The notes under the pieces: generated by a model
Told to the model about the DNA's origin: nothing
What the model saw: the letters and a program-made list of their open reading frames with translations, nothing else
Databases searched by the model: none
From: Cliona cf. orientalis
Lineage: Eukaryota; Porifera; Demospongiae; Clionaida; Clionaidae
Reading direction: 5' to 3'
Assembly (NCBI GenBank): GCA_963930775.1
Contig: OZ005703.1
Location: forward strand, 4,526,001-4,590,000
Length of the DNA stretch: 64,000 bases
In this document: positions 1 to 64,000 of the stretch, piece after piece
Position numbering within the stretch: position 1 is the first letter of the stretch
Layout: each line of letters opens with the position of its first letter
Program-made: the position numbers and the translations under genes

Positions 1-2155
1 CTCCTTGAGGAAGCCAACAGATCTGACCAGTCCTTCCTTCTCCATATGATAGCTACCCTTCACCTCATTACTCTACAGTATTAAATTGCGTGATTATTGT
101 GCACACACTTTTAATATGTATTTATGTATGTATGTATGTATGTATGTACCTGCACCAGCTGCATGTCCAAAACCATATTATGCTCCTCCAATTCCATAAT
201 AGTGTAGGATCCATACTTGGCGCTGTGTCCTGGACTGTCAACCTTCCCATCCCCACCTAAAATAGGTTTTTTTCTAGCATTCTTCAGTCGAGTCAGCAGA
301 GAGGACTGGTGACAATGCCAAACAGAGAAGACAGTGGGCTGCAAATAGGAGTTCTGATGATTGAAGTAAGTACGCAAAGATATCGATGCACATCCTAAAT
401 GATCCAGAATGCGTAACATCTGTGAGTGAGTGTAATGTATAATAGTAATTGACATGACATTGTGTGTGAGGTGGGCACATAATGTTGGAATGCAGTGTGT
501 GTGTGTATGCATGTACGTGTGTACATTAATAATGTTATGAAAGTGTGTACTTGTGTCGTGCACATTACCTGAGATGGTAAACCACCACTAAATAGAATGG
601 AAGCAGAAAGGAGAATGTTTCCAGCTGGTATATATATTCTTCACGAACGGCTGACTATCCCATTCACGCATGTGATCACAGTTGTTGCATGTTTGCTTCA
701 AACGGACAAAAGTTCCTATCACTACCTTCTTAATGAAAGTACCATCCTTCCCACAGTTCTCACATTTGTCAAATAACTCCATCAAAGCATCCTCAGACGA
801 TATACCGTAGAAACTGGTTGTTAAGCGCATACTTTTTATTAAGCGCATAGTTTTGTGCGAGCTTTACCGCTCTTTATTAGGCGCATATGTCTAGCAAACC
901 GCCTGAATGACAAGCGATCGGTTACACGATCCCAGAAAGAAGGCTAGAAGTAGGCTGGAGAAGAAAACGTCGAGAATTACGTTCTCTGGTCGCTTCTTGG
1001 CCATCGCTGTAGGCCTTTCTGCCCTCGACATGTTCTTTACGCACGCCCCACCTACCGTGTTTTAGCACTTTTATGCTTCCTGTTAAGCGCATACTTTTTG
1101 TTAAGCGCATATTTTCTTGCTGCCGCGTGTTATAAGCGCATGCGCTTAACAACCAGTTTCTACGGTACTTCTTTTGGTTTTGTACAGGGAGAGGTACTCT
1201 ACACCTACAACCAGCATACCTTATTCATATGTGCATGGGTGGATAAACTTGACAAACCTTTCCCTCTGTGTGGCTTCCTCACAGGGGATATAACTGGACG
1301 AGTCGGTATCTCCCTCTGTTTCTGTGCCAGCTTCAGTATCCGATGCAGAACTAAATATGTCGAAGGACTTCAGAGGTGGTGCAGGGATGAGACAGCACTG
1401 AACTGCACAATCCTTGCATGGGATAGGTTCTGTTTGCTCCCCTTTAGATTAAATTTTGTAATGATTACGCGAATTTTGAAGATAAAAGCAAACCTTTTAT
1501 TTCATTTATTGGAGATGCCTGAATTGCTACATCCCTAGTGATTGATCCTGTCTGTGATCATACATTATGAGAGTACACTATAAATTATTATTATAGCTCA
1601 TGCAATGTAGCCTTACCATAAAGGATTCTTCGTCTGGTGAAGGTGATGTATCCGGCTGGGGTGTATCACATGGGGGATCACTGGCAATGGATTCTACTGT
1701 TGATAATGCATCATCCAACAACTATAACAATAATTTATCTAATAAAATTATGAAAATTGCATGACCCCTACAACACTAACCCTTTGCCTCTCGCGCTTCT
1801 CAAAAGCAGCTCTCCTCTTCTTCACTGGTTGACTTGGCTCAGTGACAGCATCCACACTAGTAGGCCTCTTTGGTCTTTGAAAGAGTGTGGGAACAGCATC
1901 AGGCTTAAGTCGAGGTTTCTTTTTACCCTCCACCCCAAAGCTTTGAGCAAGTTTCATATCAGCCTCGAAACAATGGTCCTCAAAGTGACAACTACAGAGC
2001 ACAGAATGGTCCGTTGGACCGTCCCACTTATCTCTCGTCCTCTTCACCTGGTCAGCCCATTTCTTGCGCATCTGAGGGTCCTTCGGGAAGAGAAATAGAC
2101 TCACCCCATCCCTGTAGGTGTTGCTACAGCCAGCAGCGACACAGCGCTTCACCAT
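1..2155 (-). pseudogene. THAP domain protein, disrupted, 3' end off the window
   Basis: Start ATG at 2155. The first exon (1781-2155) encodes a THAP zinc finger: C-x4-C near the N terminus (CVAAGC), a later C-x2-H (CSCHF), and the terminal AVPTLF box. THAP domains bind DNA. Further exons, all in phase 0 where checked: 1617-1721 (acidic, proline-rich), an exon near 1270-1420 (acceptor unsure), an exon around 569-803 plus 1168-1195, 150-419 and 1-72. The downstream part carries CENCG, then LGGDG and DSPGHSAKYGSY, which resembles the body of THAP-linked proteins seen in sponges and cnidarians (from memory). Two lesions are visible: a 361 bp transposon sits inside the fourth exon, and four extra bases (TATA) near 629-632 shift the frame before PAGNILLSA. 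The gene continues left of position 1. It could still be a functional allele elsewhere, but as written it is broken. Confidence 0.75.
805..1165. mobile_element. TA-flanked MITE inside the THAP gene
   Basis: A 26 bp perfect terminal inverted repeat runs from 805-830 to 1140-1165, starting CCGTAGAAACTGGTTG. A TA dinucleotide flanks each side (803-804 and 1166-1167), as expected for Tc1/mariner-type insertion. The interior repeats the motif TTAAGCGCAT near both ends and has no transposase. Removing the element and one TA restores a continuous reading frame across the exon, so the insertion is directly supported. Confidence 0.85.
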
Positions 2156-2872
2156 CGTCCACCATGTGCTTCAGGTCTCCCAGCTAGGCGCGATACATAC
2201 GTATGCATGCGTTCCCCTCGTGACGTCACACCCCAGCCCCGCCCTCAGCAGGATGCTCGGTCTTCGGACTCCTGTACCTTGCAAGCGCTTCGCATAAACT
2301 TAGTTTCTTTACTACTGCTGTCATATGTGCATGCAAAAGTATCGATTAAAGGTATAAAATCGAAAATTAATTTTCATTTCAGTTACCCTTTAAAACTTGT
2401 GCGCCAGAGGAGATTGGACATTGTCCTATACACAATTAAGGAATTTTTGACATTGCATGGGGGATAAAACTTGGCCAGTGAGTCTATCTTGACAAAAGAT
2501 GTCTAAGCCCGATCCGAGCCCCATGAGAAAATCAATTGTGGACTATTTATAAGCTCTTTTATGTACAATGGAATGTAATTAAGCGATAAAGGATAGTGTA
2601 AATATGCACTCCACAATAATAGGTAACGCTGTTTTTTTTTTTATCTTGATGGGCGAAGATGTAATATTTCATAAGTATGGAATCGCTGGTAAAGTATTAT
2701 CCTTCAGTTCAAAGATTTTTGTCCTTTGCTTTGATGTGGTACGGGGTCGTTCCTACGAAAATATTTTTACACGAAAATTTTTCCAATGAAAGTTTCATTA
2801 CACGAAAATTTCTGGATTTATGGTAATTTATCTCGTAACTGTGACAGCACATGTGATTGATTTTTTTTTCAG
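2156..2872. other. Divergent intergenic region
   Basis: This 0.7 kb lies between two divergently read genes and probably holds both promoters. It is CpG-richer near 2190-2300. Around 2745-2815 there are short repeats of ACGAAAATTTT type that also occur near 11620-11690, so part of it is repeat debris. I see no convincing first exon for the plus-strand gene. An ATG with a good donor at about 2604-2622 has the wrong phase for the exon at 2873. Confidence 0.5.
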
Positions 2873-3980
2873 ACCCCCCACAGTTCTGGACACTAAATGT
2901 AAGTACAAAAGTGATTTCAAGTGTTGGTACTGCAATGAGTCCTGCGAGATCTGTCTTGAGCCCACAGTTCTGGGTCCTGCATACACCGATTCAACTGGAA
3001 ATGTCTTGAGATTTTGCTCAGGTGACTGTAGTGATATCTACAAGCAAAAACCAGAGCCCCATAGCCAAGTTTTCTCGCCAGACAACCAAGAAAACACCAA
3101 CAGGAAGGTGCCTATTGGACATAAGGAGTATGTTTACCTTTCTTCTTGTGGAAAACTTGAGGATGACAGTGGTTGCTTTGTCACAAGCATGTCACTGTGT
3201 GAAGGGGATGGTTCTGAGAGCTTTCCCTTGCAGCAGTATTACTTGAATTACCATTTGCGGACCCCCAAATATCAGTGCTACTATGAATTCTTTCTAAGTG
3301 ATGACCTTCAAGCTCTAGATTCTGTTTCTTACTTTGGAGCTTGTTGCGACCTTTTTGAACAAGATGAAGCAGATGACATAAAAAAGAGTGCTATAGATAG
3401 TGTATCTGGTGTTTTTCGGAACTCTGGTTGCTTGTGTGTGTCTGATATGTTGGAAAAAATCAGACTTTACAATATGATGGGATCCAACTTTGCTGCACTT
3501 GTAATCGGTGAAGATAAGAAAAATGAACCACAGACAGCTACCGAATCACCCACCATATCAACTCAAGAGCCCTGTGCTGAGAAGGGTGGGCAAGATATGA
3601 AGGCTGATACCAATCAAGATGACCAAGAAAAACCTGTTTTAGTGGTCACACCTCATCAGTTGCTTGCCATTCTTGCCCAATGTGGTGGGGATCAGGCTAA
3701 GGCAGTAGAAATGATTCAGGAGATGGTTGCATCAGGGAATGGGAGTGGTCCTGGATTGGGCATGTCTCAGGACAGCACACAGAAGGCTGATTCAGGTACC
3801 ATTAGTCACAATGAACAAAGTGAGGGTGTGGCTGGGGATGGAACTAAGGGTGAGGATGCAGTGCCAGGTAGACCAGGACCTCATGCTAGTGGATATGAAG
3901 TGAAGGGAGAGCAGGGGAAAGTGCTGGAAGAGTCACTAGAACAAAACCAACAGGATGAAGAGGCTTGTCAAGTACAATAA
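2873..3980 (+). CDS. Zinc-binding exon, paralogue of the last exon of the 7.7-20.6 kb gene
   Basis: The last (or only known) exon starts after a strong T-rich acceptor ending CAG at 2872 and encodes about 368 residues to a TAA stop. Near its start it has the cysteine cluster CWYCN-x2-C-x2-CLEP, followed by FCS-x2-C. The same cluster, at the same splice phase (the first base completes an AG|A arginine codon), opens the terminal exon of the large minus-strand gene. The C-terminal half adds a hydrophilic tail with a short helix (residues around HQLLAILAQCGGD) that resembles a UBA-type fold; that is only a suggestion. No upstream exons homologous to the large gene are present, because the THAP gene begins just upstream. 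It may be a truncated duplicate that kept an open frame. In-frame ATG at 2820 would give an unspliced product. Function unknown. Confidence 0.55.
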
Positions 3981-4384
3981 TCAACTAATTAATGTAACAT
4001 GCATGCTATTAGCATCAATTTAACTTTTTTTATGATTGTTGTATTATAGCTAACATTCCCCTATTAAGCAAGGTTATTCCTTAAACAATGGCTGAACTTA
4101 AGGCTGCAATGAGAAGGGGAGATAGAAACAATGGAGTTGCGGTTCATGCTTGGGAATTAAAATTTGTTACACTACTACTGAAGGCTCACATAATATGATT
4201 CATAGTTTCTCATCAGTGCAGTAGCCAAAGTACCATTCATGTGGTGGGTATTACATTCAGACTTCATTATGCATTTCAGCCCTGTCAGTATACAAACACA
4301 GACAAAAGAGAAGTCTGCTTCCCCTCTTTTATCTATGATACAAACAATCCTTCGGTACATACAGGTGCACATTTGGCCATGAAG

Positions 4385-5400
4385 TTTACGCAAGTACACA
4401 AGTAAACTGACCGGTCTACACTGAGACCACCAGTTTAATGGCAAAATGGAAATGATGTTTTACTGCATATGATTACGCACGCGCGCGTACGTATTACGTG
4501 GGTACACGCAATAATCTCGTATACGTCCGCATATCTATCCGTGTACCGCACCCTACCCAGGACAGAATGAATTTTTCTCGTTTTCGAAGGCTCGTTTCTC
4601 GAAGCGCCTCGAGCGGTTCTGTTCCACGCTACTGCTATACACTGCCACTATGGTATAGACATCGAGGATGCCTCGTTTTTGGTTCTGGAACGAGAGTTAC
4701 TGATTTGCCCCCAATTCAAAGTTCCATTCAGCCAGAAAAGATCGAAAAATGGACGAGCGAGTTGAAGTATCATGAAGAAAGTACTCAAGACGAAGAGTTG
4801 GTAGCTATAACCTAGCTAGTTTAGTAGCTAAAGTTTAGTATTTTCTTTGGTTGACAGTCTAGTTAACTACTACTAAGAAAATAGAACAGACTAAAGTGAT
4901 AAATTATTTTCGATCTTCAAAGAGCGCTCGTGGTGGCAGAGTGGTCCTGGAAGACTCGGGATTCAGCAGAATAACTGCTCTGGTACTTACCTACTTGTGG
5001 ACCAAGTCCCCTAGCGCTGGTTTGATAGTTACTGATTTGCCCCTAATTCAAAGATGCCCTCAGCCATATGCAGCCGAAATCTTTGTCATCTCTACATCGG
5101 TCATCTCGGCACGCTTAGTCTTGTTCTTGGTATCAAAGTGAAGCTCAGCTCTTCCTCTTTTCAATGGTACTTGAGATAGAACGATAGCTATCTCACACTA
5201 GAAGATACAGTTGTACATAGACATGCACTATTTTTGACCCCACATGCATGGCATGCATATCATTAACCCCCATAGGCGCGCGCCATCCAAACCGCGCGTT
5301 GACATTAACATATATGGACTTCCGGTGGTCTTAGTGTAGACTGTGACCTGGCTACTTACACTCAGATGCTTGTGCTTGCACTCAACAAAGTGACCACTTA
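4385..5400. mobile_element. Possible 1 kb element with degenerate inverted ends
   Basis: The segment near 4409-4432 (GTCTACACTGAGACCACC) is a close inverted match to 5325-5345 (GGTGGTCTTAGTGTAGAC), with one difference, and weaker similarity continues outward. The interior is CpG-rich. It contains two in-frame copies of a short peptide, VTDLPPIQ near 4700 and VTDLPLIQ near 5035, about 340 bp apart in separate open frames (4498-4815 and 4896-5141). No known domain was recognised. Target-site duplication not established. Confidence 0.35.
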
Positions 5401-6359
5401 TCTACCGAAGCGTTCAAGTGTCCAGTACCATACTAATGCACTAATAATATGATAAATTGATGCACCAAAAAAATCCATGAGGGCAGCTGATGTGAAACTA
5501 TGAATCAACTAATTGGGACCTAAATGTCTACAACTAATAATGGCATTATGAGTGAGTTAGTGCAATTGTGGTCAGTAATTGTAGACCTTTGATTTAATGA
5601 TGTACTTTCTGGAATGCAGTGTAACTGGGCATGTTAATGACTTCATTCCAGCACCCCTATATAACACAGTGAGCGCTTCTTGTCTAGTTTCTAAGAGACT
5701 CAGATATCTGCTGGACCTCAATCTCCTGTGTACTTTCCACACCTGCAAACAAAATGATGTTGGGCGACAACCTTGTGCTCTCAAACATATTTGGTAGTTG
5801 CTGGGGTCAGATCCTACATGGTCAAGAGAAACTGACAAAGCTATAGCTAGAATTTGGACGTACAAAATGTAGTTTTGTTCATGCAGCAAGGCAGAAGAAA
5901 ACCTCTGAGTTTATACAGGCCATGTGGACACCTTCAGCTGTTATGGAGTGAGTATACGTAGCTATAGATATATCGGAGTCTCATTCATCATTATCACCTG
6001 TAGCTACAGAGACAAATCTACAAATTGAATGCATCGATATGCTTCTAATTACAAAGCTCATGCACTAATGTATGGCTGAACTGCTTACTGTTGTATTCCA
6101 TTCCAAACAGTGTTCTCTGTACCATACCGTGACTGTTAGACTATACAAGATCTGGTGAAGGGTCATAGACCCTTGGAAGCACAAACAGGTACCTGAATGC
6201 CACCCTGCAATCGGTGTCTCAGTGTTATGAGAAGACTGCATATCCATACCATAAATGTTTATGATACTTGCCTCTTGGCCCAGATAAATAATGCTGGCAT
6301 TTTAGTTGAGAATTATAGGCAACTGTTTTAGACATTATAGGTACAGCTATCAGTTTGTG

Positions 6360-6598
6360 GCAGCCAGATATTGGGCTGCATTGCACCAAACTGTTGATCT
6401 GTCAACTTATGGTAATATGCGGCTTAAGTCAGTGACCCTGGGTTCGATTCCCGGCGGCTGCCCGGATTTTTTCTCTTCCAGCTAGCTTTAGGATGTAGAT
6501 GGGGTGAAGCATGCCTGTGGTGCTCTAGTACAGTTTGGCTGCTATCAACACAGGGGTCTGTGATGCTCTAGTACAGTTTGGCTGCTATCACACAGACA
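6360..6598 (+). mobile_element. tRNA-Leu-like SINE copy
   Basis: The head (6360-6461) ends like a tRNA. It has a T arm CTGGG-TTCGATT-CCCGG (6438-6454) with a perfect B box GGTTCGATTCC, then CGGCTGC pairing with GCAGCCA at 6360-6366 except for one position. A CTTAAGT stretch just upstream resembles a leucine UAA anticodon loop. The anticodon stem and D arm do not fold well, so it is not a working tRNA gene. Downstream is a body with CTGCTATCAACACAGG, duplicated once with a 42 bp spacing (6522 and 6564). A degraded relative of the body lies at 39060-39190. Confidence 0.5.
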
Positions 6599-7731
6599 AG
6601 TGAGAGTGTGTGTGCCCATCCTTGTTAAGCTAAGAACTATCATGGAATGTGGATGTGGGATTCAATAATAACATGACAGATCACATGAGACTCAATGGCC
6701 AGCTCTAGCTCTATAGCTAGTGACTCTGGTGTACCTCCTGGTGTTAGCGTTTTATTCTCAGGAGCTCAATGAATAAATGATTGAAATTTGAGGAGGAATT
6801 ATAGGTGCATTTTTGAAAGCATTATAATTATAATAGGGCAATGCCATGTTTATTAGGATTGAAGAAATGAATTATAGGTAGAAAAAATTCGAAAAGAATT
6901 ATTTATCTAGGCGGCCTACTTGCTCCTGCAGTGGTGATGGCAAACATGAATATAGGCTTATGAATTCACCATAAAGCAACCATACATATAGTGCTCTTCT
7001 GTGTTTCACAGAGCTGCTATGAATTCATGCACCTATATATCTCTTGTGCATATTAATTCATTTCCTAGGGATATCCACTTTGCAAGTGTGAAAACTACTT
7101 GGACACTCAAGTATTCAAGCTTGTGCGCAAGCTGCAAACTCAATGGCATACCTAAAGTGCTGTGCATGCATGTGTGCATGGCATACACATGCATTCTGCA
7201 CACCGCATGTAGAGATGCATACAGCTAATAATTTGTACCTTATCAGCGCAGTGCATGTAGCACCAAAGAACTACGTATATGTAGTATTTACCATCTAATC
7301 CTTTAATAATACACCAGTATATATACAGTGCATGTGAGGCTTTCACATTGTCTATAAATAAAATGGGCCTGATGTTTTGGTAATTATAGAATACTGCACT
7401 GCTTGCTAGAACATCAATGCTCTAGCTTAATTTCCAATTTGCAACCAGCCTATATATCTATATCTTGTTCATAAACACCGTGACTATCATGAAAAGTATT
7501 AAGTTATTGTTGTCACAGACAGGCTGACAGAAGGTACAAAGTACACTTGTAATCATGACCAGCCTTACAGAATAAATGTTCAAAACTGTATATATATACT
7601 TGCAGGGTATGTACATAGATACTGGAAGTGACAATCCATGTAGCTATAGTAACAGTATACCAATTGTATAATAGTTTACCAAAAACAAACAACTAATTAC
7701 ATTCTACTATACATCAAGTTGTGTTCTGAAA

Positions 7732-10700
7732 CTATGTGTTTTGGTGCCTTTCCACAAGAGCATGTAGATCTGCACAATGCAAGTGTTCCAGACAAGTAGT
7801 AACCAAATAGGAAACGTCACCTGGACTAAACAGGTCAAGATCTTTGCCAGGGAAAAAAGGAGTCAGTGAACTAGAATCAAATGTTGGTTTCAACTGCTCT
7901 GTTAAATAAAAACCAAGGGAAAGTTGCTGCTGCAATCCACGAAAGTATATAACACAATAAACTCTCTCTTTGTTTCGTTCTTCCTCTGCATCTCCCTGAG
8001 CCAGAGTTAAATCAAAATACCCATAACCTTCCTCAGATGATGTATACTGGAAAAGTACATAAGCAAGTTCTCTATGGTCACTTGATACTGCACATGTATG
8101 GGAATACATGTGTGGTGGGCTTTCAAAGGAGTCAAATGCTTGGAAGTTATTCTCTGATGACAAAAGTGATTGGCATTTTTCACTGCAAAATGACAGCTTA
8201 GTGCCACCATCTTTAAGAGTAGTCATCATCCCAAAAGCAATAGGCTCCAAGCAGACATTGCAACGCATATTACAATACCAGCAATGCAAATGGTCAGAGC
8301 ACTTAATGTCGAAATTTGCATTTGGTCTAAAGCATAAACAAAATGTTATAATAATTATAGTATCTGTATTTGCATACATGTATAAATCAGTAATAGTAAG
8401 GATAAGCCTGTTGTATATTATGCGTTAATGATATTATACTACAACTATAACACAGCTATATCATGCACAGACACTGAAATGTAGGTATCTATGTGATTTA
8501 GTAGCAAGGTGGAATCTCGAGTGAAGCAAGGGCTCCAAACATCCTGAGGGCTATACTAAATCACGTAGTTACCATAGTTTCAGTGTCTACTGAATAATTT
8601 AGCTACTAGAGATGCAAGTCAGTCTCTGTTCAACTTGGCAGCAAAAGATGAAGGTATCTATGAACTAAACAGGTGTCTATATGCCATATAGACTATCTGC
8701 CACTGTCCAATCATCAAACTAACCATAGTAGGTAATTTTGTGATATACGCAACTAACTATGCTGAAATACATGGCTGCATATTTGTGAAACCCCTCATGG
8801 TCAGCTTCAGTGTATAACCTACATGTTAGTATACTTAAGATGTGGGAGGGACTCATTAACCCTCGCCGCGCAAAGCGTGGGCGGAGGGTTACTGCAATCA
8901 CAGCACGTTTTTCTGTCCGTCCGTCCGTCCGTCTGTCTGTCCGGAGGTGTGGTTAATCACGTGCATGTCACATGCACACCATGATATACGTACGTACATA
9001 GATACAGTAGCTAGCCAGAGCTATATACCCAGCTGTGCTGAACTCGAAAGTCTGAGTCAATGGAAACTGGGTAGAAAAGGAAGGTATACGTGCTGGACTA
9101 CTAGAGCCCCTGGCAGCGAGGGTTCTGCACCTCGGTGCGTTTATTATAGTATGCTTATAATGCTTGCCAATGGGTGCTCTTGGCCAAGGAATGACTGAGT
9201 TGTAGATAGTCAACGCACCAAATATTTCAGCACTAGTTCTAAACACATGCAATGGATCCTACATGTATAGCCAGTAGAATTAATGATATTATGTATCAAT
9301 ATTATTATTACATGCATAAGAACTCTAACCTCTTTTGAGTAAATAGCAGTAAGGATTTAAGTGACTGTATCCCTTTGGAATGAAGAAGCACTGGAAGAAC
9401 AGTGTGAATTTCAGAATAAAGATTCTGAACTCCTTGTGACAGTTTAACAATGTAATTTTCTTTTGATTTGTCCAATAAATACCCTTCAGCTACACCTGTG
9501 TCAGAGTTAATGTAAAATCCACTAGAGATCTGCACACCTTGTGAATACTCATGATAGATAATATATGGCTTTGAATCAGGGTCTCCAACAGCTAAAAAAA
9601 CAGTACCACCTTCTTCAGCAGCAATGCTTATGTTGAAGTGCATTATAAGCCGGTGACCTTGTGGAAGATGAATCAGACTCTGTTCAGGCATATTGGTGAC
9701 ACTGAAACCCACTGGTAAAATACTAATGACTTTATTGCTGTCTGGTAGTGGTGCTGCAACCACAGTGTTATCGAAAGATGCGACATCTGATTCAAATGCA
9801 CCAGCAATTCCATAGGTGCTTACTTTATTTGGGTCTGGACTTTTAATTTGGAGTTTGCTCACATCTAACATTGCCCTTCCCTCCAAATATCGCTTCTCGT
9901 GTTCTTCTGCAGTTTCACAGAATAACTTCCACAAACCAACAGGAAATATTTCATGCCGTTTCATATCCTCCAAAACATGTCAACTCACCCCCTTTGGGAT
10001 TTATGAACCACTCTTTGGATAAGTATTTAGCATTTTCTCTCTCCACAAATGCTATGAGACTGAAAATACCAAATGAAACAAGAACAAAGTACACTTTCTG
10101 AGGGTTCACAGGAATGATCGAATCAAGTGACATTATGCTAAGTGTTGTTAAACCAAGACCACTTGTTAAAGCAAAGTTGATAAAGCCATATTTGGCACTT
10201 TCTTCGTCACCTGTTGTAGGATTTATTACCATAGCAATTAGAGGTCTTTGTTCTTCTGCTGCTGATAGAGCGTGATGTGGATTCAGCATACAATGTCGGC
10301 ATTGAGCAAAAAGCTCATAAAAAGAGTCATCATTTATGTAGCCATCATCAAGTGACTCACATAAACTTCTAAAAACAATACCAACACAGAATTGATAGAG
10401 CCACTCTTCATACTTAATGTGCTGTTCCAATGTAATACTTGAAGGATCAATTTCATTGTATACTTTTTTGAAGAAATGTGGAGGGAATTGTGTCTCTCCG
10501 TGGTCACTAAACACTTTCTCACAAGAAGAACAGAAGAGAAAGGTTGTAGCCTGTTTAGGAGTACGTAATTGACCCTGTCGATATGAGTCTATACTTTTCT
10601 TATTAGCTGGAGTAGGCAAAGAAGAACAAATTGCTTCCAAAATTGAACGAGGAAATACATGACTATGATACAGTTTTCCTCTCTTCCTGCAAAGTGCACA

Positions 10701-13700
10701 ACGCTTTAATTTATCCAAGCTGTTTGTTTGTGTTGAATAATTAACCAAGGCAAGATCAAGCATGCGAGAAGCTTCAGCATCCAATTTGCCTGAGTTGTCT
10801 AAAACCATTCCAAGTGATACTATACACTCTTTAGCTTTCTCATAACAGAGCTGGTGCCTCTGATGCCATTCTGATGTAGGTAAAAGTTGCTTGCTTTGAC
10901 TCAAAATGAACTGTTCTCTTCGATACAATTTAAAGTTAGACATACCAGCTATAAGCTTAAAGTTTGCTTTTGAATCAGTGTAGTTGGGAGTGCTTAGAAT
11001 TGAATTACAAGTGGTTATTGCCTTATGATAAAATCCAAGAGCAAAAAAAGTTCTGGTGATTTCACTCCTATCAACTAAAGTATAAAAGGAATAAAGGAAC
11101 ATTGAAGACATAAATTGAACTGTAACAGTTTGAGCAGTAGAAGTAATAATATCAAGGATCAAAGTCTATCAGAGAGGAAAACATGGACTTAAACACAAGG
11201 TATATCAGAACTTACACTACCACACGCTTTAACTTGAAGGTAACTATTTTAAACAGGTACTGATTAAATATAACACCAAATGATTTTTCTACACTATCTC
11301 TATGCTGTTCATGCCAAAGTCACCAAAAATTAGTACGTACTTACAAATTGTAAAGAAAACAAAATTGCTAAAGTTCATGCCAGTTAATTATAGCTATCTT
11401 AAGGTATGTAGGAATATAGACCACAAGTAACTTTGCAAGTGCATGTGAGTGATAGTGAGACTATTTAATTAAAACTGGTAGATTAGGTAGCTATATATAG
11501 TTTTTGCCCTAATGATGACTGCTGTACGTAAGTCAAAATATTTGGTATTGCATATTTTTTGCAATGTATGTGTTTGGAGAATAACTTATTCTACTCATGA
11601 TGGACACCCAACCAAAAACTCCACTACGAAAACTTAATTTTCGTAGCTCTGTCAACTATGAAAATATTTTTACAATGAAAATTCCAGATTTAAGGTATTA
11701 AAAAATATCATAGTATAATATGATCTCACTGTTTAATGACAGTATGCCATATAAGCTAGAGCAGGGACATTTCAACTTAGTACACAATCACGTTTAACTA
11801 AAATTTACCATTCAAATTCTAGTAACCATCTCATAATAATGATCTTGATTGTGATTTAGCCATGATCCACAGAATGTGTTTATTACCATGCTACTAGTGG
11901 TGGTGTCAAGGGCGCTTATCAGTAATTAGAAACAGCTATAGATTAACCAAGGTCTATAGCCACATGCAGTCTTAACAGGTCCATGGCCAACACCTATACT
12001 TCTTGATATAATATTGTGAAATCATTAGCCCCACTGGTACCTGACCACTCTTTGCTTCAAGGTAGTAATAAAGTGAGCTATGGGGTAATAGGGAAATTTA
12101 GAGCTGCTGTAAATATTGATCATATCCCTTGATTAAGCCTAAAGGAATATAGGAGGGTGGGAAAGTATCTGCATGCTCTTGGTGATAATCTCTTGACCTA
12201 AATAAATGATCTTATGTGGACTAAAAGACACTGTCACAACACACTTGGCTCTTGTGCATACATATAAATCTAGTGCAGAGGAGCCCCCTCCCTATACTCT
12301 CCCCTTGAGTGAACCTCATTATCTAAATCATATTTGTAACGGTCTCCCACTTTTATCGTGTATATTTTCTTGCACTCAGTCATAGGCGGCAGAGTAGGGG
12401 GGCAGGGGGGCTGGAGCCCCCTCACTTTCATGGAGGGGGGCAGAATCCCCATAGTTTAGTTGTCTCGTGACGTCACATTGGCGACCATTTCCGGATGTAA
12501 TCTAAGGCCATATCTATAGCCAAGCAAGGAGAGCCAGGGATGGTTTCAAGCCCCTGATGAACCAAATCACTGATTCATTAAGCTAGTCAACTGCAGTGAG
12601 TTCATACTTTAGCTATACTAAAGACTCATAAATCCATTCTAAAAAGTCGGTGTCAGATATGTCACTGCCGTTTCCTAGTTTTGGCCTCCAAAAGTCATCA
12701 GATGCAATCTCACAGCAGCAAAGTTTCATGTACGTGATGGCCACAGCTTCCAGCCCCCCCCCCCCTCCCCCACTTTGGATTTGCTTCGACCACCTATGCA
12801 CTTGATTATGTTTGTGAATATTTTGCGTTACAATATTTGCAGTTACAACTGCAAGTATCTGCATGTTATTCTCACATGTATACATCACGTTCTTTGTGGT
12901 CTGCATGTACTTACATAGCTAAATTAAGTAAACATACCTTCGGCATCAGAGTACCCTAGTTCCTCCAATGTACACAATGCAATGTTTTTCACCTCTGAAG
13001 TAGTAGACTGAGTAAGTTCTTGAAGAGCTTCTAATAAAGGCAAATCACTACTCAAGCAGGCTTGTTTGAATGAAGACTCCATTAGCAGAATGAGTAACAG
13101 ATGGCATGCTAATGTCTTAACAGCAGGATTAGAGCAATGCATTAAGCTAACTAGAGATGGTATAATATCCATTTGTAATAACATCTCTAGGTTAGCTCTA
13201 CACGAAAGGAGGTGCTTCAAAGCAAACAATACTTCTTCTGAGCTAAATGTGTACTCAAATATACCAACAACACTGTCTGTTGATACGCTGGATTTATTAA
13301 GTGCTGGCATTATCTCATCTAGTTCTTCTTTTCTAAGTTTAAAGATTTCAAAGTCTGCATCCATTAACATATCTTGAACTATGGCTAAGATCATTTTGGA
13401 AAAAAAGCTTATTGCTGTGTCAGGACATCTGCAGTAAGGCTCAAGCACTAGGGTGAAGTAAGGAATTTGAAGAGGATAATTGTTGATTCCAATGTTGTAA
13501 GCACAGTTGTATGTTGTATTCAATAGAGATAGTACCAGTTCTCTCAATGTCTGAAAATATATATTAAAGTCTGGGTAATTCTCCACTTATTACAGCTACA
13601 TGTATTACCTTGATTATGACTCTTATTAGTTAATGCAGTATTAACAATGACACCACAGGACACTCCATAATGTACCCTATTGCATCCCCTAGAACATATG

Positions 13701-16700
13701 TGACCGGATTTCGGAAAACCCTCCGTATGGGATCCGCGTGCAATTCGCGCAATGTGCGTGTTTAGTAGCTCAGGTTGAAATTTGTCAAAGTCCAGATTTT
13801 GTCATATACATGTCAAACAACCCTTCTTCTAACTGTTGCTGTCTTCTACGGAGGCTAGTCGTGCTATACGAAGGCGAAATAAGCCTTCCTTTTGACCCAC
13901 CTAGTCGGCACGGCCATCGTACACGGAGCCCGTTGCTATGGGCGCTAATTAGAATTCTCTACCTAGATACAGCTAGATTCATCGAACTACTGTACGTTCG
14001 CTCACCTTTTTAGCTTCTTGGGCATCTAAGAACAATCGGCTGTCGTTGTCAACAACGAAATTCAACTCTTGCTCAATCTTTACGTTCATTTTGAACGGCT
14101 CCGCCCAGGTCCATTTAATTGATTTCCGGATCATGCGTAGTATGCGGAAACGCCATACGCATGCATAGCAACGCCTTTAGACCATAATTTCTCGATTATT
14201 GGGGGTGTGGCGCGATCGCAAACAAAGCGCTGTATCTCAACAACGAAGTGCGTGATCGGCCTAAAACTTGAATGCGGGTTAGCTCTATGCTAGAGCTTAT
14301 CAACCATGAATCAAACTCAATTTTTTGAAAAAATCTCATACGGATGATTTTCCCAAATCCGGTCACATATTGTCAACAGCCCCTTCAGAGTAAGAACGAC
14401 ACAAGACATCTCCTTAATGTACCCTATTGCCCCCCCCCCCCCACCCAAAACCCAGATGACTCCCCCACAATACTTAAGTTCACCACTCCTCCCCCTCTAA
14501 AGCTCTACTGGATGACCCCCCTAATAAACAATTAAGTTCCTCCATAGGGCTGTACCCTTATTATTACAACTGGAATAGTCCATTTTAGAAATAGCATATT
14601 TAGAAATTATAATATATAGTGATTTTGGAAATGGTTTGTGAACACTACGCTGGCCTATTAGGGGTTGCTCACTTCCACCAAATGGCAAAGGCATTACAAA
14701 AACATGTATCTATGCACTCTGACCTTTGACCCCTGCCATGGCTGGCGGCTGAAGCTACTGTGCAGTGTACTATTAGAGTGATGTCAGAGGGGTATAGCCA
14801 GAGTACATAATCATGCCACTGTAGACTCGGCACTGTGGTTGGAAATTGTCATTTAGGTTTGGTTGGAAATGTACTTTGGAAATCGCCAATTGGAAATTGG
14901 AAATTTAGAAATCACAAGTTTGGAATGGCCCTGCTTGGCCACTGTAATAACTTGGCCATCTAAATAAGATATTATGTACCAGCTGTGTACTGATAGCTAC
15001 TTGTTAACAAAGTAGTAAGTGTCACTACTATTATAGCAAGTGTATATATAAGGGAGGAAGAGTATGAACTCCCATATACACTGTACCTTCCATAAACACT
15101 GATAGGAAAGAAATGTGACACATGTACACGTGATTCAATGGACCGTATTCACAATTTTAATGCACACCACGTGGAAATCGATTTCTGGGGAAAACACGGA
15201 GAGAACAGCTGCTGAAGCGTTTTTTGGAAGTTTTGGAAGTTTTTCTGATGGCTGCTGCGGGACTTCAAATGCTCTTCTTCACTTGAAAATCAAGAAATAC
15301 AACACAGTAAGCAGTAGACTGTGTCAAAAAGCTAGTGTGCCGACTTAGATGGTGGTTTTCTGGAAGCTTTTTCAAGTGTACTTTTTGAGGTGCTTACCTT
15401 GGTAGTTCTTTGACTTCCCAACTGTGCAAACAATTAGATTGGATTATGTTCATGGTAAGTATTTTTCTACTTGTGATGCCTATTTTTTCCCCAGAAAGCG
15501 AACCGCCAACTTCCCACGCAGCCTATGGCTATGTGCATTACTTGGAATAATAATCGGTCCATTTCCAGTATATCCAAGGTTTCTGATCCATATGACATAA
15601 TGCGCTTATCAGCGTTTGATAAGTGCTGTCTGTTTTACAAGGAGTAATGCTGGACTTCGATCACTTTTCGATCTCTTGGTACTGAGAAGCACCCTCGAGT
15701 AGCTAATTTTGATTAATAGCTTGAAATTTTTTGCCAACTATTTTGTGTGTGGGCTTCAGTGAAGGCTTTCAAGAGGCTTGTTGGCATTAATGTAAGTGAG
15801 CTTTAATCTTGCCTTTGATTAGTAATGCTGGCTTCCATCAACGTTACCTAGCACAAAACAAGTTTCAGTCCTACAAAAATCGATGCAACAAGTACAAACA
15901 TATCATAATAGCTCACGTGCACAACACCAGAAGCCACGTTTCTTTCCCAACAGTATTACATGATAGTTACATACTCTTTCTCCCTTATATATACTCTTGA
16001 TTATAGCTTATCTGCATGCCTGTGACCTATTTAGTTAAAACAGCATACCTTGGTCAATGGATTGGAACTAAATCGGATAAGATGCTCCATTTGTATTAGA
16101 AGACCACCAGTAACCAATTCTCTGCACACAGCTTTACAATCACTCATAATACCAAACATACAAAGGATGTAGAAATAGGACTTCATAAGGGTAACTCCAT
16201 CTGCAAGAGCTGAAAAGATTGAGGCAAGTATTGTTCAATATCAAGTGTCATTTGTACTACTAGGTGTACACATAGTGTATTAATCTCGTGGAGCAGTGTG
16301 TACCAGGCCCTTTCCCTTTGGAGGAGGGGCCTGAGGAAGAAGCTAGGTTGCCTTCTGTTATTCAGTTAACTTCTATGGATTATGCAGAGTTGCCAGTCTT
16401 CGTTCCACAGTTTCTTTAGCCCTTCCTTCTAGCTGTTCTATTCTCATGCTTTCTTAATGTACGTACATGACTCGCTGTTTGAGTCAGCATTGACCTATTT
16501 CACATGAAAGCCTCCTTTCTCTCATCCATATCCAAAGCACTATAAGGTTATGCAGCTGAGTAAGAATGGATGTACATGTAGCTCTGAATATGTGTATTTA
16601 ATGACGAAAGTACATGTATATAGGCACTGATGAAAGGAGAAAAAAGAAAAAAGAAGTGGGATTTGAACCTGCAACCTTAAGTTCACAACCCTTGTATGCA

Positions 16701-19700
16701 GTAAGTTGCACCACTTGAAGCTTCACAAAAATCAGTCAGCCTACCTAAATCCTGCTGCAATATGTTCCAGCTGTGTGAGGTGAGTCGATCAACTGTTCTA
16801 TCTGTCTGAGCAACAGTGCCAAGCTCTTATTCACTATCTTTATGGATCTAAGACAGGGACACCTGAATATCCAGCTGATTTCACTAACAACAATGCGAGC
16901 ACTTCGACAACAAGCAACTCCATGTGAAGGAAAGGATCGTGTGCTCTATCACAAACAGACCAACACCCAATCTGGGATAATAAGGTTACAACAGTAGTCA
17001 CTACAGAGGAGGAAAAGCTCAGAGTCATGTGTGCCTATCACAATCAAATGGACAGAATCCATTATGGACAAGATAATATTATATCATAAGTTGTCAAGGC
17101 ACATATTGCACAAGCGCAATGCTACCTTGACAATGAGTGATATTTCCTGTACACGGTAAATAACTGATTATCATATACGCATGCATAGTGTCCCTTGCAT
17201 CCATGGGTACAGCGCTCGAGGATGAAGAAAATGCACTGTGCAATAATGGTGTGCGATATGGGAAAATATCACCACAGTAGGAAGTGAGCCAGACATGTCA
17301 CTGTACATTTTCTATGGGGAGCTAGGAAGGCCTGCTGGAATAAAGGGAGTACAACTTCACTGTGACTGCCAGCTACCTGAAGATGGTGACCATACATCCC
17401 AGAGCTAGTCTTTGAAGCAGGATACAAGAAGAACTGATTTTGTAGCCATTGTTCTATTGTTAAGCTTTATCTTTAAGTTGTTGTACCATTTAATTATTGT
17501 CAAGAACACTTCACAATGTTTGTAGCTGTGGGATAGCTTGCACTAGTACAGGATATCCTGGGGATAATCATATACACTATAGTATAAAACATCTGCTATA
17601 CTGAGGGCATGGCAATGACTGTCACAAATTTGTCCAATGATGTCATTTTATTAGGCATACGGATGCGTCACTAAGCCCGTGCAGACGTGTTGCTAAGGTA
17701 ATGACCACAAAACAGTGACACAAGTTACTTATATCCCTCATGCTTGAATTCCTACACTGATTGCTAGTAGTGACATTAAGATCTTATCGTATGTTGAACT
17801 TTGACCTCACCATAGTAATGTATGGAGATGCCAATTTCAAACACGCGTTGATAAAAATCCGTATACCAGGTGTGTTTGATCATGCGTGTTTGAAATCCGT
17901 ATCAACTGCTGTTTGGAGCTAGTAAAGCACTGACAGCTGAGGTCTCTACAGCGTTTTGAAGGCAGAGTTGACTCAGTACTGTAGACTGTGAGTAGCTAGC
18001 CAACAACTCGATAGAGATGAAGGCACCGTATGAGTCTGCCAAGTGGTTCATCCAAGTCTCTACGACCAAGTCAACTAGAGTCACTCTGTGGCTTTCTACA
18101 GCGATTTTAAAGTAGAGTAGTTGACTAGACTTTCAATAGTCCAACAGTTGTGCGACTCACATGGTTGCTTGTTGGCACAAGTCTTTCTGGCACAGAGTTC
18201 TACATATGCAACTGCCAGAGTTCTAGCATCTAGCGCTCACTCTCAGACACTCTACAGATGACTCAAAAGCTTCTTCAAGGTTTCTTCGTCACTTAATTTT
18301 AACAGTCGTTCACTATGCTTCTCGTTTGTCTTCAGCCATAACTTGTTCAAACTGACTGTTGCTATGTTCGAGAACTGACTTGTTTCTAGGGGGTGTGGTT
18401 AGTGCGTACCCAATGATTGTACAGGTTTACATACATGTATGATAAAATCATTATTACCATAGTAGAATGCAATACCTCACTCGTTCATTGCCTAAGGTAT
18501 TGTTTACTCGTGCTGCAGCACGAGTAAACAATACCTTAGGCAATGAACGAGTGATGTTTCCTAGGTATCGCGTTCTACCAGGTATTGTTTATGAGTGCGC
18601 AGTGCACACTCATAAACAATACCTGGCAATGAACTCTTGATATTTCCTGGTATCGCGTCTACTATGGTAATAACTATATTATATTATTGTACCGTAGACT
18701 CGGGTTAATAAGCACATGCGCTTATTACTCTAGATGGTAAGCATATATATGCGCTTATTAATTTTGGACACGCCCATTCGTAACACCCCATTCAGCATGT
18801 GCAAAGATCAAACCGGTTATAGTGTGTAGGCATACTAATCGTACTGCTAATAGGTAGTGGAGCCACCAGGAAGGTTAGTATATTGATCAGAAAGCTACAG
18901 TAAACAGCTAGACCATATTATATGCATTTAATTATTAATACCAGGAAGGCAGCATGTGCTTATTAAAAAGTGTGCGCTTATTAGTGAGGTGCGCTTGTTA
19001 ACCCAAGTCTACGGTATATAGTCTAAGATATAATATCTTGTTCATTCCTAAATACACAAACAGTAAATGTCCATGAATGCTCTGTAGTGGCTGTAAAACT
19101 AGCATCACTCTTTAGTTCTTAACACTTGATTCAAGTAAAAGTGGAGCCCTCACATCAACAGATATGCCCCATTATGGGACTATCACTGACTGTTTTAATT
19201 CTTATGTGGTCATGGAGTGTGTGGAGGTCAAAGGTCCAGACTCCCGTTATCCAGATGACATACCGTATGGCCGGAAATTTTCGAGGGAGCCAATTTTCGC
19301 GGTTTTCACGGTTGACTGGCGATCCACGAAAATTAAGTCCGCGAAATAAAAAGCCTAAATGCACGATAACAGGGGCGTGGCCATCGTGGTGCATGTCGCT
19401 GCTCAGCTGGATTGATCTATTAAACAGCTGGTTTACTTCACACCAGTTCATTATTGTTGAGCTTCTTTTGCACAAATGTCTCTAGCCTCGATCATATGCT
19501 ACTCTCGATCATATGCTACTCTCGAGCCATTTCTCGATCTCTGCTAAGTACAAGTACAATCGATCGATCGCTTGCTGTTTTTTTTCAGCCGGTTCCAACG
19601 AGATTTGAGCCGCGGCGCGCGTGCAGTAAGAGGTGGAGCTGGACGGATATTGTGGGTGGAGCAACCCTGGAACGTCCATCCGCGAAAATTAGATCGCGAA

Positions 19701-20564
19701 ATCTTTGAAGATGGGCCTTCCACGAAAATTGGATCCCTCGAAAATTTCCGGCCACACACTCCATATGGGTCTTACTTACATGTGGAGTAGCTAGTATGGA
19801 AAACAAATGAAATTTTCTCATGTGCACATCATAACAGTTACTGTCCCAGAGTGCCAGTATGCAAGGGGTGGTCACAATATATACATGTACTTGCTATACT
19901 GACACCCGCGACCGGGATCAAAGTGAGATCAAGTGGTCAAGCTCTAAAATTGGAGACTATCGATCAAGACGTCTGTTCACACCACTCAATCAAGGTCAAG
20001 ATGGATTTTGTCCTCAGACTCCGCCCATACCCCACCTATCCCTGGTTGGTGATCAAGGGTCAAGGCTCCTTTAACAGTGTGATCAAGCGATCAAGGTCCA
20101 AAAATTGGCCACATCAACTTTTGATGCAGGTGTCAGTACAGCGGGTATATACGTGACCACCCCTTGATATGGTGGTATATGGAGTTAATTAGATACTATC
20201 TTGATATTACTTACTCATTACAGCTTTTTCGAGAAAATCATGTAGAACCTTAAGACTGCCACACATAGTAGTCAGTATCACTTCACAAGTCTCATCCAAT
20301 TTTTCAGAATTGCTTATGTCACATAATTTTGAATAAACCTCCTCAATAAGAGTCTCTGTAGTTTCACTGATGCCTTCCTTACATAAGACATCAAAATCAA
20401 GGTCCAACAGACGGTCTAGATCCACTATAACTTTCTTGTAACTAGCAATAAACTCTGGTCCACTCTCAGAGTCTGTAAGACCGGCGTAAACTACAAGTTG
20501 ACAAAGGCTAATCAAAGTTATAAGTATGGGGGCTATGACGTTTACCTTTTGTTTCCTGAGCCAT
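7732..20564 (-). CDS. Seven-exon ARM-repeat / HNH-like / cysteine-cluster protein (1123 aa)
   Basis: I built this model from splice signals. Exons: 20546-20564 (ATG), 20215-20490, 16049-16209, 12938-13550, 9989-11119, 9330-9906, 7732-8326. All junction phases agree and the total, 3372 nt, is 1124 codons with stop. Residues about 258-354 look like armadillo-type helical repeats (leucine-rich, FALKHLL, LACHLLLILL). Residues 497-556 carry CALC, then SHVFPR, then CSSCEK, an HNH-like zinc arrangement of C-x2-C, SH-x2-P and C-x2-CE known from bacterial proteins. Residues 735-925 are unrecognised. The last exon has CWYC (941-944), C948, C951 and FCS-x2-C (973, 977), probably another zinc site. No signal peptide was seen, so I infer an intracellular protein. 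A conventional HNH nuclease is not shown: the motif lacks a clear second catalytic His. Its last exon has a paralogue at 2873-3980. Confidence 0.75.
8867..8945. repeat. GC-rich hairpin plus CCGT/CTGT tandem tract
   Basis: Within intron 6 of the large gene. A short hairpin (ACCCTCGCC near 8860-8868 against GGGCGGAGGGT near 8879-8889) is followed by a (CCGT)n/(CTGT)n run at about 8912-8942. It is compact and GC-rich in an AT-rich surrounding, so it is probably one end of a dispersed repeat. Confidence 0.45.
12383..12801. mobile_element. G-rich element with inverted ends (tentative)
   Basis: CATAGGCGG at 12383 and CCACCTATG at about 12793 are inverted. Both sides then have a G-run and GGGGGCTGGA/TCCAGCCCCC. 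It lies in intron 4. Similar G-run hairpins occur near 41500 and 47040. No transposase. Flanking duplication not convincing. Confidence 0.35.
13699..14367. mobile_element. TA-flanked MITE (TGTGACCGG family)
   Basis: In intron 3 of the large gene. Terminal inverted repeats TGTGACCGGATTTCGGAAAA at 13699 and its complement at 14348-14367, one mismatch, flanked by TA on both sides (13697-13698 and 14368-14369). It is 669 bp, CpG-rich, with no transposase frame. The sequence TAATGTACCCTATTGC lies outside both ends, showing an older duplication around the insertion. Confidence 0.75.
16655..16735 (-). repeat. tRNA-like repeat fragment
   Basis: Read on the minus strand there is an A-box-like TGGTGCAACTTACTG (16699-16713) and, about 30 nt on, a B-box-like GGTTCAAATCC (16659-16669), followed by a T-rich tract. 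Spacing and order fit an RNA polymerase III promoter, but the acceptor stem does not pair, so it is more likely a tRNA-derived SINE piece than a tRNA. It is in intron 2 of the large gene. Confidence 0.4.
18451..18673. repeat. Nested palindromes inside a 223 bp inverted-repeat element
   Basis: Outer 16 bp perfect inverted repeats TTATTACCATAGTAGA at 18451-18466 and 18658-18673. Inside, 18478-18553 is a perfect 76 bp palindrome (38 bp arms, no spacer, centre CTG|CAG). Next, 18578-18597 pairs with 18607-18626 (20 bp arms, 9 nt loop). Both hairpins share the core AGGTATTGTTTA. No coding potential. Confidence 0.85.
18692..19014. mobile_element. TA-flanked MITE (CCGTAGACT family)
   Basis: Ends CCGTAGACTCGGGTTAATAA and complement with small differences, flanked by TA (18690-18691 and 19015-19016). 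It shares the CCGTAG terminus and subterminal GCGCTTATT motif with the element inside the THAP gene. No transposase. Confidence 0.75.
19262..19760. mobile_element. MITE of the GGCCGGAAATTTTCGA family
   Basis: GGCCGGAAATTTTCGAGGGA at 19269-19288 is exactly inverted at 19734-19753. The interior holds more CGAAAATT repeats. The overlapping short frames on both strands are by-products of the repeat. A smaller relative is at 22314-22523. Confidence 0.65.
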
Positions 20565-21196
20565 CTTCAATAGTATGACAATAGGTAGCTAACATGTAGC
20601 TCCCAAAGTTAGCCTTGTCTCAATTTTAGGGCTCCTCCCAACTTTCGAGATCACGCAACTTGAACAACGTCTTTGTGGGCGTGTCCGACCTCTGACCTGA
20701 TTTTTTCCGGTGAAAAATGGGACCAAAATGGAATAATGGTCCCCCCCCCCCGGACCACTATTTCCTGAATATCCTGGGCCTCAACTACTATCAACAACTT
20801 TAACTCAACTGCTGTCTAAAAACCCCTATATAAAAGATGACTGAGAGCCCGGCTAGCTCAGGTATTGACAAACTGAGAATCATCCTTGAAGATCGAGTTA
20901 ACCAGGATGACAATCAGCCGGACTTTCGGTGCAGAAGTTCAACTTGTTGAGGAAGCTTACACTAACATTACTATGAAGAAGTATCCTAACGACTGTTCAG
21001 ATAATTGTAAAAGAATAATCAGGAACAAAAGTTCCAGGTTGATGGTGGGGACTTGAACTATTTTATAAACAGAAGCGGAAAGGGACGGTGAGTATCAAAC
21101 CGACCGTAGGTAGCTGCATGTGCACCCATGGCTTTCCAAAGAAATACTGTTGTATGAAGCATTCCTACACCTATCTAGCTATATTGCTTCTGTCAG
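20565..21196. other. Intergenic, upstream of the ARM/HNH gene
   Basis: Probably contains the promoter of the minus-strand gene that starts at 20564. It includes a GGACCA...GGTCC hairpin with a C-run near 20725-20760, related to repeats near 21740-21810. No gene found. Confidence 0.45.
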
Positions 21197-21361
21197 GGAG
21201 AAGTGCTGCTGCAATACGTGCAAAACCGAGAGGAACAACTGAAGGTACTCCATGCGTGCCATGTAGATGCTACTGCTGGTCACCTTGGCAAGTCAAGAAC
21301 CATCTTCCGGGTAAAGGAGAGATTCATGTGGCATGGAATGGTCAACGATGTGGTCAGCATG
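21197..21361 (+). CDS. Integrase zinc-binding (HHCC-like) exon, partial
   Basis: A 55-codon open exon bounded by a CTTCTGTCAG acceptor and an ATG|GTGAGTG donor. It encodes an integrase H2C2-type segment: HACHVDATAGHLG, then RVKERFMWHGMVNDV. In Ty3/gypsy-type integrases the pattern is H-x3-4-H, GH-x-G, RFYWPGM, followed by C-x2-C. The C-x2-C half is not in this exon. Clean splice sites suggest a domesticated multi-exon gene rather than a full retroelement, but I could not place neighbouring exons and no LTRs, reverse transcriptase or RNase H are visible nearby. It may be an isolated relic. Confidence 0.55.
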
Positions 21362-22165
21362 GTGAGTGTATGTTATATACTACTTACATGCATGCCCGTT
21401 ACTAATTAAGTTCCTTCAGGACTTGAGCTTGAGTAATCGACATACCAAATCATTAATTGTTTTATACATCTCGAAATGTGATGTGTGCTAGAGGATGAAC
21501 AGTGGAGAAAGTGACAGTATACTGTACCTGCAGACTACCTTGGGATCGCCAAAACAACTACCTTGCTGTAGTATTTCTAGATAACAAGTATGTATGGTGT
21601 TGTACTGCTTGTGCAGTCTACTTATAAACATTGTGTTGTAGCTAATACAAGCTCACAGTAGATCTATATCTTTAATTCACTCAGGAATAATCCTTGGTAA
21701 CTGTGGTACCATAGTTTACACTGTTTGTATTCAGGACCAAAATTCTGTGAAAAAAGTGGTCTGGGGGACTGAAATTTTTGGTCCTCCCGACCACTTTTTC
21801 CAGGACCAAAATTCCCTTGACAGACCCTGACATGTCCAACCCTCAACGCAGTGTTTATTCAACGTACTTTCTTGGAGGTGCTGATCAAACATCTGGAGCC
21901 TCTAGGCAAATGTATGTCCAGCTTTGTGAAAAGGAAAGCTTACAAAGTGTCTAACCATTAGTAACTGGAAGCCATGGGTACTTGAATGGGCATCTAGCTG
22001 AACGTTCAAAGCCACTAATGAGTTCCATCTGTAAGCCTACCATGATGTGATATTAAAAGGAGTCTTTGAAGACTGAAGTAATCAAAAGTGGCGCCGGCAC
22101 TGAGTAAATGTATTGAAGTCCTGATTGGTGTGTGTACCATAGATCATAGATTTATGGTGTATGTA

Positions 22166-22168
<3 letters not shown>

Positions 22169-22224
<56 letters not shown>
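22169..22224. repeat. (GT)n microsatellite
   Basis: Uninterrupted GT dinucleotide run of about 56 bp. Confidence 0.95.
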
Positions 22225-22226
<2 letters not shown>

Positions 22227-22313
22227 CATAGGGCGGGGGGAAACAGTAGTCAGTGGTAGTGGTCTTTGACTACCAACTATAAGCTGGCTTCCTGTTTTGA
22301 CCTTGAGCAACTT

Positions 22314-22523
22314 CCGTATAGCCGGAAATTTTCGATGGTACAAATTTTCACGGAAATGCCCTCAGACCCTTTTCAATTTCATGGAACGTGCCCACTAGGC
22401 CACACCCTTACGTATTGATCGTCCTCCTTGGTTCAAATTTTCGTGGTTATTATTTTCGCTGTAGCAGGTCAGTCAGCGAAAACCGTGAAAATTTGCACCC
22501 ATCGAAAATTTCCGGCTATACAG
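22314..22523. mobile_element. 210 bp MITE (GTATAGCCGG family)
   Basis: GTATAGCCGGAAATTTTCGA from 22316 and its exact complement ending at 22521. It has CGAAAATT interior repeats shared with the 19262-19760 element and no coding capacity. Confidence 0.7.
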
Positions 22524-23785
22524 TATCACATTGTATGTTCCATTAACAGTACAGAATTTGAGTGCCAGCACAATGCTGACCTGATCATGAACGCACTGAT
22601 GTGAGTACCTAGCCCAGTTCCTGAAGAAGTAATGTCAATGCACTAGCTCAAAGTTCCCGTGTAGTGCTCAGGAATCCAAAACACACCAGTGACTACTTCA
22701 GAATCACTTGAAGATATATAGTGCTTAGACTTGGATATCCAGCCTTGTAAGGTAGTATCAAACTTGATGAAACAAGTTGAATGTTCATACACTTTCAAGT
22801 CATACATAGTGAGATACATAATTATTATATAATTATGTATGTTGGCTCTCTTGAACAGTTTATACCTGATTGCTAAAAACAAGAAACCTTAAAAAACTTG
22901 AGTGACTTTCCAAATTTGTACACAATAAAGCATTGAACCATGACAAAGAATTCTGCACACTTGATATCGAAAGTCACCCTCAGTTCTGTTCTTAATGAGA
23001 GCGACAGTTTTGATCAGTAACGACAACACATTCAAGCATTAATTAGAGCAGCAGTACAGTGCCTACTGAGTATTTGAAGGTGGAGACCTTTAATGGTTGA
23101 GAGGCATCCAGTTAATGTAAGTATTTCTACAGAAGACTATAATATTTGTATTTGCACACATTGCACCATGCATAGTACTTACAGTAATTAGAGTTCTCCC
23201 TTCATGGTCGTAAAACTGGTACCATTCACAAGCCATGGGAAGCCCAACACATATATCAGACCTCTTGTGCAGCCTAGCAGACATGATAGGTTGCATGATG
23301 AGCATTGCTACAAGACTCAAGCACATGCCAGCTGCAGGGTATAGCTCATCAATTCATAGCTGTAACCAATCCAAAACAGTACTCTGCCTATAGTGAAAAC
23401 AGTAGAGTAAACTGGTAACAATCTGAGGACTTGTGGGCTCTCACTGTATATATGTTGCCATGATCAGCATGAGTGTGACACCGACTACAAGCTGCATGTT
23501 CAAGGGTGTTGACACCCTTGAGCACCCTTGAGCAACATAGAGTTTCAGTGTCTAATTTATTTATAAGCATTGGTCACAAACAATTATTGCCCTCTCCTCA
23601 GTTGTGATTAGTTCTGTGTCATCCGTATCAGTAATTGGTAAAATGTCTTTGCAGTAGACACACATCTAATGATGATTTTGATTTTAATTACTGATTAGCT
23701 AATTGCCTAAAGTCCTGTGTAATGTGGTCCTCTTGGGTGATTCAACTTTGAGGTGTATAAGTTTATACAGACATGAATGTGTCAA

Positions 23786-25330
23786 CTAGTCTGTGCCTCC
23801 ATATGTTGAACCAATATCAATTGTCACAGTACTGTAAGTAGGTCCTATCAATGATTGCTTTTGAACTTTAACTGATGTGCCCACTTCAGTAGCACCTTCA
23901 CTCTTTGCATAAAATTTCCAACAACTACAGTTGTAGTGCCTGTAGAGTGGGGTTAATCTAATCTTTATCTTGTGGCACAGTTTAAGAAGTGTTAGCAAGT
24001 GTTGCTTTCCATCACCATGAAAATATTTCCTTGATAGAAGATGGCTGAGGATGGAGAGGTGTGCAAGCAGAAGAGTGTCCAGGATGTTCACATAGTTTTG
24101 TTTATATGGTCTGGCAACTGCAATCAAAACAGTGACTGCCAACAAAACGAATAGTTCATAAGACCAGTAAGATATGCCAATTTTCTCAATTGACAGAACA
24201 TTGTACAAGCATAATAAACCTCTCAAAAAGAAGTAGAGACCAGAAAAACTCCTCATGTCTCTGCCACCATCTAGACCATTCCTATAACATCCGTGGAATT
24301 TATCCACAAATGTGGTTAGAGCTAATCTGTCCAATTTGCACTTAGAAAGGCATGCTCTAAAAGCCTTAATGGGATAAAGAACCAACAGCAAGGCTGGCAG
24401 GAAATCACATACTATCAAAAATAGTGCAACTATTATGACTCTGAGAGATTTAGTGTACTGATATATATTTTCACAACTTATGCTTTGATCGTAGTCCATA
24501 AATTATTAACAGTTTCTTGTACATTCTTTGTACGGTTAAGTGTATTATATTGGTGAGCAAGAAAACAGCTGTGCTGACTGATACAGTACCTTGGTGTAAG
24601 AAAGAAGGAAAAAGGCTGCAAAAGCACTGATGGTATTATTTGTAATATCCCATTCTCTTCGTAGTCCAACAAGACATCTGTGAAATATTTTCCATATCCA
24701 CACTAGGGGTCTGAAGTTGCAATCATGTAATTCAATGAAGATCCAAGTCAGAAGGATCAGACAGAGAGGATAGATGGCTAAAATATAGCCTAAGAACATA
24801 ATGTGAATCAGTTCAAGATCTCTACTGACACAAAATGGTGGTACTAAATAACGGAAAAATCTAGATTCCATGTGCCGTAGAAGAAAAGAGCGAGATAAAA
24901 AAGAGAGTGGGATTCATCTTCAAGTATTAGTGTATCTACTCTATCAACTAGTAGTGTGCAACTGACTATCTGACTGTACATGATGAAGCAGGTCATGGGA
25001 GCACAGATTAAACAAATTCGAAAAGTGAGAATTGCAAGGTAGAATAGTGTGATTGGCACAAACTCCAGGAACAAGTAAAATGGCACCCCATACCAGGCAT
25101 GTAACAGTTTGAGCATTGATATCCAACTGAGGTCACCGAAGGTCCAAAGTGATCAATACACTCTTTACATAGTAAACCTTTTCTATTCATTGGTCCACAC
25201 ATGTAGTCATTGAGCTCTGAGATGCAATCTGGAAGTTTGATGTAGCTATAATCTGTCACATTGTGTCCCTTGACCTGAAAGTATGGGCACAGTCCAATGA
25301 ACACACCCTCACCTTCCTCAAGTCATGCAG
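23786..25330 (-). pseudogene. Frameshifted copy of the cysteine-motif multi-pass membrane protein
   Basis: Collinear with the intact gene at 39451-41211: CGPMNRKGLLCKEC, AWYGVPFYL, APMTCFIMYSQ, LPALLLVLYPI, FHGCYRNGLDGGRDMRSF are all recognisable. Frame breaks occur near 25315 (two bases missing in the CMT-EEGEG segment), near 25110 (after CSNC), near 24860 (between WNLDF and FFRY) and around 24500-24545 (two shifts). The last 237 residues are open to a stop at 23786. The signal-peptide region is not recognisable. At least four lesions make it a decayed duplicate, not an intron-bearing gene: none of the breaks has convincing splice sites. Confidence 0.75.
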
Positions 25331-27063
25331 TAACCAGACTTTAAAAGAGCAATTTGGTCAGTATACATTCTGTGACATCTCCTTTTGGTAGACAGTAATC
25401 TTGTATTGTCAAATCAGGTGTACTAGAGCAATAACTACTCCTGATCTGCCATCCTAGTTAGTAAGTACATGTAGATATGTAAATACAACAAACTGGTATA
25501 GCTGCAGTGTAACATGTCTACTGACAGACTACCCATGTGTGCAAGGTACTGGGTAGCTATATCGTATAAATAGCTATGTATTCACAATTAATTATGAAAT
25601 GTATAATAATATTATGGTTATAAAATTTGTATGGTATCTATTGTGATGGAAGAATGGTCATTATTTAGCATGCAGTAGCTAATTGTTGCTAACGTCAGCT
25701 CTATGTCTAGTTTCACTTTGACCTTGTGTGGCTATTATACTGATACTAATGTTTTGGTTCATGTCTGCAGATGAATCCATGCAATTGATCAGTCGACCTA
25801 CAATAATCTGATACTCAACATAAAAGAGATCAGGTGATGAAGCTAATTGAAAGAAACTCTGTATGCAGTGGACAAGACTGAATACTAAACACTCACAGGA
25901 ACTACGTCCTTCTTTTGTGAATCTGTATGTTGTTAATTATAATTTTCAGATGATGCACACTCATGAATATCTTGCATACTATATCATGTAGCACGCAGGT
26001 GCTGTTCCAGAGGAACCTTAATCTTGCTAATCTTTAGCTTAGTATGTGTACTATAGATACAACCTTACCAAAAGTATGTCCAACTTCACCGAGGTACTGA
26101 ATACTTTAGTCATGCTCTCCAGTTGAAAAACTTGACATGCATAATATGGTTAACTAGCCACTAAGGCTTGCGAGACAAGGTTGATGCTCAACCCAAGTGG
26201 TCAGCACAGAATTACAAACAGCTCTGTACAGTAGTTCAAAGCCTTAGTTGCTATAGTACAATGCCATAATATAGTCAGTAAGGATGTACAATGTTATCAG
26301 TTTTCATAAAAATTATAATATTATTATTGAGCAAGAATACAGCATAATATGCATTACCAGTACAACATTACACCATAGAGAGAGACCTAAGTGAAGGAAG
26401 GCTAAGGTCTTTCCAACATCTGGAGAGGAAAATGAAATCAAAGTCGTCAAGTGTCCTTGCAGGTTGATACTTTAAACTGTCTAAGTCTCAAAGATGGTAT
26501 GCATGATTCATGTAGGATTCATTGAGAAACTGTTAGGCTCAAGGCATGTATACAGTTGATATGCCAGCTCTTAAAGTACAATCACTACTGCAATTATAGA
26601 CATGATATAAAAGATAGCTGTCATATACCCATGCACACTTCTTAGCTGAGGCCAATCCTGTAACTTTGTCTTAAGGGCGATTCCAGTTTCAGCATGCACG
26701 TTTCAGTTTAGAGTGGCTGGCTAATCCAAATTTCCACAATAATTATATATACGACGTCGTAATAATATTATGATTAATTTCTGTCACTCCCTCTAGCAGA
26801 GTTGCATCGCAGCCCTTGTGTTGTGAGGGTGGAGCCAGCTCTACTGAGCTCTTATTGCAGCTGGCTGCACTGGTGCTACCTCAGACCTCCCTGTGATGGG
26901 ATGGTGTGGGTTTAATTTTTATGAGCTACATGCATAGCTGAATGTTCATCTACAGTTAACACATCATCCAGCTGTGCTCCTAGCAGATAAGTGATGGTAT
27001 GTACATAGTTACTCATGTTGGAATATTCTTGGTACTTAAGAAATATTCTCCTGTATCCCCCCT

Positions 27064-27095
<32 letters not shown>

Positions 27096-27445
27096 ATGTT
27101 CTGGCCACATACATTATTTGATTGATAAATAATTTGTCATTGTGTTGTCAGTGTTTGAGCATGAGGGTGTGGTGTACATTGAGTGCTATGACTGCAATTT
27201 TATAGTTTCAGTTCATATAGCTATAGTCGGCAGCTGGAACCTGATGGTTGATGGATTTATCCCTTCCTGGACTGGTCCAGTCCCTGTGCACTCCATACGC
27301 CACATTGCCAAATGTGTTAATGAGGCCACTTTTCTTTGGGGATGTTTTTCTGTCAGTAGAATGTATGTAGTATATAGCCACAAGAAGTTAACACAGACAA
27401 CATTGTATTACTAGATAATTGGTCACAGGTCCTATATATTAATTT
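25331..27445. other. Intergenic
   Basis: AT-rich, no gene supported. A plus-strand frame at 27142-27414 follows a possible acceptor (TTGTCAG at 27151) but has no recognised domain. A long C-run lies at 27067-27095, preceded by a few Gs and Cs. Confidence 0.4.
27066..27096. repeat. Poly(C) tract
   Basis: About 30 consecutive C residues. Length in the assembly is likely unreliable. Confidence 0.9.
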
Positions 27446-28050
27446 TTAGTGTAAAATAGAGTTTTATACCTAGAGTAGCTAACTCATGGGACGATTTTAC
27501 ACCAGCAAAACCTAGAGTAACTCATGGGACGATTTTACACCAATACAACCTAGAGTAACTCATGGGACGATTTTACACCAGCAAAATTGGTGTAAAATCC
27601 TGAGTATTTATTGTATGCCAAGCATATTATTAAGGGAGGATTTTACACCACATCAAAATTAAGGGGCTTACTCATGTAAATTCTCCCATATAACTTACCT
27701 CTGCTATATATAAGGGACAATTTTACACCAGTTGCCACCACAGTTACTGAAGTGGTGTAAAATCGTGCCATGTACTACTGATGGCTAACAGTAACTGGAG
27801 CAGATTTACATGTGACCTTTGACCTCACTTAAAATTCTCCCATAATAATAAGAATGCATACCCATACTCTGCTAAAACTTTAAGTGTGAACTTTGACCTG
27901 GTGTAAAATGCTCCCTTGTATATAGCCACTGATCCAGACTCAGGTAGGTTTTTAAGTGCGTTCCGAATCCTCGCTTGCTGTCCATGGGTGTGGCTGAAGT
28001 GCACATACTTGGTGGGTGGGGCTATCTTGCAGCTGTGACAGCTACTTTGG
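27446..28050 (+). repeat. Left long inverted arm
   Basis: Contains repeated GGACGATTTTACACCA motifs in both orientations, the first three in roughly 38 bp tandem units (27476-27590). It matches the right arm inverted, with small differences. A minus-strand frame here (27825-28082) is also present in the right arm and is not judged a gene. Confidence 0.8.
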
Positions 28051-28209
28051 TCTCCTCTACCTATACAATACCAGAATTTCAAATGAAAATACTCTCATGG
28101 TCTCCAGAGCAAACTCTACTTTAAATCTTAAAATCAGACTGGCGTTGTGGAATAGCTCAATCCCTTCGTAGCGAATACTGCACTATGTCCTATTAATTTT
28201 CATAGTTAT

Positions 28210-28604
28210 TACGTCCAGAGTCCCAATTAGAAAAACGCTTCGGCCGACCGATGAGGTAATTGTGATGTAAAATATGACGAAAATGCGGTTAAGACTGTTT
28301 CAAAATGTTTAGCACGCATGAAAGCTTGTTGGGGCCCAGAATTCGAACCTAGCGTAGAAGAGATAGTGGACTATCGATGAGATATGGCGATTCTCCCAGT
28401 TCGCTTTCTTTGGCGAGCACGCACTCGGGGGGATTTCCCTATTCAGTCTAGGCACATGGCAAGTGGAGGTCACGTCCGGGTCAACCGGCTCAAGCCGCGC
28501 GCCTCAATATACTCGCATACGGAGCATGCGCAATCTGTCGACGTGTCCTGGTTCGCGGGTAGAGTAGCGCGATGTAGTACTTTTCATGAGGGACTCTGGA
28601 CGTA
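28210..28604. repeat. Array unit 1
   Basis: 395 bp. Ends TACGTCCAGAGTCCC and GGGACTCTGGACGTA, a perfect inverted pair. CpG-rich. Almost identical to unit 6. Confidence 0.85.
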
Positions 28605-28621
28605 GTCTCCAAGTTGTTCAT

Positions 28622-29059
28622 TACATCCCGAGTCCCAATTCACAAATCGAAATTCGGCCGCTCGATGAGGTAATTATGACGAAACCTATGATGAAACCTA
28701 TGATGAAATGATGATGAAATGATGATGAAATTGGGGTGAAGACTGCTTCAAAATGTTTAGCGCGCATGACAGGGTGTTGGGACCCAGAATTCGAACCTAG
28801 CGTACAAGAGATCGTGGACTATCGATGACATATGGCGATTCTATCAGTTCGCTTTCTTTGGCGAGCGAGCTCTCTGGGGGGATTTCCCTATACAGTCTAG
28901 TACATGGCAGTGGAGGTCACGTTCGGGTCAACCGGCTCAACCCGCGCGCCCCAGTATACTGCGTGTACTGAGCATGCGCAGTTGGTCGATGTGTCCAAGT
29001 TCGAATTATGGCAGCGTACAGTAAGCGCGGTGCAATACTTATGAGGGACTTGGGATGTA
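28622..29059. repeat. Array unit 2
   Basis: 438 bp. Ends TACATCCCGAGTCCC and GGGACTTGGGATGTA (one mismatch). Includes a short ATGATGAAA tandem tract. Separated from units 1 and 3 by 17 bp of the type GTCTCYAAGTTGTTCAT. Confidence 0.85.
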
Positions 29060-29076
29060 GTCTCTAAGTTGTTCAT

Positions 29077-29523
29077 TACATCCCGAGTCCCAATTCGCAA
29101 AAAAGAATTCGGCCGCGCGATGAGTAATTATGACGAAACCTATGATGAAACCTATGATGAAATTATTGAAACCTATGATGAAATTATGATGAAATTGGGG
29201 TGAAGACTGCTTCAAAATGTTTAGCGCGCATGACAGGGTGTTGGGACCCAGAATTCGAACCTAGCGTACAAGAGATCGTGGACTATCGATGACATATGGC
29301 GATTCTCTCAGTTCGCTTTCTTTGGCGAGCGAGCTCTCTGGGGGGATTTCCCTATACAGTCTAGCACATGGCAGTGGAGGTCACGTTCGGGTCAACCGGC
29401 TCAACCCGCGCGCCCCGATATACTGCCTGTACGGAGCATGCGCAGTTTGTCGATGTGTCCAAGTTCGAATTATGGCGGCGTACAGTAAGCGCGGTGCAAT
29501 ACTTATGAGGGACTCGGGATGTA
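29077..29523. repeat. Array unit 3
   Basis: 447 bp. Ends TACATCCCGAGTCCC and GGGACTCGGGATGTA, perfect inverted pair of the second sequence type. Close relative of unit 2. Confidence 0.85.
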
Positions 29524-29540
29524 GTCTCTAAGTTGTTCAT

Positions 29541-29917
29541 TACGTCCAGAGTCCCAATTAGAAAAAACTATTCGGCCGACCGATGAGGTAATTGTGATGT
29601 AAAATATGACGAAAATGCGGTTAAGACTGTTTCAAAATGTTTAGCACGCATGAAAGCTTGTTGGGGCCCAGAATTCGAGCCTAGCGTAGAAGAGATCGTG
29701 GACTATCCGATGATATCCTTATGGCGTTTCTCTCAGTTCGCTTTCTCTAGCGAGCTTGCTTTCAGGGCAGGGGGGTTTCCCTATTCAGTTGAGCACGTGG
29801 CAGGTGAAGGTCAACCGGCTCAAGCCGCGCGCCCCAATATTGTACGCGTATACGGAGCATGCGCATGTGTCCTAGTTCGAATTTATGGCGGCGTCTTCAT
29901 GAGGGACTCTGGACGTA
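29541..29917. repeat. Array unit 4
   Basis: 377 bp. Ends TACGTCCAGAGTCCC and GGGACTCTGGACGTA, perfect inverted pair of the first type. Confidence 0.85.
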
Positions 29918-29941
29918 GTCTCTAGGTTTTTCATTACTTGT

Positions 29942-30321
29942 TACGTCCAGAGTCCCAATTAGAAAAAAAGAATTCGGCTCTCGCTATGATGAAATGATGA
30001 TGAAACCTATGATGTAATTGCTGTGAAACTGTTTCAAAATGTTTAGCGCGCATGAAAGGTTGTTGGGACCCAGAATTCGAACCTAGCGTAGAAGAGATCG
30101 TGGACTATCCCTTATGGCGTTTCTCTCAGTTCGCTTTCTCTAGCGAGCTCGCTTTCAGGGCAGGGGGATTTCCCTATTCAGTCGAGCACATGGCAGGTGA
30201 AGGTCCGAACCGGCTCAAGCCGCGCGCCCCGATATTGTACGCGTATACGGAGCATGCGCAGTTTGTCAATATGTCCTAGTTCGAATTTATGGCGGCGTAT
30301 TCATGAGGGACTCTGGACGTA
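29942..30321. repeat. Array unit 5
   Basis: 380 bp. Ends TACGTCCAGAGTCCC and GGGACTCTGGACGTA, perfect. Closest to unit 4. Confidence 0.85.
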
Positions 30322-30339
30322 GTCTCGAAGTTTTTCATT

Positions 30340-30809
30340 ACTTGCCCAGTAGAAATTTACTTTTCTGCGGTTATTAGGTAATGATGACGTAATCTATGAG
30401 GTAATTGCCAGAAAACTCAGGGCCTCCGTGGAGCCTTTCTGAGACTTGAAAATCGGTATGTATGTAGAGTATCTGACGCATGTATCCAGCGAATACATTA
30501 TAAGCTGAGCGCTACTTTCTCTGCGAAGTACCGCCGGCCGAACTTCACGCGTTCTCTTGGCTGACGTATTAAATCCCGTGGATAAAAAAAGATAGCCTTG
30601 TGCTATATATAGCACGCACGCTGTGTGCCATGCCGCGACTAACCTGATGTTCAGAAGCTGTCGACTTCGTCTCCTGTGATTGAAAATTGTCAGTGTCGAG
30701 GTCGAGAGTCGGCCGCGGTCGACTCTCAGACTCCGTCTCTGCGCCAGTATCGATGTGTGTACGCACTATATTGACGACCTTTTACCATATGAACCATTAC
30801 TGGGCAAGT
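30340..30809. repeat. Element B copy 1
   Basis: 470 bp with ends ACTTGCCCAGTA and TACTGGGCAAGT. Contains the empty site (ATCCCGTG at 30573-30580) of the insertion found in copy 2. Confidence 0.8.
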
Positions 30810-30838
30810 GGTCAAGTTTTTTTCATTAAAGTAATACG

Positions 30839-31232
30839 TACGTCCAGAGTCCCAATTAGAAAAACGCTTCGGCCGACCGATGAGGTAATTGTGATGTAAA
30901 ATATGACGAAAATGCGGTTAAGACTGTTTCAAAATGTTTAGCACGCATGAAAGCTTGTTGGGGCCCAGAATTCGAACCTAGCGTAGAAGAGATAGTGGAC
31001 TATCGATGAGATATGGCGATTCTCCCAGTTCGCTTTCTTTGGCGAGCCCGCACTCGGGGGGATTTCCCTATTCAGTCTAGGCACATGGCAAGTGGAGGTC
31101 ACGTCCGGGTCAACCGGCTCAAGCCGCGCGCCTCACATACGGAGCATGCGCAGTCTGTCGACTTGTCCTGGTTCGAATTATGGCGGGTACTGTAGCGCGA
31201 TGTGGTACTTTTCATGAGGGACTCTGGACGTA
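30839..31232. repeat. Array unit 6
   Basis: 394 bp. Ends TACGTCCAGAGTCCC and GGGACTCTGGACGTA, perfect. Lies between the two B copies and nearly duplicates unit 1. Confidence 0.85.
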
Positions 31233-31254
31233 TATAGTCTCCAAGTTGTTCATT

Positions 31255-31831
31255 ACTTGCCCAGTAGCAATTTACTTTTCTGCGATTATTAGGTAATGAT
31301 GACGTAATCTATGAGGTAATTACCAGAAAACTCAGGGCCTCCGTGGAGCCTTTCTGAGACTTGAAAATCGGTATATATGTAGAGTATCTGACGCATGTAC
31401 CCAGCAAATACATTATAAGCTGAGCGCTACTTTCTCTGCGAAGTACCGCCGGCCGAACTTCACGCGTTCTCTTGGCTGACGTAATCCCGTGTAGCCTCGT
31501 CCCCAGGCGCCAGGCCACTCCCACGTTTTCAATGTTGCTGCGTGCAACATTGAAAACGTGGGAGTGGCCTGGGGACGAGGCTAATCCCGTGGATAAATAA
31601 AGCTAGCCTTGTGCTATATATAGCACGCACGCTGTGTGTGCGCGTGCCATGCCGCGACTAACCTGATGTTCAGAAGCTGTCGAGTTCGTCTCAGAAAATT
31701 GTCAGTATCGAGGTCGAGAGTCGGCCGCGGTCGACCATCTCTGTGATTGAGGCGCCAGTACCAATGTGTGTACGCACTACATTGTCGACCTTTTACCATA
31801 TGAACATCATGCATGCAGCTGCTGGGCAAGT
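31255..31831. repeat. Element B copy 2
   Basis: 577 bp, starting ACTTGCCCAGTAG and ending GCTGGGCAAGT. Collinear with copy 1 but carrying a 92 bp insertion. Confidence 0.8.
31492..31583. mobile_element. 92 bp hAT-like mini-element with 8 bp target duplication
   Basis: Near-perfect hairpin with ends TAGCCTCGTCCCCAGG and complement. The 8 bp ATCCCGTG is present on both sides (31484-31491 and 31584-31591), and once only in the paralogous copy at 30573-30580. Eight-base duplications are typical of hAT transposition. Confidence 0.9.
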
Positions 31832-32024
31832 GGTCAAGTGTTCATATTAATATCATTTTTAGGCATACACTAATATAGAACTAGCATAATAATTGCTAAT
31901 TTGTATGTCTACTGTATGCATTTTTCATCAACAGAAATTAGAAAAATGTTACTACTAGGTGGGGCTCACCATGTGCATGAGTTAAACTTCTTTAAATTGT
32001 AAGGGTATCTCTGCTTCTCGCTTG

Positions 32025-33337
32025 TGCTAATAGAATGGTAGGTGGGGCTCACTACGTGCACGATTGTTTGTGAAGTATGTCTGGGAGTAACGCCATTGTG
32101 AATTGGTCGAAAGAATATGACTATGAGAAGGATGATTATAATTATGCATAGAGTACAAGACTTAGATATGAGACACTTAACTATTGACTGCTTTTACACA
32201 GTTATTTTAGAAATATTTTATGTGGGGGCTTTTAAGGACTGCCTATGGCCTCTAATACATGGAATATCAATTAACTACTGAAAGTTATAATTTTTTGTGA
32301 TTATTAGTATTGAATATAATATTATGGGATGCCTGTCCCTATTATGAGACACCACCTTCCCACTGATAAAGGCAATTATCATAATTTAAAATTGACATCC
32401 TAGCCAAATTAGCATCCTTAAATTGAGATTTGGTGTTGATGACAAAAAATAAGTAGTTTGATGTGCCAAATAAGCAAATTTGCAAAGTTGATATGTATAC
32501 CAAAACCGAAAGTCGTGTTTTACTACATGCAAAAGCCCATATCAAAATAAGGTAGATAGCAAATTCAACTTTGCAGGCAATATAGTTCTAATTAGGTATA
32601 ATATTATACTGACCTTCAAACAGGAAACTTCCATCTTAGTTAGTATGGATGTCCCATAATTATACCAATTGTCTCACAATACCTACATAATTATACTCCA
32701 TACCAAACACATGAGTGAGTTGTGCTGGTGATGCAATACATCCAGTACTGCGGAAATAAGAGGGGTCTGGATTCAAGACAGCCATGAGTGATTCCTGGCA
32801 GCAGCTATTAGTGATTTAGCTACGTACACTGATCTCTTTTTAATGTGATAGTTAGCCTCACGCTAGGCTCTCCCGCAGGAGAGCCTGGCACGGAAAAAAG
32901 AGGCTAAATTCTCTTTGAGTCAAATGCGATTTAGCTACATGTAGCTATATCTATGTAAAATACTATACCAAATAAAATTATAGGGTGCAATTGAGTGAGT
33001 TCACTCCCATGAATGTAGCTATATTATGGCATCTACTTTCCTCCAAACGGACAAACTGAAGAGGCATTTTTTGATGATGAACAATTAGAAAATATATATT
33101 GGCTACAATAGCATCCAAGTGAGAGAATGTATCTAGTTACAGAGTCATGCACATAATATGATTACTATCAACTCCAAAAAACTATTGCATCCATCAACAA
33201 AATATTGCTGTAATATCATAAGGCAATGGTAGTCATATCAATTCTACCTTTATTATCCTTAACACAAAGTTGTACTGCAGAAATACCCCGACATGCTTTA
33301 CGAAGAATAGTGAGCCCCACCTACCATTCTATTAGCA
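32025..33337. repeat. 29 bp inverted repeat pair
   Basis: TGCTAATAGAATGGTAGGTG... at 32025-32053 is exactly inverted at 33309-33337, immediately next to the right long arm. A shorter AGGTGGGGCTCAC copy is at 31960. The DNA between carries the 32167-32680 repeat and AT-rich sequence without a gene. Confidence 0.75.
32167..32680. mobile_element. Dispersed repeat, copy 1 (TATGAGAC ends)
   Basis: About 0.5 kb, starts TATGAGACAC and ends GTCTCACA. Collinear along its length with 63361-63900, including GGACTGCCTATGG and ACTTCCATCTT. No coding capacity. Confidence 0.75.
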
Positions 33338-33339
33338 CG

Positions 33340-34009
33340 AGCCCAAAGTAGCTGTCACACGCGGCTGCAAGATAGCCCCACCCACCAAGTGCGTGCACTT
33401 CAGCCACACCCACAGCAAGCGAGGATTCGGAACGCACTTAAAAGCCTACCTGAGTCTGGATCAGTGGCTATATATATACAAGGGAGTATTTTACACCAGG
33501 TCAAAGTTCACACTTAAAGTTTTAGCAGAGTGTGAGTATTCATTATGGGGGAATTTTAAGTGAGGTCAAAGGTCACATGTAAATCTTTGCTCCAGTTACT
33601 GTTAGCCATCAGTAGTATACATGGCACGATTTTACACCAATACAACCTAGAGTAACTCATGGGACGATTTTACACCAGTAAAAATTTGTGTAAAATCCTG
33701 AGTATTTATTGTATGCCAAGCATATTATTAAGGGAGGATTTTACACCACATTAAAATTAAGGGGTTTACTCATGTAAAATTCTCCCATAAACCCCTTAAT
33801 TTTAATGTGGTGTAAAATCCTCCCTTAATAATATGCTTGGCATACAATAAATACTCAGGATTTTACACCAATTTTTGCTGGTGTAAAATCGTCCCATGAG
33901 TTACTCTAGGTTGTATTGGTGTAAAATCGTCCCATGAGTTACTCTAGGTTTTGCTGGTGTAAAATCGTCCCATGAGTTACTCTAGGTATAAAACTCTATT
34001 TTACACTAA
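33340..34009 (-). repeat. Right long inverted arm, itself partly palindromic
   Basis: Inverted copy of the left arm. In addition, about 33640-33785 is repeated in reverse at 33785-33930 (GTATGCCAAGCATATTATTA against its complement), so the right arm contains an internal palindrome centred near 33785 that the left arm lacks. Confidence 0.8.
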
Positions 34010-34638
34010 GTTCTACAGGACCTTGGTCACACACTTTTGAGCACAATAATACAGCTGTAAATTAGTAGCTATATACACAGGGAAAAATTGCTTTCTTGCA
34101 TTCAGAAAGTTTAATGCTTCAAGCAAGTTAAACCAAGAATTATCCTCCTATGACAAGAACTAAAATTAATTTCTAAGTGCAAGAAATTATTTTGTTAAAA
34201 ATAAGATACTTGATTGGATGCCTTCTTAAGCAAAGAAGAGACTTCTTGTATTAAGAAGGGGTGTTACTTAATGCTATATAGACAATCTAGACTGGTACTC
34301 TAACACCAAGTAATGTGTCACTTATTACTAGAAATGCACGTTTTCGAATAAGAAATCTCAGTAAGCAGCTGTCTTGAAAGAAGATAACATTAATGTTTAC
34401 TAGAAAATTGTTTCTCTATTTTAGGATGCCAATTATTTCTATCTCAATGCAAGCAATACCTGCTTGTTTCTAGAAATCTAGATTCTTAGGACAATTAAGG
34501 GTTAATTTCTGACAAGAGTACTTACTAGTAGATAGGACAGAATTACCAACTTGATTCAAGAAATTATTTGCTTCTTTATAGCAACTAGTATCTTCAAATT
34601 AAAAGTTCAGAAGTGTTTATATCTTGGAAGTAGACATA

Positions 34639-34990
34639 CCGTATTTATTCGAATAGTAGCCGCGGCTACTATTAATTTCGGCCTTGCTGGAGTGCGGCTA
34701 CTAATCGAGGGCGGCTCTTATTCGAGGGCGGCTTTTATTTATTTTGGAGGGATACTTTGCGCCATGCTTGCGCCGATCCGGTGGTATCTTGTTGTGATAA
34801 ACTAGTTTTTCAGGACTACTTTTCGAATAATCGAGATATTATGATCGAAAAACAGCAGCAGAACCAAGCCAGGGACGTCTTCTGTCATGCTTTTGCCTCG
34901 AATTGACGATCGTTCATGGCGTGCGAACGTGGCCACACCCACTTGATTGTGTTCACGCATGCGTGCGGCTACTATTTCTTTCTGAATCTC
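34639..34990. mobile_element. MITE-like repeat with GAATAGTAGCCGC
   Basis: Begins ACCGTATTTATTCGAATAGT with GCGGCTACT repeats, and GCGGCTACTATTT recurs at about 34965-34978 as an approximate inverted end. CpG-rich, no gene. Confidence 0.4.
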
Positions 34991-35085
34991 GTTATGTACT
35001 GGGCCAGGGTGCCAAATATTGAAGCTTTTCGCTACAGAGTCTGCTAGACTCCTCAAATATTGAAAGCCGGGAGACTACATAGGAC

Positions 35086-35115
35086 CATAGATATTAGAGT
35101 GCTCTAATATCTATG
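35086..35115. repeat. Short perfect hairpin
   Basis: CATAGATATTAGAG, 2 nt, CTCTAATATCTATG: 14 bp perfect arms. It may be a tiny insertion or a structural site. Confidence 0.7.
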
Positions 35116-35156
35116 ATTGGACTGTCTTAGTCTGTGACATGCACTTATTCTGTTAA

Positions 35157-37024
35157 GGTAGCATTAAAGTGCGTGGGCGTGAGCGTCAGGATTGGCTAAT
35201 TCAATTAGCGAATCGTGAAGGGGCGTGGCCGAAGAGGCCATACGAGTGCTTTTGGTCGAAGGTGGGCGTGTCTAGAATCGGCCAGGGATGATTATGCGCG
35301 TGTAATTAGCGACCGGAAGTGGCCCCTGAAGAAAACACCGGTAATTGCCCACTTCAAAGCAAGATCAAAGCATTCTTTCTTAACTATTAACCGCAACGAC
35401 TTAAAAATTATTATTAATTAAATACTAAGTAGTTATACACTAATTATACACTAAGTAGAAAAAAAAAGCAAATTTAAATAAATAATCTAATTCATGGGGG
35501 GTTTGGGAGCACTTGGGGGGATAATTTTTACATGGGCACGCAGAATGGGTCGAAACTAGAGATTTGACCCTGGGGAATTTTGATTCACGCCTTAGAATTA
35601 AAGTTACGGCCCTTTGAAGTTACCCCATATGTTTGTATAGGAAGCCATACATTTGCAATGTTTTCCGCCCACGCGCTACGTGAGGGGCGGGGCCACGCGC
35701 GCACATCAACGTGACGACCATTACCCACTTGGGTCAAAATTGATGTATAGGCTGCCTGCTTGCATTGTATGGCTCTACTATGCATCCAGTTCAACTATGT
35801 GGTGGTTTTCGGACAATTTTTTTTTCTGCTTAGTGTTCTGGTCGCCTTGAAAAAAAAAAGAATTTAAATAATTAAATAAATAATCTAATTCGTGGGGGGT
35901 TTGGGAGTACTTGGGGACATAACTTTTACATGGGCACGCAGAATGGGTCGAAACTAGAAATTTGACCTGAAAGAATTTTGATTCACGCCTTTGAATTGAA
36001 GTTACGGCCCTTTGAAGTTTTCCCATATGTTTGTATAGGGAAGCCATACGTTTGCAATGTTTTCCGCCCACGCGCTACGTGAAAAACGGGGAATCCCCGT
36101 TAGGCGCGCGCACATAAACGTGACGACCTTTACCTAATTTGGTCAAAATTGGAGTATAGGGTGCCTGCTTGCATTGTATGGCTCTACTAAGCATCCAGCT
36201 CAACTATGTGGCGGTTTTCGAACAATTTTTTTTTTCTGCTTAGTGTTCTGGTCGCCTTGAAAAAAAAAAAAAAAAAAAAAAGCCTTATTAGGCCTAATTA
36301 AGCATGTGGGCGTGTTCCTGGCACTGTGTGGAGTGTGTGCGAGTGCGTTAATGCAGGTTTTATTGCTTCCGATTGGGCGTGGCTTCACGGGCCAGTGCTT
36401 GGATATCGGTGCCTGGGACTTGGCCTCGGCGATAGGTGGGCGTGTCCCGGAAGCGGTGGTGACCTTTGAACCCCGCGAGGAGGCTTTGGGGCGTGGCAGG
36501 AGGTCAAAGGTGAGGCCATGTCTGTTAATGAGGCACTGTACGCCGGTGCGATGGAGGGGACCGTACGGCTGGACGGAAGCTGACGATGGTTTGAAGCGGA
36601 TGTGGTTGCGATGACGTGTTGTTACTCCGCCCACACAGGAAATGAGGTGAGCTCTTGTGTGGGCGGTGTGGCAGAACGGCCTCCAAGTGTTTGTGTGTGT
36701 TTTGGCCTTGAGGAAGCTGTGTGTTTTAATTGGGATTGATTGTGGGCTTCCGGTGGACATCCGGTGGTTAGTAGGCACTTGATTGAGAATGGTGGTCCTT
36801 GGGGAACAGGGTGGGGCTGTTTTGGGCGTGGCCTGGCCCCTCCCTTCCGGCTCGGCTTCCGGTCCATGGAGGATATTAAATGAACACTTCCGGCTCTAGC
36901 AGCCACACCCCTGAGACCTGTGCAATTAAAAGGGCGTGGTTACACAACATGCACCTCACTAATGACTTTGATGTGGTTTAGGTGTCATATCCCCCACCTC
37001 ACGCCCACGCAATTTAATGCTACC
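35157..37024. mobile_element. TTAA-flanked (piggyBac-like) non-autonomous element
   Basis: 1.87 kb with ends GGTAGCATTAAAGTGCGTGG and complement (one mismatch over about 26 bp), flanked by TTAA at 35153-35156 and 37025-37028, as expected for piggyBac-type insertion. The interior includes a tandem duplication (35466-36262) and a GC-rich stretch (36300-36960). No transposase was found; the 192-codon minus-strand frame is low-complexity and not called. Confidence 0.7.
35466..36262. repeat. Two tandem copies of an approximately 398 bp unit
   Basis: AATAATCTAATTC at 35481 and 35879 start two collinear copies (GGGGGGTTTGGGAG, GGGTCGAAACTAGA, GTTCTGGTCGCCTTG), each ending in a poly(A) run. The second ends in about 20 A at 36260. 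Confidence 0.85.
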
Positions 37025-38258
37025 TTAAAACTTATCTACTGTACACAGTATATGGCATAGTAGAAAGCTTAAAACTTATCTACTGTACACATTATATGGC
37101 ATAGTAGAAAGCTTAAATGAAAATCTATCAGTCCACTAGTAGCGTGTCCAAAGAATTTCGAAAAGTTCTGAAAACTGGTACAAGGATGCTACAGGCATGA
37201 AGAGCAACCTTAGAGCAGCCGAACAATATGCATATTGCTGGGGATTTACTCCGTTATCTTGGTTCTACAACCTTTTGAAGTTACTCACTACTGTCTCTCT
37301 TTTTGCTCCTTGCACAGTACTACAGACATGGCACCATACAAACCATGGGCCACCAACCATCCCCATGCAGATAATCTACAATATCTCAGCTCTGGTTAGG
37401 AGTTCAATCACGAAACAAATTGCACCAGATAGCTCACAGAGTGAGCTATCAATTGACTTCTTAACCATGTAAATTGGTTGCACAGAAGCGCTGCTAGCTT
37501 CATTTTTGTTTGTATTAAGTTTATATGGAGAAAGTGGTTGGATGGGTATGCCATATATATTGCCTTGCAATGGTTTTATTTACGATTGTGTTACAAATAC
37601 TGTTGGATAGCACTTGCAAATAGCATGATAGTGGGACTTCAATACTGCTTTAGGTTACTGCTGAACCTGGGGCCTCTGTATAATTATTAACTATCTTTAG
37701 AGCCCAGCAGAGTGAGTTTCTTTCCACAATACCAAGCTATAACTATTTCTATATCACAAAATCTGAATCATAAATTACCTAAAAAGTATATTCCACAAAA
37801 ACGTAGGCCATCAACGACTTGCAATGATGCATATTATTGAAATCAGCGCTAGAAAAACCTATGTCACAGTAAGGACCACTAAAAGTTTTGGAGGTAATGA
37901 ATACTCACAAACCTAGGCAGAAACCGCAGAAATAAGTACCAGAAAATTTATGTAGCTATTGATGTTGCTTACTTTCAAATCCAGAAAATACAGCAAAAGA
38001 GCTGCCGATTGACGTGCGAAGCATGGAAAACGGTCGAGAATTGGCTTGTGGACGTGAAAATTTGTAATGTCAATTTATGGTGCCGCATTTATATAGAGTA
38101 TAATGCGTAAAAACAAGCGACGCATTTTTGCGGGTTATAATTATCCTTTGGACTCGCTACCACTAGTCCAGTCCACTAGACTAAGTCCAGTCCACCAGTC
38201 CAGTCCACTGATTGTCACAGTCAGGGGAGGTTTTAAATTTCACTGACTCAGTAGAATG

Positions 38259-38446
38259 TGACTCAATAAGTTAGTAGAGCATGGAACATAGCATGAAATA
38301 GAAACTTATTAGGACGTTTCGGCTCGAGAGCCTTCGTCAGCTAATGCATATGCAAATGCATTAGCTGACGAAGGCTCTCGAGCCGAAACGTCCTAATAAG
38401 TTTCTATTTCATGCTATGTTCCATGCTCTACTAACTTATTGAGTCA
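38259..38446. repeat. 188 bp near-perfect palindrome
   Basis: TGACTCAATAAGTTAG at 38259 is matched to its complement ending at 38446. I found one non-matching pair, close to the centre. Each arm carries CTGACGA-(hairpin GGCTC/GAGCC)-GAAA-CGTC, which resembles the hammerhead ribozyme core but lacks stem III. It may be a palindromic MITE. Confidence 0.9.
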
Positions 38447-39059
38447 AGTATACACGCATAGCAATGAGCCTGTACAGCATCAGTAGAATGTCTTATTACA
38501 TAATAATAATATTATTATGGTACAAGAATAATAATAATATTATGACATTGTACAAGTTAAGTATTGAATTTGATGCTGACACCAGCTATTCTCATGAGGC
38601 TGTCAAAAAAGATTTACTGGCATGGGCCACTGGAATTCCATAATTTAGAATACTCAGTCTAAATAAGCATGTACCTACATGTGCATGTGTACGTAGACAT
38701 TAATTTTAATAATAATACTTTGTAATGAACCTATCATGACAGTGGGTGCACCCAGTGCCATGGCAGGACCTTGATACAGTGAATCACATTCTGTATCCCA
38801 ATACCCGGGATACAAGAATCTTTTGGCATGCTCTGCCACCTTATAATTATAAATAATGTATGATAATAATCTGAGTCTTCCTGTGTTAATTTCTAACTGA
38901 CCACCTTGTGAAGGTAATCGATATATTATTATTGTCCTCTGCCATATATATTGAAACAGCAATAGTAACTGTTGTAAATGCTTGGCCTATTAACTGTAGG
39001 ATGAATTAGAGCAGTTGAAGTCAGATAAATATATATATATGGGTGGACTCAATCCCCAG

Positions 39060-39190
39060 TGGCTAGCTATGTGAATCTTGGGATTTTTTCTTCTTCCAGC
39101 TGGCTACTAATGTAGCTAATTTCTAGCTGGATGAAGGATCTGTAGTACTGGTACCATCTGGCTGCTATCAACACAGGATGCAGTCTGAGT
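39060..39190 (+). repeat. Degraded SINE body
   Basis: Shares TTCTTCCAGCTGGCT and CTGGCTGCTATCAACACAGG with the body of the SINE at 6360-6598. The tRNA-like head is not recognisable. Confidence 0.4.
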
Positions 39191-39450
39191 GTACTAATTA
39201 GCCTATAAAACAATCTTATTTCTGAATCATAGTGTAATTATTACATTATTTAGTTGTGATGTTATTCAAGTTCTGTGTGCTTTCATAACCGCTATTACAC
39301 TGCCTCTGTTTTCATTATTCCATAATATGTGTACAGCAAATTCCTTTCCTATTCTTGTAGCACAAGATTCACCGTTAAAAGAGGAAGGTAGCTAGCTACT
39401 GTTTCATATTTTGCAAAACATCATGTTTGCCAATCTTTTCAAGTCTGAAC

Positions 39451-41211
39451 ATGTTAGGCACTATTGCTCAATATTGCTTGCTTTTACTTCTTATTCAGTT
39501 GACTGCTCACCCCGCTAATGGATTGGGGAGCAACAGCAACAGTAGTGTCAGAAAACATCACGGCCATGCAAATGCTTGTGAGGCATGGTTCAGCTTCATG
39601 AAGTGTACTGATGAAGGTCGACCCATTTTGAGTATTGGACACTGCATGACCTACGAAGAAGGAGAAGGTACATTTGCTATGGAGTGCCCATATTTTCAGC
39701 TAGAAGGACATGATATGGCTGAATGGGGTTATATCAGATTGCCATCTAATACCTCAGACCTCAATGAATACATGTGTGGGTCAATGAATCGGAGAGGATG
39801 GTTGTGCAAAGATTGTATTGACGGTTTTGGACCTTCAATAACTTCAATTGGATACAAGTGTGTCAATTGTACTGGAGCATGGTATGGAGTTCCACTGTAT
39901 CTATTACGAGAGTTTGTCCCAATCACTACATTCTTTCTCATTATTCTCATATTTCGTATTCACTTGGCCTCGGCTCCCATGACCTGCTTCATTATGTACA
40001 GTCATCTGCGATCAATTGAAGCACTGCTTGACCCTCAACTACCAATGAGCGTTATCCTCAACAAGCCTGTCTCCAAGGTCATCTCAGTATTCTATGGGGT
40101 ATGGAACCTTGATTTCTTCCGGTACGTTCTTCCAGCATTCTGTGTTAGTAGTAAGATTCAACTCACACATATATTACTTTTAGATTATATCTCGAGTATC
40201 TATCCTATTGTCTTGATTTTTGTCACGTGGCTCTGTATTGAATTGCATGACCGTAACTTCAGGCTGCTTGTTTGGCTGTGGAGACCATTTCACATCTGTT
40301 TCATCAAATTAAGAAGAAAATGGGACACAAGGAGAGATATGATTGATGTGATCGCGTCATTTTTTCTTGTTTCGTTCAGTAAGCTGGCTTATCAGTCAAT
40401 ACTCTTCTTACAATGTCCGCATATAGTTAGGCTTGATGAAGAAGGTAAAGTAAGCACTTGGCGTGCTATGGTATATGATCCAAGCATCATTTGTAAGGCA
40501 ACAGACATCAAATTCCTTTTCATTGCCATTGCCGCAAGTGTGAGTATCTTAATGTTCAATGTTTTGCCAGCACTTTTGTTGATATTATACCCAATCAGAA
40601 GGTTTAGAGCACTATTGTCAAAAGTTAGATTGGACTCTTTAGCCCTAATTACATTTGTTGAGAAGTTTCACGGATGCTATAGAGATGGTCTTGATGGTGG
40701 GCGAGATATGAGGAGTTTCGCTGGTCTTTACTTCTTCCTGCGATTTATAACATTCTTCTTTAGGATTAACAAGCACATTACCGTTGGTGCTGTTTGGTCT
40801 TACCTTGTTTTTATTTTCCTTGTTTGTACTATTCTCATAGCATTAGTGAGGCCATACAAAAAGATGTACATGAATGCTATTGACACATTACTGCTAGCTG
40901 ATCTCACTTTGTTGTGTCATCTTTTTACAAGCCGCTATTCAAATGATGAAGTATGGCAAGTAATGTCAGTAACCAGTGGTCCAGTGGTCTTATTCGGAGG
41001 ATTTGCACTATACAAAGTTTGTAAACGATTTAAAGCTAAGCAATTATTGCTAACTAACATCAGATTCTGGCAGCTGTGCAGAAATGGAAGTCATCTGTTT
41101 TATGTTGCAAGGATTAACTCCGAATCAGGAGAGAGTTGTGAGCAAAATCAGCCACTACTGTCGCCAACTTCAGGAAGAACTGATGTTAAATCCTGCAGAT
41201 ATACTACCTAG
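39451..41211 (+). CDS. Cysteine-motif multi-pass membrane protein (586 aa)
   Basis: Intact single-exon frame. I choose ATG at 39451 because the next residues (LGTIAQYCLLLLLIQL) form a good signal peptide; upstream codons in frame have no ATG. A cysteine-containing extracellular part of about 135 residues follows, including CGSMNRRGWLCKDC and GYKCVNC, then AWYGVPLYLL and roughly eight hydrophobic segments. APMTCFIMYSH and FHGCYRDGLDGGRDMRSFAGLYFFLR are conserved in the frameshifted copy at 23786-25330. From memory this belongs to a large sponge family with C-G-x2-NR-x-G-x-LC and a FVPIT/SAPM membrane core; function unknown. The cytoplasmic tail is short and polar. Neighbours are repeats, and no partner gene is evident. 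Confidence 0.8.
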   Translation: MLGTIAQYCLLLLLIQLTAHPANGLGSNSNSSVRKHHGHANACEAWFSFMKCTDEGRPILSIGHCMTYEEGEGTFAMECPYFQLEGHDMAEWGYIRLPSNTSDLNEYMCGSMNRRGWLCKDCIDGFGPSITSIGYKCVNCTGAWYGVPLYLLREFVPITTFFLIILIFRIHLASAPMTCFIMYSHLRSIEALLDPQLPMSVILNKPVSKVISVFYGVWNLDFFRYVLPAFCVSSKIQLTHILLLDYISSIYPIVLIFVTWLCIELHDRNFRLLVWLWRPFHICFIKLRRKWDTRRDMIDVIASFFLVSFSKLAYQSILFLQCPHIVRLDEEGKVSTWRAMVYDPSIICKATDIKFLFIAIAASVSILMFNVLPALLLILYPIRRFRALLSKVRLDSLALITFVEKFHGCYRDGLDGGRDMRSFAGLYFFLRFITFFFRINKHITVGAVWSYLVFIFLVCTILIALVRPYKKMYMNAIDTLLLADLTLLCHLFTSRYSNDEVWQVMSVTSGPVVLFGGFALYKVCKRFKAKQLLLTNIRFWQLCRNGSHLFYVARINSESGESCEQNQPLLSPTSGRTDVKSCRYTT

Positions 41212-41282
41212 ATAGTCAGTTATTTCACATTATGACTAATTATAGATCCGTATCAACGGATAGTATCATATTATTATTGCAT

Positions 41283-41563
41283 GGGTGTAGATAACTTTTT
41301 CGTAGTGGGGGGGGGCTTCTGTTGCCACGCCCAATTTTGTGACCACTCCTACTTATTATTACATTATCTAATATCACCCTAGTAAATAAATTAAGTGGTT
41401 CATCCCTTTTTTTGCGAAAATTCAAGTATTATACCAAGGGCTTATCTAACCGTGTCTCAATAAGCCCTTGATTGTACATAGTTTATGGTGAAAAATCTGG
41501 GGGGGCTTCAGCCCCCCTAGCCCCCCCCCCCCCCCCCCCCCCCCCCCCATTATCTACACCCTT
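41283..41563. mobile_element. MITE with GGGTGTAGATAA ends
   Basis: GGGTGTAGATAA at 41284 and TTATCTACACCC at 41551-41562 are exactly inverted. G- and C-runs lie inside (41308-41318, 41520-41549). No coding capacity. It sits just after the membrane gene and may supply its 3' UTR. Confidence 0.6.
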
Positions 41564-42601
41564 GTATTGATAAAGAGTGTGAGTGATTAAGGATTTACTA
41601 ATATTTTGTTGCACACATTGACCAACATAATAATGCAGACTTTGATACACACATAGCTAGCTACTGGTAGCAATGTAGTTCACCACTGAGAGTATTGATC
41701 GGCCTATCAACCACACTTAGTACAGCTATGTGCTGTTGCTGCTGCACATGTACATACTGCATCCCAATAATAGATAAGGGTCACCAATTAAGTCATAAAC
41801 TACAGGCTAGTGTATGTGTTGCAACATAAAAACATGAAGTTAGCTATGCTATGCACGATTGTACTAGTATATGGGCTACCGGTATGCCCTCTACAGACTG
41901 AGCTCTAGTTAGAGATATTCAGTTGAAAGATACATTATAAATACCTAGAGGACACAAACACAATAGCATGGAAACTGCGCATGACTCAGTGAATCAATGA
42001 GTGAAAGTTCTATTAAAATGAACCATCACCTATGAATAGATGTTTTGACACTGACACTAACTAAAAATGTGAATGATTATGCTTTCAGACCAATTACAGT
42101 TTTTTAGGCCCCTATATAATAATAATATTATAGGTGCCCTCTGACTTGCTCCCAGTTTTTTTTCAATTGGAAACACCTCTGTTCCGCCCTTCTATACCAC
42201 ATTCTGGATTGGATGATAAAGATAGCTTAAGACTTCCTTAACATGGTGTCTTTAATTTAGCACTATTAGTTAATTTATTTAGCTAATTATGGTCATTAAC
42301 AAATACGAATACTAATGAGATTAAATCGATCTGGCCTAAGGCACTATTGGCTACATTATCAGCATAATAATTATTAGCTACATCCCTCATGTTCGTAATT
42401 TTAAAATAGTACTAAGACACAAAATACATAATTTGTTACACATTTTAAGTTAGCCATGTATGTAAGCCTTCAGCTAAAACTAGATGAGAAAAGAAGATTT
42501 AAGATAGGCTAACTCGTTGAGTTTGCACATGCAGTGAGTGTGTGACTAAGTCTATCATTGCGCATGATCCGTGAGTAGAGCCTTAGGGCTCCGCCTCCTC
42601 G
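41564..42601. other. Intergenic, promoter side of the F-box-like gene
   Basis: AT-rich with no recognised gene. The last 100 bp before 42602 are more GC-rich (GGGCTCCGCCTCCTCG) and probably promoter or 5' UTR. Confidence 0.45.
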
Positions 42602-44815
42602 ATGATGCAGCGCCCCTTTATTAAATATTGCCGAGTCATGGATCTCCTTTGTAGCTGGCTGGCGTCTGCTCGATCTAAGCACTCACCGACTTTGGATTCG
42701 TTAGAAGACCGGTGCTTTCATTATATCATCCATCACTTGTCGGAATTCCCTCCAGGAAGCCTGTGTCTCCTCCCTCTCACCATCAGGAAGAAGCTGTTGC
42801 TAAATCTCCCTGTTGTTGACATAATATGGCGGCTAGAAGCTGATGGCGTCGCGGAGGGACTTGATGAAGAAAATCTGTGGAAGTTCTTAATCGATGAAAG
42901 ATGCCAAGATGTGTCACGAAAGCACTTTCGTCTGCCATTCTTTCATAAAATGCCTTCTAGAGATTTCTACTTTGCTTTCGTGTGGGATCACGTCTTCAAG
43001 CAGCCATCACTCTTTGACAATACACTGTCGAAGCTTCTGTACGACGTTCCATGTGTTCTTGGAGTTGAGGGGCTTACTATCTCAGAACACAGTTATCAAA
43101 AAAGCCAATACAAGCTAAGGCATGTGATACAAAATGATCCAGATGTACAAGCTGTTTTCTTACACTCCAACCTCATTCCAAAGAGAGAGTTCATAGCAAC
43201 AATACGCTTCTTTGGTGAAATTTGCCGCATTCGACCAAAGTACATGTGCTTTCACTGTATGAGCGTTGGTAAACGAATATGGATATTAGCCATGGAACAG
43301 TCGAGCTGTATCCTCCGAAGCTTTATGGCAAATTTGGAGGGGGTTCGGTTTGATGGTCGAGGACCTCTGGCCAAGTTGGAGAAATTTCATCGTGAGACTC
43401 AGCATGAACGCTTTAAGAGGCTTTTCATTTGTATTCCAAAGCTTTTTCTTGGTGCAGCAATAGCTAATCCTCAGTGCAACTTGAGATCCATTGAAATCGA
43501 TGCAGGTGATAGTCAAAGGGCAGCTGGACTGCTTGCTAATGTTCAGTCAGTACTATCAGTAGCATATTCAAAAGTGGAAGAGTTTTCAGTGAAATTTCAC
43601 CATGTGTACAGCAGAGGAAGTTATCCAGATCATAGTCTAACATTCTGTGTGCTATCGGATACTACACAATTAGTCAATGCTCAATTGCACTTACGGTCCG
43701 TTTGTGTCAGTTTTCCTGAAAAGATTCCTTCCTCTGGAGGTGACATAGAACTTCAACTGTCACAGGAGAGATACATTGAATTCATCACAACTATAGAGAA
43801 ATATGTGCAACGCCCACACTTCAAATGTCTGATACTCCGAAATGTCTTAACGTTTGAAACCACACAACAGATTGTTCGTATCTTCCTTTCGCTACCGTCC
43901 TCTGAGTCTCCTAACACTCAATTGCTTGATATCCGAAAACCAGATGATATCACCTCAGCATCTGACCCGGTAATTGAAGGTCAAGGGAAATCCCTGATGA
44001 TCAGTGGTACAGTAAGTGATCTGACACAAGTCGTATTCCAGATGCTGAGTGATGCTAGTATTCACAATCTTGAGGTAGTGGACGATATCAACGGTATTGT
44101 TTCAGCTCTCAAGCAGAGTACTGAAAGTGTAAAAGTGGAGAACTTATACCTTACCATACGCAAAGTGAGTCAGGTGAATGAAACACACACTCCACCTAGG
44201 TTACAGTATTGGAGAGGTGGGCCGCGGCGTGGGGGTCGACGTTTATCCGCCCATGAACGTAGACTCTATCAAGACTTTGGTATGGAAATACCCTATCAAG
44301 GTTACCATCTTAACTCTGACAGAAACCACAAAGAAACGGATATTCCCTCAGCAACTGAGTTCCCCGAGATACCAAAGGTCGACAATCTCATCGGCAACCC
44401 CTCTCTTCTTGCTCTGACGATTAGATTCCAGTCAGGTAATGATTACCTCTCCAGTTCTCAGGTATCCAGCTTTCTCTCAACAATTTCATCTGGACTGCGA
44501 TTGCAGTCCTGCTCTCTGCGATCATTAACTCTCCCAAAACTTGACTGTCCGCTTGGAAATGGTGATGATTTGAAACCTTTCTTTTACTGCATCTTCTCTT
44601 TGCCCCATGTGGAAGAACTTGCACTAAACCTTACCTTTGTCAAGTTCTCCTTGCAGTGTGCTGAAGTAATTCGTTCATGTCATTATGAAAGTGGGAAAAT
44701 GTTAGTTAAATTTGGCCTTCACTGCGACTCTGTAAGTGGTGGTGACCAGGAATTGTTAAGAACACTATTAAAGGATATCTGTAAGGATTTAGTGTTAGCA
44801 GTAACTATTGTATGA
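42602..44815 (+). CDS. F-box-like / leucine-rich-repeat-like protein, intronless (737 aa)
   Basis: A single 737-codon frame. ATG at 42602 gives the longest product. ATG at 42638 (MDLLCSWLASAR) is equally plausible and closer to what I remember of related proteins. Residues about 32-95 (SLEDRC, HLSEFPPGSLCLLPLTIRKKLLLNLPVVDI) look like an F-box-type helical module. The rest alternates short leucine-rich strands and helices, as in degenerate LRR proteins, ending near SLPHVEELALNL. F-box/LRR proteins are usually substrate receptors of SCF ubiquitin ligases; whether this one binds SKP1 is unknown. There is no signal peptide or membrane segment. I recall similar intronless genes in sponges as an expanded family, which is memory and not a search. 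Confidence 0.65.
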   Translation: MMQRPFIKYCRVMDLLCSWLASARSKHSPTLDSLEDRCFHYIIHHLSEFPPGSLCLLPLTIRKKLLLNLPVVDIIWRLEADGVAEGLDEENLWKFLIDERCQDVSRKHFRLPFFHKMPSRDFYFAFVWDHVFKQPSLFDNTLSKLLYDVPCVLGVEGLTISEHSYQKSQYKLRHVIQNDPDVQAVFLHSNLIPKREFIATIRFFGEICRIRPKYMCFHCMSVGKRIWILAMEQSSCILRSFMANLEGVRFDGRGPLAKLEKFHRETQHERFKRLFICIPKLFLGAAIANPQCNLRSIEIDAGDSQRAAGLLANVQSVLSVAYSKVEEFSVKFHHVYSRGSYPDHSLTFCVLSDTTQLVNAQLHLRSVCVSFPEKIPSSGGDIELQLSQERYIEFITTIEKYVQRPHFKCLILRNVLTFETTQQIVRIFLSLPSSESPNTQLLDIRKPDDITSASDPVIEGQGKSLMISGTVSDLTQVVFQMLSDASIHNLEVVDDINGIVSALKQSTESVKVENLYLTIRKVSQVNETHTPPRLQYWRGGPRRGGRRLSAHERRLYQDFGMEIPYQGYHLNSDRNHKETDIPSATEFPEIPKVDNLIGNPSLLALTIRFQSGNDYLSSSQVSSFLSTISSGLRLQSCSLRSLTLPKLDCPLGNGDDLKPFFYCIFSLPHVEELALNLTFVKFSLQCAEVIRSCHYESGKMLVKFGLHCDSVSGGDQELLRTLLKDICKDLVLAVTIV

Positions 44816-45457
44816 TACTATGATATCAGTTGCACTATTATGGCTTTTCAAGAATAAAAAAAACATTCACTAGCAATATTTACAAGGATAAAAAATTGCT
44901 AATAACCTGTCCTGGGCAAGTGCCCACTCCCAGGTATATAGTGCCCATGGCCATGTACCAGGGTCAATATAGCAGCTTCTATACAAATGTACACAGTTTG
45001 TGTCCCGGGTTTAAGCACCCATGGGTGCTTACCCTTATATAATTATAGTAATGGAGGGATATCATTAAAAATAACCTCAACATGCCCCCATTGAGTTATG
45101 CACTTCTGTTGCCTGGGTATTCACAAGATGCAGCAAGCTACTAATTAGCCCAACTACGTATGACTTGTGAAGTTGAGTGTGTATGTTTCATTGATCGAGG
45201 ATTGATCAAATATTGCTACAACTCACAACATGAAACTCGTTTCGGTCAGTCTAGTTCATGAGTTGCACCAACCTGTTTTATACACTAGGTTCAGCTCTAG
45301 TGACGACCATTTCCACTTTCAGTTTAGTAACTATTGCTCATACATACACCAAGTGTAAATCATTGAATACAGTAGCTAAATAATAATACACTACCAGTAG
45401 TAAATATAGGTTATTAAAAATTTGCATATACACATGCAGGGGTTGAATAAGAAATTA
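44816..45457. other. Convergent intergenic region
   Basis: Lies between the 3' ends of two convergent genes. Contains an AATAAA-like signal at 44856 (plus strand) and an 18 bp palindrome AAGCACCCATGGGTGCTT at 45013-45030. No gene seen. Confidence 0.5.
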
Positions 45458-46510
45458 CTACATAATAATATCCCTCCACTTTGGAGTAATAAGGCTCAGA
45501 GCTGCATCTTGATCACGGATCCTCAGTGTCAGTGGACCCTTCGTCATTTGTTCACGATCGGCTGGATTCTCCCAGTCCCACAGTCCTGTAGTGGTGGAAA
45601 ACATTCGCTCCTCACTGAAAGCATTAAACTCAATGAGGTACATATTGTCCTCAGTCCAGACAAAGTCAATGATGTATCGGTCCATTGTGATACGTTCCTG
45701 GATAGATGCATGAAACTTTTCCAGGTCAGCCTTGATTCTACTCACTTTATCTTCGAGGACTGGAAATCTAATGAGGTAGTTATACTGTCCCAGGGCATTC
45801 AGTTGACAACCATAAACAAACCCTCTGAACTCGGCCCACTGCGGAACGTTAACCCACTCCCGAACGACTAGGTGAATAACTTTCATGAACTCTTCATCAC
45901 CCTTCTCTAAGGCATATTCCAAATCTTCACCAACTCGATCACTGGATATGAGCATTCTCACTGCCTCTTCTCCTGTCGTTACCTTCAGGCTCTCTCCTAC
46001 AATCGTAGATAGTAGGTTCAATTTGTCATTCACCGAGGGATTTTCACCGAGGGAACTGAGGCTAGCTAGGTATGCTCTATGAGCCTTCTCAAATGCCAGT
46101 GGAGAATCTTTCGGGGATCTGGTGGAAAGTTTAACAAATGCACCTTTTCCTGGGGCTATTGTCAAAGATAGCCGGTCAATGAGGTCATGAAGGTCGGCTG
46201 GCAGTTGAATATTTGCTTCTGAAAGGAAAGTACCGTCGCCTTCCTTGTTTTGAAAGTCTCTCTTCCAACAGAAAATGATTGCTTTGGCCTCCGAGGGCTT
46301 GATTTCTACAACCTGAGAGGGAATTGTCTTGTCTTTCACAAGCTCGTACCAGCGATCAAATCCACTGTCGAAGAACTCTTTTCTTCTTGTGTCCTCTCTT
46401 TCCTTGCTATCTTTACTAGCCAGCTGGATATTTGGACTACTCCGGTCTCGTTTAGCTCCTTTATCAGGGGATTTCAGTCGAACGGTGAGCAAGTCAGATG
46501 CAGTCGCCAT
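45458..46510 (-). CDS. CDC123/D123-like ATP-grasp protein (350 aa)
   Basis: Intact single-exon frame with ATG at 46510. It is collinear with the CDC123/D123 family: FDRWY near residue 51, VKLSTRSPKDS near 127 (family K-x-SPRDA segment), LVVREWVNVPQWAEFRGFV at 214-232, NALGQYN at 238-244, and YIIDFV-x7-YLIEFNAF at 279-298 (acidic metal-binding D and E/N positions). The length is close to that of human CDC123 (about 336 aa). CDC123 acts in the cytosol as an assembly chaperone for translation factor eIF2. This copy is divergent and could instead be one of the CDC123-like paralogues of unknown role found in microbes and some animals. No introns, no signal peptide. It faces the F-box-like gene tail to tail. 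Confidence 0.75.
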   Translation of the reverse strand: MATASDLLTVRLKSPDKGAKRDRSSPNIQLASKDSKEREDTRRKEFFDSGFDRWYELVKDKTIPSQVVEIKPSEAKAIIFCWKRDFQNKEGDGTFLSEANIQLPADLHDLIDRLSLTIAPGKGAFVKLSTRSPKDSPLAFEKAHRAYLASLSSLGENPSVNDKLNLLSTIVGESLKVTTGEEAVRMLISSDRVGEDLEYALEKGDEEFMKVIHLVVREWVNVPQWAEFRGFVYGCQLNALGQYNYLIRFPVLEDKVSRIKADLEKFHASIQERITMDRYIIDFVWTEDNMYLIEFNAFSEERMFSTTTGLWDWENPADREQMTKGPLTLRIRDQDAALSLITPKWRDIIM

Positions 46511-47026
46511 GTTTTGCGTAGGAGGGGCTAGTACAGACGTCGACCATTACCAATCAGACGACCGTTACATGCGTTAGCAACTCTTCATAGCATAGATTGT
46601 TCTTGACGCACAATTAAATTTGGTCTGTGTTGTGCAAAAAATCACAGAAGAGATGGCTAGATCTAGTAGCAACCTACTATTTGAAATAAGCAATATTGGA
46701 CCAGTAAGGGTATCAAAATAAAAATTGCTCAACCAGTGGAACACATGCGTGTTCATACGTGCACACGCACACATGCACATAGCTACCCCGGATTTCTGAG
46801 TTGAAAGTGACATCTGAAGTGTTAGATGACCACCGAGAAACAAAGAAAGATTTTTGGTTGACACTATGCAGTACGTGTATAATACACATAGCTAGCTAGT
46901 AGACCAACTGAACAGTGAACAGTACACCAAGTGAGAGCTCCTCAACCTTCTTTGTGTCACGTTTCGGTAGTTTGACCAATGCCAACATGCCACAGCTCAG
47001 GAGTTGCACACCAGTCACGAGTATAA

Positions 47027-47441
47027 CAGGGGCGGATCTAGGGGGGGGGGTTGCTGGGGTTGCAACCCCCCCCCCCCAAACGATTTTGAGCAGCCCCTCC
47101 CACTTATAATACAAGTATAGCTTGCTGCCACTGTATGGTTAGCAGCAGACAAGCTGTGTAGTACATAATTGGCCTCAAACCAATAGGTGGTGCACGGCGG
47201 TTAGTGGTACACCCTGAACATGGCTTCAGCTATGAATAATCTACTGTAGACCACAAGAGTCAGCTGTGGTGCTAGGCGTGGTAAAGGTATAGCTATATGT
47301 CTACAGTGTTACTGGTCATCCCGGGCGACAAAAAATGGGCGTGGCTCATTAAAGTGGGCGTGGTCGCAAAAAATTTTCGCGCGATTCGCGCGCAATTAAA
47401 CCTACAAACCCACCATACTAAAAATCCTAAATCCACCCCTG
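47027..47441. mobile_element. hAT-like MITE
   Basis: Ends CAGGGGCGGATCTAGG (47027) and CCTAAATCCACCCCTG (ending 47441), with two differences, directly bordered by GTATAA on both sides (47021-47026 and 47442-47447). The CAGGGG terminus is typical of hAT elements, although six rather than eight flanking bases match. Contains adjacent G- and C-runs. No transposase. Confidence 0.7.
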
Positions 47442-47737
47442 GTATAACTGCCCAAGTCAACAAACTTGAAACTGTAGCATCTTCATTGAGGTAGACTAGA
47501 CTGAAAATGGTATTTTGCTAACTTGTGGGCTAAAAAAGAGAAACCCACCCATGCAATAAAAAACACAGTAAACATGTTAGCCACAGTACAGCCCGATTAT
47601 GCGATTCAACGAGTCTGGCAGAAGATGTACTATGGAGCTCAGAGCCTCTGCTGTGCGTTTAAAGGTGTCTCCCTTATGATATATACAATGTCATGATATT
47701 ATTCTTACTGCAAACTTCCTCTACTATAATAATATTA

Positions 47738-47955
47738 CTGTAGGACTGGTTTTAATTGCGTAGTTTAATGATTGCGTTCTAGTCAAGTCAGGCTAAATTG
47801 CGAATCCAATATATAATTGCAATGGATGACCCCGTACCGTACTGTAGTATACTTGCATGTTTATGTTTGCGAATCTATTAATTGCGAAATGTAGGAAAAC
47901 TCGCAATTTGCAATTAATAGATATTACTTGATTGCAATTAAAACCTGACCTACGG
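47738..47955. mobile_element. TA-flanked MITE (CTGTAGG family)
   Basis: Ends CTGTAGGACTGGTTTTAATT and AATTAAAACCTGACCTACGG (inverted with small differences), bordered by TA (47736-47737 and 47956-47957). The interior repeats ATTGCGAATC motifs. Confidence 0.65.
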
Positions 47956-49140
47956 TATTGACTAGACCTCTTTTATTCCAATGATATCAAGTCATAGCTA
48001 TATGACTGTATACCACTACATACGTTTGGGGTCAAATCCGCTAACTTCAGTAATGTGCAAATCTTCTACATATAATAGGTTGCAATAGACAACACTTGAG
48101 ATATTAGTTAATTGCCTACATAAGTGCCAGGCAGTTCTCTGATTGTGGTACAGTTTGCTTGATTCCAGCCCTATAAGGCTTTGGTTTGATCTCTACCATT
48201 ATAATTTTATATAGGGCATAATAATTATGATAAATCTATTATCACCATGGTAACAGCAAGGTGTCTATTGACTGGCTGCATGCATGTATACATATTATGT
48301 CAGGACTTCATTATACTGTTGAATTTTTGACTCTTTGCAATCTCTACCATATGTCAGATCGGTTACCTCAGATGATAATGGTTGTAGCATTTTTGAGTTT
48401 TAGGTGTCAGAACCCTACGGTGGCCCACTCCACCGACTATAGTAACTGTGGAATGTATGAATCTTTGCAGTGTAAATCATCTCTATTGGCTCAGATTACA
48501 AATAATATTATTATTATTGTAATTAGGTCTTTTGTTGTGACACTGTAAAGCGTGTGTCATCCTCACAGAAAAATGTATAACTGTAGCAGATGCCGTGGTA
48601 ACTATCACTGTGACAGTGTTTCTTTAATATTAGTTTCTTCATGTCATCCTTAGAAATGCAGATGCGTACAGGTAGCTGCACAAAATACCTAAGCTAAGAA
48701 TTATACTTGAATTAAATCAGAAATTGTCATCATGTATTGTGACAAGTTCCTGGCCCAATCTTTGATCAAGCTTCAGATACAGGACCACTGTTGAATTGGA
48801 TCCCTGCTCTCAAAAACTAGACAAACTGATCAGAACATGACAGTTACTTAGGGTCCTGGTTATGTACAATGATGCTATATAATAAACATAATATGCCGAC
48901 CTTGGGTACATCAATTATGGATCACCCCAGTACTTATTAATTTTACATAATTATTGGGGCGTGAGCCACGTTGACCCAGACTTGACCTCGATCTGCCATG
49001 TATTTGTGCTACCCAATATACTTACTGTCACTTATGTAATGAATATCGTCACATGTAAGTATTTATATTTATTACTAGCTATAGTGCTCACAATAATTAT
49101 GCTGATGTCCATCATATGCAGTGATTCACTCATGGCAACG

Positions 49141-49313
49141 CATTCTTCTTTGAATGACATTGTATACAGTTGTCGAGCTGTAAAGCTTGTGTCTATGCCT
49201 AATAAGCATTTTTCTTTGAATGTACAGTTGTCCAGTAAAGCTTGTGTCTATGCCTAATAAGCATTTTTCTTTGAATGTACAATTGTCCAGTAAAGCTTGT
49301 GTGCCTATGCCTA
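49141..49313. repeat. 55 bp tandem repeat, about three copies
   Basis: Unit with CAGTAAAGCTTGTGTCTATG and TTTTTCTTTGAATGTACA, repeated with a 55 bp period at 49212 and 49267. The first copy is 12 bp longer. Confidence 0.85.
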
Positions 49314-49410
49314 TAATACTAATTATGAAAAATATACGTCAGGATAGCCATAGAAGTTGGCTACACAGTTCATTTTCATTCTTCAAATTTCTTATGCAAA
49401 CCAACAGAGC

Positions 49411-49602
49411 CACTTAGATGTAGGTTTGGCTGGCTCTTCTACATCCTCTCAGAACTTGTACTTGCCACAGTTGTCTTTATAGCTGTCCTAATTTTGAACA
49501 TCAACTTCACTTCTGGTGTTGTCAATGGCTTCACGCTCTTCAACCAGCCATTAAATACATCACAATCCTCCACTCATTCTTTTCTGGACAATGAATAAGT
49601 GT
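49411..49602 (+). pseudogene. Fragment of the multi-pass membrane family
   Basis: The frame reading RFGWLFYILSELVL, FIAVLILNINFTSGVVNGFT, then NQPLN runs to a stop at about 49600. The pattern E-L/V-P..., NINFTSG-VNGF matches the first membrane segment of the sponge family represented at 39451 (REFVPITTFF, APMTCFIMYS) and is closer to other family members I remember. Neither the cysteine domain nor later segments are recognisable, so this is a relic or an isolated exon. Confidence 0.5.
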
Positions 49603-49844
49603 GGAGGGAGGTGTTCAGGTAAATGCTGTATATGATAACCACCATCAAAGCCTCAGTCATTCACGGCATAACGAGCTTCCTCGCAGTGTATCAATGTCTC
49701 TCTGAGCCTTCTTCTTCAAGTGCACATCTTTGCTGCATAAGATGAGAACTTTCAACCCTACAAAAGAGTATGGCTGAATGGCGAGATAGTTCACTTCAGC
49801 AAAAGAACATTTACCTACAGTGGTCCAGAGGGGCCATGTCCATT

Positions 49845-50940
49845 TACCCATTACAATTTTTCCATTGCTGGTACCAATTTCGAGTTTTCTCATTACCAAC
49901 TTCCAATTTTCTTTTCCGATTTTGAATTTTCTTATTATTAACTTCCAATTATATTTTGGGTATTTCTTATTTCCAATCTTGTTTTGTCTAATTTGCGGGT
50001 ATAGTGAACTATCATAGTAGGCATGTGTGCATGGAAAGCAAGAGAGGGTGGACGGGTATGCGTTGAAGGCAGTAGCTGGTTGTACTGCGCAACATGATGC
50101 TAAGAGGGAGGTGACTCTTAATAGAGGGTAATTTAGAAGGTCGTTAGAGGAAAAGGGTCTTTGCTAGTTATAATAATATAGCTACTGGCATGGTGCGACC
50201 TCAGTCATAGGGTACCGTATAGCTTAATTCAACTCTCCAGCTGTGCAATTGGCTTGAGGGTTTACTAGTCTTGTATGCCAGTCCTTCTATTTTCACCATG
50301 GTGGTCTAATTCAGGATATTTTGATCTCTATAGCCAGTTGCCTTGCTAATACTGTGTAGCTATGATGAAAATCAGCTATGCTCAGTGATATAGCTAGCTG
50401 TAGGGATGGCAGTCATAGAGCCAAACTCCTTTAATGCAAAGAGTGTTAGAGGGGTGTGGCTCCGAGGCTGTTGTCATACATGGATATTAGTAGGTCAATC
50501 TAGCTCTAGGCCAAACGCTGGTTCGAAGTTTATGCTAAAACTAGTGTCATGGCCCTAAATCAGTGACTGTCGAACCCCTCCCCCTAATGACGTTCATTTT
50601 CCCAAATTAGTTTGAAAGTGCCCTCTAAAACAGTCATCGGATGAAAAAGGTCTACCGGAGGTATATCGCTAGCTAGCTATAGCCATAGACATGTAGCCTA
50701 CATGTCACATGAACGTGGATCAGAGTACATTGGTGCAGGCACATAACTGGTGCCTACTGTATGATAGCTTAAACCTATTCCTGCAAAAGAGTACCCACAT
50801 TGAAGTAGCTATCCCAGTTAATTATAAAAACTTCAAATTGGAAATAAGAAATACCCAAATTGGAAGTTAGTATTGAGAAAACTCAAAATCGAAAATGAGA
50901 AATATCCAAATTGGAAGTTGGTTCCTGGTAATGCTATATA
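49845..50940. repeat. Inverted TTCCAATT-rich segments
   Basis: 49850-49990 (GGGTATTTCTTATTTCCAAT) is an approximate inverted copy of 50830-50930 (CAAATTGGAAATAAGAAATACC). The 0.85 kb between has no gene. Possibly a diverged 1.1 kb element. Similar TTGGAAAT repeats occur near 14830-14930. Confidence 0.4.
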
Positions 50941-51826
50941 GTGCTCTGCGCATGCCAGGTACTGAAATACTATGTACAGATCCGAAGAATAAGTTGGGTG
51001 GATTGACAGATATTCACTGATAGCTGCTAGTTCCAGAAACAAATTTTGTGTCTGCTGTTAATAAGCACTTCTGAAGAGACTTTAGCCACCAATCAACTTG
51101 CTGTTACTGATCGTTAGTGGCTCTACTCGTCTTAATCAATTTGAAAGTGTCTTGCCAAATTCTGACAAAAGTATCAAAGCAATGCAATGTTCCTACCATC
51201 CAATTCTATGGGGCGCACTAACGCGAAGCCATACTTGAGGTCACCACTTGGAAAGAGATTGCCTTTGCCAAAATGGTAAGGGTGCCATTCCACCCCTTAC
51301 CATGACTTAGGCACAGGCCAAGCAATTAGTGAAACTCATGATCAAACAGCTTGCCAAGCAATCCTCACGATCGACTTGATCTCTGCAGTTGAGTCTAACA
51401 ATGTGTTGCTATCTATACCTTTGCTGTCATTCAGCAGAGGTTGTGCACTCCATTCAACAGACTTACGGGCTTAATCAGTGGCCTGATGTCAGCATGTACA
51501 GCTGCATAGTGCCGTTAGATAATAACAGATAGCTAAATGTCATGTGCCCTATAGTAGTGCCAATACATGTTAACCAATCACAAATGCATAGTACTTCATG
51601 ATGCTGGTGAATAAATAGCTACTCAATTATATGGTTATGTGTGTTATAGCATAGTCTATGGTTATAGTGAGTAAAACGATAATTTCATCATGATGACACT
51701 AATTGGCAACAAATTAAAGTGAACAAGACTACGTCTTTATAAAATATAACTCACACTATTCGTTATACTACATTAATCTCTATTTTATAATAATATTATT
51801 GATTCAAGCAGTACATACAAAAAAGA

Positions 51827-54800
51827 TTAGTGCATTAGTGTTATATATATATTTTGCATTACACCATCTGCATTAGGAATCTCACATCGGTATTTCCCAC
51901 TGGGGGAGGTGACCCCAGTCCTCCGATTAAGACGTACAACTTGTGTACCTCTATTGCGGTAGAAGCCATGCAACTGCTTACTTATTGGAACTTGGATACC
52001 ATTAGGATAATAAAATTGTCCACGTCGATTAGGTAGAATACTGCAGCAATCTACTCTGTTGGTCTTACACAACAGAGCTTGCTCACCCTCTCCAACATCA
52101 TTTAGGCCAATAACACTGTTGTTTGTATAGACTTCACCATTGATCTCAAAATAGATATCTGAGTATAGATCAAAAATGATATGTGGTATTCAGATACTAT
52201 AATAATATTATGGCATGTGTATATAATTATTCCTTACCTGGTATAACTGGAACTAAAGTTGGTTTTTCACATCCTATATAATATAATATATAGAGCAATA
52301 TGTAAAATTCAGTATTGAGCAATCAAGTAACCACCAAACTCGCTTCTGTGGTCACCTCTGACCATTAAATTACCTAGAGAAACGCCCTCACTCCATTGCC
52401 CTACCTCACCACTGTATAATAATCGAACCTGTAATGTTTGTAATGTTTTTGCATAGGGATGAATCATCATAAAAGCACCTACTTGAACGTGGATGGAATC
52501 CATTGTGTCCAGTCTATCCTCATCCTTTATGATATAAAAGGTGCTGTTTGCTCCCACGTGCCTAATAGTGCTCTGGTGAGTCACTTGAGGATTGAACAAT
52601 CTTACAGTATAACCATTAATGCTTTCACAAGGCAGTTCTGGTCTATACCAGATAATAACAGTACACAACCCTTGCACTTCAGGAGAAGGTAGAGGTGGCA
52701 GGGTAGTTGAAGGTACTGTAGGAATTAATGAAACAAGATGTTATTGATGTTCTTTCAGTGTTCTATCCAGAACTTTTTTATAAAGCGGGGGGAAGGGTAT
52801 ACTAAGATTCTTACTTTTAACTGTTATTACAAATCAAGTACATGACAGAGTAGTTAAAAATTGTACTGTCTACAGCTTGCAGCATGCAGTAACGAGCAGC
52901 TCTTGTGTAGTGGGCAGCCAGTTTACACAAGCCCACTATTTGTGGTTTGTACAGCTAGGTATTCGTGGTTGTGTACTTGTACTGCACACTTAGCACTGTC
53001 TAGCAATTGCTGTATGTGCTCTGAATGCAGGATCATGACATTAGAGCCCCACCCCTTTTCGCGTTCTATAGCGTGGTGGGGCACCACTCAACCGCACTTT
53101 AGCGAGAACACTGTTCTTTTTAATTAATGTTGTCATTCATTAATACTTACAATTGACTTCCACAGAGAAAGAGCTGTGTACAGGATGGTTGCTGATACTA
53201 GTGCCTGGAATGGTCAGCAGAGATCTGCAGGTATATTGTCCAGACTGGGAGGTCGAAAGGTTAAGGAATGTTAGCTTGCTGATTAGAACAACATCACTGG
53301 AAGGCTCTTGAGCGCCACTGACTCTGAAGCCATCTCCATCAATTATCCTCCCATCAGGATCCAGCCACTGCACAGTGAGGGTGGACATAGAAGACAGATC
53401 TTGCTCACGTGTGATGGTGCAAATTAGTGTATAGCCAGATGATTTAACAATGGAGGTTCCTTCATCTGTAACATTAAGACGTTGACGAGGAAAACCTACG
53501 GCAGTATAAAATGAACAAATTTAGCTATACAGATATAAATTCACAGCTAGTACCTAAAACAGTAGTAACAGTTTTCGTGGCAGATGCTGTTGTTCCATTA
53601 ATAAAGGAAGTGTTGTCCGGTACAACAGTTACAATGCAAGTGAACGTTCCAGCATCATCAAAGTCCATGGGATTCAGTCGAACTGTTGTTAGATATGTCT
53701 GAGGTAGTATTGATGCCACAGCCACATCAGTTAATGTTACATAACTATCATTGTCTTCCACCAATCTAGTGTTGTTTCTCATCCAGGTAGCCGTTACTGT
53801 AACTGGAGTATCTACAGCAGATTGGAGCTGAGCACTGCAAGTGAATGTGAGGTCAAGCCCCTGATAAAAATTTGCATCCCTTGGAGATCCAACAACTGTT
53901 AAAAGTGGTTGGGGAACTAGCATAGAGAAAGAAAAATGAGATAAATGAAATGTGTGAAAATGGTGATTACTGTACTTACTACGAACATTCACTTCTGCCA
54001 TTCCCATTGCAGTTAAATTTATTCCAGCCACTGGTATGTTGAAATTGGAAGTACATTCATAAACCCCAGCCTGACTAGTGTGAATGCTATCAAAGATTAG
54101 AATCTGGGAATATTTATTCAACAGGGTAGTATTTTGGTTTGCTCCAGGTCCACTCCATCTCAAGATCGGTTCATGCAGAAGTTCATGAGGGATCATTACG
54201 ATGCAGGTCATATTGAATGGTTCTCCAGCAATAATCGAATTGCTAGGTTTTAAGATACTAACAGTGGGTGGTAAAGGTCCTATAGAAGGGATAAAAAAAT
54301 ACTAAAAAGTGTCATTTAATAAATTAAATGAACCTACTCTGAACAAGAATATCAATACTTCCTTCACCTACATCACTGGCATTTACAGAAGCTAATTCGA
54401 TGAATGGAATTGCATTAGCTTTGCAGGTAAAAGTGGCACTATCCTCTATGATAGGAGGAGTTAGAGTGAGAACACTAGTACGTGTCCCTGAGCCAGATAG
54501 AGGAGAGATAGTTACACGGTCAGTTGCACTGACAAGTAATGTTGTTCCTCTATACCAATTGACGGAAACATTTGTGAAATCAGCAAATGCAGAGTCAATA
54601 GTTATGTTGCATATCAGTGTCAAAGGAGCTTTACTTCCAGCATAGAAGATGCTAGCATTCTTGAAAATGGTGATACTGGGAGTGGGAACTGTACCAAAAG
54701 AGAGGAAAAATAAACAATTATTCCCCAAGAATCTATATAATACCAAGTCTTAGAGTATTATGTAGCTAAATACCTATCCCTGCCCTAGCCTCATACCCGC

Positions 54801-57800
54801 CTCTCAATTGCCGATCCTTCAAAATAATGGAGAGCCTGATAAATCTTATCATGTATGGCGCTGGGTAGAACATTTGGTACAACTTTGAATCCTTAATCAT
54901 TATGTCCCTATTTGGGGTGCAAATACTCATTTTTGAATCACTGGAGGGTCCCTGCCAATTAATTATCAAAGTCACTTTTCAGCTGAAACATAGTACATGG
55001 ATGCAAGTTATGTTCCCAATTCAAGTTATAGTTAAGGGATTGAACAGTCTCTTAATCATGATGATTACGTTTAGAAAGAATAACAGATCACTTTAGCTCT
55101 TATAATACTTAGAAGGCAGACTCTTTAGTGATAAGTGGCACATGAATCTACACGTGTACAGCTACTGGTAACTTTAATTTTACTGTATTCTTACTCTTAG
55201 TTGTGGGTTGAATAAATGGCATCTCAACACCCTGACACTTCAAAACACACACGTTCATGAAGAAGGTAACCTCTTCTGTTACTTCAATCATATCAAATAT
55301 ATGAAGATGAAAAGTTTCAGTGTCCATTTGAGAATTTTTAACTCTTGTTATCCAGGAATTCTCGGCTGGTATTGGGAAGATTTTGTTACCTTCACGCTTG
55401 GTACCATTTATAGAAGCTGCTGTTCCGCTCAGGAAACCTTGCGTATCTTCGTATCTGTAGTATACCCAGCCTGTGGCATTGCTCACAGTTACAACCTCCA
55501 GTATTGTTGTTCTATCTGAGTTAAAACGGACAGACAGCACTGTTCCAACACTCACACTATACCTTTCAAGAGACTTGCTACTGTAGAGGGCATCGGGGTA
55601 AGCTTCAAGGTCACTTTTATCATTGACAAGGAAATCTAGTACATCATCTTCATTTGGGTCAGAATATATTTTGACATTTCTGATCAGCTCATGAATTTCT
55701 AACTCATCAAGGATTGAAAGTCTAGGATCTCCGCGTGGATTTATATTTTCAAAGGTAGCGGAGTAGTTCATGAATTCACCTTTCAGACTGGAAACAATTA
55801 GCCACCTAGCCACTATGGTTGTAGCTGGAGCCAGATCTCCAAACATCACTGTCAAAGATGGACTGATACTCCCACTGCCAATGGTAGCATCTATAATCAT
55901 AAAGTTTACCAGTAATCCCCTTTCATTATCAATAATCTCTGGTTGTCCAGATGTTATTTGAAGACTGTAGGCCGTTCCATGACCAGCATTCTTCACAGCA
56001 ACTCCAAGAGTGAATGGTACTGACGGCTCAATCTCATCTGTGAATGGGTCGTCTCCAACAACAAACATTTCCCAGAAGTAGTGCACCAGTAGGGAAGGAT
56101 CAGGCCTGACAGTTATCACTGTTGGAAGGAGAGGAATGGTAATGATTTCATCTTCTAAAGAGTATCTCAGGATGCCACCAACATCATAGGATTGATCAGA
56201 CTCTGGAGCTGCCTCAGAGTATGGTATTATGAGCCACTCAACTGACCCTGTTGATTCACTGGAAAGACGCCATTCTCTACTGGTATCATGCAGTGAACCA
56301 GAGAGGCTTCCATTACCAATTGCAAAGAGGTGTGTAGCATCCTGGCCAGTTCCTGAGTCTGTTATGAGAATTTCCACTTCAATTTGCAGCAGACTTGAGC
56401 TTTCTTGATTTTCAATTTCTAGTCTCGCCAAAAATGCTTCTCTAGTTATAGCTAATTCTTGCTCAATGCGGATTCTAACTACAGCACATACTCCAGCTTC
56501 CTCTTCCCAATTGTCAATATGATTGATTTCATCGCTAGCAAAATTGTAAGCATCTATGTAGGAGGAAAATCCCTTACCCCTAGCTCTATCATTGTATGCG
56601 TGAATTGTTTGAGTTAATTCCTGAACAACACTAAAAGAAGCCATATCCAATCCTTCAGAAGGCTCTAGTTGCCCATTATTCCAGCCATACAGAGTGTTAT
56701 TCAATCGTTGGACCATTCCAGTGACTATGGCCATTGTAGTTCCATTCGGTAGTGGTGCAGACAAGATATTTAATAATTCTGTCGAGGAAATTAATGTACC
56801 TGCTTCACTAGCATCATCTAGTGTTGGCCGTAAGACTGTTGACAACCATCTGGGATCACTCACAGGTATCCAAATTTCATCTCCAAGCACTTCTACTCCG
56901 AGGGCAATACTCAAGTGAATTGGATACATTGCTTCTACAAGGTTGGTCACAGATTCTCTAAGATTTCGTTTCTGACGGTTATTTGATTCTGGTGCCAAAC
57001 AGTTATCATACACATCACATAAACACCCTAATAAGCTTGTTAGAAAAGGGCGACCTTCAAAATCTATACCAATGGGTAAAGACCTTCTCCCACGCTGCCT
57101 AGTGAATATTGGTGTTCTGGACTGACCAATGGTTATGGTGGGAGAACTATCACATTGTAGAAGTACTTCAATTGCTTCGAAAATTCCATTTGTATCTGTG
57201 CGTGCTAACTCAGGTATACAACCAGCAAATGGAAAATTTGGTGTGGGTGCACATGATAAAAGGGATTGTATACAGCTATTACAGAAAGCAGGTGTTCTAG
57301 CCGTGTAACCGGTAAAGGAGAAACCACCACCACCACCAAAGCCACCAAAGCCACCACAGCCAAAGCACGATATTCTATTCATAATTGGTGTACCTATGAT
57401 CTCAGGTTTTTTCATCACAACGGGAATGGTTCGGAATTGCCTGTCACCACAGACATAACTATACACAATATTGATCACATATATGACCCAAATTACATTT
57501 CTCTTCTGAATACTTCTTCGAGATACCTGTACAGGAATAGTAACAGATGAAAGAGCTTCAAGATTGCCAAGCTCACTGTTACTAGTACTAAACTCCAGAA
57601 ATGGGTGGTTATTTGGGAAATCCAAGCCAACATTATCAGCTCTAATGAGGCCATGGTTGGTTATATTGACCTGAAATGAAGTTATAAATCCAAGTTCTAG
57701 CTCTTCGAGGTCCACTTCAGCTGGAGTCACGGTTACAATAGGTATTGGGACATTAGTCACAAAATCTGCCTCAACGACGAGAACGTATGTGTCTTGGTAT

Positions 57801-60800
57801 GTCACTGGAGTGACGCTCCATGTGTAAGTCACAGTTTGCCTCTGGACAAACACAGAGATCACTGAATTATCACCAGATGTAATGATAACTTGATGGAGTG
57901 TAAGGTGATCTAGAGCTTCCACAATCATTTCATACCGATCTTCATAGATGTTGACAAATGTGGTAGTACCATTATCCCCAAAAGTGTTTTGTGTGAGCCT
58001 TATACCACGTTGATAATTGACAAGGGTAATAGCTGCATTATCGACCAATGGCTGACCAGCTGCAAAGTATGTGTATTCATCTTCCACAATGACAGTCAAA
58101 TTCATCAATGCGTCTGATGAAACAATCAGAGTGAAAGGAATAGATGCAGAAATTTCCTGGCTTGCCACAATTATACTGGCCTTGAATTCACCCAGCTGCT
58201 GGTGTCCTGGAGTTTGTGTAAGGATAGACAAAATTGCAGATTCTCCCTTGCCTAAATTCAAACCACCTTCACTTTGTTGCAAACTTCCAAAACTCACAAA
58301 TGAGATAATATTTGTATTTGGTAACAGTGATCGGACATCACTAGCTATTGTCCTGCCTGTGTTTATTACATCGAATTCAAATACCCTGGAAGTACCACGG
58401 ACTATCCTAGTATTCACTGATGGAGGAGAGATCAAGAAATTCGGTAAGATGGGATCGATTCGAACGCTTACATACAGTTGCAATGTAGTTCCTTGACTGG
58501 TTTTAACAGTAATTGGAAATACTTCACTTACTGGTCTTGAAGCAGTGAGGAAGATGTCCATGGCTACTTTATCACCTGGTTCTAGAGAGGTGTTTGATAT
58601 TGATCCTCGCAACACTATTTGGACATTTATGTATCTGGTATTTGATAGTACTGGAGTGGCTGTTATCCTGCTTAATGTGCCTGGTCCATTATTGCATACA
58701 ATAGTGGCATTATAAAATGTCTTCTCAAATTCACTAACAGCTTCTCCTGACAAGGAAATTGTAGTTGGTACTGATGTCATTCCAAGAAAACCCCATTCTG
58801 TTTGTGGGAGAGAGTGAAGCAAGCCCGGATGTCTAGACCCTGCAGTATATGCACCATACTCCGTTGGTGTGGGATGAAAGGCTACTGAAAAGGTTCCATC
58901 TTGTTTAGTAAATGTTATTAGAGTCCTCGTAGTTCCATTGCTGGTGATGTCGATATATACTGGTACTATACCTGCAAGAAATGCTTCAACTAAGTTTCCA
59001 TCAACATATTCAACATATCCAGACAGAGCTATGGGTTGAGCTTGTGGGTACATGGGAGGAGAAATTGGTGTTAAAAAGGTTGTATAACCAATTTTCACCT
59101 GTAGCACCCAAAACACCTCTGCTCTTCCAACTTGATTTGCAATTTGCACAATAACAGTATGATTGCCTGCTTGAGCCCTGCTCCAAATGACTTGGCCAGT
59201 GTACTGATTTACTCTCAGTTGATTAGGCCCTGACACTAAAACCCATGAGAGAGGTGGTGTTCCTTGAACTAGTGTTATAGTGGTGATGTATGGCTGTGCT
59301 TCTTGGAGGATGCTATTATTCACAGGATTAGGTACTGGTGCATAAATAAGGACATTACATTGGTCACCATACCAAGGCCTGTTGCATTGACACTTTCCAA
59401 GTGAACAGACACCACGTGGGGTGCTCTCATTTCTTCCACAAGCATGAGGAGGACAGAGATCAAACAAAGATACATTCTGCAAAAAAGATGCACTATTGCC
59501 ACAACTTGAGACAGTCCAGTTGCGCACAAAGTTACTAGGGCATGTATAATTGTGAATGGAATCCATATATGTGAGCTGGAGTGGTAGGGCACAAGGATTA
59601 GGAGCAGATGCAGTATTAGATGGAACTTGAATTGAGCCTGATATGCTTTCACAGGGAAATGCCACGGCTGGTGATAACGACACAGTCGGAGAGAATTCAA
59701 GGTCTATATTCTGAATTAAGTGAGCAGTATTGCTTGCCTCATCCATTGCCATCCAATTTCGTTTAATTAAACATCCAAATTCAACATCTCTGTATGTGAT
59801 GGAAACCACCGCTGATGTGTTATCCATTGCTTGTGCTTTGCCAGTGAGCTCAGGATTTGTATCACTGCACAAAATGCTTAAATTTTTAACCCCAAAAATG
59901 TGTGGAGCATCGAAGTCAGTCATCCATTCATACTTTGTAGGTTCACCCTTATTTCCAACTTGATCTGTTGCGGTTACCGAGAAGGTGTAACTATTGTTAT
60001 GCTGAAGGGTTGGCGTATAAAAAATATTACCAACTATACACTGATATTTGTCAATGATTTCCTCTGGCATATTGTTGGATATGAAATTCAATATACATTC
60101 ATAAGAACATCCTACTTCACTGCAAGAAAATTCAAATGTAGAAATGAGCAGGTTGGATATTTTTCTAGGATTTCTGATTATTATGGCAGTTGGAGGTGTT
60201 AAATCAATCTCAAATGTGTGCACCACTCTGGCTACATTTCCAGCATCATCTATAGCATTGATATATAGCTTATATATTCCCTCATCGAGATCATACCCAG
60301 TCCAGATGGCATCGGAGCAATTCTCAATAGTTTCAATATCTTCTTTTGAAAGTATGCAGCTCCAGTTTACATTCTCATTTGATGTCCATGACAGGCTTAT
60401 ATTTGAGTTGCTCAATGAGGGATTCTCCAAATACGTAATCATGGGAGGAGTAATATCCATGGTTTCAAATCTCCAAAAGAATTTGTCCTTTACTGGCTCA
60501 TTACCTGGTCCACATCCTAGAAGACCTTGTACTACTTTTCTGTCAAAATTGACATAAAATAGTTTCTTTTCAGGGAAGGCATATTTTGGTGTAACCACCA
60601 TCACATTAGAGTTAGTGTACTTTACCTCCTGTGACAAAAACACATCAATTTTGTATACAACCACCTCAGTGGTAAACTCATGGAAGGTGATGAAACTGGA
60701 CGCTGAAGGGCGCTGTATTCCTCTGTCAAAACTAATTTTCCAAGTAGTGTTAGATGGATGAACAACATCACAATCAGGCATTGCAGATACTTGAATTGGT

Positions 60801-61801
60801 ACTGGTGGAAGGTACCCTGATAAGAGCTGTATACAAATCTGTTCACTAGCTAAGCCTACTGAATTGATAGCAGTAAAGCAAAGTAGGTGAGTCTGATTGT
60901 ACTGGTCAACTGTTGGTGTCCATGTGATGTTAACGTAGTAAGCACTGGATTCTGCCATGTACTGCAATTCTCCTCTCCTTGTCCCAAGTGGGGACACAGT
61001 TTGAATTTCTGTAATTGAAACACCACGTCCACCACTAACAGCAATCACTTGTGTTTCAAAAATTCCTCCAGGTGGAACTGCAATGCAAGAACCTTGGTCT
61101 AAAGTGGGTTGAATGAATTCTGGTGAGCGAGAGCAGGATTCAGTAGATGGAACTACCAGCACTAGAAATTGTAGGGCAACACTACTAAGAGGATGAGTAG
61201 ACTCTGGGATGAAATCTTCTATCATAATTGCAGCTGCCCACAACCTCGCTCCCCTATTGGCTTCATACCTTATGGTACAGGTATGAGGATCAAGCTCAGC
61301 TCCTGGGAACCCATTACAGATGCCTGCACACTCCCTACCTACTGCCCATCTACAGCGAATGATGTCCTCATCTGGATCAGTCACTGATAAAGCAATGGTA
61401 TGATTGCAGCCTTCTTGTATGCGAATTACAGGAGCAGTTAATGCTCGTGGAGAGGAATTGATCTGACCAGTGTCATTTCTTATGATCGTGGAGAATGTTG
61501 TTGATATATTCCAACGGCCACTAAATGGGGAAATCCAGGCATTACCTGTAAAGCCTACCGCAACTATATCATTAATGCTGGCCGAAATATCGTATGTTAA
61601 GATACGTTCACCAAATGTCCAATCTTCAGCAATACTGAAATCCGTGCATATGTAAGACATAGGAGTGATAGTTCCTGAACACCCATACTGACATGTAAGG
61701 CTACCCTCACCACGTATTAGATGACCACTAGTAATAGTAGCACTATCACAAGAATGAGAAACTCTAGATCTTCTCCATGATATACGGTAAGATATCTCAA
61801 C
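51827..61801 (-). CDS. Giant secreted multidomain protein with EGF, Ig and FN3 domains (at least 2891 aa, 5' end not found)
   Basis: Eight exons, all in phase: 55195-61801 (6.6 kb), 54338-54688, 53980-54279, 53554-53916, 53151-53495, 52374-52715, 52238-52273 and 51827-52158 with stop. The large exon has cysteine-rich ectodomain repeats (CRWAVGRECAGICNGFPGA near residue 150), an EGF-like module (CSLGKCQCNRPWYGDQC near 790), then beta-sandwich-like repeats, a glycine-rich stretch (GGFGGFGGGGGF near 1490) and two basic furin-like sites (RQRGRR near 1575, RQKR near 1610). Exons 2-5 each encode one Ig-like domain, exon 6 an FN3-like domain, and the last exon a CC...FYRNRG-VVRLNRR...YRCEIPDA-type module that I remember from sponge receptors. 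Many N-x-S/T sites; no membrane segment seen. I infer an extracellular matrix or secreted adhesion role. The first exon with the signal peptide lies upstream of an ATTGCAG acceptor at 61802 and was not found. Confidence 0.8.
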
Positions 61802-63360
61802 CTGCAATACGAAAGATTAGATTTGTGATGAGTGTGTTCAGAATATACAAGCATAAAACAAACAAAATTGAAGGATGATGTAGGGATGGCAGTGCCAAAA
61901 GTACACGAACAAGATTTGCTTATCACATTCATTATGTATACATCCCTATGCTTGCTTTTCTCGATAATATCGTGCACCTCTGATTCAATAATAATATTAT
62001 GTAGCTACTGTATTTATGCTAATAGAACGCAAGCTAAAAAAAATTACGATTTTAACTTTCACACTGTTTTATGGTAAAGGTTGTCACACGCTCCAATAAG
62101 GAAAAATCTTAGAATACAAACTTTCTTGCACTAATTAGATGTTGTGTTTTATTAACATAAACACTGTAAGTAAGTGTCGCTATACTTTGATGTTGACTCT
62201 ATGCATGTGGGAGAAATCCATGGGTAGTCAGTATTCCCGTATGTGCCCTATATAGCTACTCAAAAAGTAAGTGTAAGGATGTAGTGGATGTGATAAGTTA
62301 CCCCTACAAATCTTGCAGACACAGACGACTACCGTAATCCTCATATCAAAAAGTTTTATACTACCAGTGATCATGCTTACTAGTGTGCTAACACAATAAA
62401 GATGGTGTGGGTAGGCGTGACTGGCTGTGATTGACGCCTCCGTTCTATGTATCCTCCACTGTATTGTATTACGAAGGAAGATTTCCGAATGTCCCAGCTT
62501 CTGAACGAATCGGCAGAAAGGCCATAATAGATGAGATCACCACTCCTGTTCCCTGTGAATCTCCGTTCTTTCAGGTTCCTGATGGTGCCCTATTTTTTTT
62601 CTTGCAAGCCTCTGTACTCGAGATATTAACGCGGAAAAGCGGGACACTCCCGATTTTTCCATATATGCTAATATTAAATTTTTGCGCAAAATCGGCAGAG
62701 AGACAAAGCTCCTCCTACTTGTATGCTTGGTATTGGTGCATAGCTAGTGATGCAAAGAAAGTGATGCTGGCCTATTTTTTTTTATATGGTGCACCTGGAA
62801 GCAGAAAATGACAAAGAACAAATCTATTTCCATAGAGATAATACATTGACTGAATGTGTCATTTGTGTGAAAAAGTGTGAGCTTGAGCAAATGATCACCA
62901 ACTTCTTGATATGTGTGCATGCATGCTGAGGCTTAAAAATTTAATATTCTCTTAATGAGTTAACAGGGACTATTATAATAAAATTAATAATCTTTCATGC
63001 TTCACCTTGTGACTTGAATGCCTGCCTCTCGTATACAATTCAAATAAACCACTCTAGGCCACAGTTTATAACTTATGGTATGTTGTCGGTCACGTGAAAT
63101 ATATGCCAAGCATGGCTCTATGGATATAAATGTGAAATATTCTATTGGCGCATTTTCACGCTTGGGCCATGGGCCACTCTAATTTTAGCGAATTGTAACT
63201 TGTAAGTTCACAAACTGAGAGAAGATTCTTAACTGGGTAGACATCTAGATATGTACAATATTCTTGTTCACCAGTCTGGGGTAAAAGTGGCTGCCCAGGC
63301 CTCAGTGAAGCACGTCAGTCTGGTGAACAAGAATATTCTATATAGGGTACACATCCCAGT
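61802..63360. other. Upstream region of the giant gene and intergenic DNA
   Basis: Must contain at least one 5' exon or intron of the giant gene, but no signal-peptide exon with matching phase was found. A plus-strand frame at 62431-62811 has no recognised domain and is not called. An inverted repeat lies at 63257-63337. Confidence 0.4.
63257..63337. repeat. 22 bp inverted repeat with 37 nt loop
   Basis: AATATTCTTGTTCACCAGTC at 63257-63278 pairs with 63316-63337 with one mismatch. It lies just before the dispersed repeat that follows. Confidence 0.75.
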
Positions 63361-63900
63361 TATGAGACACTAAACTTGTGACTACTTTTACACAATTGTT
63401 TTAGGAATAATTCAAGTGGTGTATTTTTTAAGGACTGCCTATGGCATCTAATACATGGGTTATAAATATCAACTTCACTACTAAATGATGTAATTTTTTT
63501 TTAAATTTTTTGCTATCATTAGTACTGAACATATTATGGGACGCCTGTCCCTATTATGAGACACTACCTTCCCACTGATAAAGGTAGTTATCATGAGGTG
63601 TTTTAAGGTGATGACTTACCCAATTGGCATTCTTAAAGTGAGGTTTGAGTGTTATCCTCAAAAAAATAAGTAGCTTGATGTAACAAATTAGCAAATTTGT
63701 AAAGCTGATATGCCAAAACCGAAAATTATTGTTTCACTACAATTTTAAGCAATGAAAGCGTAAACCCATATCAAAATAAGGTGGATAGCAAATTCAACTT
63801 AGCAGGTAATAGTTCTAATTAGGTATAATACAATGACCCCCAAACCAGAAACTTCCATCTTTGTTAATATGGATGTCCAATAATACCAACTGTCTCACAA
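63361..63900. mobile_element. Dispersed repeat, copy 2 (TATGAGAC ends)
   Basis: Collinear with 32167-32680, starting TATGAGACAC and ending TGTCTCACA. Differences are spread along the length, so the copies are old. No coding capacity. Confidence 0.75.
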
Positions 63901-64000
63901 TACCTACATATACCCTATCTCTTGTAAATATACACTCGTGTAGTCTCAATCTCGTAGCCATACTCAAAATCGCTTGACAAAGGATGAAAACTGCTGGGGT

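What the first reader, a model, noticed from the sequence alone, without database searches (positions are those of the whole stretch)
28210..31232. Array units whose two ends vary between units but stay matched within each unit
Units 1, 4, 5 and 6 end ACGTCCAGAGTCCC / GGGACTCTGGACGT. Unit 3 ends ACATCCCGAGTCCC / GGGACTCGGGATGT, and unit 2 is the same with one mismatch. Two positions change at both ends together. Neighbouring ends of adjacent units often do not match (1/2 and 3/4), so the match is a property of the unit. This suggests selection on a paired structure, end-to-end gene conversion, or two families that each transposed as intact units.
Basis: seen in the sequence. Interest (0 to 1): 0.82.

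Follow-up and report, generated by a model that had tools for sequence, protein, structure and literature searches.

The report
Tandem jumping-gene units with matched ends
The array is a row of short non-coding relatives of rolling-circle jumping genes (Helitrons), and hundreds of copies show that the two ends of each copy stay matched while the sequence between them is shuffled, which suggests that the two ends must act together for the element to move.

Summary
The window lies in an unnamed 217 Mb eukaryotic genome with 1358 + 1354 exact copies of the end motif. Genome-wide, 742 of 752 exact-ended units of 372-432 nt have matched ends and 10 have one end of each type; about 204 would be expected if the ends were independent. 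In 122 sampled units the bodies are mosaics of both types. Linkage falls along the unit (median r2 0.35 under 20 bp, 0.16 at 300-360 bp), yet the two ends, about 390 nt apart, keep r2 0.77-1.0. On a body tree both ends switched together in 6 of 6 supported contrasts. The units are non-autonomous Helitron2-like rolling-circle elements: asymmetric terminal inverted repeats, an 18-nt 3' tail that travels with its unit, no target duplication beyond chance, head-to-tail joints at T|T. A 19.5-kb stretch around a Helitron Rep match has the same type of left and right ends. The kind is known, and compensatory changes in such ends were reported for one pair (Bao and Jurka 2013). New here are the scale and the separation of end matching from body descent. 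Whether strand pairing, co-recognition or end-to-end conversion causes it stays open.

The parts
28210..28621 (+). Unit 1, A unit with T-type ends (TACGTCCAGAGTCCC ... GGGACTCTGGACGT + tail AGTCTCCAAGTTGTTCAT)
28622..29076 (+). Unit 2, A unit with G-type ends; one G.T mismatch between the ends (right end GGGACTTGGGATGT)
29077..29540 (+). Unit 3, A unit with G-type ends (ACATCCCGAGTCCC / GGGACTCGGGATGT) + 18-nt tail
29541..29934 (+). Unit 4, A unit with T-type ends + tail AGTCTCTAGGTTTTTCAT
29935..29941 (+). 7-nt filler TACTTGT; its first 6 nt equal the start of the 5' end of the ACTTGCCC type of B unit
   Evidence: inference
29942..30338 (+). Unit 5, A unit with T-type ends + tail
30339..30826 (+). 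B unit 1: ends ACTTGCCCAGT at both sides, tail GGTCAAGTTTTTTTCAT
30839..31253 (+). Unit 6, A unit with T-type ends; body 99% identical to unit 1 over 323 compared columns
31254..31845 (+). B unit 2: left end ACTTGCCCAGT, right end GCTGGGCAAGT (one T.G mismatch), tail GGTCAAGTGTTCAT; split by a palindromic MITE
   Evidence: read by eye
28211..28224 (+). 5' asymmetric terminal inverted repeat (ATIR) of unit 1, 1 nt from the 5' terminus
28590..28603 (+). 3' ATIR of unit 1, 18 nt from the 3' terminus

Best explanation
The array is a head-to-tail stack of non-autonomous Helitron2-type rolling-circle transposons. Each unit starts with T + a 14-nt 5' ATIR and ends with a 3' ATIR followed by an 18-nt tail ending TTCAT (14-17 nt in B units). 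SHOWN: the tail travels with the unit upstream of it; near-identical units sit beside unrelated neighbours, joined at TTCAT|TAC; the G-type left end, with part of the A-unit 5' body, stands ahead of Helitron Rep-helicase genes at C6 and C17, and the C17 one also has a G-type right end with tail 19.5 kb away. SHOWN: bodies recombine between the T and G types while the ends stay matched and switch together. INFERRED: transposition needs a matching pair of ends, because the two ATIRs pair on the transferred strand (the end-of-replication signal proposed for Helitron2) or because one Rep protein must read both. Units with unlike ends therefore rarely spread, or are made alike by conversion limited to the ATIRs. 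INFERRED: arrays grow because the insertion target looks like TNAT|T and the unit's own 3' end is TCAT, so the border of an existing unit is itself a good target.
For: Helitron identity: 150 scored Helitron_like_N (PF14214) matches in the genome, some of them fragments of one copy, with single frames up to 2466 aa. At C6 an A-type 5' end leads into a coding region with Rep, PIF1 helicase and OTU domains. At C17 a left end at 5866217 (TACATCCCGAGTCCC) and a right end finishing at 5885686 (GGGACTCGGGATGTAGTCGAAGTTGTTCAT) bracket the Rep match C17:5869561 and are followed seamlessly by an A unit and, after a 5-nt filler, a B unit. Tail linkage: tail variants track the upstream body (0 of 500 shuffles) and not the downstream one (74 of 500). 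Unit mobility: A copies up to 1.4% apart precede B units 17-28% apart. Target: T at -1 and -2 in 38 of 38 counted left borders, A at -3 in 30, T at -5 in 30; +1 after TTCAT is T in 17, A in 10, G in 1 of 28 right borders. No target duplication beyond chance. Matched ends: 742 of 752; B units 29 of 31 matched over 11 nt in four types, the other two with one mismatch each. Ends decoupled from bodies: haplotypes; linkage; with identical rows and the L018 duplicate removed, 5' site 6 to 3' site 390 r2 1.0, while site 378 to site 390, 12 nt apart, r2 0.52; 6 of 6 supported contrasts, p 0.031; 24 body-marker pairs show no such coupling.
Against: Ten of 752 exact-ended units are discordant, and in the 80 nt listed three of the eight T..G ones (C3, C10, C16) share a similar distinctive 5' body, so a discordant lineage may have moved. 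The linkage fall is not monotonic (median r2 0.23 at 240-300 bp). On a tree built without the near-end markers the ends agree in about 4 of 5 and 3.6 of 4 supported contrasts (never opposite), too few to reach 0.05. No 5' hairpin was predicted in the T-type A end, the 3' hairpin of the G type is not in the T-type fold, and no terminal fold beat shuffles (z -0.90 to +1.45 for ten stretches, one of which, L074, missed the first 7 nt of the end), although Helitron2 is described with hairpins at both ends. The pairing test was mixed: position 3 favoured G.T over A.C (58:7, or 50:5 without double discordants) but position 2 did not (18:13). No empty site was examined. Like types are somewhat clustered along arrays. 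The 14-18-nt distance from 3' ATIR to terminus is shorter than the 20-30 bp published. The middle of the C17 element (5868201-5873799) was not fetched, and the C6 copy shows no right end in the 8 kb fetched.
Confidence: 0.75

Rival explanations
1. Plain subfamily descent: two master elements with different ends each multiplied, and the match is inherited, with no continuing mechanism.
For: T and G units form largely separate groups (between-type body distance median 0.134 against 0.093 within T and 0.087 within G), and end labels are strongly clustered on the tree (7 changes against 30.4 in shuffles).
Against: Bodies are mosaics and end type switched at least 6 times with both ends moving together; linkage between ends exceeds linkage to body sites 12 nt away; B units show further matched end types.
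Confidence: 0.15
2. End-limited conversion: during transposition the two ATIRs anneal and mismatches are repaired, so one end is rewritten to match the other, independent of selection for function.
For: G-ended units with T-like bodies up to site 378, 5 nt short of the G-type 3' ATIR and 12 nt from its variable site 390, and T-ended units with G-like letters at sites 18 and 20, 5-7 nt inside the 5' ATIR; r2 profile.
Against: Selection plus double exchange gives the same pattern; discordant units persist; no direct conversion event was caught.
Confidence: 0.3
3. Cut-and-paste MITE array (TIR transposon with a TA or TTA duplication) later amplified as a satellite by unequal crossing-over.
For: Perfect 14-nt inverted repeats, T/A-rich borders, head-to-tail arrays; like types are somewhat clustered along arrays (neighbour odds ratio 6.7, p 0.002).
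Against: The 18-nt tail travels with the unit; near-identical units lie beside unrelated B units; no duplication beyond chance at 19 loci; the same left end stands ahead of Helitron Rep-helicase genes.
Confidence: 0.04
4. The match reflects an RNA or cruciform structure used by the host.
For: The ATIRs pair in the predicted fold of either strand of unit 4.
Against: Whole-unit folds are not clearly better than shuffles (z -1.26 and -0.51); in window 27800-32000 no Rfam family reached its gathering score and no tRNA was found.
Confidence: 0.03

Closest known systems
Helitron2 group (Bao and Jurka 2013, PMC3627910; passages read)
   Same: Rep-helicase partner, ATIRs of 8-15 bp with the 5' copy 0-2 bp from the terminus and the 3' copy subterminal, 5' T; compensatory changes reported there for one pair of elements (Helitron-1N1_CQu and -1N2_CQu); the proposal that ATIR pairing ends rolling-circle replication
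   Different: 3' ATIR 14-18 nt from the terminus (published about 20-30); 5' hairpin not found in the T type; here hundreds of copies with recombining bodies and mixed-type arrays
Helentrons and HINE/DINE-1 (Thomas et al. 2014, PMC4067079; passages read)
   Same: Non-autonomous elements with 12-15 bp subterminal inverted repeats, TT insertion preference, OTU protease genes in partners
   Different: No AP endonuclease domain found in the two C6 Rep-helicase frames; 3' repeat 14-18 nt from the end rather than the 38-60 nt given for the mite families
FoHeli1 and FoHeli2 of Fusarium oxysporum (PMC5148889; passages read)
   Same: ATIRs and insertion between TNAT and T, the target shape found here
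   Different: Fungal; ATIR sequences given there differ; only one near-tandem case is described in the passages seen
Cg_HINE elements of the Pacific oyster (PMC7492417; abstract and outline seen)
   Same: Helentron-class non-autonomous elements associated with tandem repeats
   Different: There the tandem repeats are central repeats of one element; here whole elements are stacked

Membership tests
Helitron2 (HLE2) | Autonomous partner with Rep and PIF1-like helicase in one element | tested here: met
   Helitron_like_N, PIF1 and OTU on two neighbouring frames of L068 behind an A-type left end; C17 stretch with G-type left and right ends bracketing a Rep match with a 2466-aa frame. The middle of the C17 stretch was not fetched, so its helicase was not seen.
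Helitron2 (HLE2) | 8-15 bp ATIRs, 5' copy 0-2 bp from the 5' terminus | tested here: met
   14 nt in A units and 11 nt compared in B units, 1 nt from the terminus
Helitron2 (HLE2) | 3' ATIR subterminal, about 20-30 bp from the 3' terminus | tested here: inconclusive
   Subterminal, but 18 nt in A units and 14-17 nt in B units; A tail shown to travel with its unit
Helitron2 (HLE2) | 5' hairpin that uses the 5' ATIR | tested here: inconclusive
   Not in the predicted fold of T-type A (window 29541) or of one B end (L032), partly in G-type A (window 29077) and B unit 1 (window 30339); none stands out from shuffles. Figures of the source paper were not seen.
Helitron2 (HLE2) | 3' terminal hairpin | tested here: inconclusive
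   GGGACT/AGTCTC in G-type A and ACCAC/GTGGT in B (L032) are in the predicted folds, z -0.74 and -0.90; it is not in the predicted fold of T-type A
Helitron2 (HLE2) | Insertion at T|T without target duplication | tested here: inconclusive
   T before the element in 38 of 38 counted left borders (a few are nested or duplicated), T after it in 17 of 28 right borders; no duplication beyond chance at 19 loci; no empty site examined
Helitron2 (HLE2) | Rep-helicase falls in the Helitron2 clade | not tested
   No reference proteins were compared
Helentron | AP endonuclease fused to Rep-helicase | tested here: not met
   No endonuclease family among Pfam matches (E up to 0.001) of the two L068 frames; other copies not examined
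Cut-and-paste MITE | TIRs at both termini and a fixed-length target duplication | tested here: not met
   The right repeat lies 18 nt inside the terminus; 19 loci with both outer borders show no duplication beyond shuffled flanks

The most novel reading that the evidence does not exclude
The two ATIRs of a Helitron2 unit anneal on the transferred strand during transposition, and the 14-bp heteroduplex is repaired, so one end rewrites the other. Ends evolve in concert inside each copy while the 360-nt body between them recombines freely, and the preference for G.T over A.C mismatches at position 3 would mark the sense strand as the one that folds.
Probability: 0.28. Interest if true: 0.75.

Novelty: new member of a known kind. 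Interest (0 to 1): 0.52.

Why it matters
How Helitron2 elements recognise where to stop, and whether their 5' and 3' inverted repeats act as a pair, rests in the passages read here on a proposal and one compensatory pair. This genome holds hundreds of short copies in at least six end types, with shuffled bodies and a Helitron-bearing stretch with the same type of ends, so the requirement for matching ends can be measured statistically and tested with existing hybrid units. It also suggests why such elements stack into arrays: their own 3' end (TCAT) resembles their target (TNAT).

Tried and rejected
Right end for the C6 Helitron: none found in 8 kb downstream. A tRNA-derived SINE was considered because the reverse strand of the A body holds a B-box-like GGTTCGAATTC (recalled motif): ARAGORN found no tRNA, and Rfam (E up to 0.1, window 27800-32000) matched only the palindromic MITE at 31492-31583, below the gathering score. 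Terminal hairpins: not better than shuffles. Composite A+B transposition as the main mode: only weakly supported (21 neighbour pairs, Mantel r 0.16, 40 of 1000 permutations reach it), since near-identical A units precede unrelated B units. General wobble tolerance: position 3 strongly asymmetric, position 2 not; body mutations are roughly strand-symmetric (C>T 30, G>A 41; in CpG 15 and 17; 89 of 122 units used), so the position-3 bias is real as a count but may reflect a few spread lineages. Literature: six searches, one of which (38) assumed a sponge host; host identity was not established.

Sample limits: the 122 complete units come from 28 regions covering the 100 places listed first, all on contig C1, from loci most similar to a T-type query, from L067 and from the window; the T:G ratio in that sample is not a genome estimate. 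L001-L008, L037, L040, L045 and L051 were left out as overlapping other loci. Seven intermediate units were left out of the T/G tree contrasts. L010, a solo unit with C before its left end, is not among the 38 borders, and a few of those 38 (L043 at 2305, the second ones of L035 and L062, one of two identical L027 flanks) are nested or repeated. L058 was dropped from the right borders as odd, leaving 28 of 29. The B count misses window B unit 2, whose right end has one mismatch.

Full report
OBSERVATION. The window is C15:4526001-4590000 of an unnamed 217 Mb eukaryotic assembly, with 1358 forward and 1354 reverse exact matches of GGGACTCKGGAYGT. In what follows 'T type' is ACGTCCAGAGTCCC and 'G type' is ACATCCCGAGTCCC at the 5' end with its complement at the 3' end.

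MATCHING IS GENOME-WIDE. Patterns requiring two exact 14-nt ends, AAT after the left end and a total of 372-432 nt gave T..T 625, G..G 117, T..G 8 and G..T 2: 10 of 752 discordant against about 204 expected from the margins. Units of other lengths or with other end letters are not in these counts. Copies are related, so the Fisher p (1e-124) is not a real probability. In 122 complete units from the fetched loci there were 80 T/T, 35 G/G (two with a further one-base mismatch) and 7 with an intermediate end; none is fully T/G. Neighbours are less alike: 18 of 63 adjacent oriented A pairs are of unlike type, 4 further pairs with intermediate ends left out, although like types do cluster somewhat (odds ratio 6.7, p 0.002). 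B units carry four other matched types (ACATCCCCAGT 17, ATCTCCCCAGT 9, ATATCCCCAGT 2, ACTTGCCCAGT 1), with 2 of 31 differing at one position.

MATCHING IS NOT SIMPLE DESCENT. A marker table shows T-ended units with G-like body blocks and the reverse. Across 122 units, r2 between sites with minor allele at least 0.2 falls from a median of 0.35 under 20 bp to 0.16 at 300-360 bp (not monotonically: 0.27, 0.23, 0.22, 0.16 and 0.23 in between), but end-to-end pairs, 384-392 bp apart, have 0.77-1.0. With identical rows and the duplicated locus L018 removed (119 rows), 5' site 6 and 3' site 390 have r2 1.0, while body site 378, 12 nt from site 390, has 0.52 with it, and body sites 18 and 378 have 0.42 with each other. 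On a maximum-likelihood tree of bodies without the ends, each end needs 7 changes, 6 of them forced by well supported branches; in 6 of 6 independent supported contrasts both ends change together (p 0.031). On a tree that also leaves out near-end markers, ends agree in about 4 of 5 and 3.6 of 4 supported contrasts and never go opposite ways (not significant by itself), whereas 24 pairs of body markers near the two ends agree in at most half of their 3-4 contrasts. The tree assumes no recombination, which the mosaics violate, so these counts are approximate.

WHAT THE UNITS ARE. Several lines identify rolling-circle elements of the Helitron2 kind. First, the repeating unit is asymmetric: after the right repeat come 18 nt, AGTCTCYAAGTTGTTCAT, and the variants of that tail follow the upstream body (0 of 500 shuffles) and not the downstream body (74 of 500). 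Second, most units join as TTCAT|TAC without extra bases (19-nt spacing between repeats), and A units up to 1.4% apart stand before B units that differ by 17-28%. Third, left borders read T-N-A-T before the element's own T (T at -2 in 38, A at -3 in 30, T at -5 in 30 of 38) and right borders begin with T in 17 of 28; this resembles TNAT|T reported for FoHeli1 and FoHeli2 (PMC5148889, passages), and the unit's own last four bases are TCAT. In 19 loci with both outer borders no flank duplication exceeds chance. Fourth, the genome has 150 scored matches to Helitron_like_N. At C6 an A-type left end runs into a gene with Rep, PIF1 and OTU domains, split over two frames in that copy. At C17 a G-type left end at 5866217 and a G-type right end with tail finishing at 5885686 bracket a Rep match with a 2466-aa frame, 19,470 bp in all, followed directly by an A unit and then a B unit; the stretch 5868201-5873799 was not fetched. 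On C1 a B-type left end appears, by eye, to lead into another such coding region, with a Rep match downstream.

HOW IT MAY WORK. Bao and Jurka (PMC3627910, passages) proposed that pairing of 5' and 3' ATIRs marks the end of rolling-circle replication, and noted compensatory changes in one pair of elements. The present data fit a requirement for matching ends. Three sub-hypotheses remain: strand pairing, recognition of both ends by one Rep, and conversion limited to the ATIRs. I tried to separate them by mismatch chemistry. At position 3, units with 5' G and 3' T (a G.T pair on the sense strand) number 58 and units with 5' A and 3' C number 7, or 50 and 5 without double discordants. At position 2, the classes are 18 (T.G) and 13 (C.A). 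Body mutations are roughly symmetric between strands. The first count favours pairing, the second is neutral, and shared ancestry inflates both; I call this suggestive only. In the sample, mismatched end cells of A and B units are 13 G.T or T.G against 2 others (my tally; three of the 13 are in A units of L018, a duplicate of L016); window B unit 2 adds one more T.G.

ARRAYS. In the fetched loci G-type units tend to lie left, T-type next and B last (adjacent G-to-T 13, T-to-G 5, p 0.10; B follows a T unit 29 times and a G unit once). The sample was partly chosen by similarity to a T unit, so this order needs an unbiased check. I infer that new copies insert at the TNAT|T border of existing copies.

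NOVELTY. The kind is known, so this is a new member with unusually informative copy numbers. Membership in Helitron2 is supported by the partner gene and the ATIR geometry, but hairpins, target sites and Rep-helicase phylogeny are inconclusive or untested. I make no claim that the linkage pattern is unpublished beyond the searches named in Tried and rejected.

Noticed in passing
window 31492-31583: Perfect palindromic insert (29-bp arms; TAGCCTCGTCCCC ends) in B unit 2 with an 8-bp duplication ATCCCGTG by eye, like an hAT-type MITE; Rfam reports it as MIR6426, below the gathering score.
   Followed up: partly
window 29935-29941 and joints in L030, L054, L058, L066, L067, L076: Some joints hold 3-8 extra bases such as TACTTGT, TACAT, TACGT or TATTACAT that look like the first few bases of a unit's 5' end, as if an insertion had started and restarted.
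   Followed up: no
arrays in L030, L038, L043, L054, L064: Unit order along arrays tends to be G-type, then T-type, then B last, which might record insertion order.
   Followed up: partly
L026 about 1850-2550: A GC-rich element with inverted ends (CACCTATCAAT...GCCCCACTACCCC) is nested in the B unit.
   Followed up: no
G000 contig C1, about 15-37 Mb: More than half of the 150 listed Helitron Rep matches fall on the distal part of the 37 Mb contig C1, by my reading of the list.
   Followed up: no
window 23786-25304, minus strand: Neighbouring open frames look, by eye, like exons of a cysteine-rich membrane protein.
   Followed up: no
C3:6722495, C10:1631183, C16:3621371: Three discordant T..G units share a similar first 80 nt, a possible small lineage that spread despite unlike ends.
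   Followed up: partly
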